IMG/VR virus record: IMGVR_UViG_3300025096_002119
Coordinates: 1-41,426 of that record
Strand: one strand, 5' to 3'
From: a virus
DNA: 41,426 nt
This document shows, one piece after another, positions 1 through 41,426 of the stretch. Each line of letters begins with the position of its first letter. The first letter of the stretch is position 1. The translations under genes were made by a program, and so were the position numbers. Below the pieces are notes generated by a model, which was given only the letters and a program-made list of their open reading frames with translations, made no database searches and was not told the DNA's origin.

Positions 1-1
1 G

Positions 2-2323
2 CCTGAATTATTTGAATCTGATGTAAATCCTGAAATTAGAGTATTAGTTGATAACTATACAGATTCAGACGAAGTAGCTGAAGGTCATAAAGTAATGATT
101 TTTGATATTGAGGTTGAAGTTACAGACGGATTTCCAGATATAGAAAAGGCTGAAAATAAAATAACATCAATAGCATTCAATGACGCACTTACAGGTAAAT
201 ATTATTGTTATGTTCTTGATGAAGATACAAGATTAATTAATGATTTTGATGAAAGTGTTACAGTAAAAACATTTTCAAATGAATATGATTTATTATATAA
301 GTTTTTTATTAAATATAAAGAGATTGAACCAACTATATTAACAGGTTGGAATGTAGAATTTTTTGATATTACATATTTGTACAATAGAGCACAACAGGTT
401 GTAGGTCAAACAGTAGCTAATTTCTTATCACCGATTGGTATTGTTCAATGGAATGATTATGTTAAAAAGTATAAAATAGCTGGTGTGAGTTGTTTGGATT
501 ATTTGGCTTTATATAAGAGATTTACTTTTAGTGAAAGACCTTCATATAGATTAGACGCAATAAGTGAATATGAGTTAGGTGAAAAGAAAGTTGAATATGA
601 AGGAACACTCAATGATTTATATGAAAATGATTTGAAAAAATTTGTAGAATATAACTTACAAGACGTAAAACTTGTTAAAAAACTTGATGATAAATTAGAT
701 TTTATCGGTATTGCTAAAGGTCTTGCACATTTGGGTCACGTACCTTATGAAAATGTGTTTATGTCTTCACGTTATTTAGAAGGTGCTATTTTAGTATACC
801 TTAGAAAGAATAGTATTGTTGCACCCAATAAACCTAAAAAAGAAGATAGAAGAAAATTAGAGAAATTTGTTGGAGCTTATGTACAAGAACCTCAAAAGGG
901 TAAACACGATTGGGTATATGACTTAGATATTACATCAATGTATCCTTCGTGTATTATGTCGTTAAATATATCACCTGAAACTAAACTTGGTAAAATAGAG
1001 GGTTGGAATCCAGAAGAATTTTTAAGAAAAAATAATAAAAAAACTTATACATTTTCTCATAACAATAAATACCTAGGTAAATATACAGAAAAAGAATTAA
1101 AAAATATGTTAGACAATGAAAATATAGGTATTGCTACAAATGGTGTAATATATAGAACTGATAAAGATGGATTATTGCCAGCTTTATTAAGAAAATGGTT
1201 TGATGAACGAGTTGAATATAGAAAGTTATCAAGAAAGTTTTACGAGGCGGGTGATAAAGAAAAATCTGAATATTTTGATAGAAGACAATATCTTCAAAAA
1301 GTTGTTTTGAATAGTTTATATGGTGTATTGGGTTTACCTGTATTTAGGTTTTATGATTTAGATAATGCAGAAGCTGTTACATATACAGGTCAATCTTTGA
1401 TTAAGTTTACTAAGAAGATTGCAAACTATTTTTATAATAAAGAACTTGAAGATACTAAAGACCATTGTATCTACATTGATACAGATTCAGTTTTTTATTC
1501 TGCGTTACCATTAGTAAAAAAGAGGTATTCGGATTTAGATATTAAGAATGTAGATAAAATGTCAAAAGCTATTTTAGAGATAGCAAGTGAAGTACAAGTT
1601 TATTTGAATAAAGGTTATGAGTATTTCGCTAAGAAGTTTTGTAATTTAGATAAACATCGTTTTGATATCAAACAAGAAGTTATTGCTAAGAGTGGTCTAT
1701 TTGTTACTAAAAAAAGATACGGATTGAAGATTATTAATGATAATGGTAAAAAAGTTAATAAGTTAATGGTAAAAGGTTTAGATACAGTCCGTTCAAGTTT
1801 TCCTGTAGCTATGAGAGAAATGTTAAGTAAAGTATTAGAAGATATTTTAATGGATGTTCCGAAAGAAAAGTTAGATGAGTTTATTCTTAATTTTAAAAAT
1901 AGTATGAAACTTAAAGAATTTGATAAAATAGCTATACCTACAAGTGTAAAAGGTATCCGTAAATATAGAAGTAAAGAAGGTAGTATTTTTAAAAGATATA
2001 AATTAGGTACACCAGTACACGTAAAAAGTTCTTTATCTTATAATGATTTTTTAAAATTTAAAAAGATATCGAAAAGATATAAACCGATTTCAAACGGTGA
2101 TAAAATAAAATGGGTTTATTTAAAACAAAATCCTTTAGGTTTAAGTACTATTGCATATAAAGGACACGAAGACCCAATAGAAATATTAAATTTTATTAGA
2201 GAGTATATAGATTATAATAAGATATACAAACAAGCTTTACATAAAAAAATTATGATGTTATACGGAGCTCTACGTTGGGACGAACCAACAGACGCGAGTA
2301 AAACTATAGAAAGATTTTTTTGA
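2..2323 (+). CDS. Family B DNA polymerase (T4 gp43-like), 5' truncated by window edge
   Basis: Replicative DNA polymerase with 3'-5' proofreading. The reading frame is open to the left edge, so the ATG at 95 is internal and the true start lies outside the window; upstream codons read FESDVNPEIRVL, as in T4-like polymerases. Counting from that ATG: Exo I FDIEVEV (3-9), Exo II GWNVEFFD (about 84), Exo III YNLQDVKL, Pol motif A DLDITSMYPS (about 276), motif B KVVLNSLYG (about 402), motif C YIDTDS (about 460), then KKRYG. All catalytic acidic residues are present, so the enzyme looks active. The sliding clamp follows after a 58-base gap. Identification is secure; only the N-terminal part is missing. 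Confidence 0.96.
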   Translation, partial: PELFESDVNPEIRVLVDNYTDSDEVAEGHKVMIFDIEVEVTDGFPDIEKAENKITSIAFNDALTGKYYCYVLDEDTRLINDFDESVTVKTFSNEYDLLYKFFIKYKEIEPTILTGWNVEFFDITYLYNRAQQVVGQTVANFLSPIGIVQWNDYVKKYKIAGVSCLDYLALYKRFTFSERPSYRLDAISEYELGEKKVEYEGTLNDLYENDLKKFVEYNLQDVKLVKKLDDKLDFIGIAKGLAHLGHVPYENVFMSSRYLEGAILVYLRKNSIVAPNKPKKEDRRKLEKFVGAYVQEPQKGKHDWVYDLDITSMYPSCIMSLNISPETKLGKIEGWNPEEFLRKNNKKTYTFSHNNKYLGKYTEKELKNMLDNENIGIATNGVIYRTDKDGLLPALLRKWFDERVEYRKLSRKFYEAGDKEKSEYFDRRQYLQKVVLNSLYGVLGLPVFRFYDLDNAEAVTYTGQSLIKFTKKIANYFYNKELEDTKDHCIYIDTDSVFYSALPLVKKRYSDLDIKNVDKMSKAILEIASEVQVYLNKGYEYFAKKFCNLDKHRFDIKQEVIAKSGLFVTKKRYGLKIINDNGKKVNKLMVKGLDTVRSSFPVAMREMLSKVLEDILMDVPKEKLDEFILNFKNSMKLKEFDKIAIPTSVKGIRKYRSKEGSIFKRYKLGTPVHVKSSLSYNDFLKFKKISKRYKPISNGDKIKWVYLKQNPLGLSTIAYKGHEDPIEILNFIREYIDYNKIYKQALHKKIMMLYGALRWDEPTDASKTIERFF

Positions 2324-2339
2324 TTTTAAGAAAACAAAC

Positions 2340-2365
2340 TAATATATATGTATATATAGTTATAA
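2340..2365 (+). promoter_or_regulatory. AT-only repeat motif before the clamp gene
   Basis: The gap between polymerase and clamp holds TAATATATATGTATATATAG, able to form an imperfect AT hairpin, about 20 bases before the AGGAG ribosome site. A closely similar TAATATATAT...GTATATAT element sits before the gene at 7529. Recurrence in two of the few non-coding gaps suggests a phage promoter or RNA element. The assignment is inference; AT-rich sequence makes chance similarity possible. Confidence 0.3.
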
Positions 2366-2381
2366 GTCATTAGGAGTAAAA

Positions 2382-3110
2382 ATGATTAACAAACAACAAT
2401 TAGTTCGTTTCATTAATAAATATTATCTGAGTGGTACAGTTGAATCAGTAGTATTTAATAGTGATACGAGAAATCAACAATTAGGTACACGATTTGTATC
2501 ATCTGATAAAAGTTTATTAGGTGAAGTAAAGATGGATGATTGGCATTATGAAGATGCTGACATCGGTGTATACAATACTGAACAATTACTGAAGTTATTA
2601 GCAGTATTAGATGATAAGATTGAATTTTCTATAAATAAAGCTGGAGATAAATCAATTTCAGTTAAATTATCAGATGCATTGTCTTCTGTTAATTATATAT
2701 TAAGTGATACATCTATCATTAATAAACCACCTCAGTTAAAAAATATACCTGATTTTGAATTAAGTATAAATGTAACACCTCAATTCATTAACAAGTTTAT
2801 TTCTGGTAAATCAGCATTAACTGAAACTGATACGTTTACTGTTATTACAGATGAAACATCAGCTAAATTAGTTATTGGTTATTCACCCATAAATACAAAT
2901 AGAGTAGTTATACCAGTTACTACTACAACATTTGAAAACATAGATAATATTTCTTTTAATGCAGATTTATTCAAAGAAGTATTATATTCAAATAAAGAAT
3001 GTGAAAGTGCTTTACTAGAAGTTAGTAGTGAAGGATTAGCTAAAATTAGTTTTAAAGTAGATAACTTTACGTCTACATACTGGTTAGTAGCAATACAAGA
3101 TGTTGATTAA
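2382..3110 (+). CDS. DNA polymerase sliding clamp (T4 gp45-like)
   Basis: 242 residues, close to T4 gp45 (228). Expected to form the trimeric ring that tethers the polymerase and, in T4-like phages, can link replication to late transcription. Recognition rests on overall sequence character (N-terminal helix MINKQQLVRFINKYY, alternating beta strands, C-terminal TSTYWLVAIQDVD) and on its place between polymerase and clamp loader. Start ATG follows TAGGAG with normal spacing. Its stop overlaps the next start in a TAATG, suggesting translational coupling with the loader. No catalytic motif exists in this family to confirm it, so a little doubt remains. Confidence 0.85.
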   Translation: MINKQQLVRFINKYYLSGTVESVVFNSDTRNQQLGTRFVSSDKSLLGEVKMDDWHYEDADIGVYNTEQLLKLLAVLDDKIEFSINKAGDKSISVKLSDALSSVNYILSDTSIINKPPQLKNIPDFELSINVTPQFINKFISGKSALTETDTFTVITDETSAKLVIGYSPINTNRVVIPVTTTTFENIDNISFNADLFKEVLYSNKECESALLEVSSEGLAKISFKVDNFTSTYWLVAIQDVD

Positions 3111-4024
3111 TGAGTAATACACTTTGGGTAGAAAAATATCGACCTTCAAATCTTGATAGTTATATTGGAAATGAACATTTAAAAAGTAAGATTGAAGTTT
3201 ATTTAGAGAGTGGAGATTTACCGCACCTTTTGTTATTTGGCAAAGCCGGTACAGGTAAGACTACTCTCGCTAAATTGCTTGTCAAGAATATAGAATGTGA
3301 TTATCTATATATTAATGCTTCTGATGAAAACAACGTAGATACTGTTAGAACTAAAGTTAAGAACTTTGCTTCAACTATCGGTTTCAAAGATATGAAGATA
3401 ATTATATTAGATGAGTGTGATTACATCACACCAAATGCTCAAGCTGCACTTCGTAACATAATGGAAACATTCTCGAAACATTGTAGGTTTATTCTAACTT
3501 GTAATTATGTAGAGAGAATTATCGACCCGATACAATCAAGATGCCAATCATTTCAGATTATACCTCCCGATAGAAAACAGGTTGCATATCATATGTCAAG
3601 TATTTTAGAACTTGAAAATATCGACTTTAAAAATGAAGATATTGTTCCTATTGTCAATGGTTGTTATCCTGATATTAGACGTGTTATAAATTCTACACAA
3701 AGACAAGTAGTAAATGGTAAACTTGTAATAGATAAAGATACAGTAATACAGAGTGATTATAAATTACAATTATTAAAAATATTAAAAGAACAAGATAAGA
3801 AAAATGCATTTAAAAATACAAGACAATTATTAGCGGATTCACAAATTACAGATTTTGCTGATTTGTTTCGTTTGTTATATGATGAAGTAGATGGATACGG
3901 AAAAGGACACTTAGCAGAATGTATTTTGATTATCGCAAGATATGAATTATCAGACAGTCAAGTAGTAGATAAAGAAATCAATGCTATGGCTATGATTATA
4001 GAATTACTAGGAGTTATAAAGTAA
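3110..4024 (+). CDS. Clamp loader AAA+ ATPase, large subunit (T4 gp44-like)
   Basis: Loads the sliding clamp onto primer-template junctions using ATP. 304 residues, near the 319 of T4 gp44. Visible: opening EKYRPSNLDSYIGNE typical of RFC/gp44 proteins; Walker A GKAGTGKTT (44-52); Walker B IIILDECDYI with D101 and E102; sensor 1 LTCNY (129-133); arginine-finger SRC motif (143-145). All ATPase residues are intact. The start is in a TAATG overlap with the clamp stop, and the next gene starts in another TAATG overlap. Its usual gp62 partner does not follow directly; two other genes intervene. Confidence 0.95.
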   Translation: MSNTLWVEKYRPSNLDSYIGNEHLKSKIEVYLESGDLPHLLLFGKAGTGKTTLAKLLVKNIECDYLYINASDENNVDTVRTKVKNFASTIGFKDMKIIILDECDYITPNAQAALRNIMETFSKHCRFILTCNYVERIIDPIQSRCQSFQIIPPDRKQVAYHMSSILELENIDFKNEDIVPIVNGCYPDIRRVINSTQRQVVNGKLVIDKDTVIQSDYKLQLLKILKEQDKKNAFKNTRQLLADSQITDFADLFRLLYDEVDGYGKGHLAECILIIARYELSDSQVVDKEINAMAMIIELLGVIK

Positions 4025-4632
4025 TGAATGAAAAATTATGGGGTGAAATTCAAAAAAGAAATACGAAAAAAGCCACCCAGAAAACTGGTGATGAAAAACA
4101 TATATCAGTACACGAAAATAAGATTTATTATTACGCTGGAGTTAACAGAGATAGTGCATCTGAGTTAAATAAAAAGATAGGTGAGATAGAGTCTAAAGGG
4201 TTAACCTTGTGTAATACATTGGACTTAGACCAACCACCAGCATTAAAAATATTTATCAATTCAGGCGGTGGTTCAGTAGTAAGTGGTATTTCATCAATGG
4301 ATACAATACTGAGAACAAAAGTTCCAGTGCATACTTATGTGGATGGATTTGCAGCAAGTGCAGCAACATTCATTTCAGTAGTTGGTAATGTTAGATTTAT
4401 GAGTAGAAATTCTTATATGTTGATTCATCAATTATCTTCTCAATTATGGGGTAAATATTCTGAAATAGAAGATGAAAAAAAGAATTTAGATTTAATGATG
4501 GAAACAATAAAAAACGTGTATAAGAGATATACTAAAGTTCCAACAAAAAAATTAGATGAAATATTAAAACACGATTTATTGTGGGACGCTAAAACGTGTT
4601 TAAAGTATGGATTAATAGATGAAATTATTTAG
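4024..4632 (+). CDS. ClpP-family serine protease (S14-like)
   Basis: 202 residues with the ClpP fold signature. The glycine-rich oxyanion segment reads NSGGGSVVSGIS; the nucleophile is S112 in GFAASAATF, the histidine is H135 in MLIHQLSS, and the acid is D184 in KHDLLWDA. The H-to-D spacing is 49, the same as E. coli ClpP (H122, D171), so the triad looks complete. No signal peptide. Such phage proteins may work with host Clp ATPases or process phage proteins; which applies here is unknown. It sits in a TAATG overlap directly behind the clamp loader, in the middle of the replisome genes rather than near capsid genes, which argues against a prohead protease role. Confidence 0.88.
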   Translation: MNEKLWGEIQKRNTKKATQKTGDEKHISVHENKIYYYAGVNRDSASELNKKIGEIESKGLTLCNTLDLDQPPALKIFINSGGGSVVSGISSMDTILRTKVPVHTYVDGFAASAATFISVVGNVRFMSRNSYMLIHQLSSQLWGKYSEIEDEKKNLDLMMETIKNVYKRYTKVPTKKLDEILKHDLLWDAKTCLKYGLIDEII

Positions 4633-4641
4633 GAGTAAAAA

Positions 4642-4932
4642 ATGACAACAAAACCTATGAAACCTCTAAAGAAACCTCAATCAGCACAAGTTCAAGTTGA
4701 TTTAAGAGATGCAGAAACAATTAAATGTAGTAGTTGTGATAACTACTTATTTATAACTTCATTCATATTAAAAAGATTATCAGCTATAGTATCACCGAGT
4801 GGTCAAGAAGCACTTATTCCAGTACAAGTTTATAGTTGTGGAAATTGTGGTCAAGTTGCTGAAGGATTTTTAGAAGGTAGTGGTTTAGAAGAAGAAAAAA
4901 ATACAGATAGTTTTCCAAGTTTGGATATATGA
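4642..4932 (+). CDS. Small zinc-ribbon protein
   Basis: 96 residues with two CxxC pairs, C29/C32 (CSSC) and C66/C69 (CGNC), separated by a predicted beta-rich stretch: a classic zinc-ribbon layout. The N-terminus is lysine/proline-rich (MTTKPMKPLKKPQ) and the C-terminus acidic, so both ends are probably disordered. RBS TAGGAG precedes the ATG. It lies between the protease and the gp62-like gene, overlapping the latter by ATGA. Zinc ribbons of this size often bind nucleic acid or polymerase partners, but nothing here shows which. Specific function unknown. Confidence 0.75.
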   Translation: MTTKPMKPLKKPQSAQVQVDLRDAETIKCSSCDNYLFITSFILKRLSAIVSPSGQEALIPVQVYSCGNCGQVAEGFLEGSGLEEEKNTDSFPSLDI

Positions 4933-5417
4933 GTGAAAAAAGAAAAAGTCTGTTCGACCACGTAAGACAAATAACAGCGGTTCAAAGTCCTAATTATTGG
5001 GAAGAGATATCAGACGAAGATAAGAAGTCTTGGTCTAATTATATGACACATAGATTTTTATCTATGAAAATGGAATGGGTTGAGTTAGTAAATGAATTAC
5101 AAAAATATAATTTACAACCAAAAGAATTATACAAATTATACACCAATGTATTACCGAAGAGTAAACAATGGTTAAAATATATTAAGAGGAGAAATCAAAT
5201 GGAACATCCAAATTGGTTAATCAATGTAGTAGCAAATCACGAACAAGTTAGTAAAAAAGAAGCATATGATATGATTGAAATGTACTATCTTAGCGAAGGT
5301 GGTATGTTAGAGTTAGGAGAACTTTGTCAGAAATGGGGAGTTGAACCTAAGAAGATAGAAGAGGCTGGTTTAAATGTAATTGGTAGTATAGGTGGATATA
5401 CGGCTGGAAACGGGTAA
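4929..5417 (+). CDS. Probable clamp-loader small subunit (T4 gp62-like)
   Basis: 162 residues, soluble and helical. The pattern YTNVLPKSKQWLKYIK followed by WLINVVANHEQVSKKEAYDMIEM resembles the gp62 stretch that in T4 runs MAAVPRGKRYGKWAK and then a helical segment ending NAINY. N-terminal SLFDHVRQIT is typical of gp62-like proteins of marine T4-like phages as I recall them. Together with gp44 it would form the clamp loader. It starts in an ATGA overlap. The gp44-gp62 pair is normally adjacent but here is split by the protease and zinc-ribbon genes. Assignment is by motif resemblance and context only; a profile search would settle it. Confidence 0.62.
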   Translation: MSEKRKSLFDHVRQITAVQSPNYWEEISDEDKKSWSNYMTHRFLSMKMEWVELVNELQKYNLQPKELYKLYTNVLPKSKQWLKYIKRRNQMEHPNWLINVVANHEQVSKKEAYDMIEMYYLSEGGMLELGELCQKWGVEPKKIEEAGLNVIGSIGGYTAGNG

Positions 5418-5422
5418 AATAG

Positions 5423-5809
5423 ATGAAAGTTATAAAAGATTCTAAGAATATGTCTAAAGTGGCTAAGGCTGAATCTGTTATAGAACAAATGGAACGAGAA
5501 TGGCCTGAAATGACCAATGAGTTTAAGAAGATACAAAAAGAACAATATGAATTGTTTTTACATAAACAACACGATTATGGTCCAGGTAATATTTCAGTCG
5601 GTACACAACTACAAACACCAGAAGAAGTAAAGTTATCACTTACAGGTTTATGGTTCAGAATGAATGATAAGATTCAGAGATTAAAGAATTTGTTAATGAG
5701 TGGACGTGATAACGCAGTAGAAGGTGAAACTGTAGAAGATGCTTATCTTGATGTATCTAACTATGGTATAATGGCAACTGTAGTTAGTCGTGGAAAATGG
5801 GGAAAATGA
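5423..5809 (+). CDS. DUF1599 / Nmad1-type protein (MazG-like helical domain)
   Basis: 128 residues. Visible family features: HKQHDYGPGNIS near 50, then GLWFRMNDKIQRLKNLL, then an acidic segment EDAYLDVSNYGIMA. The H-x2-DYG, R-x2-DK-x-RL and E/D-x3-D-x2-Y pattern fits DUF1599 (nucleotide modification associated domain 1), a helical family related to MazG-type nucleotide pyrophosphohydrolases and often found in phages. A role in nucleotide-pool or modified-base metabolism is known only by family association. It overlaps the next gene by ATGA. There is a 5-base gap to the gp62-like gene, so it is in the same operon. Confidence 0.7.
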   Translation: MKVIKDSKNMSKVAKAESVIEQMEREWPEMTNEFKKIQKEQYELFLHKQHDYGPGNISVGTQLQTPEEVKLSLTGLWFRMNDKIQRLKNLLMSGRDNAVEGETVEDAYLDVSNYGIMATVVSRGKWGK

Positions 5810-6669
5810 AAAGAGTAAGTTATAGTCAATATAATCAATGGGTTACTTGTCCATACAAATGGAAATTAAATTACATTGACGGTTTAGGTGAATATACTGA
5901 TAGTATTCATACTTTATTTGGTACAAGTATGCACGAAGTGTTACAGACATATCTTACTGTAATGTACAATGATACTATTAAAATGGCTGACGCTCTTCCG
6001 TTAGATGAAATGTTGTTACATAGAATGAAAAAAAATTACAATGAAATAATGGAAAAGAACGGTGGTGAAGTTTTTTGTGAACGAGAAGATATGGAAGAGT
6101 TTTATTCACACGGTCTAGCTATTCTTGACTGGTTCAAGAAAAAACGTAATATGTATTTCAGTAAGAAAGGTTATGAGTTAGTTGGCATTGAAGTTCCGAT
6201 AGATTATACAATGAATGCTGGTTTACAGTTTGTTGGATATATTGATGTACTTTTATATGATGTTAGAAGAGATAGATATAAAATCATAGATATTAAGACT
6301 TCTACGATGGGTTGGAATAAGTGGATGAAAGCAGATAAGAATAAAACAGACCAGTTATTATTATACAAATACTTTTATGGTGCACAACACGATATTCCAG
6401 TAGATAAAATTGATGTAGAATATTTTATTGTAAAACGTAAACTATATGAGAAAGTAGATTTTCCTCAAAGAAGAGTCCAAACATTTCAACCAGCAAGTGG
6501 TACACCAAGTATAAATAAACTTATGAATAACTTAAATCAATTTATAGATGAATCTTTTATTGACGGAGAATATAACTTAGAACATAATTATATTAAACAA
6601 CCATCTAAGAAAAATTGTAGGTTTTGTGAATTTAATCAAACAGAACATTGTGATGTAGGAGTCAAATAA
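5806..6669 (+). CDS. Cas4/RecB-like PD-(D/E)XK nuclease with Fe-S cysteines
   Basis: About 287 residues. Nuclease motifs in order: H43 in LFGTSMHEVLQ, acidic D in GYIDVLL, and D-x-K in IIDIKTS, preceded by the strand VGIEVPIDYT. One cysteine near the N-terminus (C15 in VTCPYKWK) plus three near the C-terminus (C271, C274, C282 in CRFCEFNQTEHC) match the iron-sulfur clasp of Cas4 and AddB nucleases. Likely a DNA end-processing exonuclease for recombination or replication. Start chosen at 5806 because of the ATGA overlap; an in-frame ATG at 5797 adds three residues. No Cas genes are nearby, so a CRISPR role is not implied. Confidence 0.85.
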   Translation: MKRVSYSQYNQWVTCPYKWKLNYIDGLGEYTDSIHTLFGTSMHEVLQTYLTVMYNDTIKMADALPLDEMLLHRMKKNYNEIMEKNGGEVFCEREDMEEFYSHGLAILDWFKKKRNMYFSKKGYELVGIEVPIDYTMNAGLQFVGYIDVLLYDVRRDRYKIIDIKTSTMGWNKWMKADKNKTDQLLLYKYFYGAQHDIPVDKIDVEYFIVKRKLYEKVDFPQRRVQTFQPASGTPSINKLMNNLNQFIDESFIDGEYNLEHNYIKQPSKKNCRFCEFNQTEHCDVGVK

Positions 6670-7094
6670 TGTTATCTAAAGTAAGCTTAAGACTAAAATT
6701 ATCAGATTTTATTGATACTGATATAGAAGAAGAAGTTATAAGTAAAATTAATAAAACAAACTATGATTTAAACATTGTTATATTGTTATATTTGTGGTAT
6801 GATGAGGGTGAAATAGACAGTAAAACTTTAAAAAAGTTTTTAATGCGATGGGAAGACGTGTTACAATTTAAAACAGTAATAAAACAGGGTAGTAAAATGA
6901 GACCAAATGAATTTGTATTTTGGGATATTAAACCTGAAAATGTAGAATCAAATGATTGGTCTAGGTTTACTTGCAGTTATTATGACAAAAAAAATATATT
7001 AAAGGGTCTTGATAAATTTTATGAATATACAAAATTTATTACAACAGAAACAAAACCAGTTAAGAAGCAGAAAAGAAACGATTACGAGGATTAA
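6669..7094 (+). CDS. Hypothetical protein, replication region
   Basis: 141 residues, no family recognised. No signal peptide or membrane segment. The first half is helical and acidic (SDFIDTDIEEEV), the middle has an aromatic stretch FVFWDIKPENV, and the end is lysine-rich (KPVKKQKRNDYED). It starts in a TAATG overlap with the nuclease stop, so the two are probably translated together and may act in the same process. Base composition and codon use resemble the neighbours. Confidence 0.6.
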   Translation: MLSKVSLRLKLSDFIDTDIEEEVISKINKTNYDLNIVILLYLWYDEGEIDSKTLKKFLMRWEDVLQFKTVIKQGSKMRPNEFVFWDIKPENVESNDWSRFTCSYYDKKNILKGLDKFYEYTKFITTETKPVKKQKRNDYED

Positions 7095-7491
7095 AATCGG
7101 TATCGTTGGTAGTAGAGCTTATACTAACAAAAAAAGAATAAAAGATTTATTATTTGAAATAAGAGATAAATATGGTGATGGAGTAGAAATAGTAAGTGGA
7201 GGTCAACGAGATGGAGCAGATGGACACGCTAAGAAGTTTGCATTAGAATTAGATATGAACTACGTAGAATTTCCACCGGCTCATTATAGTTGGAACATGC
7301 ATTGTAAATTACCAGCTACAAAATACAGTAAACCGTACTATGTAACAAATTACTTTAAAAGAAACAAACAAATAGCTGAATATAGTGATATAATAGTAGC
7401 CTTTATACCAGATGGAGTTGAATCAAAGGGTACTATGAATACAGTTAATTATGCAACTGAAAGAAATAAATTAGTAAAAATATTAGATTAA
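7021..7491 (+). CDS. SLOG-superfamily (YspA/DprA-like) nucleotide-binding protein
   Basis: The core begins IKIGIVGSRAYTNK and continues with IVSGGQRDGADGHAKKFA and YVEFPPAHYS: the Rossmann-like GSR, SGG and GAD elements of YspA/DUF2493 and related SLOG proteins, which are proposed to bind nucleotides or nucleotide-derived ligands. The start is uncertain. The ATG at 7021 gives a glutamine-rich leader overlapping the previous gene by 74 bases with no good RBS. The family homology starts at codon 7090, an ATT three bases behind ACGAGG (7084-7089 region), so a rare ATT start giving about 133 residues is possible. Function in the phage unknown. Confidence 0.75.
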   Translation: MNIQNLLQQKQNQLRSRKETITRIKIGIVGSRAYTNKKRIKDLLFEIRDKYGDGVEIVSGGQRDGADGHAKKFALELDMNYVEFPPAHYSWNMHCKLPATKYSKPYYVTNYFKRNKQIAEYSDIIVAFIPDGVESKGTMNTVNYATERNKLVKILD

Positions 7492-7516
7492 TATATATTT
7501 ATATATGTATATATTA
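7489..7516 (+). promoter_or_regulatory. AT-only hairpin / promoter-like element
   Basis: TAATATATA (7489-7497) is the exact inverted complement of TATATATTA (7508-7516), giving a 9-bp hairpin with a 10-base loop that starts in the previous stop codon. Its sequence resembles the element at 2340. It lies directly before an ACGAGG ribosome site. It could be a promoter region or an mRNA-stability hairpin; the sequence does not distinguish. Confidence 0.35.
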
Positions 7517-7528
7517 ACGAGGTTTTAT

Positions 7529-7720
7529 ATGGAATATAAATTAACATCTGTAAAGGTTTTAAGAGACCTATACAAGAAATTTAAAAGTTGTAATTTAGAT
7601 GATGAATTTACATTACAAAAATTAGTAAACCGTTCAATGGATTTATACATATTGGACGCTAAATTTAAAACTCAAATTAAAGAATGGAAAAACTTGAAAC
7701 CAAGTGGGAGTAGATTATGA
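7529..7720 (+). CDS. Small protein with ribbon-helix-helix-like pattern
   Basis: 63 residues from the ATG at 7529, chosen over an upstream in-frame ATG (7505) because ACGAGG lies 6 bases before it. One beta strand (YKLTSVKVL) is followed by two helices (LRDLYKKFKSC and TLQKLVNRSMDLYI), the order found in ribbon-helix-helix DNA-binding proteins. If so it would act as a dimeric transcription regulator. This is pattern-based only. Overlaps the next gene by ATGA. Confidence 0.5.
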   Translation: MEYKLTSVKVLRDLYKKFKSCNLDDEFTLQKLVNRSMDLYILDAKFKTQIKEWKNLKPSGSRL

Positions 7721-7953
7721 ATTTAAGGAATGACTTATTAAAAGCTAGTAAAAAACATTTTGAGGCTCATATTGAAAAACATAGAATTAACATTGAAAAT
7801 ATGTTAAACAATACAGTAGGTGTCGGAGACCACCCTGATGTGATGGACAGTATAGAAAAAGAACTTGAAGTTATGTCAGTTTATGCTGACAAGTTAGAAA
7901 TGTTAGATTATTTTGATATATCTTTAAATGATAAAAAATTATTAAACGGTTAG
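7717..7953 (+). CDS. Small conserved-type phage protein, helical
   Basis: 78 residues, probably two or three amphipathic helices with no membrane segment. The segment GVGDHPDVMDSIEKELE followed by YADKLEML resembles small hypothetical proteins common in marine T4-like phages (recollection, not a search). It starts in an ATGA overlap with the preceding gene and ends 8 bases before the first glycosyltransferase, marking the end of the replication region. Function unknown. Confidence 0.6.
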   Translation: MNLRNDLLKASKKHFEAHIEKHRINIENMLNNTVGVGDHPDVMDSIEKELEVMSVYADKLEMLDYFDISLNDKKLLNG

Positions 7954-7961
7954 AGGTTATA

Positions 7962-9377
7962 ATGGATAAGAAAAAGATTTTGCTACTATCAGATGATTTA
8001 AGAATGTCGTCTGGTATTGGTACAATGTCAAAGGAGTTTGTTTTAGGAACGTGTCATCATTATGATTGGGTACAAGTTGGTGGTGCTATAAAACATCCTG
8101 AACAAGGTAAAGTTGTAAATATGGATGAATCAATACAGAAAGAGACTGGTGTAAAAGATGCTAAATTAACAATATATCCAGTTGATGGTTATGGTAATAA
8201 TGAGCTACTTAGACAGATTGTGTCAATCGAAAAACCAGACGCAATTCTACACTACACGGACCCAAGATTTTGGCGTTGGTTATATGAAATGGAACACGAG
8301 ATTAGACAGGAGATGCCTATTTTTTATTATAATATTTGGGATGATTGGCCTGCACCTCATTATAATGAATGGTTTTATGAATCTTGTGATTTAATTATGA
8401 ATATATCTAAACAGACTGTCGCTATTGTGAAAGATGTTTGGAAAAAACATCCACCTGAAGATTGGCAAGTAACTTATCTACCACACGGTGTAAATTCTGA
8501 TTTCTATCCGATAACTGTATTTGATGATGAGTATGAAAAAGTACAAAATATGAGAAAACAATTAACAGATGATGATGTTGAATTTATATTTTTTTACAAC
8601 AATAGAAATATTAGAAGAAAGATGCCAGGTGATATTATACTCGCATTCAAAACATTTTGTGATACACTATCTGAAGAAGAGGCAAACAAATGTGCATTGT
8701 TAATGCACACTCAACCAAAAGATGAAAATGGTACAGATTTACCTGAAGTTGCAGCTGCATTATGTCCAGAACTTAAAGTATATTTTAGTGATAGGAAAGT
8801 TGAACCGAATCAATTAAATTGGTTATATAATATGGCAGATGTTACTATTAACATCGCATCAAACGAGGGATTCGGATTAGGTACTTGTGAATCTCTAATG
8901 GCAGGAACACCAATCATTGTTAATGTTACAGGCGGATTACAAGACCAGTGTGGATTTAAATTGAAAAAATATGCACCAGACCGTACAGGATTTACTGAAG
9001 CATTGTTAACTGCAGATGATTATTGTGAAATAAAATCGTTGCATGATGATAGGAAGTGGAAAGATAATGAAGATTTAACTTGGGGTGAATGGGTAAAACC
9101 TGTTTGGCCTTCAAATCGTGCTCTTGTGGGGTCTATACCAACACCATATATTTTCGATGATAGATGTAGATTTGATGACGTAGCTGTTGCAATGAAAGAA
9201 TGGTATGAAATGGATTCAGATGAACGTAAAGAATGTGGTATGAAGGGTAATCAATACGTTAATGATGAAAGAGTGATGATGACAGGTAAAATGATGTCTC
9301 AGAATTTTATAGACCAGATGGATAAGGGTTTCGAAATGTGGAAACCAAGAAAACGTTACAGTATTTTTAAAGCTTAG
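7962..9377 (+). CDS. GT-B glycosyltransferase (GT4-like)
   Basis: 471 residues. The N-terminal half starts KKILLLSDDLRMSSGIGTMSKEF, with the conserved G-I-G donor-side loop of retaining GT4 enzymes. The C-terminal half carries FFYNNRNIRRKMP and NEGFGLGTCESLMAGTPII (about 301-318), the E-x7-E motif that holds the nucleotide sugar. Length and domain order are normal for the family. It is the first gene of the glycan block and is followed 8 bases later by a second GT-B enzyme, so the pair may add consecutive sugars. Donor and acceptor are not predictable. It starts after AGAGG. Confidence 0.88.
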   Translation: MDKKKILLLSDDLRMSSGIGTMSKEFVLGTCHHYDWVQVGGAIKHPEQGKVVNMDESIQKETGVKDAKLTIYPVDGYGNNELLRQIVSIEKPDAILHYTDPRFWRWLYEMEHEIRQEMPIFYYNIWDDWPAPHYNEWFYESCDLIMNISKQTVAIVKDVWKKHPPEDWQVTYLPHGVNSDFYPITVFDDEYEKVQNMRKQLTDDDVEFIFFYNNRNIRRKMPGDIILAFKTFCDTLSEEEANKCALLMHTQPKDENGTDLPEVAAALCPELKVYFSDRKVEPNQLNWLYNMADVTINIASNEGFGLGTCESLMAGTPIIVNVTGGLQDQCGFKLKKYAPDRTGFTEALLTADDYCEIKSLHDDRKWKDNEDLTWGEWVKPVWPSNRALVGSIPTPYIFDDRCRFDDVAVAMKEWYEMDSDERKECGMKGNQYVNDERVMMTGKMMSQNFIDQMDKGFEMWKPRKRYSIFKA

Positions 9378-9385
9378 GAGTTATA

Positions 9386-10714
9386 ATGAGTAAACCAGTA
9401 TGTTTAGTTACTGCACCTGTTGCCACAAGAAGTGGATATGGTGCTCACAGTAGAGATATATGTAGAGCATTAATTAAATTAGATAAATATGATGTAAAAA
9501 TTTGGAATGTTCGTTGGGGAAATACATCAATGAATGCATTAGTTGGAGATGACCCAAATGACAAAATGCTTATTGATAGGCTGTTAGATGAACCAAAACT
9601 ACCAACACAACCAGAGATACATATTCATATAGTAATACCAAATGAATTTCAAACATTCGGTAAGTATAACATTGGTATTACTGCTGGATTAGAAAAAACA
9701 GCATGTCCACACGAATGGATTGACGGTATGAATAGAATGAATATGAATATTGTACCATCAACTTTTGTTAGAGATGTAATGAAAAATGTATATTTTGATG
9801 TAGCTGATGAGAAAACTAAAGAAGTGAAAGGTAGTTTAAAAGTTGAAAATCCAATTGAAGTTTTGTTTGAAGGCGCAGATACGAACATTTATAAAAAAAC
9901 TAATAAATTTTCAAAAACGTTAACCGATGAAATGAAAAATGTTGAAGAAAATTTTAATTTTTTGTATGTAGGTCATTGGTTACAAGGTAATTTAGGTAAA
10001 GATAGAAAAGATACTGGTATGATGTTAAAAGTTTTTCTTGAAACATTTAAAGATAAGAAGAAAAAACCAGGTTTAATAATGAAAGCAAGTGGAGCAACAT
10101 TTTCAGTTTTAGATAGAGAAGATATACTTGATAGAATAAAAGTTGTTAAAGAATCAATAGGTGGTGATTTACCAAATGTATATTTAATGCACGGAGACTT
10201 TACTGATGATGAAATGAATGAGTTATATAATCATCCTAAAGTAAAAGCTCACATTAATTTGACACACGGAGAGGGTTTTGGTAGACCTTTACTTGAAGCT
10301 TCAATATCACAAAAACCAGTTATAGCTTCTAATTGGAGTGGACATTTAGATTTTTTAAGTAAAGAGAACGCTGTTTTAGTAGGTGGTGGTTTACAGGATG
10401 TACCGAAAGAATCGTTTCCAGATAATATGTATGTAGAAGGTTCTAAATGGTTTACTGTAAATTATCAAGAAGCTTCTGCAAAAATGAAAGATGTATATAC
10501 TAGGTATAAAAAATATACTCTTAATGCAAAGAAACTTGGTATAGTAAATAAGTCTAAGTTTTCACTAAATGCTATGACACGAGACTTAGGTAAGATATTA
10601 GACAAATATGTACCTGAATTTCCAAAAGAAGTTAAACTTGAATTACCTAAACTAAAGAAAGTAGATTCAACTGAACAACCAAAAATAAAGTTACCGAAGT
10701 TAAAGAAAGTCTAA
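9386..10714 (+). CDS. GT-B glycosyltransferase (GT4-like) with basic C-terminal repeat
   Basis: 442 residues. Opening VTAPVATRSGYGAHSRDI provides the GT4 N-domain loop; LYVGHWLQGNLGKDRKDT starts the C-domain; HGEGFGRPLLEASISQKPVIA (about 293-313) is the E-x7-E donor-binding motif. The C-terminus is unusual: LPKLKKV appears twice (near 421 and as the last seven residues), separated by DSTEQPKIK, forming a basic tail that could bind membrane, DNA or a partner protein. RBS TAGGAG. Different from the preceding GT-B gene in sequence, so not a recent duplicate. Confidence 0.88.
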   Translation: MSKPVCLVTAPVATRSGYGAHSRDICRALIKLDKYDVKIWNVRWGNTSMNALVGDDPNDKMLIDRLLDEPKLPTQPEIHIHIVIPNEFQTFGKYNIGITAGLEKTACPHEWIDGMNRMNMNIVPSTFVRDVMKNVYFDVADEKTKEVKGSLKVENPIEVLFEGADTNIYKKTNKFSKTLTDEMKNVEENFNFLYVGHWLQGNLGKDRKDTGMMLKVFLETFKDKKKKPGLIMKASGATFSVLDREDILDRIKVVKESIGGDLPNVYLMHGDFTDDEMNELYNHPKVKAHINLTHGEGFGRPLLEASISQKPVIASNWSGHLDFLSKENAVLVGGGLQDVPKESFPDNMYVEGSKWFTVNYQEASAKMKDVYTRYKKYTLNAKKLGIVNKSKFSLNAMTRDLGKILDKYVPEFPKEVKLELPKLKKVDSTEQPKIKLPKLKKV

Positions 10715-10717
10715 GTT

Positions 10718-10930
10718 ATGTATAAAAAATTGTTAAAACTTTTAGATAGAAATCATAATAAAAAGTTAGATTGGCATGAAGTACTACTTCCAACACCAGA
10801 TATAAATAAAAATAAAAGAATTGATTGGTGGGAAGCAGTAATAGGTATTATGTTTATGATAACATTTTACGGACTTTTAATAAGTGGTGCTCTTCTCTTC
10901 AATTATTTAACAAATAAATACGGATTTTAA
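10718..10930 (+). CDS. EF-hand-like, single-pass membrane microprotein
   Basis: 70 residues. Two loops fit the EF-hand/dockerin calcium pattern: D10-x-N12-x-N14-x3-D18-x2-E21 (DRNHNKKLDWHE) and D28-x-N30-x-N32-x3-D36-x2-E39 (DINKNKRIDWWE). The usual glycine at loop position 6 is lysine in both. A membrane helix follows at about 40-63, then a short tail NKYGF. It would present two metal-binding loops on one side of the inner membrane. A related gene with one loop is at 32847. Calcium binding is inferred from spacing only; function unknown. Confidence 0.75.
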   Translation: MYKKLLKLLDRNHNKKLDWHEVLLPTPDINKNKRIDWWEAVIGIMFMITFYGLLISGALLFNYLTNKYGF

Positions 10931-10932
10931 AA

Positions 10933-11373
10933 ATGGAAAAAGTAATAGATTGTCCTGTATGTTATGATACAGATAGATGTTTTGAAGATATACAAGAAGA
11001 GTATAGTTCTTATTTATGTTTTAATTGTGGTTATATGAGTGATTCTCGTTATGAAGTAGGAAGTTTAAAACTTACTGATAACCTTAAAAATTCACCTAAA
11101 TTAATACAGGATAGAAAATACATAGATAAACAACGTAATATTGTTTGGTTTTTGGCTGTAATAAATATGGGTGAATTAGGTATGGTTTTTCCTGAAGGTA
11201 ATGAAAAAGGATATGAATGGAAATATGCAAAAGTTGTTGAAATACCCGAAGCTGAACGTGAGAAGTTTAATAATTATGATAGAAGACTTGACGTAGAAAA
11301 CGCAAAAACATTTGGAATGCATGATTTTTTAGATGCATGTAAAGAAATGGGAATAACAAAGGATATAGCATAA
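10933..11373 (+). CDS. Zinc-binding hypothetical protein
   Basis: 146 residues. Cysteines C7/C10 (CPVC), C16, and C29/C32 (CFNC) make a zinc-ribbon-like N-terminal domain. The remainder is a soluble alpha/beta stretch with VWFLAVINMGELGMVFPEG and a helical end. No family named with confidence, though similar zinc-headed proteins are found in T4-like phages. It begins 2 bases after the EF-hand microprotein and is followed by another non-sugar gene, so this small group interrupts the glycosyltransferases. Confidence 0.6.
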   Translation: MEKVIDCPVCYDTDRCFEDIQEEYSSYLCFNCGYMSDSRYEVGSLKLTDNLKNSPKLIQDRKYIDKQRNIVWFLAVINMGELGMVFPEGNEKGYEWKYAKVVEIPEAEREKFNNYDRRLDVENAKTFGMHDFLDACKEMGITKDIA

Positions 11374-11374
11374 G

Positions 11375-11839
11375 ATGCCTAAACAAGTATACACTTGGGG
11401 AAAAGTAACAGCTGGAGATATTATATCTTTTAGATATAAAGGAAAAAAACCAACCGGTACCCTAACTACTTTACTTGTATTAAATCCGAGAATGCCATAT
11501 AAAAGAAAAGATGATACTAAAACTTTTCATTTGATTGGATTGAAATTAGAAGACAGAGGTACTATTCCAACGATTAAGAGTAAACCACTACTTGTTCAGC
11601 TATTAGAAAGAGTCGGTGAAATACAAGTAGTTGATGATGAACAAGGTATTTTTAGGGTAGAGATAACAGGAGTAGGTCCACGTGGAGTTACCCAAGCTAC
11701 GTATAATAAAATAAAAAAATATATAGGAAAACACGCAGTATACAGGACATATGATTATATGAAAGCTAAAAAGTCAGCTGTTTTCTTAGAACCAATAACT
11801 TTACCAAAACCATTAGTAGAGGTTTTAATTGAAAATTAG
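11375..11839 (+). CDS. Hypothetical beta-rich protein
   Basis: 154 residues, basic, no signal peptide or membrane helix. The N-terminal half has repeated short strands (GDIISFRYKGKK, GTLTTLLVLNPR, FHLIGLKLED), suggesting a small barrel. The C-terminal half contains TQATYNKIKKYIGKHAVYRTYDYMK, a basic helix. Not recognised. It overlaps the next glycosyltransferase by 11 bases, so it is co-translated with the glycan genes although it has no sugar-enzyme motif. Confidence 0.55.
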   Translation: MPKQVYTWGKVTAGDIISFRYKGKKPTGTLTTLLVLNPRMPYKRKDDTKTFHLIGLKLEDRGTIPTIKSKPLLVQLLERVGEIQVVDDEQGIFRVEITGVGPRGVTQATYNKIKKYIGKHAVYRTYDYMKAKKSAVFLEPITLPKPLVEVLIEN

Positions 11840-12461
11840 TTATGGTATCACAGTTCACAATGAGGCTGATGAATTAAATAAGTTATTAGAAATTCTCATT
11901 CATAAAACAGACAAAGAAGATGAGATAGTTATATGCGATGATTATTCAGATGAGAAAACTCAAGAAGTTATAACAAGTTGGTGTCAACAATATGGACACG
12001 AAGATATGAAAGTCATAAAAGTTTATCAGAGAAAACTTGAAGGTGATTTTGCAGCACAAAAGAATTCAGTAATAGAACATTGTAGTGGAGATTATATATT
12101 TCATTTAGATGCTGATGAATACCCACACGAAATTTTATTAGAACAAATAAAACAGATTTTAGAAATAAATGAAGTAGATTTAGTTTGGATACCACGAGTA
12201 AATACAGTTGAAGGACTTACTGATGAATGGGTAAATAAGTGGAGATGGAAAGTTACAGAAAATGGTTGGGTAAATTATCCTGATTATCAGGCTCGTGTAT
12301 TTCGTAACGATGAAAATATAAAATGGGAAAGAAAAGTACACGAGTACATTGTAGGTTGTAAAACATATGCACATTTACCACCTCACGAAGAACTATCTTT
12401 GTATCACCCTAAGACAATCGATAAACAAATACAACAAAATGAATTTTACAGTACACTATGA
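11829..12461 (+). CDS. GT2-family glycosyltransferase (GT-A fold)
   Basis: 210 residues, TTG start supported by AGAGG about 7-10 bases upstream and by the family-typical N-terminus MKISYGITVHNEADEL. Nucleotide-binding residues ICDDYSDEKT (36-45) and the metal-binding D94-A-D96 in FHLDADEYP are present. Later VRFRND-like segment ARVFRNDENIKWERKVHEYI resembles WaaE-type LPS transferases. Short but complete for the catalytic domain. Overlaps the next gene by ATGA. Sugar specificity not predictable. Confidence 0.85.
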   Translation: MKISYGITVHNEADELNKLLEILIHKTDKEDEIVICDDYSDEKTQEVITSWCQQYGHEDMKVIKVYQRKLEGDFAAQKNSVIEHCSGDYIFHLDADEYPHEILLEQIKQILEINEVDLVWIPRVNTVEGLTDEWVNKWRWKVTENGWVNYPDYQARVFRNDENIKWERKVHEYIVGCKTYAHLPPHEELSLYHPKTIDKQIQQNEFYSTL

Positions 12462-13183
12462 AAAATGTATTAATATATAATATAGTTGATGATAAAAAGA
12501 GGTACGATAATGAACTTCTATTTAATTATTTCAGAGCACAAGTTGATAATAGTTTAAGATTTGGTTGGAAAAAAGAAGATATTATTATCGGTACTAATTT
12601 TGAATTTGAACATAACGGTGTAAAAAATATAGAACTTAAAAATGTATGTACAATAAATATATTTAATAATAAGTGGTATGGTATTTTAGAATTAATGGAT
12701 GGTGGTTATTTAGAAGATGATTTTTGGTTTCACGACCAAGATTCTTGGCAAGTAAATGAAGTTAATTTTCCTGAGTATGAAGGTGAAATTGGTGGGTGTA
12801 CATATGTGTATACACCAGAATGGAATACCTGTTCGATGTTTTTAAAACAATCATCAAAGTATGTTGTTAAGTACGTAGTTGATTTTATGGAACTTAATAA
12901 AGAAGCTAATTTTTATAGTGATGAAAATTATATATCAATTTTAAGACAAAATAGTGATATAAAAAATTTATTAACGACACTTAATAATAAATATAATGTT
13001 GGATTAACACATATGGAACAACGATATGAGGCTGCTAATAAACCAGTATGTTCGTTAGGATTTCAACCACACGTTCAAAATTCGTGGGATGTTTTTATTG
13101 AAGGTAGAAATCAATTAAATATTAAGTTAGTAGATAATGAAATGATAGAATTATTTAAACAATATAATTTAGTACCGGAGTAG
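12458..13183 (+). CDS. Putative GT-A-like glycosyltransferase
   Basis: 241 residues. N-terminus MKNVLIYNIVDD and the segment DDFWFHDQDSWQV (88-99) with D93-Q-D95 resemble the start strand and DxD motif of a GT-A enzyme; the distal HDQD could bind metal. No close family recognised. It sits in an ATGA overlap between a GT2 enzyme and another probable sugar-transfer gene, which supports but does not prove a glycosyltransferase role. Confidence 0.5.
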   Translation: MKNVLIYNIVDDKKRYDNELLFNYFRAQVDNSLRFGWKKEDIIIGTNFEFEHNGVKNIELKNVCTINIFNNKWYGILELMDGGYLEDDFWFHDQDSWQVNEVNFPEYEGEIGGCTYVYTPEWNTCSMFLKQSSKYVVKYVVDFMELNKEANFYSDENYISILRQNSDIKNLLTTLNNKYNVGLTHMEQRYEAANKPVCSLGFQPHVQNSWDVFIEGRNQLNIKLVDNEMIELFKQYNLVPE

Positions 13184-13185
13184 TA

Positions 13186-14190
13186 ATGGAAAACGTTGTA
13201 ATATTTGGACCTTGGTGTGGTGAGTTTAGTTATGAATTAAGTTGGTGGAATCCAGGTATAAGAAAACTTAGAAACGAAGATTTTAAAGATTACAGAGCAG
13301 TTCATATTGGATATAAAGGTAGACGAGCTATGTATAAAGATTTCATAGATGACTATGTATCATACCCAAAAGAAATTGAAGATACATTAGGTTACCCAGC
13401 AGCTGGTGGTCAACATATAATCGATGTTGGTGAAGTTATACCTGAAAATCTAAAAGAATTTATGTATAAAGTAGCGGGTGAGTATCAAGATAAAGGACAC
13501 GAAGTTACATTATATCAAACTGACCCACACGCATATAATGATGGTAAACATATTTATGATGAGGAACCGTTCGGTGATTATGTCAATTATGAAGTTAATT
13601 CAGAAATGTACGATGAAATTAAAAAAGAAGTAGAAGAATACTTTTCAGATGGTAGAGATACAATAGCGTTGATGGCTAGAATTAGAGATAGAAATCGAGG
13701 TGAAAATACAGGTGGTTGTTATTTAAACTGGAATCCTGATAGTTGGGAAATATTTTTAGATAGAGTAATAAATGAATTAGATACGAATATAGTTGTTATA
13801 AACCTTTCAACAAGTGGAGCAGCGGGTGGTGCTATGAGTTTTGAAGATACTAAGTTATATGAAGATAATAAAGAACGTATAATGACTATTAATTTTGATG
13901 ATGATGAAGATTCATTAGATAGACAATTAGCTTTATTGAAAGCAACGAAGTGTAGTATTTACGGAGCAAGTGGTTCAGCAGTATTACCATTCTTTGTAAA
14001 GACACCAACGTTTACACAACAAACAGTAGAAGAAGGGTTTAGATTAAGATATAAGTGGGAAAGAGATTTGACAGATAATTTAAAAAATGTAAAAGTATTT
14101 GATAAGTATCGTAGTGGAGAAGATGTATATAATTCTTCACCAGATGAATTGTTTGATGAGTTTAAAGAGTTTTATAGGAGTTTAGTATGA
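13186..14190 (+). CDS. Hypothetical protein, possibly GT-B-like
   Basis: 334 residues. Starts VVIFGPWCGEFSYELSWWNP. The C-terminal half, with LALLKATKCSIYGASGSAVLPFFV then KTPTFTQQ, resembles the donor domain of heptosyl/fucosyltransferase-type GT-B proteins, where a Gly/Ser-rich loop follows a strand. A Rossmann-like ALMARIRDRNRG stretch precedes it. No certain catalytic motif. RBS GGAG; 2-base gap to the previous gene and ATGA overlap with the next. The assignment rests mainly on context. Confidence 0.45.
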   Translation: MENVVIFGPWCGEFSYELSWWNPGIRKLRNEDFKDYRAVHIGYKGRRAMYKDFIDDYVSYPKEIEDTLGYPAAGGQHIIDVGEVIPENLKEFMYKVAGEYQDKGHEVTLYQTDPHAYNDGKHIYDEEPFGDYVNYEVNSEMYDEIKKEVEEYFSDGRDTIALMARIRDRNRGENTGGCYLNWNPDSWEIFLDRVINELDTNIVVINLSTSGAAGGAMSFEDTKLYEDNKERIMTINFDDDEDSLDRQLALLKATKCSIYGASGSAVLPFFVKTPTFTQQTVEEGFRLRYKWERDLTDNLKNVKVFDKYRSGEDVYNSSPDELFDEFKEFYRSLV

Positions 14191-14408
14191 TAGGTCTTAA
14201 ATCAAGTGTAGCACAAAAAGGTAGATATGTTACTCAGATAGTACATTTTGTAGGTGGACATTGTAAAACAATACACGGAATAGATACAGAAACTATTGAA
14301 CAAGGTCAGTTCACAAAGTTTCATACTAAAGATAATGTTATGGTATTGATTCACGACCCTAATGTTTTAATGATTGAAGTTTTTGAGGAAGATGATAATG
14401 GAAATTAG
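14187..14408 (+). CDS. Small hypothetical protein
   Basis: 73 residues, beta-rich, soluble: VTQIVHFVGGHCKTIHGIDTE followed by an acidic tail FEEDDNGN. No family recognised. ATGA overlap with the preceding gene and an 11-base overlap with the aminotransferase start at 14398. Possibly a small regulatory or accessory protein. Confidence 0.55.
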   Translation: MIGLKSSVAQKGRYVTQIVHFVGGHCKTIHGIDTETIEQGQFTKFHTKDNVMVLIHDPNVLMIEVFEEDDNGN

Positions 14409-15504
14409 AGAAAATATGTTACCGGTTTTAGGTCCTAAAGGTGGAGAAGAAGAAGTTCAAGCACTTAGAGAAGTAATCGAAAGTGGTTGGTGGGGAAAAG
14501 GTCCTAAAGTTGCAGAGTTTGAAGAAAAGTTTGCTGAGATGGTTGGACATAAATATGCAGTAGCTGTTACAAGTAACTCACACGGTCAAGATTTAGTAAT
14601 GAAGGCTATGGGGTTTAACGGTATTGATGTAATTAATCCAGCTATATCTTTTATAGCTACAGCAATGGTACCTCTTTGGAATAATTGTACATCTAACATA
14701 GTTGATGTAAGAAAAGATACTTTATGTATTGACCCTGATGATGTTGAACGATATAAGAAACCGAATAGTGAAGTATTAATTTCAGTTGATGAGGCCGGTG
14801 TTAGTGCTGATTACAAGATGTTAAGAAAAGTATTTGGTGGATTTATATTACAAGATACAGCTCATAGTTGTTGGACACCAGGTGCAGGGCTTGACGGTGA
14901 TGTGGCTGTTTGGTCATTTCAAGCAGTTAAGACAATGCCAGCAGGTGATGGTGGTATGATTACTACAAATGATAAACAGTTAGCTGATAAATGTAGAGAG
15001 ATGACTTGGTTTGGTGTATCTTCTACTTGGAGTAGAGCTCAAGGTAGAAGTGGTAAACCTGGATATGCTTGGGATTATGAAGTTGATTTACTTGGATACA
15101 AATATTATATGATTGATATAATAGCTGCAATATGTTTAGAACAAATGAAAAAGTTACCAGAACATTTAGAATTTAGACGACACGTACAATCAAGATATAA
15201 TTCAGAATTAAATTCAATCATTGAAAGACCACCTCATTCAGAAACAGTTCAATATTATGTAAGTAGAGTACCGAGTGAACATAGAGATTCTATGATTGAA
15301 TATCTTACTGATAAAAAAATCCACACCTCAGTACATTTTAAACCTTTGTATTTATATGATGTTTTAAAACAAGATAGAGAATATCCAGTAGCAGATACAG
15401 AGTGGAAAAAGTTTTTGACACTACCTTGTCATAATAGAATGACAGAAGAAGATATTGATTATGTAATTTATTGGGTGAACAAATACTTTGAAGACAATAT
15501 ATAA
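14398..15504 (+). CDS. DegT/DnrJ/EryC1/StrS sugar aminotransferase
   Basis: 368 residues. PLP-dependent transfer of an amino group to a keto-sugar nucleotide. The PLP lysine is K178 in SFQAVKTMPAGDGGMITT; D153 in LQDTAHS should hold the pyridine nitrogen; the opening GPKGGEEEVQALREVIESGWWGKGP is family-typical. Start at 14398 chosen: GAGG lies 9 bases upstream and the sequence fits the family; an upstream TTG at 14374 would add eight unlikely residues. A second, divergent member is at 26929, so two different amino sugars, or one pathway with two steps, are possible. Confidence 0.92.
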   Translation: MEIRENMLPVLGPKGGEEEVQALREVIESGWWGKGPKVAEFEEKFAEMVGHKYAVAVTSNSHGQDLVMKAMGFNGIDVINPAISFIATAMVPLWNNCTSNIVDVRKDTLCIDPDDVERYKKPNSEVLISVDEAGVSADYKMLRKVFGGFILQDTAHSCWTPGAGLDGDVAVWSFQAVKTMPAGDGGMITTNDKQLADKCREMTWFGVSSTWSRAQGRSGKPGYAWDYEVDLLGYKYYMIDIIAAICLEQMKKLPEHLEFRRHVQSRYNSELNSIIERPPHSETVQYYVSRVPSEHRDSMIEYLTDKKIHTSVHFKPLYLYDVLKQDREYPVADTEWKKFLTLPCHNRMTEEDIDYVIYWVNKYFEDNI

Positions 15505-16333
15505 TATAGAAAATACTATCAATCTCGATACTAATCCTTGCTTCAATAGTGAAGATACATATCCAGATTTTCAAGAGGATTTGATTAAATTCAAAACTCA
15601 TTTGAAACAACTGGTGCATGATGGTTCTTCAAAAACATTTTATAAGTTTGGTGACGGAGATTATTATTTTTTAACAAAACAAGCAGTAGGTAGTGCTACA
15701 CCTGGTAATAGAGCATTAAGTTTATCTTATGAAGATATAAATCATCAAGAATTTATAGAAGGTGCTAAACTTAATGATTATTATACGTGTGAAATATATC
15801 CAGAAAATAGAAAAATGTTTGATGATGTTATTAGTAAATCTATTGATTATCCAGCTGAATATGGATATGGTCTTGTTTCAAATAAATGGTTCTTTAAAGA
15901 ATTTTCAGGTAAGATTGGTTTAATCGGTGCAAGTGAAAAATTATATCTTATTGAAGAACTTATGAAGTATGACGAGTATAAAGAATATCTCGGTTTAGAT
16001 TATTTTGTTGATTATATTCATTATCCACAAAAATATGCTTGTGATGATATAGATTTAGTTGAAGAATTTGTAGGTAATCAGTTGAAAGAAGCTCAGTCAG
16101 ATATATTTCTTTTAGGCATAGGTCATTCTAAAAGTGGTATATTACATAAGTTAAAGAAATATAAGGATGCTGTATTTGTAGATGTAGGGGCTGGTATAGA
16201 TAATATAGCAGGTTGTATAAATATACGTAGACCTTATGCTGGTGATTGGACAAACTATAGAATCAAAGACTATGATTATTCACAAATAGATTATCTACGA
16301 TATGGTGGTGAAGGTAAAGAAATAATATTATGA
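15488..16333 (+). CDS. Putative GT-D-fold glycosyltransferase (DUF1792-like)
   Basis: 281 residues from a TTG that overlaps the aminotransferase by 17 bases; no other start exists nearby. FYKFGDGDYYFLT (51-63) matches the R/K-x-GDGE-like signature of GT-D/DUF1792 enzymes, and the end IFLLGIGHSKSGILHKL then VFVDVGAGID matches the C-terminal glycine-rich strand-loop with an aspartate. The motif carries GDGD rather than GDGE. Likely adds a sugar to a glycan or glycoprotein; donor unknown. Confidence 0.65.
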   Translation: MKTIYNIENTINLDTNPCFNSEDTYPDFQEDLIKFKTHLKQLVHDGSSKTFYKFGDGDYYFLTKQAVGSATPGNRALSLSYEDINHQEFIEGAKLNDYYTCEIYPENRKMFDDVISKSIDYPAEYGYGLVSNKWFFKEFSGKIGLIGASEKLYLIEELMKYDEYKEYLGLDYFVDYIHYPQKYACDDIDLVEEFVGNQLKEAQSDIFLLGIGHSKSGILHKLKKYKDAVFVDVGAGIDNIAGCINIRRPYAGDWTNYRIKDYDYSQIDYLRYGGEGKEIIL

Positions 16334-17034
16334 AAATTTATATATCAACTTCGAACAAATATATTCATTTAATGGAAACTTTTCAGTATTTATTTAACAA
16401 ATTTTGGAGTGATACACAAAGAGTAACAATACTAGGATATGAAGAACCAAAATTTAAATTGTATAAAAATTTTGATTTTATATCCTTAGGTGAACAAACA
16501 GGAATACAAGATTGGTGTTCTGATTTAAGAAATTTTTTAGATACAATAGATGATGAATATTTTATTCACGCAGTGGATGACCAATTTATTATAAGACCCG
16601 TGAACCAAGAAATGGTAATGTATCTATATAATTTGATGGGAGATGATGTAGGTAGGATTGCTCTTGAAACTGCAGCAAGAACTAAACCACATAAAGTATT
16701 ACATACTGAAGGAGAGACACAAGTTATTGAATTAGACCAGGAAGCTAATTATAGGTTATCAGTTGTACATTCGATTTGGAATAGAAAATATATGATGAAC
16801 TATTTAGAAGATAATATGAATCCTTGGGAATTTGAATTACAGGCAAGTGAAAAAGCTAAAAATGATGGATATAAAATATTAGGAACTGAAAAAAATCACC
16901 CTATTTATTGTAGTCATACAGTAAGAAGAGGTGATTTTGAAAATTTAGATTTTACAATATATGACGGTTATGATATAACAATCGATGATGAAACTTTAAA
17001 TGAATTAAAAGTATTGGAATTAATTAAATGTTAA
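16330..17034 (+). CDS. Putative GT-A-like glycosyltransferase
   Basis: 234 residues. Opens MKIYISTSNKYIHLMETFQYLF and has EYFIHAVDDQFIIRPV (76-91) with D83-D84 where GT-A enzymes carry their metal-binding aspartates. The C-terminal HTVRRGDFENLDF may close the active site. Similar phage proteins occur in capsule-like clusters. ATGA overlap with the previous gene; its last codons overlap the start of a lysine-rich microprotein. Confidence 0.6.
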   Translation: MKIYISTSNKYIHLMETFQYLFNKFWSDTQRVTILGYEEPKFKLYKNFDFISLGEQTGIQDWCSDLRNFLDTIDDEYFIHAVDDQFIIRPVNQEMVMYLYNLMGDDVGRIALETAARTKPHKVLHTEGETQVIELDQEANYRLSVVHSIWNRKYMMNYLEDNMNPWEFELQASEKAKNDGYKILGTEKNHPIYCSHTVRRGDFENLDFTIYDGYDITIDDETLNELKVLELIKC

Positions 17035-17135
17035 AAAATTGGGTATATTATATGCGAGAGGGTATAAAATCTATGTTTAAAAGTAAAAAACAAAAAAAAC
17101 TTGAAGCAAAGATGAAAAAAAAAGGTAAAAAGTGA
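17028..17135 (+). CDS. Lysine-rich 35-residue microprotein
   Basis: ATG at 17028 overlaps the preceding stop by 7 bases and the TGA stop overlaps the next GTG start as GTGA, so it bridges two coupled genes exactly. The product has an aromatic head (MLKNWVYYMREG) and a strongly basic tail of about 15 lysines. No membrane helix. The perfect overlaps at both ends argue that it is translated. It could bind nucleic acid or acidic glycan, or serve mainly to couple translation. Confidence 0.55.
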   Translation: MLKNWVYYMREGIKSMFKSKKQKKLEAKMKKKGKK

Positions 17136-17782
17136 AATTTACATTCGGTATAATAACCTCAACACAAGTACCTGTTGAAGTTATACAATCAATTAATAGT
17201 TTAAATATTCCAGAGTATGAAATAATAGTGATAGGTGGTGGATTGAAACCTTGGTATGATAATGTAATTCATAAACCATTTGACGAGAATTCAGGTCCTT
17301 ATACATTAAAGAAAAATTTAATAACTAAATATGCAAAATATGAAAATATAGTTTACACTCACGATTATTTAATATTTGATAATAATTGGTATGAAGGATT
17401 TAAAAAGTTCGGTGATGATTGGGATATATGTATGAATGTTATACAAAATCAAGACGGAACACGATTTAGAGATTGGTGTGTGTGGGATGACCCCACTTTA
17501 TGTTATAATGTTGAAGGTTATAGTCATAGAGTTATTTTAGCACCATATGATTATAAAAAAATACATTATATGTATATTTCTGGTTCTTATTGGGTAGCTA
17601 AAAAGAGTGTTATGGAAGAAAATATGTTAAATGAAAATTTAGGTTGGGGTGAGGGAGAAGATGTTGAATGGTCAAAGAGAGTTCTTTCAAAGTATTCTTA
17701 TAAAATGAATACACATTCAATAACAAAATCTTTAAAATATAAAAAATTATCTGCAGAAATAATACCAGAGGTATTAATATGA
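17132..17782 (+). CDS. GT2-like glycosyltransferase (GT-A fold)
   Basis: 216 residues, GTG start in a GTGA overlap. MKFTFGIITSTQVPVEVIQSI is a GT2-like first strand and helix; IVYTHDYLIFDNNW (73-86) contains the position of the usual DxD, here H77-D78; NLGWGEGEDVEWSKRV (about 169-184) is the W-G-E-x-D-x-E element typical of galactosyltransferase-like GT-A enzymes. Likely active; specificity unknown. ATGA overlap with the HAD-nucleotidyltransferase fusion downstream. Confidence 0.7.
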   Translation: MKFTFGIITSTQVPVEVIQSINSLNIPEYEIIVIGGGLKPWYDNVIHKPFDENSGPYTLKKNLITKYAKYENIVYTHDYLIFDNNWYEGFKKFGDDWDICMNVIQNQDGTRFRDWCVWDDPTLCYNVEGYSHRVILAPYDYKKIHYMYISGSYWVAKKSVMEENMLNENLGWGEGEDVEWSKRVLSKYSYKMNTHSITKSLKYKKLSAEIIPEVLI

Positions 17783-19137
17783 TAAAACTTATTATATTTG
17801 ATTTAGATGGTGTATTAGTAGATGCACGAGAATTACATTACAACGCATTGAATAAAGCACTTGAATCTATTGGTAAAAAATATATTATTGAACGAGAAGA
17901 ACATTTATCTACTTATGATGGGTTATCCACTACTAAAAAATTAAATCTATTATCAGAGAATAAAAAATTACCTAAAGAACTTCACGATAGTGTTTGGAGA
18001 GTAAAACAAGAAAAGACTCGACAGATAATAGATGGATTTAGTATTGATAGTAGGATACAAGGTATATTAAGAAGTTTAAAAACAGAGGGGTATATGATTG
18101 CTTGTGCAACAAACTCTATAAGAGAAACTGCAAAATTACAATTAATTAGAAAAGGATTCTTTGAGTATATAGATTTTATGTATTCAAATCAAGATGTAAA
18201 AAACCCAAAACCTAACTCAGAAATATATATGAGATGTATGATACAGGCAGGAGTGAATCCAAATGAGACATTAATCGTAGAAGATTCACATATTGGTAGG
18301 AAAGGTGCAATTGCAAGTGGTGGTATTTTGTGTGGAGTAAAAAATACAACTGAAGTTACGTATGATAAAATTAAAAAATATATAAATGAGTCTAATAATG
18401 AAATAAAACCAAAATGGCAAGGAGGTAAGATGAATGTTTTAATTCCAATGGCAGGAGCCGGTTCAAGATTTGAACAAATGGGTTACACATTTCCAAAACC
18501 ATTAATCGAAGTTAATGGTAAACCAATGATACAGGTTGTAGTTGAAAATTTAAACATAGACGCTAAACATATATTTATAGTTCAGAAGAGTCATTATGAA
18601 AAATACAATTTGAAGTACTTACTGAATTTAATTACTAACAATAATTGTGAAATAGTACAAGTAGATGGTATAACAGAAGGTGCTGCTTGTACCACTTTAT
18701 TAGCTAAGAAATTTATAGATAATGATGAACCAATGGTTATGGCAAACTCAGACCAATTTTTAGAATGGGATTCAAATGAGTTTATGTATTCTATGGTTGC
18801 TGATGATGTAGATGGTGGTATAGTTTCTTTTGAAGCTACCCATCCAAAATGGTCATTTGCTAAATTAGGTGATGATGGATTCGTATCTGAAGTCGCAGAG
18901 AAAAAACCAATATCTAATATAGCAACAGCTGGGATATATTATTGGACACACGGTTCTAATTATGTTAAGTATGCTGAACAAATGATTGAAAAAGATATAC
19001 GAACTAATAATGAATTTTATGTTTGTCCAGTTTATAATGAAGCAATTCAAGATGGTAAAAAAGTAAAGGTATTTCAGATTGAAAAAATGTGGGGGTTGGG
19101 TACACCAGAAGATTTAGAAGTTTTTTTAAAGAGATAA
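17779..19137 (+). CDS. HAD phosphatase - sugar nucleotidyltransferase fusion
   Basis: 452 residues in two domains. Residues 1 to about 205 are a HAD hydrolase: D8-L-D10-G motif I, NPKPNSEIY with the motif III lysine, and VEDSHIGRKGA motif IV. Residues 218-452 are a nucleotidyltransferase: IPMAGAGSRF then FPKPLIEVNGKPM, and NSDQFLEWD for metal binding. It could remove a phosphate and activate the resulting sugar-1-phosphate, as in heptose or related pathways. The linker encodes AAGGAGGT (18419-18426) followed by an in-frame ATG at 18430, so a stand-alone nucleotidyltransferase may also be made. Confidence 0.88.
   Translation: MIKLIIFDLDGVLVDARELHYNALNKALESIGKKYIIEREEHLSTYDGLSTTKKLNLLSENKKLPKELHDSVWRVKQEKTRQIIDGFSIDSRIQGILRSLKTEGYMIACATNSIRETAKLQLIRKGFFEYIDFMYSNQDVKNPKPNSEIYMRCMIQAGVNPNETLIVEDSHIGRKGAIASGGILCGVKNTTEVTYDKIKKYINESNNEIKPKWQGGKMNVLIPMAGAGSRFEQMGYTFPKPLIEVNGKPMIQVVVENLNIDAKHIFIVQKSHYEKYNLKYLLNLITNNNCEIVQVDGITEGAACTTLLAKKFIDNDEPMVMANSDQFLEWDSNEFMYSMVADDVDGGIVSFEATHPKWSFAKLGDDGFVSEVAEKKPISNIATAGIYYWTHGSNYVKYAEQMIEKDIRTNNEFYVCPVYNEAIQDGKKVKVFQIEKMWGLGTPEDLEVFLKR
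18419..18432 (+). promoter_or_regulatory. Internal Shine-Dalgarno and start in fusion linker
   Basis: AAGGAGGT, a full Shine-Dalgarno, lies 3 bases before an in-frame ATG at 18430 that begins the nucleotidyltransferase domain exactly where free-standing relatives start (MNVLIPMAG). It is the strongest ribosome site I noticed in the window. It suggests internal initiation or a relic of a separate gene. Confidence 0.6.
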
Positions 19138-19138
19138 A

Positions 19139-19855
19139 ATGAAAATAAAATACAATCTATATAAAAATAAAAGATGTTTTATTGTTGGTACAAGTAAAAG
19201 TTTAGATAATATTGATGTATCATTACTAAAAGACGAAATAACTATTGGTATTAATTTAATACCATTAAAAGAAGATTTTGTACCAAATTATCTTTGTATT
19301 GCAGATACTACAGTAATGGAAAATAATTATGATATTATTTTTAATGAAAAGATGAAAGATGTTCAATATGTTATATGCAACGGTTGTCTCATACAAGGAA
19401 AAGGAAATTGTTATGATAAGTCAGGTTCAACTTGTAGAGGTATTAAGTTAGAAGAGAAATATAATGTTTATGAAGTAAAACATTGGGAAAAAAGTAAAAT
19501 ATTTAGTGACCATATAGATTCAAACAGAAAAAAGTTACTTAAAACAGATGAATATTATATTGATAAAGATTTTAAAACTATAACTTCTTACGGTGGTAGT
19601 ACTGTCGATAATTTAGCTATTCCATTAGCTGTATATCTTGGATTTAAAGAAATTTATTTATTAGGTTGTGATGGAGGTTGGAATCATTTTTATGACAGTA
19701 GTTATAAATCTGGTGTAAGAGAGTGGATAAATTACAATCACGTAAAAAAAGAGCTTGACAAGTATAGTGTAAATTTAGTAAATTGTGATGAAACAAATGC
19801 TTTTACTGAACTTAAATATAAAAAATTGGAGGAAGTTTTAAATGAAATGGAATGA
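19139..19855 (+). CDS. DUF115/MptE-like or GT42-like protein
   Basis: 238 residues. Key features: KNKRCFIVGTSKSLDNID (start strand plus glycine/serine loop), TIGINLIPL, YLCIADTTVM, and late YGGSTVDNLAIPLAVYLGFKEIYLLGCDGGWNHF. This strand-loop pattern is shared by the DUF115/MptE-like flagellar glycosylation proteins and GT42 sialyltransferase-like enzymes. Either would act in transferring an acidic sugar, which would fit the CMP-sugar synthetase at 21007. Overlaps the next gene by 14 bases. Confidence 0.55.
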   Translation: MKIKYNLYKNKRCFIVGTSKSLDNIDVSLLKDEITIGINLIPLKEDFVPNYLCIADTTVMENNYDIIFNEKMKDVQYVICNGCLIQGKGNCYDKSGSTCRGIKLEEKYNVYEVKHWEKSKIFSDHIDSNRKKLLKTDEYYIDKDFKTITSYGGSTVDNLAIPLAVYLGFKEIYLLGCDGGWNHFYDSSYKSGVREWINYNHVKKELDKYSVNLVNCDETNAFTELKYKKLEEVLNEME

Positions 19856-20558
19856 GATTTCAGACTTTAGATATATGGAAACTGCTAGAGGAATAGTAGG
19901 TGATATAAATAACAACATAACCGGTAGAGTGGCATTAAATGATATGTTGAGAGCTACTCACGTTTTGTATATTATAAAAAATTTACTTAGAGATAAATGT
20001 AAAACTGTATTAGAAATAGGTACATTATGGGGTGGAGCTTTACTAACTATGATGCAAAGTGAATATACGTCAAAATTTGTATCTGTAGATATGTTTGAAG
20101 GGTTTTATCCTGATTTATTAGGTGAAGGTAATAGTGACCAAGACCACGGAATAAATACCATAGAGTTAGTTACTGAAAACATAAATGAAAATAATCCATG
20201 GAATCACGAATTTGATTTAGTTAAAGGTTCATCACACGATAAAGTAGTTGTTGATTATATAAGAAAAAATTATCCAGTAGTTGACTTTATGTTTATAGAC
20301 GGTGACCATACGAAGAAAGGTGTACTACAAGATTGGAATGATTATTCAGATTTAATATCTACAGGTGGTATAGTAGTATTCGATGATTATTGGGTAGGAG
20401 ATTATGAAAGAGCAGCCTGGAAAAAAGAAGATGATGATGGTATTAAATGGATGGATGTAGTTGGAGCAGTAGATGAAATAACAGGTTCAAAAGAATTTTC
20501 TGAACAATGGAAAGTAGTTGGGTTGTTTGGAGATAAAAAAATAATTGAAAGAGTATAA
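19842..20558 (+). CDS. SAM-dependent methyltransferase (Methyltransf_24 / CmcI-like)
   Basis: 238 residues. Motif I VLEIGTLWGGALLTMM, motif II VSVDMFEGFYPD, DFMFIDGDHTKKGVLQDW and GGIVVFDDYW match class I methyltransferases of the cephalosporin hydroxylase/Methyltransf_24 group, common in sugar clusters. Likely methylates a sugar hydroxyl. Strong GGAGG ribosome site before the ATG. TAATG overlap with the next gene. Confidence 0.82.
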   Translation: MKWNEISDFRYMETARGIVGDINNNITGRVALNDMLRATHVLYIIKNLLRDKCKTVLEIGTLWGGALLTMMQSEYTSKFVSVDMFEGFYPDLLGEGNSDQDHGINTIELVTENINENNPWNHEFDLVKGSSHDKVVVDYIRKNYPVVDFMFIDGDHTKKGVLQDWNDYSDLISTGGIVVFDDYWVGDYERAAWKKEDDDGIKWMDVVGAVDEITGSKEFSEQWKVVGLFGDKKIIERV

Positions 20559-21010
20559 TGAAAAAAACTATTAAAATAAAAACAGATAAACTTTTTACAA
20601 TACTTACACCTGAAGTTGCTGCGTATGCAAAAGAGTGGGGTAAAAGTGGGTTAGTAAATATATACACAACTCATACAACAACTTCACTAAGAGTACTTGA
20701 AAATGAAATACTACATCACGCAGACATAAGATTCTGGTTAGATAAATATTTACCAAAACATAAACCTGAAAACAGACGTTATTTACACGATTTAATATCT
20801 TTGAGAAATGATGTACCTCAAGATGAGAGAATAAATGCTTATTCACATATGAGAACATTATTTTTTAATACTTCAGAGACAGTACCTATAGAAGAAGGTT
20901 GGTTGATGTTAGGTAAGTGGCAAGACATACACTTCATAGAGTTAGACCCAGGTGATAAAGTGTATCCTCTACAGGAAAGAAAAATTATTTGTACTTTTAT
21001 TGAAGAATGA
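20558..21010 (+). CDS. YjbQ/UPF0047-family protein
   Basis: 150 residues, close to the family length (about 130-140). Signature residues: IYTTHTTTSLRVLENE (36-50) with H39-T-T, YSHMRTLFFNTSETVPIEEG, and LMLGKWQDIHFIELDPG near the end, replacing the usual G-T-W-Q with G-K-W-Q. E. coli YjbQ shows thiamine-phosphate synthase activity in vitro, but the physiological role of the family is unclear. Location between a sugar methyltransferase and a CMP-sugar synthetase is odd for a thiamine enzyme. ATGA overlap downstream. Confidence 0.85.
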   Translation: MKKTIKIKTDKLFTILTPEVAAYAKEWGKSGLVNIYTTHTTTSLRVLENEILHHADIRFWLDKYLPKHKPENRRYLHDLISLRNDVPQDERINAYSHMRTLFFNTSETVPIEEGWLMLGKWQDIHFIELDPGDKVYPLQERKIICTFIEE

Positions 21011-21669
21011 AATTTTTTATAATAATAAAAGAAAAATCTGAACGATTACCTGATAAAAACTTTTTAAATTTAACTGGTATTCCGTTATATAAACATTTGT
21101 TAAATACATTATCAAGTGAAGATGTATATATAGATACTGATAGTGATATAATATTTAATGAATGTAAAACTTTAAGTAATGTAACTTGTTATAAAAGAGA
21201 TACAAAGCACGTAGAACTGGAGAAAAATATTGAATTTGCAGTAAGTCCTGTACTACTTATGATAGAGAACTTTTTAAACAAATATGTACAAGATGAAAAC
21301 GAAGTTATTATAACACCTCACGTTACATCACCCTATATAAGATTAGAAACAATGTTAGATGCAGCCAAGATGTTATCAGAATATAATACAGTATGTGCGT
21401 GTACAGAACATAAAGAATTTACATATTTTAAAGGAGAACCAGTGAACTTTAATCCTAATGTAGTTTCTAAAACACAAGATTTAGAACCTGTTGTAATGGG
21501 TAATGGTGCTTTCTTTATATTTACTAAAAAAGAGTTTATAAAAAATAAAAATAGAACAAGCAAGAATAACTATTTCTATCCCATAAAATTTCCTGAGAGT
21601 ATAGAGATAGACACAGCTGAAGATTTTAGAATGGCGAAGATGTATGAATTCATATATGAACTTAGTTGA
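21007..21669 (+). CDS. CMP-sugar synthetase (acylneuraminate/KDO cytidylyltransferase-like)
   Basis: 220 residues. Activates a 2-keto acid sugar with CTP. IIIKEKSERLPDKNFLNLTGIPLYKHLL is the N-terminal nucleotide loop; VYIDTDSDIIF, IITPHVTSPYIRLETMLDA and GNGAFFIFTKKEF follow the NeuA/KdsB order; ESIEIDTAEDFRMAK at the end is typical of NeuA/PseF proteins (ID-x3-D). No NeuB-type synthase is present; instead an aldolase overlaps its end by 26 bases, suggesting the keto acid may come from that enzyme. Confidence 0.85.
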   Translation: MKFFIIIKEKSERLPDKNFLNLTGIPLYKHLLNTLSSEDVYIDTDSDIIFNECKTLSNVTCYKRDTKHVELEKNIEFAVSPVLLMIENFLNKYVQDENEVIITPHVTSPYIRLETMLDAAKMLSEYNTVCACTEHKEFTYFKGEPVNFNPNVVSKTQDLEPVVMGNGAFFIFTKKEFIKNKNRTSKNNYFYPIKFPESIEIDTAEDFRMAKMYEFIYELS

Positions 21670-22636
21670 TGTTACGTTAAGAGACGGTGGATTTACTTGT
21701 GATTTTGATTGGCCTATGGACTTTGCACAGGAGTATTACAATCTAATGTGTGAATTAGGTGTTAGTTATATAGAAATGGGTTATTGGAAACAAACAGCGA
21801 AAAGTAAAAATAGATTTTTTAATTTAGATATAGATACAGTTAAAGAGGTTACAGGTGAACAAGGTAAAAATAATGTATCAGTAATGATTGACTATTCTTA
21901 TTGTAGTAAAGATTTAAACGACTATCCTACAGATAATCAAAATGAAATTAAAATGATTAGAATGACGTGTAGAAAAGATATGGTCAAAGAAGGATTTGAT
22001 TTTGCATTCAAACTAAAAACCCATACCGGTTTAGATGTAGCATTCAATCTTTTTAATACAACTAACTATACAGATTATGAACTACATTCTGCACTTGATA
22101 TTGTTCTTGCTTCTAATTTTGATATTATAGGGTTTGCAGATACACACGGACATTTAAATTTACATAAAGATATAAAAAGATACGAACACTTTTTTAAAAG
22201 AATAAAAGACTCTAGTAAGAAAACTTGTTTTCACCTACATAATCATACTGGTAAAGCTTATATGAATTATATTATGTGTCTTGAAAGTCCTTATGTAGAT
22301 TTTTGTGATACATCAGTAATGTCTCTTGGAAAGGGAGCTGGAAATCTAAAATTAGAAAATGTACTTGATGATGATAAGGCATTGAAATTGAATGAGTTTA
22401 TTCATAAGTATTACGAACCTTTATTCAAGAAAACAGTAAGTCCATATCTTATGGTAACAGGAAGATTCGGTATTACAGACCACTATGCAACACAAGCTAG
22501 AAAGTTAGATGTAGATATGTATGATTTTATTGAATTTTGTAGTACAGTAGAAGGTTTAGATAGAGATAACTTTGATAAAAATTTACTAATAGAATTAATG
22601 AAGAATAAATGGACACCTTATGAGGCGGCAATATGA
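21644..22636 (+). CDS. HMGL/DmpG-type aldolase
   Basis: 330 residues, TIM-barrel aldolase. LVDVTLRDGGF (7-17) gives the catalytic R13 and metal-binding D14; FADTHGHL (164-171) and FHLHNHTGKAYMN (196-208) supply H197/H199; SLGKGAGNLKLENVL follows as in 4-hydroxy-2-oxovalerate aldolase and related pyruvate-lyase family members. Probably condenses or cleaves a pyruvate-type unit, here perhaps building a 2-keto sugar acid for the CMP-sugar synthetase. Start could instead be the ATG at 21656. ATGA overlap with the SDR downstream. Confidence 0.85.
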   Translation: MNSYMNLVDVTLRDGGFTCDFDWPMDFAQEYYNLMCELGVSYIEMGYWKQTAKSKNRFFNLDIDTVKEVTGEQGKNNVSVMIDYSYCSKDLNDYPTDNQNEIKMIRMTCRKDMVKEGFDFAFKLKTHTGLDVAFNLFNTTNYTDYELHSALDIVLASNFDIIGFADTHGHLNLHKDIKRYEHFFKRIKDSSKKTCFHLHNHTGKAYMNYIMCLESPYVDFCDTSVMSLGKGAGNLKLENVLDDDKALKLNEFIHKYYEPLFKKTVSPYLMVTGRFGITDHYATQARKLDVDMYDFIEFCSTVEGLDRDNFDKNLLIELMKNKWTPYEAAI

Positions 22637-23343
22637 AGAATGTTTTAATCACAGGTACAAGTTCTGGTTTGGGTAAGGCGTTAGCTCATAGGTACGGTAT
22701 AACAGGTAGCTCAGTTTATGGTATAAGTAGAGACCAAAGTAAAGTAGATGGTTTTGTTCATCATATTGAATGTGATATTGAAAAAGTTTATGAAATATCA
22801 TTTAAACTTTCATCATTATTAAAAACTGTCAAAGATATTGATATTGTGTTTTTAAACGCAGGTGTTCTCGGTGAGATAGAATATTTAAATAAAGTAGGTA
22901 TAGATGAACTTGAAAGAGTTTTTACAATTAATACTTGGGCAAATAAAATGATTCTTGATTATCTTATAACAAATGATATAAAAGTTAAACAGGTAGTTGC
23001 AATATCATCAGGTGCATCGAAGCACACGTACACGGGCTGGGGAGCTTATTCTATTTCTAAGGCAGGACTTAATATGATGATGAAAGTTTATGCAGAAGAA
23101 AACCCTGAAACACATTTTCTATCACTTTCACCGGGACCAGTAAATACTTCTATGCAAGATTTTATAAATGAGAATATAGACGGAGATAAATTTGAATGGA
23201 AAAAGAAATTTACTGATATGAAAGAAAATAATACATTACCGCGTGCAGGGAGTGTTGCTAATGATATTTACGACACATTACCAAGACTACAGAAAGATTT
23301 TAAAAGTGGTAGTTTTGTAGATTTAAGAAAAATAAGGACCTAA
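22633..23343 (+). CDS. Short-chain dehydrogenase/reductase (SDR)
   Basis: 236 residues, classical SDR. NAD(P) loop TGTSSGLGKA (8-16), structural NAG at 75-77, catalytic S125/S126, Y139 and K143 (YSISK), then LSPGPVNTSM. Complete and of normal length. ATGA overlap with the aldolase implies they act in the same pathway, probably reducing or oxidising a sugar or keto-acid intermediate. Substrate unknown. Confidence 0.9.
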   Translation: MKNVLITGTSSGLGKALAHRYGITGSSVYGISRDQSKVDGFVHHIECDIEKVYEISFKLSSLLKTVKDIDIVFLNAGVLGEIEYLNKVGIDELERVFTINTWANKMILDYLITNDIKVKQVVAISSGASKHTYTGWGAYSISKAGLNMMMKVYAEENPETHFLSLSPGPVNTSMQDFINENIDGDKFEWKKKFTDMKENNTLPRAGSVANDIYDTLPRLQKDFKSGSFVDLRKIRT

Positions 23344-23347
23344 TAAA

Positions 23348-23929
23348 ATGAACGGATTATTATCAGGACTAATATTGTTCTCAAGTTTTGCTATGAGAAC
23401 ACCAAATGACGAGTTAATCAAGAAAGATGATTATGAATTATCTGTAGGTTTTAAATCTAAAACAATCTATTATAAAAGAGATTGGGAAAGAGAATTAGAT
23501 GTAAATTACATTGATGAAGAAGCTTGGTTTGTATTTGAACCAAGTGGATTACCATTGTATATGAAACCACAATATGTAAATAAAACTTCTCGTGATTTAA
23601 AATATGCTAAGTTGGATACACGATATAAAAAAGATTGGTTTAGTATTGGACATACGGCATTAATGTCAGAAGATAAAACTGAACAAGGAACTTCTCTTGG
23701 TATTTCTAATAAGAAAAAAATTAATGACCATTTCGATATGGTAACTAAAGTTGATGCTTATTATTTCAGAGATGAAGTGCATGGGTTAGATAGATTTGAT
23801 AGTGAAATTAATGTTTCACTAAATTGGAAACTAACCGAAAAAATAATACTGAATAATATATTAGATTACAATGATGTTAAAGGTAAACAATATTACAAGT
23901 TTAAGGTTGGAATTGAATATAATTTATGA
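23348..23929 (+). CDS. Secreted, possibly outer-membrane beta-strand protein
   Basis: 193 residues, unlike its neighbours. Residues 1-15 (MNGLLSGLILFSSFA) look like a signal peptide. The rest alternates polar and hydrophobic residues in strands (ELSVGFKSKTIYYKRDW, AKLDTRYKKDWFSIGHT, SEINVSLNWKLTEKII) and ends YYKFKVGIEYNL, like the last strand of outer-membrane barrels. RBS and ATGA overlap place it inside the glycan operon. It could alter the host envelope during infection. Barrel assignment is inference. Confidence 0.6.
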   Translation: MNGLLSGLILFSSFAMRTPNDELIKKDDYELSVGFKSKTIYYKRDWERELDVNYIDEEAWFVFEPSGLPLYMKPQYVNKTSRDLKYAKLDTRYKKDWFSIGHTALMSEDKTEQGTSLGISNKKKINDHFDMVTKVDAYYFRDEVHGLDRFDSEINVSLNWKLTEKIILNNILDYNDVKGKQYYKFKVGIEYNL

Positions 23930-24357
23930 TACTCATATCACATAGAGGTAATATTAATGGACCACAACCAATGTATGAAAATGGAGAGAAGTATTGTCAA
24001 GAAGCTATTGATGAGGGTTATCACGTAGAAATAGATGTTCATTGGTATGAAGGTATCTTTTGGACAGGACACGATAGACCACAATATAGAGTTAGAACTG
24101 ATTTTTTAAAGAAGAAAGAAGTTTGGTGTCATGCAAAAGATATTCAAGCTTTATATCAGCTTCGAGAAATAGAAGCTCATTGTTTTTTTCATCAAAATGA
24201 TAATGTAACTTTAACATCAGAGGGTTATCTTTGGACATACCCAACACATAAATTAACACCAAAATCAATATGTGTATTACCAGAATTACAAGTAGTAGAT
24301 TTAACAAGTTGTGCTGGTATTTGTAGTGATTTTATAAAGAGGTTAAAAGATGAATAA
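23926..24357 (+). CDS. Short GDPD/PLC-like phosphodiesterase domain
   Basis: 143 residues, about half the normal glycerophosphodiester phosphodiesterase length. Catalytic elements are visible: H6-R-G in LISHRGNINGP, EIDVHWYEG with the acidic metal ligands, and GHDRPQYR with the second histidine. Later strands VWCHAKD and CFFHQNDNVTL follow the barrel pattern but the final part is missing. It could be a minimal enzyme or a degenerate one. Overlaps the fucose synthase gene by 8 bases. Confidence 0.65.
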   Translation: MILISHRGNINGPQPMYENGEKYCQEAIDEGYHVEIDVHWYEGIFWTGHDRPQYRVRTDFLKKKEVWCHAKDIQALYQLREIEAHCFFHQNDNVTLTSEGYLWTYPTHKLTPKSICVLPELQVVDLTSCAGICSDFIKRLKDE

Positions 24358-25258
24358 ATTATTAGTAACAGGTGGTACAGGATTAGTTGGTAGTACAATT
24401 ACTGCTGATATTAAATTGTCAAGTAAAGATATTAATTTACTTAACTTTGCACAAACATTACATCAATGTTTTCAAATTCATAGACCAGATAATATAATAC
24501 ATTGTGCGGGTCGAGTAGGTGGTTTAGGTGGTAATATGAATTATAAAGGTGAGTTTTTTTATGATAATGTATTAATGAATATAAATGTATTAGAAGCGGC
24601 AAGAAGAATTGATGTAAAAAAATTAGTATCATTTCTTTCAACGTGTGTATTTCCAGATGATGTTGAATATCCTTTAACAGAAGAGAAAATACATTTAGGT
24701 AAACCACATAGTTCAAATTATCCATACGCATATGCTAAGAGAATGTTAGACATTCAAAGTAGAGCATATAGAGAACAGTATGGAGTGAATTATGTAAGTG
24801 TAATACCTACAAATATTTACGGTCCACGTGATAATTTTGATTTAAAAAACGGACACGTTATGCCGATGTTAATACATAAATGTTATTTGGCTAAATTAAA
24901 CAAAACAGATTTAAATGTATGGGGAACGGGTAAAGCATTGAGAGAATTTATTTATTCAGAAGATGTAGGAAAATTAACTGAATGGGTATTAAATAATTAT
25001 GAAGAAGTAGAACCTATTATCCTCAGTCCATCTGAAGAAATACCTATTAGTTATATGGTTGATTTAATTGTAGAGAATATGAATTTTAAAGGTAATGTTG
25101 TTTATGATACAGATAAACCAGAGGGTCAATTTAGAAAACCATCTGATAATTCAAAGTTAAAAAGTTATTTACCTGATTTTAAATTTACACCTATAGAAGT
25201 AGGTATGAAGAAAACAGTTGAATGGTTTATAGAGAACTACGAAAGAGCCAGAAAATGA
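24350..25258 (+). CDS. fcl: GDP-L-fucose synthase (Fcl/WcaG-like)
   Basis: 302 residues. Epimerase-reductase turning GDP-4-keto-6-deoxy-mannose into GDP-L-fucose. NADP loop TGGTGLVGS (7-15); AGRVGGLGGNMNYKGEFF; active-site S97 and C99 in STCVFP; Y126-x3-K130 in YAYAK; NIYGPRDNFDLKNGHVMPML; WGTGKALREFIY, all as in E. coli Fcl. It directly precedes gmd, with an ATGA overlap, giving a complete two-step route from GDP-mannose. Confidence 0.93.
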   Translation: MNKLLVTGGTGLVGSTITADIKLSSKDINLLNFAQTLHQCFQIHRPDNIIHCAGRVGGLGGNMNYKGEFFYDNVLMNINVLEAARRIDVKKLVSFLSTCVFPDDVEYPLTEEKIHLGKPHSSNYPYAYAKRMLDIQSRAYREQYGVNYVSVIPTNIYGPRDNFDLKNGHVMPMLIHKCYLAKLNKTDLNVWGTGKALREFIYSEDVGKLTEWVLNNYEEVEPIILSPSEEIPISYMVDLIVENMNFKGNVVYDTDKPEGQFRKPSDNSKLKSYLPDFKFTPIEVGMKKTVEWFIENYERARK

Positions 25259-26232
25259 AAAAGGCGTTAATTACTGGTATAAATGGACAAGACGGTTCAT
25301 ATTTAACTGAACTACTACTTGAAAAAGGTTATGAAGTACACGGTATTCTTAAAAGAAATTCAGTAGCAGAGAATCAAACTGCTAGATTAGATGACGTGTA
25401 TTCTACTATAAAAGATAATTTATATTATGCTGATATGACAGATATGGCATCTTTAGTTAGAGTTCTACAAGAAGTTCAACCTGATGAGATATATAATTTG
25501 GCTGCACAATCCCACGTTAGAATATCATTCGACCAACCAATTTATACTTCACAAACAGTAGCAATTGGAACTATGAATTTATTAGAAGGTATTAGATTGA
25601 TATGTCCAGGTGTAAGAATGTATCAAGCATCATCTTCTGAAATGTTCGGTAATTCGTTTGATGAAGATGGGTTTCAAAGAGAGACTACACCGATGAATCC
25701 AACGAGTCCATATGGTTGTGCTAAAGTTTTTGGTTATAATTTAGTTAGAAATTATAGAAATTCATATAATTTATTTTTAAGTAATGGAATATTATTTAAT
25801 CACGAATCACCAAGAAGAGGTACAAACTTTGTTACTAATAAAGTTGTAAAAGAAGCAGTTAAAATAAAGAACGGATTATCAGATAAATTATTATTAGGTA
25901 ATTTAGACGCAACACGTGATTGGGGTCATTCAAAAGATTATGTAAATTGTATGTGGTTGATTTTACAACACGATAAACCTGATGATTTCGTATGTTCAAC
26001 AGGAATATCACATTCAGTTAAAGATTTATGTGATTACGTATTTACTAAATTAGATTTAGACTATAGAGATTATGTAGGTATTGATGAGAAGTATTTTAGA
26101 CCAGAAGAACTTAATGATTTAAAAGGTGATTGTACTAAATCACAGAATATATTAAGTTGGAAACACGAATATACCTTCGAATCTATGTTAGATGAGATGA
26201 TAGCGTATCAAAAAAAATTGTATATGAAATAA
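25255..26232 (+). CDS. gmd: GDP-mannose 4,6-dehydratase
   Basis: 325 residues from the ATG at 25255, which gives the family N-terminus MKKALITGINGQDGSYL and an ATGA overlap; an upstream frame extension to 25222 is not needed. Catalytic S127/E129 in SSSEMFG, Y153 and K157 in YGCAK, and NHESPRRGTNFVTNK plus GNLDATRDWGHSKDYV are standard. Slightly shorter than E. coli Gmd (373). With Fcl it forms GDP-L-fucose, or makes the precursor for GDP-rhamnose or perosamine with an aminotransferase. Confidence 0.94.
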   Translation: MKKALITGINGQDGSYLTELLLEKGYEVHGILKRNSVAENQTARLDDVYSTIKDNLYYADMTDMASLVRVLQEVQPDEIYNLAAQSHVRISFDQPIYTSQTVAIGTMNLLEGIRLICPGVRMYQASSSEMFGNSFDEDGFQRETTPMNPTSPYGCAKVFGYNLVRNYRNSYNLFLSNGILFNHESPRRGTNFVTNKVVKEAVKIKNGLSDKLLLGNLDATRDWGHSKDYVNCMWLILQHDKPDDFVCSTGISHSVKDLCDYVFTKLDLDYRDYVGIDEKYFRPEELNDLKGDCTKSQNILSWKHEYTFESMLDEMIAYQKKLYMK

Positions 26233-26251
26233 TAACTTAATATTTATTGAT

Positions 26252-26896
26252 ATGGTTAAATATAATAAATTTCATAGTAATTATTTAGAAGATAAATGGA
26301 TTGCTAATAATTTACAGTTACTTCATAAAGGTGTGTTTGTTGATGTTGGAGCATCAGATGCTATTAAAAGGTCTAATACATATCATTTTGAAATGAATGA
26401 CTGGACGGGATTGTGTATTGAAGCAGATAAATTTTATTTTTCAGATGGTATAGATGACGAAGGTCCTAATAATCCATTACCCAAATTTAGAAAAGAATCA
26501 ATAAACGCTGCTATAGGAGAAATAGAAGGAGAGGTTTTACTTATATCACGAGATAGGAAAGCGTTGTCACAAATATACTCGGTTGAATTTTTTGGTGAAA
26601 ATTCAAGAGCTAGTTATAGTGTAAATTGTTATAAATTAGAAACTATACTACATAAATATAATATCAAATATATTGACATTTTGGATATATCTTGTAGAGG
26701 CCAAGATTGGAAAATTTGGAATTCATTTGATTATAAAAAATATTTACCAAAAGTTATAATAACTGAACATTCTGCACGAGGATTCGAACGAGATGAACGA
26801 GTACGTGATTTTTTAATTAGTACAGGAGACTATGATTTATGTCATATAACAGAACCATATTACATATTCAAACATAAAAGTATTGAATATAAATAA
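26252..26896 (+). CDS. FkbM-family methyltransferase
   Basis: 214 residues. FVDVGASDAIKRSNTYHFE (SAM-binding loop), WTGLCIEADKF (motif II acid) and YIDILDISCRGQDWKIW follow the FkbM pattern; most probably O-methylates a sugar. It follows gmd after a 19-base gap that contains no good Shine-Dalgarno but has TATTTATT at 26241-26248, so its start or expression may differ from its neighbours. Confidence 0.8.
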   Translation: MVKYNKFHSNYLEDKWIANNLQLLHKGVFVDVGASDAIKRSNTYHFEMNDWTGLCIEADKFYFSDGIDDEGPNNPLPKFRKESINAAIGEIEGEVLLISRDRKALSQIYSVEFFGENSRASYSVNCYKLETILHKYNIKYIDILDISCRGQDWKIWNSFDYKKYLPKVIITEHSARGFERDERVRDFLISTGDYDLCHITEPYYIFKHKSIEYK

Positions 26897-26928
26897 TTTT
26901 AATATCACATAGAGGAAAAAAAAGTTTT

Positions 26929-28059
26929 ATGATTCAAATATTTTCAAATTCACTTGGTGAAGATGAAGTAAAAGCAGTAAAAAAAGTATTCGAGTCTAAG
27001 TGGGTCGGTGCAGCAAACGAAACACTTAAATTTGAAAAACAATTTGGTAAGAGATTAAACTCAAAGTATTCTCTATCATTTAATTGCGCAACAGCTGCAA
27101 CTTATGGTGCTATAAAGATACTTGATATCAAACCAGGTGATGATGTTCTTATCCCGACAGTAAACTTTATTGGTTGTGTAAATGCAATAATAGATGCCGG
27201 TGCTAATCCTATATTTTGTGATGTTGATATAAATACATTTAATATAACACCAGAAGAAATTGAAAGAAAAATAACAAAAAATACTACAGCGTTATTGTTA
27301 TTACACTACGGTGGTAATCCTGTACAATTTGATGAAATAAAAGAAGTATCAGGTGATATAAAAATAATAGAAGATAGTTGTAATACTTTATTCTCTAAAT
27401 ATAAAGATAGATATTGTGGAGCTTTAGGTGATATAGGATTTTTTAGTTTTGACGCTATGAAAATATTAGTTACAGGAGATGGTGGAATGATGACCTTTCA
27501 GAATGATGAATATTATGAAATGGCTTTACAGTATCGTTATTTGGGTTTAGTTTCAAAGATAAAATCAGGTGTAGATTCTTTAAAAGAAGATAAAAAAACT
27601 TGGTGGGAAATTGAATTGGGTAGTACATCTGGTAGATTTGTATCAAATGATATTGTATCTGCAATCGGATTAGAACAGATGAAAAAAGTAGATAACTTTA
27701 TTAGTAGAAGAAAGTATATATGGGATACTTACAAAGAAGAGTTACAAAATCTTGATTGGTTAATCTTACCACCAGAACCTGAAGAAAACTGTACATCATC
27801 TTATTTTATGTTCTGGATGCGAGTGAAAAACGGGTGGCGAGATGAATTTGCACAACATATGATTGATAACGGTGTGTATGTAACATTTAGATATTATCCA
27901 TTACACTTAATTGAACAATATAAACAAACGAGTTTATCACTACCAGTTTCTGAAGAAATATCAGATACAACAATTAATATACCAATACATCAAAATTTAG
28001 ATGACAATGATGTTGATACAATCATAGATGTTATCAAAAACTTTAGGAGACACAAATGA
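26929..28059 (+). CDS. DegT-family sugar aminotransferase (second copy)
   Basis: 376 residues. PLP lysine K178 in FFSFDAMKILVTGDGGMM, D149 in IIEDSCNTL, and entry SNSLGEDEVKAVKKVFESKWVG. It shares fold and catalytic positions with the gene at 14398 but little detailed sequence, so it likely acts on another keto-sugar; as it follows gmd, GDP-4-keto-6-deoxymannose (giving GDP-perosamine) is a candidate. Preceded by GAGG. ATGA overlap downstream. Confidence 0.92.
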   Translation: MIQIFSNSLGEDEVKAVKKVFESKWVGAANETLKFEKQFGKRLNSKYSLSFNCATAATYGAIKILDIKPGDDVLIPTVNFIGCVNAIIDAGANPIFCDVDINTFNITPEEIERKITKNTTALLLLHYGGNPVQFDEIKEVSGDIKIIEDSCNTLFSKYKDRYCGALGDIGFFSFDAMKILVTGDGGMMTFQNDEYYEMALQYRYLGLVSKIKSGVDSLKEDKKTWWEIELGSTSGRFVSNDIVSAIGLEQMKKVDNFISRRKYIWDTYKEELQNLDWLILPPEPEENCTSSYFMFWMRVKNGWRDEFAQHMIDNGVYVTFRYYPLHLIEQYKQTSLSLPVSEEISDTTINIPIHQNLDDNDVDTIIDVIKNFRRHK

Positions 28060-28967
28060 AAAAGTTAGCAGTAGTTGTTAGTGGTTGGCATTTTCCAATT
28101 ACATTTTATAAACAGATAAAGAATCAAATTATACCAAAAGGTTGGGAAGTAGATTACTTTTGTGTATCTCATAGAGACCCAAGTATTGCAAGCGATGAAA
28201 AGAAATCTATAATATCAGAATTAAATGAAGGCACGTTAGAGAAACTTGATAAAATTCTATACGAAGACGTACCAACTGTTGAGTGGTTAGAGAGTACAGG
28301 ATGGAAATATAGTTTAGAACCAAATAATTGTGGTGATTGGGCAGTAACAAATCAATGGTTCGAAAAATATGATTATAAAGATTATGAAATGTTATTACTA
28401 ACACACGATGATAATTTTTTATTGAATAATCACTTGTTTGTAAATGTATTTGATAATAGTTTTAATACATTATTTAGAAATGATTACTCATTAAATGATT
28501 TACCTGAATTTAAAAACGCAACACATAATGATTTTTCATCAGTTGAACCTGATGACTGGTTAATATTATCAAATGGGATTGTGAATTGGACAGGTAAAGT
28601 TAGAGGTTCTTTTGATTTTTTCAAAACTGAGTTGATTGATAAAATGGGTGGTAGTTTTGATATGGCTAGAGTTGAGTTAGATAGAACTGGTTTAACTGAT
28701 AATATGGATATGGGTTATTACGGAAACAGTACACCACAGGGTGGGTTAAGTATGAAAGATTGGGAAAAACCAATACAAAACTTTCACGGTTTTATGTATA
28801 AAAATAACTTGTTAGATAGAATTAGATATTTAGCACCTACTTATAGAGTAAGTTCATACTGCCTTGAAGGTGAACGAGGATTGTTATCAAATACATCAAC
28901 ACCTCAAGGTAAAATATATCGTCAAGTTGTAGATAGTTTTCAAGCTGAAGGACTATTAAATGTTTAG
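28056..28967 (+). CDS. Putative GT-A-like glycosyltransferase
   Basis: 303 residues. Opens MKKLAVVVSGWHFPITFYKQI. EMLLLTHDDNFLLNNHLFV (111-129) places H117-D118-D119 where the metal-binding DxD sits. C-terminal half contains NFHGFMYKNNL and a glycine/serine segment. No named family. Context between an aminotransferase and a deacetylase, with 4- and 8-base overlaps, supports a sugar-transfer role. Confidence 0.55.
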   Translation: MKKLAVVVSGWHFPITFYKQIKNQIIPKGWEVDYFCVSHRDPSIASDEKKSIISELNEGTLEKLDKILYEDVPTVEWLESTGWKYSLEPNNCGDWAVTNQWFEKYDYKDYEMLLLTHDDNFLLNNHLFVNVFDNSFNTLFRNDYSLNDLPEFKNATHNDFSSVEPDDWLILSNGIVNWTGKVRGSFDFFKTELIDKMGGSFDMARVELDRTGLTDNMDMGYYGNSTPQGGLSMKDWEKPIQNFHGFMYKNNLLDRIRYLAPTYRVSSYCLEGERGLLSNTSTPQGKIYRQVVDSFQAEGLLNV

Positions 28968-29703
28968 TTATAGTGAATTTAAAAATATAATAAATTTAAT
29001 AAAAATAAATTTACCAATAATTGATTTTGCTGATGTAACTTCACGAACTAAATCATTTTGTGTAGTCAGACACGATATTGAATTTTCAGTAGATAGAGCA
29101 TTAGAAATGGCAAGGATTGAAGCAGATGAGTTAGGTATATCATCTACATATACAGTTCAATTAAGAAATAATACATACAACGCATTATCAGAAAAAAATA
29201 TTAAGACTGTTCGAGAAATTCAAAAGTTAGGTCATAGAATAGGTCTACATCAAAATCCACCAAATTTAAGTGCCGCTAAAATTACGGAGAATATACTTAA
29301 AGACATTGGAGTATTAGAACATTATTATGATTTCAAAATTGATAGATTTGCTTTTCATAGACCAAATTTAAATCCAGAATTATTAGCTTGGTATGTAAAA
29401 GTTGATGATTTAATTAATTGTAATGGTAAATTATTTTTTCATTATTTTAAAAAAGAAAAACCAGAGAAGTTAGATGTAACTTATTTATCAGATTCAAATC
29501 ATTTATGGAAATTTGGACACCCACTTGAGATAAATTTTGATGTTGTAAAAAAACTTCACGTTTTAATGCATCCGTATTCGTGGTCACATTTAGGATATAG
29601 AAATTATGGTAATTTTGTATCATTGATAAGAGAAAGAAATGAAGAATTATTATATTCAATGGATAGTGAAACAAGTACATTCCCACAGGAGTTATTGAAG
29701 TGA
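28960..29703 (+). CDS. NodB-like polysaccharide deacetylase
   Basis: 247 residues. The N-terminal H38-D39 in VVRHDIEFSVDRALEMA matches the catalytic His-Asp of carbohydrate esterase 4-related proteins, followed by ADELGISSTYTVQL, GHRIGLHQNPP and LMHPYSW, which supply further metal-binding histidines. Probably removes an acetyl group from a sugar on the glycan or its precursor. No signal peptide, so it works in the cytoplasm. GTGA overlap with the next gene. Confidence 0.78.
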   Translation: MFSYSEFKNIINLIKINLPIIDFADVTSRTKSFCVVRHDIEFSVDRALEMARIEADELGISSTYTVQLRNNTYNALSEKNIKTVREIQKLGHRIGLHQNPPNLSAAKITENILKDIGVLEHYYDFKIDRFAFHRPNLNPELLAWYVKVDDLINCNGKLFFHYFKKEKPEKLDVTYLSDSNHLWKFGHPLEINFDVVKKLHVLMHPYSWSHLGYRNYGNFVSLIRERNEELLYSMDSETSTFPQELLK

Positions 29704-31067
29704 AACAAAATGTTGTATGGTGGCCTGCTGTAGTAAATGAAATTCATATGAATAAATACGGTGGGTATGATTATTTTCAATACTCAAGAAAAACGTGGGA
29801 GTATTGGTGTGAAAGAAATGATTGTTTATTTGTACCGTTTACAGAACCAGTCGAAGAAGATTTATTTAGGTATAGAATAAACTGGCAGAAAGCTATTTTT
29901 CTATTTGATGAACTTGAAAGAAGAGACATTGAATATGACCAAATTGCTTTAGTTGATAGTTCATTTATGATTAGATATGATACACCTAACTTCTTTGAGC
30001 TGACTGATAGAAAATTTACAGCTTGGCGTGATATGGACAATATGAGATGGATTTATGAAAGTATTCAAGGTTATAAAGATATATTTAATGGGTTTGAATT
30101 AGATATGAGCAAGTACGTTAATTCAGGATTTATGGTATTTAATGAAGAACACAAAGAGTTATTTCAAGGATTCAAACAATTCTATTTAGATAACACAGAT
30201 AAGCTTATTAAGTTACAAGATGAAACAGTAAAAAAAGGTACAGAACAAACACCAATGAATTATTGGTTACAAACTAACGATGTTGATATAAATATAGACT
30301 TACCGTTACCATTTAAACTAACACATTTACAAAGAAAAGAATTATTTAATCATAATTGGCAACTTAATGAAGATAAAACACCTTTTTTTATTAAATACGG
30401 ATATAATTGTAGTTTCAATGGAATACCAAAAGAACAAAGAACTGATTTGATGAAACAAACTTGGGATTTAACCAAACACAATTATAATATTGAAACAATT
30501 AAATATGATAAAATTTTAGATACAATGCCTCATAAAGATACTGCAAAGTATACAACGAGTAGAAAGTTTAAAGAAGATATATTTAAAACATTTTCTGATG
30601 AAAAATATAAAGATTTGACAATGTTAGAATTAGGTAGTTGTCAGGGAAATTCAACTTTAGTTTATAGTAATGTATTTAAAAAAGTATATGGTGTTGAAAA
30701 AGATAAATGGAATATTGAACAAGCGGAGTTAAAGTGTAAAGGCGTAAGTAATGTTGAATTTATTAATGCAGATGTATATTCACCTAACTGGGACTTTCCA
30801 CAAGTAGATGTTGTGATGATTGATGCCGGTCATACTTATGAACACGTAAAACACGATATAGAAAAAGTAGTAAATTATTTTAATAATCCAATTATCATTA
30901 TGGATGATTACGGTAATCCAAATGTAGAAATAAAAAGAGCAATAGATGAAGCAATCAGTTCAGGTCTTGTAACGAAAGGCCCTCATATTGGTGAAGTAAG
31001 TGGATTCAAAACCGCAGCTGGTTGGGTTATGAACGACAGAGAAGGGATTATTTTGAATTATGAGTAA
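29700..31067 (+). CDS. GT-A-like domain fused to SAM methyltransferase
   Basis: 455 residues, GTG start in a GTGA overlap. Residues 1 to about 270 align with the next gene product: EYDQIALVDSSFMIRYDTPNFFEL here versus EYDQVLMIDADTIVHPDCPNFFDM there. The DxD motif is therefore D86-S-S here, so glycosyl transfer may be lost or changed. Residues about 290-455 are a class I methyltransferase: LELGSCQGNSTLVYSNV, VYGVEKDKWNIEQA, VDVVMIDAGHTYEHV. It could methylate a sugar while using the GT-like part for binding. Confidence 0.82.
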   Translation: MKQNVVWWPAVVNEIHMNKYGGYDYFQYSRKTWEYWCERNDCLFVPFTEPVEEDLFRYRINWQKAIFLFDELERRDIEYDQIALVDSSFMIRYDTPNFFELTDRKFTAWRDMDNMRWIYESIQGYKDIFNGFELDMSKYVNSGFMVFNEEHKELFQGFKQFYLDNTDKLIKLQDETVKKGTEQTPMNYWLQTNDVDINIDLPLPFKLTHLQRKELFNHNWQLNEDKTPFFIKYGYNCSFNGIPKEQRTDLMKQTWDLTKHNYNIETIKYDKILDTMPHKDTAKYTTSRKFKEDIFKTFSDEKYKDLTMLELGSCQGNSTLVYSNVFKKVYGVEKDKWNIEQAELKCKGVSNVEFINADVYSPNWDFPQVDVVMIDAGHTYEHVKHDIEKVVNYFNNPIIIMDDYGNPNVEIKRAIDEAISSGLVTKGPHIGEVSGFKTAAGWVMNDREGIILNYE

Positions 31068-31836
31068 GAATTTGGTTTTTATGATGGATATTGATTTAGG
31101 TGGTGACGGTAGATACTCAAGTAGTAGAAGAGCTGCGTATAAATATTCAATAGATAGTTGGAAGAAATGGTGTGATAAAAATGATTGTCGATTATTTGTT
31201 CTTAATGATTTAGTTTTAGAGAAAGAAAAAATGGCTATTTGTTGGCAACGTTATTATTTATTTGATATTTTAGATGCAAATGAAATTGAGTATGACCAAG
31301 TTCTAATGATTGATGCAGATACAATAGTACATCCCGATTGTCCTAACTTTTTTGATATGAGTGAAGGTAAATTATGTGGGGCACAATTTGATGGTAGTTG
31401 GGATTGGGTTTTACGTAGTATAGAAAACTATTCAAAATATGCTTTCGATAATTATATGATGCCTTGGTGGAAATATTTTGATTGTGGTTTCGTTCTTGTA
31501 AATAAGAATCATAAACAGTTTTACAATGATATTATAAACTATTACTTTACTAATCAAAATACTTTAATTCAGTTACAAGATACATTCCACGTTGGTACAG
31601 ACCAGACACCAGTTAATATGTTAGTTCATCAAAGAGAAATAAATTTAAAATTATTACCGTATGAATTTAATATGAGTGATATGGCTAGAAAAGAAATATT
31701 AGGTGATGATTTGTTATTTACAAAAGTTGGTTGGATTTATCAGTATAATGCAATACCAAATAATAAAGACAATCAGTTAACAAATCATTTTATGAAAAAG
31801 ACATATGAACATTTCTATGGAGAGTTAAATGAATAA
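31060..31836 (+). CDS. GT-A glycosyltransferase, intact paralogue of preceding domain
   Basis: 258 residues. Tandem paralogue of the N-terminal half of the previous gene, keeping the metal-binding motif D85-A-D87 in QVLMIDADTIVHPDCPNFF. KYFDCGFVLVNKNHKQFY and VGTDQTPVNMLVHQ match KYVNSGFMVFNEEHKELF and KGTEQTPMNYWLQT in the neighbour. Likely an active transferase. Overlaps both flanking genes by 8 bases, so all three are co-translated. Confidence 0.78.
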   Translation: MSKNLVFMMDIDLGGDGRYSSSRRAAYKYSIDSWKKWCDKNDCRLFVLNDLVLEKEKMAICWQRYYLFDILDANEIEYDQVLMIDADTIVHPDCPNFFDMSEGKLCGAQFDGSWDWVLRSIENYSKYAFDNYMMPWWKYFDCGFVLVNKNHKQFYNDIINYYFTNQNTLIQLQDTFHVGTDQTPVNMLVHQREINLKLLPYEFNMSDMARKEILGDDLLFTKVGWIYQYNAIPNNKDNQLTNHFMKKTYEHFYGELNE

Positions 31837-32860
31837 TAAAATAGCAATAGGTTGTTTAGTACAATGGTATGAAATAGAATTAGTAGAAGAATATCTACAA
31901 AGTGTTAAGAACGCAGTTGATATGATTGATAATAAGAAAGATGTAATCATAGATTTATATTTCAATACTAATGAAACACTTGAGAAATTAGATGAAGATA
32001 AAATCTCTATGAGTTCTATTTGTGATAAGTTTGATAAAATATTGTTTGATATTTTTGGTTATGAAGATAATGATGAAGTAGGTATACTTGGTTGTAATTA
32101 TGACCTAAGATTATCAAACAGAGGTCCAAGTAATAAATTATATACTATAGCTGATTATAGAAGAGATTTTAATAATAACTTTTGTGATGAAGCTGAAGTG
32201 TTAATGTGGGGTGAAACAGATTCACTTATACCTCGACAGACATTTCAGATATTAGATAGACTGCATACAGGTGTAAAAGATAAAACACCAAAATATGTTG
32301 GATTCTTCGCCACTTGTAAAATGTGGGATGATTCTTGGAAAATATTAGAACACCCCGAATTTACTGATAAACCATTTATCGATATGGATAGAGTAGATAC
32401 AGAGAATTGGTGGAGTCTCAGATACAATATGACTATTGATGAAATGAATTCATTTAATGATAAAGTTGAAGAGTTAGATATACAAAATACAACTCAATTA
32501 AAGTTTAATGGTTGTGGGTTAGTGATATCTTCAGAAGTAATAAGAGCAGGTATTAATATACCAAAGAGTGTATTTTTTGTACACGAAGACACAGCGTTTA
32601 TGAATAATTTATTAGTTATGTTTCAAGGTCAATTACCACAATATATTATCAAGAATGTACTGTTAGTTCATAATCGAAAACACGTAAAGAAAAGAAGATA
32701 TGTAAAAGGTGAAGATGAAGTTACACCCGGTGATATTGGTGGTGCAAGATTAGCTCATAATTGGTATGATAAAGCTAATAAATTATCAGAGTTTAATGCA
32801 CACAACTTCTTTAAACAATACAAAATGTACACTTGGGAGGATGTATATGAGGTACATTAA
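31829..32860 (+). CDS. Putative GT-A-like glycosyltransferase
   Basis: 343 residues. IAIGCLVQWYEIELVEEYLQS is GT2-like at the N-terminus; VLMWGETDSLIP (124-135) has E129-T-D131 at the DxD position; FNGCGLVISSEVI and FFVHEDTAFMNNLLV resemble acceptor-side elements. Family not assigned. 8-base overlap upstream; its last codons overlap the start of an EF-hand-like microprotein. Confidence 0.58.
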   Translation: MNNKIAIGCLVQWYEIELVEEYLQSVKNAVDMIDNKKDVIIDLYFNTNETLEKLDEDKISMSSICDKFDKILFDIFGYEDNDEVGILGCNYDLRLSNRGPSNKLYTIADYRRDFNNNFCDEAEVLMWGETDSLIPRQTFQILDRLHTGVKDKTPKYVGFFATCKMWDDSWKILEHPEFTDKPFIDMDRVDTENWWSLRYNMTIDEMNSFNDKVEELDIQNTTQLKFNGCGLVISSEVIRAGINIPKSVFFVHEDTAFMNNLLVMFQGQLPQYIIKNVLLVHNRKHVKKRRYVKGEDEVTPGDIGGARLAHNWYDKANKLSEFNAHNFFKQYKMYTWEDVYEVH

Positions 32861-33023
32861 AAGTGAAAGTGAAAGTCAAAAAAGATGGAATAAACTATTT
32901 TTAAGATATTTTGATTTCAACCAATCAGGTAATGTTAATTGGTGGGAGTATTTGATACCACTAGTGGCTATATTATTAGTGGAAGTGTTAGCAGAAATAA
33001 TAGCTCAATGGGTATTAAAATGA
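32847..33023 (+). CDS. EF-hand-like, single-pass membrane microprotein (second copy)
   Basis: 58 residues. ATG at 32847 chosen because GGGAGG ends 6 bases before it; this start lies inside the previous gene by 14 bases. One EF-hand-like loop D23-F-N25-Q-S27-G28-x-V30-N31-x2-E34 (ending WWE), here with the canonical glycine, is followed by a membrane helix at about 35-55. Same architecture as the protein at 10718 (loop ending D-W-W-E, then helix). Serine/charged N-terminus. Function unknown; ATGA overlap with the next gene. Confidence 0.72.
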   Translation: MRYIKSESESQKRWNKLFLRYFDFNQSGNVNWWEYLIPLVAILLVEVLAEIIAQWVLK

Positions 33024-33949
33024 AAGTAGCATTCTTTTCAGAAACAGGTAATAATCAAAAATATACACGAGACTTTCCAAACGCTCGTACAGAGGTTGCT
33101 TGGTGTTTGGCATTAGATGCTCCAATGTGTGCACTTGATGTTTTACCAAAAGAACATTTTGATTTGGGTATTGTTATTATACCGAAGAATAATCCAAATG
33201 TTAATTTAGATTTTATAAGAAAGTGTTGTGATAAAGTTGCAGTAATGCAAGAAGGTCCTCATTGGTATTTTCAAGACTATGCAGTTGAACAACAGTTTCA
33301 TTATTTCAATACGTTGATGGATGTAGATTGGGTATACTGTCATAATATATCAGATATACAATATTATAAAGGTTTGGGTTGTAAAGATGTAAGAGTGATG
33401 AGAAGTTTAATGTTACCAGATGATATATTACCAAGAAGTGAGTGGGGTGACGGAACTATAATTGGTGGTAATTTTGTCAGTTGGTATGGTGGATTTGATT
33501 CTTATATTGTAGCGAGAGAGATAGGCAATCCAATATCATCACCATCTATGGGTAGAAAACAACCACAAGAAGATTCAATAGAAGATATAAATTATTTACC
33601 TTATTTGAGTTGGAGAGATTGGATAAATCAATTATCACAATATAATATTGGTGTACATCTAATGAGAACACACGCGGCTGGAACATTTGCTATGAACTGT
33701 GGATTTCACGGAATACCTTGTATTGGTTATTATGGATTAGATACTCAAGAGTTTATACATCCACTAACTTCAGTTAATATAGGTGATTTAGAGAAAGCAA
33801 AAGAGATTGCAGTTAGACTAAGAGATGATATTGATTTTTATGATAAATGTAGTAAGACTTCAATAAAATACTTTAAAAGCTTTTATACAGAAAAAGCCTG
33901 GAAAGAAAACTGGAATAATCAGTTCAAGTCAAATAATTATAATAGATAA
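33020..33949 (+). CDS. GT-B-like glycosyltransferase
   Basis: 309 residues from the ATG at 33020 (ATGA overlap; gives MKVAFFSETGNNQKYTRDF). N-domain has ALDVLPKEHFDLGIVIIPK; C-domain has LRDWINQ-like SWRDWINQLSQYNIGVHLMRTHAAGTFAMNCGFHGIPCIGYYGLD, analogous to the donor-binding region in which a conserved acid or small residues hold the sugar nucleotide. Lacks a clear E-x7-E. Probably a divergent GT-B enzyme; specificity unknown. Confidence 0.65.
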   Translation: MKVAFFSETGNNQKYTRDFPNARTEVAWCLALDAPMCALDVLPKEHFDLGIVIIPKNNPNVNLDFIRKCCDKVAVMQEGPHWYFQDYAVEQQFHYFNTLMDVDWVYCHNISDIQYYKGLGCKDVRVMRSLMLPDDILPRSEWGDGTIIGGNFVSWYGGFDSYIVAREIGNPISSPSMGRKQPQEDSIEDINYLPYLSWRDWINQLSQYNIGVHLMRTHAAGTFAMNCGFHGIPCIGYYGLDTQEFIHPLTSVNIGDLEKAKEIAVRLRDDIDFYDKCSKTSIKYFKSFYTEKAWKENWNNQFKSNNYNR

Positions 33950-33952
33950 GTT

Positions 33953-34882
33953 ATGTCAAAAATACCAAATAACATTCATATAATTTATGGTCTATCACCT
34001 ACTTTTGGGTGGGATGAATACGAACATTTCGTATCTGAAGTAGGTAAAACTATGACAAGACCTAAAGCAGACCCGTTCAATATTATAAGATACCTAACAA
34101 TTAAATCAGCTTACGATTTAAACAAACCGGATAATATATTTTTTTATTACAAACATAAACCATATGGTGAGTGGTGGGATAGAGCATTAGATTATATAAC
34201 ACCGGTTGAGATTGAACCACCAACAGAAATATTTGGTAATCCAGTTAATCACTTTGCACATCAAGCTGATGTTATTAGGTTACAACTTTTAATTGAAGAT
34301 GGTGGTATTTATTTAGATTCAGATGTATTATGTAATAAATCATTTGAACCCTTATTAAACATTGAGGGTGACCAAGGTGATTTTATTATGTCAAAAGAAG
34401 GTGATGGTTTGCATAAGTTATCAAATGCAGTTATGTTATCTAAAAAAGGAGCGGAGTTTCCAGAAACTTGGTTAGGAAGATATACAAACTTTAATGATGA
34501 TGTATGGGTTGAACATTCTATAGAACTACCTTATATCTTATCAGAAGAATTTCCAGATAAAGTAACAGTTTTAGGGCATAAAACATTCGCTTGGCCTTTA
34601 TATCATAGTGAACATTTACGATGGTTTTTTAGAAACGGTGTAGATTATGCATTATGTGATTATTCAGATGGTATAGTTAGTAAATTAGGTGGTACATTAA
34701 CTACTGATGAAACGTTTGATGAATCATATGCATTACATCTATGGACAGGTAAAAGTGTTACAAATGAATTTGTAAAAGATTTTCCTGATAATCCAATGGA
34801 AGATTGGATGACAGTTGAAAATATTAGAAATATAGACACACCATTTAATAAATTAGCAAGAAGATTTTTGGAGGATATTTAA
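33953..34882 (+). CDS. GT32-family glycosyltransferase (DxD sugar-transfer)
   Basis: 309 residues. FAHQADVIRLQLLIEDGGIYLDSDV (101-125) is the hallmark of the GT32/OCH1-capsular group: an ADxxR helix followed by G-G-x-Y-x-D-x-D, with D122 and D124 binding metal. IPNNIHIIYG at the N-terminus is also typical (IPKxIHxxW). Likely active. TAATG overlap with the epimerase gene. Confidence 0.88.
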   Translation: MSKIPNNIHIIYGLSPTFGWDEYEHFVSEVGKTMTRPKADPFNIIRYLTIKSAYDLNKPDNIFFYYKHKPYGEWWDRALDYITPVEIEPPTEIFGNPVNHFAHQADVIRLQLLIEDGGIYLDSDVLCNKSFEPLLNIEGDQGDFIMSKEGDGLHKLSNAVMLSKKGAEFPETWLGRYTNFNDDVWVEHSIELPYILSEEFPDKVTVLGHKTFAWPLYHSEHLRWFFRNGVDYALCDYSDGIVSKLGGTLTTDETFDESYALHLWTGKSVTNEFVKDFPDNPMEDWMTVENIRNIDTPFNKLARRFLEDI

Positions 34883-35751
34883 TGAGAGCATTAGTAACAG
34901 GTGGAGCAGGATTTGTAGGTACGAATTTAATACTTAGATTATTAGAAGACGGACACGATGTTGTTTCGATAGACAACTATTCTACTGGATTTAAAAAAAA
35001 TGAACAAGAAGGTTGTAGGTATTGGGATTATGATTTATCATCAGAAATGAATCCGGTTTTAGAAATGAATGAGTATGATGTTATATTTCATATGGCAGCT
35101 TTGGCGAGAATACAACCGTCAATTAAATATCCACATAAAACAATACTTAATAATTTTGTTAGCTCATTAAATGTATTAGAGGCGGCTAGAAAAAATAATA
35201 CTCAAGTTATTTATGCTGGTTCGAGTACAAGACATCACGGTATTTTCAAAAGTCCATATGCATGGTCTAAATTATCAGGTGAACATTTGTGTGAATTATA
35301 TAGTAAAGTGTATGACTTAAATACTTCTATATGTAGATTTTACAATGTTTACGGAAAGTATCACATTGACTCAGGTGATTATGCAACAGTATTAGCAATA
35401 TTTGAGAGACAATGGTTGAACGGTGAATCAATAACAGTTACAAATGACGGTGAACAAAGAAGAGATTTTACTCATATAGATGATATTGTTGAGGCATTAG
35501 TTAGTATTGTAGGTAAAGATTTCAGAGCTGAAGATTTTGAGTTAGGTCGTGGTGAGAATTTTTCAATAAATGAAATAGCTGACTGTTTTGGCAAAGACTA
35601 CCCAAAAGAATATTTACCTGAGAGACCAGGTGAATATGATATGACATTAGCTGATTCATCAAAGGCAAAAGAATTATTAGATTGGAACCCAACAAAAAAC
35701 GTAAAGGAGTATATCGAAGAATGGATAAAATATCAGAGAAAAACGTTTTGA
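34882..35751 (+). CDS. NAD-dependent sugar epimerase/dehydratase (GalE-like)
   Basis: 289 residues, extended SDR. NAD loop GGAGFVGTN (7-15), DNYSTG, IFHMAALARIQPSI, active-site S114/S115, and Y126-x3-K130 (YAWSK), then FYNVYGKYH and GEQRRDFTHIDDI. Somewhat shorter than GalE (about 338). Probably epimerises or dehydrates a UDP-sugar; its neighbour is a UDP-sugar dehydrogenase-like gene. Sequence does not decide which sugar. Confidence 0.85.
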   Translation: MRALVTGGAGFVGTNLILRLLEDGHDVVSIDNYSTGFKKNEQEGCRYWDYDLSSEMNPVLEMNEYDVIFHMAALARIQPSIKYPHKTILNNFVSSLNVLEAARKNNTQVIYAGSSTRHHGIFKSPYAWSKLSGEHLCELYSKVYDLNTSICRFYNVYGKYHIDSGDYATVLAIFERQWLNGESITVTNDGEQRRDFTHIDDIVEALVSIVGKDFRAEDFELGRGENFSINEIADCFGKDYPKEYLPERPGEYDMTLADSSKAKELLDWNPTKNVKEYIEEWIKYQRKTF

Positions 35752-36635
35752 CCCGTGATAAATATCGGACCTCAATAGGAATAATTGGTAATGGATTCGT
35801 AGGTTCTGCAGTACGATTTGGTTTTTCACCTGGTACAGGTTGTGATGCTAAAGTTAGAGTTTACGACAAAGACCCATCAAAATCAGTAGATAATATTTAC
35901 GATACTGTAAATAAGTCAGACTTTATTTTCCTATCAGTACCAACACCATCTAATAAAGATGGTTCAATGAACTTGGATATTGTAAAACAAGCATTACAAG
36001 ATATTTCAGATGTTAATGAACGTGATGACAATGTAGTATTGTTAAGGTCAACGGTAACACCTGGTACAACATGCATGTTACAAGAACAATTTGATAATAT
36101 AAAAATAGTATTTAATCCAGAGTTTTTAACAGAACGAAGTGCTAAGTATGATTTCATAAATCAAGCAAGAGTTATACTTGGTGGTGAAGGACACGAGTTT
36201 GATGGAGTACACGAGACAGCTGAGTTATTTAGATGGAGATTCGGTGAATCAATGCCTATCATTGAAACAACGTGGGAAACAGCAGAGTTAATTAAATATA
36301 TGTGTAATTGTTTCTTTGCAACAAAAGTATCATTTATGAATGAAATGTATCAAATAGCAGAGAAATGTGAAGTTGATTGGGAGACAGCGTTAGATGGTTT
36401 TGTTAGAGACGGTAGAGTTGGTCATTCACATATGAATATACCAGGTCCAGATGGTAAGTTAGGGTTTGGTGGTAGTTGTTTTCCAAAAGATGTTCAAGCT
36501 ATAATAAATTTTGGTGAGACATTAGGTATAAATATGAGTACTGTAAAAGGTGTATGGGAAACAAATTTAGAAGTAAGACCTGAAAGAGATTGGGAAAACT
36601 TAAAAGGAAGAGCAGTAGTAGATGAAACCGATTAG
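35721..36635 (+). CDS. UDP-glucose/GDP-mannose dehydrogenase family, lacking C-terminal domain
   Basis: 304 residues from the ATG at 35721 (AAAGGAG 11 bases upstream; a TTG at 35682 is less likely). NAD loop GNGFVGSAV (23-31), LSVPTPSNKDGSMN, RSTVTPGTT, FNPEFLTERSA, K192 in AELIKYMCNCF, and catalytic C253 in GFGGSCFPKD are all present. Normal UGDs are about 390-450 residues; the C-terminal UDP-binding domain is absent, ending with a short tail. It may oxidise a sugar nucleotide without that domain, or need a partner. Overlaps upstream by 31 and downstream by 14 bases. Confidence 0.86.
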   Translation: MDKISEKNVLTRDKYRTSIGIIGNGFVGSAVRFGFSPGTGCDAKVRVYDKDPSKSVDNIYDTVNKSDFIFLSVPTPSNKDGSMNLDIVKQALQDISDVNERDDNVVLLRSTVTPGTTCMLQEQFDNIKIVFNPEFLTERSAKYDFINQARVILGGEGHEFDGVHETAELFRWRFGESMPIIETTWETAELIKYMCNCFFATKVSFMNEMYQIAEKCEVDWETALDGFVRDGRVGHSHMNIPGPDGKLGFGGSCFPKDVQAIINFGETLGINMSTVKGVWETNLEVRPERDWENLKGRAVVDETD

Positions 36636-37842
36636 TTTTATACAACCAAGTAGAAATAATTTAAAATACTTAAAATGGTCATATGAAAGTATTAGAAAAA
36701 ATCTTGACCCAATACACGAGATATGCTGGGCTGATGATTTTTCTGATGATGGTACTTGGGAATGGATGCAAGAGACAGCCAAGAAAGACGGTAATATCAA
36801 GATAACAAGAAACGAAGGTCCAAATAGATTAGGACATACTATTTTATATGATACGTTAGTAGATATGGCTACAAATGATATTGTGATGATATATCACGCT
36901 GATATGTATGCTTGTCCTGGTATGGATGACTATGTATTGAATCATTTACAAGGGTGTCCAGGTACAGTAGTAAGTGCAACAAGAATAGAACCACCATTAC
37001 ATCCTGATGGTCCAGAAAAGATACTAAAAGATTTCGGTATTGAACCAGAAGAGTTTGATGAACGAGGACTAATAGAATTTGTGAAGGATTATAATTCAAA
37101 AAATCACGATAGACCAACAAAAGGTATATTTGCTCCCTGGGCTATTTACAAAGAAGATTTTCAATCAATAGGTGGTCACGACCCATTATACGCTCCACAA
37201 TCAAAAGAGGATTCAGATATATTCAATAGATTTGTATTGAATGGTTATGACTTAGTTCAGACTTGGAGAGGTTTTGTATATCATATGACAAGTCGTGGTT
37301 CAAGATTCAAAGATGGAGCAATGAGAAATCCTGCAGGACAAGTGTTTATGAAAGGAAGAGAGTCTTCAGAGTGGTTAACTCAAAATATGAAAAGTACAAG
37401 AAACTTCATTCGTAAATGGGGGCATATGGTGAAACACGATGATATGATGTATCCTATTGTACCACCCAAATATGATGTTGGATTTGTAGTAGAAAATTGT
37501 ACTACTCATATGTTAAAAGAAATAGAACCGTGGTGCAGTGATATTTATGGTGATTTTATTGGTCATAAAGGATATGGTGTAAACAATTATATAAAAGATG
37601 AACAACCAAATACCACATTTGATTTAAGTAAAAAAATACATTCACAACATACAGAACCTAAAAATAATGTGATTGTAGAATTTGATTGTAATAAGTTAAA
37701 TGATAAAAACTTTCAGATAATAGTAGAGTTATCGGCAATACTTGATGAAAGTGGTGACGTGGGTGAGATGGAATTAGAAATATTCAAACTTCGTATTAAA
37801 TCATTAAAAACTTATCAGAAAGAGCTTATTTTGGTAAAATGA
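36622..37842 (+). CDS. GT2 glycosyltransferase with C-terminal extension
   Basis: 406 residues. SFIQPSRNNLKYLKWSYESI, CWADDFSDDGTWEW (35-48, nucleotide binding), and IVMIYHADMYACPG (87-100) with H92-A-D94 in the DxD position, then SIGGHDPLYAPQSKEDSDIFNRF for the acceptor-side catalytic aspartates. About 100 extra C-terminal residues, beta/alpha and without membrane helices, are of unknown role. Last large enzyme of the glycan block; ATGA overlap with the next small gene. Confidence 0.82.
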   Translation: MKPISFIQPSRNNLKYLKWSYESIRKNLDPIHEICWADDFSDDGTWEWMQETAKKDGNIKITRNEGPNRLGHTILYDTLVDMATNDIVMIYHADMYACPGMDDYVLNHLQGCPGTVVSATRIEPPLHPDGPEKILKDFGIEPEEFDERGLIEFVKDYNSKNHDRPTKGIFAPWAIYKEDFQSIGGHDPLYAPQSKEDSDIFNRFVLNGYDLVQTWRGFVYHMTSRGSRFKDGAMRNPAGQVFMKGRESSEWLTQNMKSTRNFIRKWGHMVKHDDMMYPIVPPKYDVGFVVENCTTHMLKEIEPWCSDIYGDFIGHKGYGVNNYIKDEQPNTTFDLSKKIHSQHTEPKNNVIVEFDCNKLNDKNFQIIVELSAILDESGDVGEMELEIFKLRIKSLKTYQKELILVK

Positions 37843-38081
37843 CGTACTATTTATTATTGAGTGGTGATTCTGAGAAGGATTCCATATATGAAACAAATGT
37901 TTTAGGAGAAGAGAGTTTTGAAACGTTTTATCCATCAGTTGGATTTATGATATTAAATAGAATAATTAATCAACAACCAGAACTACTCGAATCACTACAG
38001 ATTCTTGATGACCATAAAAAACCATATACTATAACAGAATTTTTAGATAAATTAGAGCAGTGGAGGATAAAAACTGCTTGA
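37839..38081 (+). CDS. Small hypothetical protein of T4-like phage type
   Basis: 80 residues. TYYLLLSGDSEKDSIYETNVLGEESFETFYPSVGFMILN resembles small conserved proteins of marine T4-like phages (from memory, not a search). Soluble, helical C-terminus EFLDKLEQWRIK. ATGA overlap links it to the GT2 gene. Function unknown. Confidence 0.62.
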   Translation: MTYYLLLSGDSEKDSIYETNVLGEESFETFYPSVGFMILNRIINQQPELLESLQILDDHKKPYTITEFLDKLEQWRIKTA

Positions 38082-38107
38082 CTTGTATTAGTATTTATTC
38101 GTATATT
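38078..38107 (+). promoter_or_regulatory. Possible sigma70-like promoter
   Basis: TTGACT (38078-38083) and TATATT (38102-38107) are spaced 18 bases, in the 45-base gap that separates the glycan block from the accessory genes; both hexamers match consensus at 5 of 6. Predicted start would fall inside the AAGGAG ribosome site at 38113-38118, which is awkward. A TATTTATT at 38092 may be an alternative phage late-type element. Inference only. Confidence 0.35.
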
Positions 38108-38126
38108 ACAGTAAGGAGAAAAGACA

Positions 38127-38339
38127 ATGCCTAAAGTTCATAATTGGGAAGATTGGGATGAAATAGAGGATAAAAATCAGGACGAACAAGTCCGTGATAA
38201 AATAAATCATAAAACAAAAACCCACACTAAAAAAGAGTGGGTAAAGATAGATGAAAGGTTAAAAAAGAATAATAATGTTAAATTTGTTAAAAACAAACGT
38301 AGAAAGGCTCATAAAAAGAATAATCACCATCATAGTTAG
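38127..38339 (+). CDS. Basic, charged small protein
   Basis: 70 residues, no family. Acidic tryptophan-containing head (HNWEDWDEIEDKNQ) and lysine/asparagine/histidine-rich tail ending HHHS; probably disordered. TAAGGAG 8 bases before the ATG. Contains the minus-strand terminator-like hairpin described separately, and its 3' end overlaps the lipoprotein gene by 65 bases. Its coding reality is supported by the ribosome site. Confidence 0.5.
   Translation: MPKVHNWEDWDEIEDKNQDEQVRDKINHKTKTHTKKEWVKIDERLKKNNNVKFVKNKRRKAHKKNNHHHS
38211..38242 (-). terminator. Minus-strand intrinsic terminator-like hairpin
   Basis: Read on the minus strand, ACCCAC (from 38242) pairs with GTGGGT (to 38220) with an inner CT/AG pair and a 5-base loop, and is followed at once by TTTTGTTTT (38219-38211). 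That is the form of a rho-independent terminator, although all genes run on the plus strand. On the plus strand no U-tract follows the stem. Confidence 0.45.
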
Positions 38340-38802
38340 TTTTTTATTTATATCGTGTGAAGATAATCCAGAGCTAACATATGAAATATCTTTTGATATG
38401 AGATTAAACGAAGACGATAATGGTTATTACCACTTAGTGTTAGATAGGAATAAATGGCAGACATTACATAGAGTTACAGGTTCAGTTGCAAATACACAAT
38501 ATCGTATGGAGAATTTTTGGGTAGAATGGGAATCAAATCTGTATTGGTATATTGGTGATACATTAGGATATGTAGTAAAACGAGGATTAACAGATGATTT
38601 AGTATATGTAAATTATGATACCACTTATGTAACGTGGTTTAATGGGTTTGAAGTCCCAACATCAAATCAAATAAGTTACAGTAATAGTGAAGGTTTATTT
38701 CATAATATGATAGCACCAGTACAAAGTATGATTGGTGATACTATGAAATTAACAGCTTATTGGTATGATGGTAGTAAAGATTTTAGTATTGTGTTAGATT
38801 AA
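38275..38802 (+). CDS. Lipoprotein with lipobox, unknown function
   Basis: 175 residues. Basic N-region, hydrophobic core RIITIIVSFLFIS, then C28 followed by EDNPEL: a bacterial lipoprotein signal (F-I-S-C). The mature part is acidic and aromatic-rich with beta pattern (YYHLVLDRNKW, FWVEWESNLYWYIG, TYVTWFNGFEV). No named family. Phage lipoproteins can block superinfection; here only the membrane anchor is supported. The start overlaps the previous gene by 65 bases, so a later start in the signal region is possible. Confidence 0.68.
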   Translation: MLNLLKTNVERLIKRIITIIVSFLFISCEDNPELTYEISFDMRLNEDDNGYYHLVLDRNKWQTLHRVTGSVANTQYRMENFWVEWESNLYWYIGDTLGYVVKRGLTDDLVYVNYDTTYVTWFNGFEVPTSNQISYSNSEGLFHNMIAPVQSMIGDTMKLTAYWYDGSKDFSIVLD

Positions 38803-38822
38803 TTAAATTAAAGGAGAATAAT

Positions 38823-39044
38823 ATGAGCATGTGGCAATTATTGTGTAATAACGAAGTAGTGGATACGGTAAATTTGAAAACAGATGTGTACGAAGAGGCA
38901 CACACGTATTATAGACTAAGAAAAAATTTGAATAATAAATCCTTTAATGATTTATTTATTGTAAAAGAATATATAAGACCTAGAAAACACGTTGGTAATG
39001 TGAAATGGTGGAGAGATGAAACTACTAAATTAGATGACTTTTAA
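38823..39044 (+). CDS. Small hypothetical protein
   Basis: 73 residues. Pattern MSMWQLLCNNEVVDTVNLKTDVYEEAHTYYRLRK then FIVKEYIRP, suggesting a small alpha/beta protein; resembles conserved short T4-like phage proteins. AAGGAG ribosome site 5-6 bases upstream. No function. Confidence 0.6.
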   Translation: MSMWQLLCNNEVVDTVNLKTDVYEEAHTYYRLRKNLNNKSFNDLFIVKEYIRPRKHVGNVKWWRDETTKLDDF

Positions 39045-39053
39045 GGAGTTAAT

Positions 39054-39422
39054 ATGAAAGAAGTTATTATGACAGTTTTGAATAGATGGAAACAACGTAA
39101 TGTAGATTTCACATCAGAGAAAGTAAGAACTGAATTAGCAGAAGAAATAGAGATTGTATTAAAAGATAAGAATTTTAATAATGCTGTTTTTGGAGATAGT
39201 AAAGATTTAACTATGACGAAAATACAATCTGAAAGTCCATACAATGATGGGTGGACAAGAAAATATTATAAAGACCAGTTATCAGAAGAGTTAGTAGATA
39301 ATAAAGAAGAAAAGTATATTTACGAATCACCGGATAGAGGCAAAACAATTTATAAAAGAAAATTTAACGAGTCAAAAAGAACATTAGTATCGGATAAAGA
39401 ATGGAAAAAACTAACGAAATAG
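39054..39422 (+). CDS. Hypothetical protein
   Basis: 122 residues, charged and mainly helical; N-terminal helix VIMTVLNRWKQRN and a C-terminal YIYESPDRGKTIYKRKF, a beta-hairpin-like segment with proline/aspartate turn. No family recognised. TAAGGAG precedes the ATG; overlaps the next gene by 22 bases. Confidence 0.58.
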   Translation: MKEVIMTVLNRWKQRNVDFTSEKVRTELAEEIEIVLKDKNFNNAVFGDSKDLTMTKIQSESPYNDGWTRKYYKDQLSEELVDNKEEKYIYESPDRGKTIYKRKFNESKRTLVSDKEWKKLTK

Positions 39423-39685
39423 TTGATATATTAACATCAAGACAGAGAAAAGAATTAACTGAAATAATTGAAGTCATACAGACAGAAGCTGATATCGTTA
39501 AACAAGACTACGAAGATAATCCATCTAATATGGAAAGTGGTAGTATAGTTGTAGTACACGAGAACAGTTCGTTATTACAAGATGAAAAAGAAAAGTTATC
39601 AGATACAGCGTATGACATAAAACCCAAAGTAATCAATGAATATGGTGATGATGAGTGGGTGGTACCTACAGAAGAAAAAGAATGA
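39401..39685 (+). CDS. Acidic hypothetical protein
   Basis: 94 residues, strongly acidic, with a helical N-terminal half (TSRQRKELTEIIEVIQTEADIVK) and a DDEWVVPTEEKE tail. No family. Overlaps upstream by 22 bases and downstream by ATGA, so its frame is bracketed by likely genes. Confidence 0.55.
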   Translation: MEKTNEIVDILTSRQRKELTEIIEVIQTEADIVKQDYEDNPSNMESGSIVVVHENSSLLQDEKEKLSDTAYDIKPKVINEYGDDEWVVPTEEKE

Positions 39686-39885
39686 GTGAATATATAGGTT
39701 CTACTGTAAATATAAACAATGAAGAGTGGAGAGTTGCTCAAAAAACATTCAAGTATGGTAGAGAATGGCAATATACTTTATCACACGAAAAGGTAGATGG
39801 TACGTATAAGTCAATGAATTTAAATGAAAACGCTCTTGAAAACATAGTAAAATCAGGAAGTAAAGTAGTAGGAGAAATAAAATGA
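39682..39885 (+). CDS. Small hypothetical protein
   Basis: 67 residues from the ATG at 39682 (ATGA overlap; the longer frame from 39655 is rejected). Short strands SEYIGSTVNINNEEWRVAQKTF and WQYTLSHEKVDGTYKSMNL suggest a small beta-rich domain. No family. ATGA overlap with the next membrane protein. Confidence 0.58.
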   Translation: MSEYIGSTVNINNEEWRVAQKTFKYGREWQYTLSHEKVDGTYKSMNLNENALENIVKSGSKVVGEIK

Positions 39886-40106
39886 ATGAAATAGTTTTAT
39901 ATGTAATAATATTTATACTCGGTGGTATGTTAGGTATTATGTCAATGGCATTAATATCTGCTAACAGATACGCTAATATGAATAGTGAGATACACGATTT
40001 AAGACATCAGAGAAAATTGTTAAAAGATGAACTAATAAGGAAATTACCAAGTAAACCAAAACCACGTAGATATAGGAAAAATGTTAAACAAGCAGGAAGT
40101 GCTTAA
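39882..40106 (+). CDS. Single-pass membrane protein (DUF3789-like)
   Basis: 74 residues. Membrane helix IVLYVIIFILGGMLGIMSMALIS (4-26) with the GGMLGIMSMAL pattern of small DUF3789-type phage membrane proteins, then a charged helix HDLRHQRKLLKDELIRK and a basic proline-rich tail. Coiled-coil-like cytoplasmic part. TAATG overlap with the HNH gene. Role unknown. Confidence 0.68.
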   Translation: MNEIVLYVIIFILGGMLGIMSMALISANRYANMNSEIHDLRHQRKLLKDELIRKLPSKPKPRRYRKNVKQAGSA

Positions 40107-40681
40107 TGTCTGATTTAGGAGATTTACACGACTACGAGAGTAAGTCTAAAAAGAATCCTTTTCGTAGTAGACCAATACCAAAGAGTAGAATAGAGTGGGC
40201 GATTAGAAGTACACTATCTATCAGAGCTGCAGCACAGTATCTTGGTGTTAGTTATAATACTTTTAAGAAGTACGCTAAGATGTATGACTTATTTGAACAG
40301 AATAAGAATCAAGCGGGTGTTGGCGTTACGAACAAAGGCAATACAGGTTGGGGCGTTAAGATACAGGATTTATTTGACGGAAAACACCCAAATTATCCAC
40401 ATTGGAAGTTACAAGAAAGAGTAGTAAGAGATGGCTACTTAAAACAAGAATGTAGTAACTGTGGATATGATGATTACAGAGAGAAAGATATGAGAGGCCC
40501 GTATATGATATGTTTCTTAGACGGCAATCATAAAAATCATACATTAGACAATTTACATCTATTATGTTATAATTGTTTCTTTATAGTTAAACCAACTGGT
40601 CGTATGTTAACGACACCAAAAAATGTTACTAATTTACGCAAGAAATTAGAAGAAGTATGGGATGAAAGTAATGATGAGTAA
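40106..40681 (+). CDS. HTH - HNH endonuclease-like protein
   Basis: 191 residues. Helix-turn-helix at 39-64 (SIRAAAQYLGVSYNTFKKYAKMYDLF), then an HNH zinc domain: C116/C119 (CSNC), H142 and H145 in FLDGNHKNHTLDNLHLLC, N149, C154/C157 (CYNC). All metal and catalytic residues appear intact. Similar proteins are common in T4-like phages; it could be a free-standing homing endonuclease or a DNA-metabolism nuclease. Confidence 0.82.
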   Translation: MSDLGDLHDYESKSKKNPFRSRPIPKSRIEWAIRSTLSIRAAAQYLGVSYNTFKKYAKMYDLFEQNKNQAGVGVTNKGNTGWGVKIQDLFDGKHPNYPHWKLQERVVRDGYLKQECSNCGYDDYREKDMRGPYMICFLDGNHKNHTLDNLHLLCYNCFFIVKPTGRMLTTPKNVTNLRKKLEEVWDESNDE

Positions 40682-40719
40682 TATTTATTATAGACTTCAC
40701 TTCATGGTTTGTGAATCAT

Positions 40720-40791
40720 ATGAAAACAGTAATAACAGTACTCGCAATACTATATTGGATATGGTTACTAAGATACATAAGGAAACACTAG
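40720..40791 (+). CDS. 23-residue hydrophobic microprotein
   Basis: MKTVITVLAILYWIWLLRYIRKH is one membrane helix with a basic end; its TAG stop abuts the next ATG with no gap. No good ribosome site is visible. It may be a holin-like or toxin-like peptide, or spurious. An overlapping 33-residue frame at 40704 is an alternative. Confidence 0.35.
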   Translation: MKTVITVLAILYWIWLLRYIRKH

Positions 40792-41076
40792 ATGAATCAA
40801 GCTGACAAAAAAGAATTTGACATCATACATCAAAAAGTAGATACCATACATAACAACATCAATGCCATGCAAGTGGAAGCTGAAGCTCAACACGAGATGT
40901 TACGACAAGATATTAAGTTCGTGAAAGAGAACTTATTTAATCCACACGAAGGTTTATGGGCAGAGACTAAACTCAATACACAATTCAGACAATCAACGTC
41001 TAAATGGCGTGGAGTAGTCGGAACAGGTTTTGTAGGGTTATTCATCAAACACGTATGGGATATGTTAAAAACGTGA
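40792..41076 (+). CDS. XhlA-like coiled-coil membrane protein, possible lysis accessory
   Basis: 94 residues. N-terminal coiled coil (EFDIIHQKVDTIHNNINAMQVEAEAQHEMLRQDIKFV in heptads), linker, and a C-terminal membrane segment RGVVGTGFVGLFIKHVW. This order matches haemolysin XhlA-type proteins and some holin-associated phage proteins. The family match is structural inference; no endolysin is seen in this window. Start directly follows the microprotein stop. Confidence 0.55.
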   Translation: MNQADKKEFDIIHQKVDTIHNNINAMQVEAEAQHEMLRQDIKFVKENLFNPHEGLWAETKLNTQFRQSTSKWRGVVGTGFVGLFIKHVWDMLKT

Positions 41077-41187
41077 TATTCAGAGTAAGTTAAAAAATTT
41101 TACAGTTTTATTAAAGTTGTTACTATATATTATTGAAGACTCAACCCGGAACAGAGTACTTCAAAACCCGTTAGATAAGAGAAAGAG

Positions 41188-41426
41188 ATGAAGAAAATTT
41201 TTATATTGTTATTATTAGTTACACAACTATCAAGTTATGAAATAAACTCAAAAACTACATTGAATATATTGGAATTCAAGGCCTCAAAAATCCTAACGGA
41301 TTTTCAAGGTGAAACACGTAGTCAGTTCAATCAACTCAACAATAGTGATAAAGCATTGCAATATAGATATAGTAGAGAGCAATATAGTAGAGAGCAATAT
41401 AGATATAGATATAGTAGAGAGGCGTA
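41188..41426 (+). CDS. Secreted tandem-repeat protein, 3' truncated
   Basis: ATG at 41188 after AGAAAGAG; frame runs through the right edge (79 codons seen). N-terminus KKIFILLLLVTQLSS is a signal peptide. The middle has TLNILEFKASKILTDFQ. From 41359 it turns into repeats QYRYSRE, QYSRE, QYRYRYSRE. Function unknown; the repeat part likely continues beyond the window. Confidence 0.6.
   Translation, partial: MKKIFILLLLVTQLSSYEINSKTTLNILEFKASKILTDFQGETRSQFNQLNNSDKALQYRYSREQYSREQYRYRYSREA
41359..41421 (+). repeat. In-frame nested tandem repeats
   Basis: Three units of 21, 15 and 27 bases share CAATATAG...TAGAGAG and differ by 1, 0 or 2 copies of ATATAG. All lengths are multiples of three, so changes keep the reading frame of the secreted protein. 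Continues towards the window edge. Confidence 0.85.

Follow-up and report, generated by a model that had tools for sequence, protein, structure and literature searches.

A predicted aldolase and CMP-sugar synthetase gene block in a T4-like phage, a candidate PEP-independent route to CMP-activated ulosonic acids

Among the major surface sugars of bacteria are the CMP-activated ulosonic acids (sialic, pseudaminic and legionaminic acids, and Kdo), and all the routes to them that are known to us depend on a NeuB- or KdsA-family synthase that uses PEP. The known substrates of KdsB, NeuA and PseF are all 2-keto-3-deoxy sugar acids. To our knowledge no function is known for BVU_2661 (3dxi), a putative aldolase of solved structure, and the YjbQ/UPF0047 family likewise has a solved structure and an obscure function. 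The window, by which we mean the whole stretch analysed, is the 41,426-base virus record IMGVR_UViG_3300025096_002119. It carries a block of overlapping genes that we read, with a probability of about two in three, as a module for making a 3-deoxy-2-ulosonic acid activated with CMP, in which an aldolase would replace the NeuB/KdsA step and the product would be transferred by a protein encoded nearby, at position 19139.

By its gene content the source of the block is a T4-like phage; the record is a fragment of its genome. Homologues of T4-type gp43, gp45 and gp44 are present, and the record opens with genes for a DNA polymerase, a sliding clamp and a clamp loader of the T4 type and for a gp46/47-region exonuclease. 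The best match to the DNA polymerase among known phages is that of Microcystis phage Mel-JY01 (47%). The replication genes are followed by approximately 30 kb of glycan genes, including glycosyltransferases, DegT aminotransferases, a GDP-mannose dehydratase and methyltransferases, together with a GDP-fucose synthase-like enzyme and a UDP-glucose dehydrogenase-like gene.

An earlier reading of the window made from the letters alone (the sequence-only reading) described a unit of three genes overlapping end to end at positions 21007-23343, and both the coordinates and the families are borne out by the open reading frames and Pfam matches. All three genes lie on the + strand and encode a NeuA/PseF-like cytidylyltransferase (21007..21669; CTP_transf_3, 2.2e-11), an HMGL/DmpG-type aldolase (21644..22636; HMGL-like, 7.8e-14) and a classical, benzil-reductase/YIR035C-like SDR (22633..23343; adh_short, 3e-23), each domain match being above its curated Pfam cut-off in the window. 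The limits of the unit did not stand, since the YjbQ/UPF0047 gene that opens the block (20558..21010, + strand; PF01894, 3.4e-23) had been overlooked and the block comprises at least four genes. The YjbQ and cytidylyltransferase genes overlap by 4 bases, the cytidylyltransferase and aldolase genes by 26 and the aldolase and SDR genes by 4; judged from relatives, the true start of the aldolase is perhaps at 21656.

Three other IMG/VR contigs, two of them near-identical, keep the genes for a DUF115 protein, YjbQ, cytidylyltransferase, aldolase and SDR at 64-93% identity, and the genes that flank the block differ. A broad aldolase alignment scan gave 75 phage loci. The block itself was searched for with domain-level profiles, since fusion proteins had merged the aldolase and synthetase profiles in an iterative HMM, and this search placed YjbQ, cytidylyltransferase, aldolase and SDR together in nine other distinct phage loci (L002, L003, L013/L014, L015/L017, L016, L018, L019, L020 and L021/L022). 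Among isolated phages no close relative was found, the best being one partial match at 24.7%. The sequence-only reading had proposed that its three-gene order be sought in bacterial O-antigen loci; the four-gene block does occur in cellular contigs of SAR116 (L095, L097, L099 and L100), Prochlorococcus (L094), Pelagibacteraceae (L088) and another member of the Pseudomonadota (L098). In a Flammeovirgaceae MAG (L089) it is present without a detected SDR, and other Gammaproteobacteria and Prochlorococcus have the synthetase-aldolase pair only. Pairwise, approximate dN/dS values between the window and its relatives are 0.06-0.30 for the block genes (about 0.06-0.07 for YjbQ), which implies that these genes are maintained. 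Together with an order that is kept down to 34% aldolase identity, these low values argue that the block is not a chance arrangement.

The pairing of aldolase and synthetase extends well beyond the four-gene block, turning up again in marine phages and marine bacteria. Clustering of 80 phage aldolase domains at 80% identity gave 47 clusters, and in 20 of these the two enzymes form one polypeptide, 18 in the order aldolase-synthetase and 2 in the order synthetase-aldolase; both orders were confirmed by Pfam (L041 and L027, respectively). The partners are immediate neighbours in another 16 clusters, near each other in 1, and in the remaining 10 no partner is present in the fetched DNA, so that fused or adjacent pairs make up 36 of the 47. 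Where the fetched locus contains both as separate genes, they adjoin in all 16 representatives, against 2.5 expected at random. This frequency of fusion and adjacency supports a shared pathway for the aldolase and the CMP-sugar synthetase. The aldolase-first fusions, which form the largest fusion group, carry a KdsB-like domain (L041 scores above the cut-off for two 3-deoxy-manno-octulosonate cytidylyltransferase subfamily models), and in the four-gene block, as in L027 with its synthetase-first fusion, the domain is PseF/NeuA-like; the pairing therefore spans two enzyme types that act on 2-keto-3-deoxy acids. The aldolase was also detected in 101 of 292 cyanobacterial genomes (E <= 1e-25), several of which have a separate, adjoining cytidylyltransferase gene. 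In a search of open-licence literature, no paper was found to describe the pairing or fusion of such an HMGL aldolase with a cytidylyltransferase, which is weak evidence of novelty.

The absence of NeuB, remarked on in the sequence-only reading, holds for the 41-kb record: profile searches of its 41,426 bases detected neither NeuB (PF03102) nor DAHP/KdsA (PF00793), and as a fragment it is silent on the host. The block could in principle belong to an ordinary nonulosonic pathway, in which a NeuB encoded at another site in the phage genome or by the host would make an acid of the sialic, pseudaminic or legionaminic type for the window synthetase to activate, and the aldolase would be either unrelated or a tailoring enzyme. 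Host genes are out of sight in a fragment, the window synthetase is PseF/NeuA-like, and the NeuB profile matches 7 of the 47 related phage records. In one of these (G037) the match falls at the same place as a far better one to a DAHP/KdsA-type enzyme and was not counted, which leaves a clear NeuB in six, including two near-duplicates, and none in 41. We nevertheless judge this pathway unlikely, because the synthetase is fused or adjacent to the aldolase in most clusters and because NeuB, where present, can lie near a second cytidylyltransferase that is separate from the aldolase's own partner (abutting it in L032, within about 0.8 kb in L079 and within about 2 kb in L013). Several cellular genomes with the module, perhaps incomplete, also gave no detectable NeuB. 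KdsA, by comparison, is usually present in cellular genomes that carry the module, and the Prochlorococcus contig L094 has KdsA together with a KdsB-like gene directly upstream of a complete four-gene block. This suggests that the module adds a second CMP-sugar and does not replace Kdo synthesis. Since NeuB and KdsA can have partners of their own, their mere presence elsewhere in a genome would be too strict a ground for rejecting an aldolase-based route.

We propose that the 21007 gene encodes a CMP-ulosonate synthetase. The protein scores 44.4 bits with CTP_transf_3 (cut-off 22.6) and falls below the NCBIfam equivalog cut-offs for both PseF (39.2 vs 205.7 bits) and kdsB (19.8 vs 155.2 bits). 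Its nearest solved structures are the CMP-Neu5Ac synthetases 1qwj and 1eyr. With residue equivalences taken from alignments to solved structures, the KN, HVTSP and EID motifs (K17-N18, H105-V-T-S-P109 and E200/D202) are invariant in 10 relatives.

The aldolase family profile matches 3dxi best (5e-68), followed by 4-hydroxy-2-oxovalerate aldolases (4e-36), and the predicted fold agrees, with Z scores of 25.8 to 3dxi and 23.1 to DmpG (1nvm). Residues R9, D10, H193, H195 and N230 (numbered from 21656) are invariant. DmpG Arg17 and the DmpG metal ligands Asp18, His200 and His202 have equivalents that are present and invariant among the relatives. The catalytic base of DmpG, His21, is replaced by Phe in the window and in L002, L003, L085 and L086; most other members of the clade have His at this position and the KdsB-fused group has Tyr. 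Because of this Phe the window aldolase is not assigned to the DmpG family, and its score for the DmpG/MhpE equivalog TIGR03217 is 33.5 bits against a cut-off of 286. In a phylogenetic tree the block-type aldolases fall into a single clade of 26 with full support, joined to other aldolases by a very long branch, which may mean that their chemistry has shifted. An alternative reading makes the enzyme a Claisen-type synthase, like homocitrate or isopropylmalate synthase, and the CMP-activated product a branched non-sugar acid. These synthases belong to the same superfamily, they come close behind in the fold ranking (Z about 22), and the DmpG base position is Phe in the window; however, the acetyl-CoA-dependent members (homocitrate, isopropylmalate and citramalate synthases) reach only 5e-20 or weaker in the profile search, where pyruvate aldolases have E-values better by about 16 orders of magnitude, and the fused partner in the largest group is KdsB, whose substrate class is 2-keto-3-deoxy sugar acids. 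We regard a Claisen-type reaction as improbable, and on sequence and model the window aldolase probably works like a pyruvate aldolase.

In the pathway that we infer, with its donor, product and order of steps, the metal-dependent aldolase would join pyruvate to a sugar aldehyde to give a 2-keto-3-deoxy sugar acid, the step normally carried out by PEP-dependent NeuB or KdsA. The NeuA/PseF-like enzyme would then transfer CMP from CTP to this acid, and the Maf/GT42-type protein at 19139 would pass the sugar on to a glycan or protein. That the aldolase may supply the 2-keto acid had been suggested in the sequence-only reading, and the suggestion gains support from the fusions and adjacency, from the pyruvate-aldolase profile and predicted fold, and from the rarity of NeuB. 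Since aldolases can work in both directions and degradation of host glycans is common among phages, the enzyme might instead run in the lyase direction, as NanA does, breaking down a host ulosonic acid, with the synthetase salvaging material from that pool or competing for it. Fusion to an activating enzyme favours forward passage of the product, and the neighbouring genes (GDP-mannose dehydratase, the GDP-fucose synthase-like enzyme, aminotransferases and transferases) are biosynthetic; a degradative role seems to us very doubtful. By the biosynthetic reading, the phage would presumably use the sugar to alter the surface glycans of its host or to decorate its own particles.

The SDR and YjbQ would have a place in preparing the aldehyde or in modifying the sugar. 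The SDR has the conserved features of a classical SDR (TGxxxGxG, NAG, Ser, Tyr139 and Lys143) and its nearest solved structure is 3kzv. In all four-gene loci YjbQ precedes the cytidylyltransferase, and YjbQ and the SDR are mostly present together or absent together across loci, which suggests that they share one sub-pathway. In SAR116 and Pelagibacter loci, and likewise in a Leisingera aldolase-KdsB locus, HAD phosphatases adjoin the module, hinting at a phosphorylated intermediate. In the window a beta-PGM-like HAD phosphatase and a sugar nucleotidyltransferase form one fusion protein (17779..19137, + strand; HAD_2, 3.6e-28, and NTP_transferase, 2.8e-12), a relative of which, at 75%, lies upstream of the block in L003; this fusion protein is a possible candidate for a phosphatase step, weakly linked to the block. 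A Methyltransf_24/CmcI-like methyltransferase (19842..20558, + strand; Pfam, 2.1e-10) lies between the transferase and the block in the window and in L002 and is placed elsewhere in L003; it is putatively an optional decoration gene. Downstream of the block, in L002 and L003 as well as in the window, is a small conserved protein without a Pfam match (23926..24357, + strand). Its HRG...EN...E-D...GHD pattern recalls glycerophosphodiesterases, a family likeness judged by eye only.

The protein at 19139 (19139..19855, + strand) is a stand-alone DUF115/PF01973 (MptE/Maf_flag10)-type protein of 238 residues, which matches PF01973 with 42.1 bits (E = 1e-10) against a cut-off of 34.6. No solved structure matches it by sequence. 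Its AlphaFold model (pLDDT 72.5) is closest to the Maf glycosyltransferase 5mu5 (Z 12.7, 190 residues, 3.7 Å), followed by the MptE HPPK (Z 10.8), the sialyltransferases Cst-I and Cst-II (Z 9.8) and thiamine pyrophosphokinase (Z 9.2), and His183, a candidate counterpart of the catalytic base of Cst-II, is unchanged across 4 relatives. The PF01973 domain sits at the centre of Maf and is similar to Cst-II, and both CMP-Neu5Ac and CMP-Kdo are used by Maf enzymes (PMC11339370). The DUF115 gene is kept beside the block in L002, L003 and L013, PF01973-type proteins occur near the aldolase in several unrelated phages, and PF01973 matches, mostly weak, are present in 25 of the 47 aldolase-bearing phage records. 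The candidate transferase role given to this DUF115/GT42-like protein by the sequence-only reading is thus supported by the Maf/Cst likeness of the model and by the PF01973 neighbours in other phages, and we propose that it is a predicted Maf/GT42 CMP-sugar transferase. The alternative that it is a pyrophosphokinase of the MptE/TPK kind, pointing together with YjbQ (which matches a model called secondary thiamine-phosphate synthase) to a metabolite of the pterin or thiamine kind and not to glycan transfer, draws on the MptE and thiamine pyrophosphokinase fold matches and is highly improbable given that the best fold is a Maf glycosyltransferase, that GT42 and GT29 sialyltransferases fill the fold list and that the genomic setting is glycan synthesis.

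The C-terminal domain of aldolases of about 530 residues from Leisingera and cyanobacteria was also considered as a DUF115 transferase and this was not established: BLASTP gave no match, hhalign gave 13.8%, and PF01973 matched 3 of 11 with a best E-value of 0.0047. The Phe at the DmpG base position in the window, the long branch of the aldolase clade, the MptE fold match of the 19139 protein and the patchy occurrence of PF01973 all speak against the main reading.

We consider the odds even for a wider claim, that aldolases of the DmpG type, joined by fusion or coupling to synthetases of the KdsB or NeuA type, form an undescribed and widespread PEP-independent route by which marine phages and bacteria make a new acidic surface sugar, and through which phages alter host or virion glycans. 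If true, it would account for many genes annotated as 'aldolase catalytic domain-containing protein' in polysaccharide loci, and would point to sugars that chemists have probably not yet sought in marine picoplankton and their phages. The recurrent aldolase-synthetase fusion provides a ready assay for such a route, and the YjbQ/UPF0047 family gains a defined pathway setting.

Compared with known systems, the predicted module resembles the Kdo (KdsD-KdsA-KdsC-KdsB), NeuB-NeuA and PseI-PseF pathways in forming a 2-keto-3-deoxy acid that is then joined to CMP by a CTP_transf_3 enzyme, and resembles the Kdo pathway in often having a HAD phosphatase nearby, as KdsC would be. It differs from these pathways in that the carbon-joining enzyme is of the HMGL/DmpG type in place of PEP-dependent NeuB or KdsA, in its linkage to YjbQ and an SDR, and in the frequent fusion of the two enzymes. 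The aldolase shares with DmpG/BphI (1nvm) its TIM-barrel and the conserved Arg and Asp/His/His ligands; unlike DmpG/BphI, it has a low equivalog score, a Phe at the base position and a CMP-sugar synthetase as partner, no acetaldehyde dehydrogenase partner being seen. By both sequence and fold its closest solved relative is the N-terminal domain of BVU_2661, with which it shares an RDGG motif, although the very long branch sets the window clade apart from 3dxi-like RDGGY sequences (3dxi itself is absent from the tree). Finally, the 19139 protein shares the PF01973 domain and fold with Maf and the GT42 enzymes Cst-I and Cst-II, but differs from them in being a stand-alone protein of 238 residues with about 14% identity.

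Two small genes lie 3' of the SDR gene that ends the block. The product of the first (23348-23929), a 193-residue protein with aromatic residues alternating along its strands and a possible signal peptide, resembles a small outer-membrane beta-barrel; it has no Pfam match, and in the related phage contig L003 the interval between the SDR gene and the GDPD-like gene holds no counterpart of it. The GDPD-like gene (23926-24357) encodes a short protein, likewise without a Pfam match, whose HRG...HD pattern is reminiscent of a glycerophosphodiesterase core. This protein is 72-77% conserved in L003 and a second phage contig, L002, adjoining the block in both, and a relative is also present at locus L030.

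Elsewhere in the window, 17779-19137 encodes a HAD phosphatase and a sugar nucleotidyltransferase as a single fused protein of 452 residues. The glycan-synthesis island of L002 carries a different fusion, a nucleotidyltransferase with a HAD-like end (7666-8724). The UDP-glucose/GDP-mannose dehydrogenase-like gene at 35682-36635 has a TTG start and overlaps the preceding epimerase gene; the C-terminal domain is absent from its Pfam matches and the gene is possibly truncated. The 40106-40681 product gave a weak, below-cut-off match to NUMOD1 (E 0.0018), and may be a homing endonuclease remnant.

Near kin of the phage modules occur in MAG contigs binned as Pacearchaeota and Lokiarchaeota (L085 and L087), an assignment that probably reflects contamination of the bins by phage or bacterial DNA. 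Longer aldolases of ~530 residues, whose additional C-terminal domain has an AGFDGY motif at its end, are found in L011 (7986-9596), L104-L106 and L133, where KdsB-like or NeuA-like genes adjoin them. A relationship of this extra domain to DUF115 is possible.
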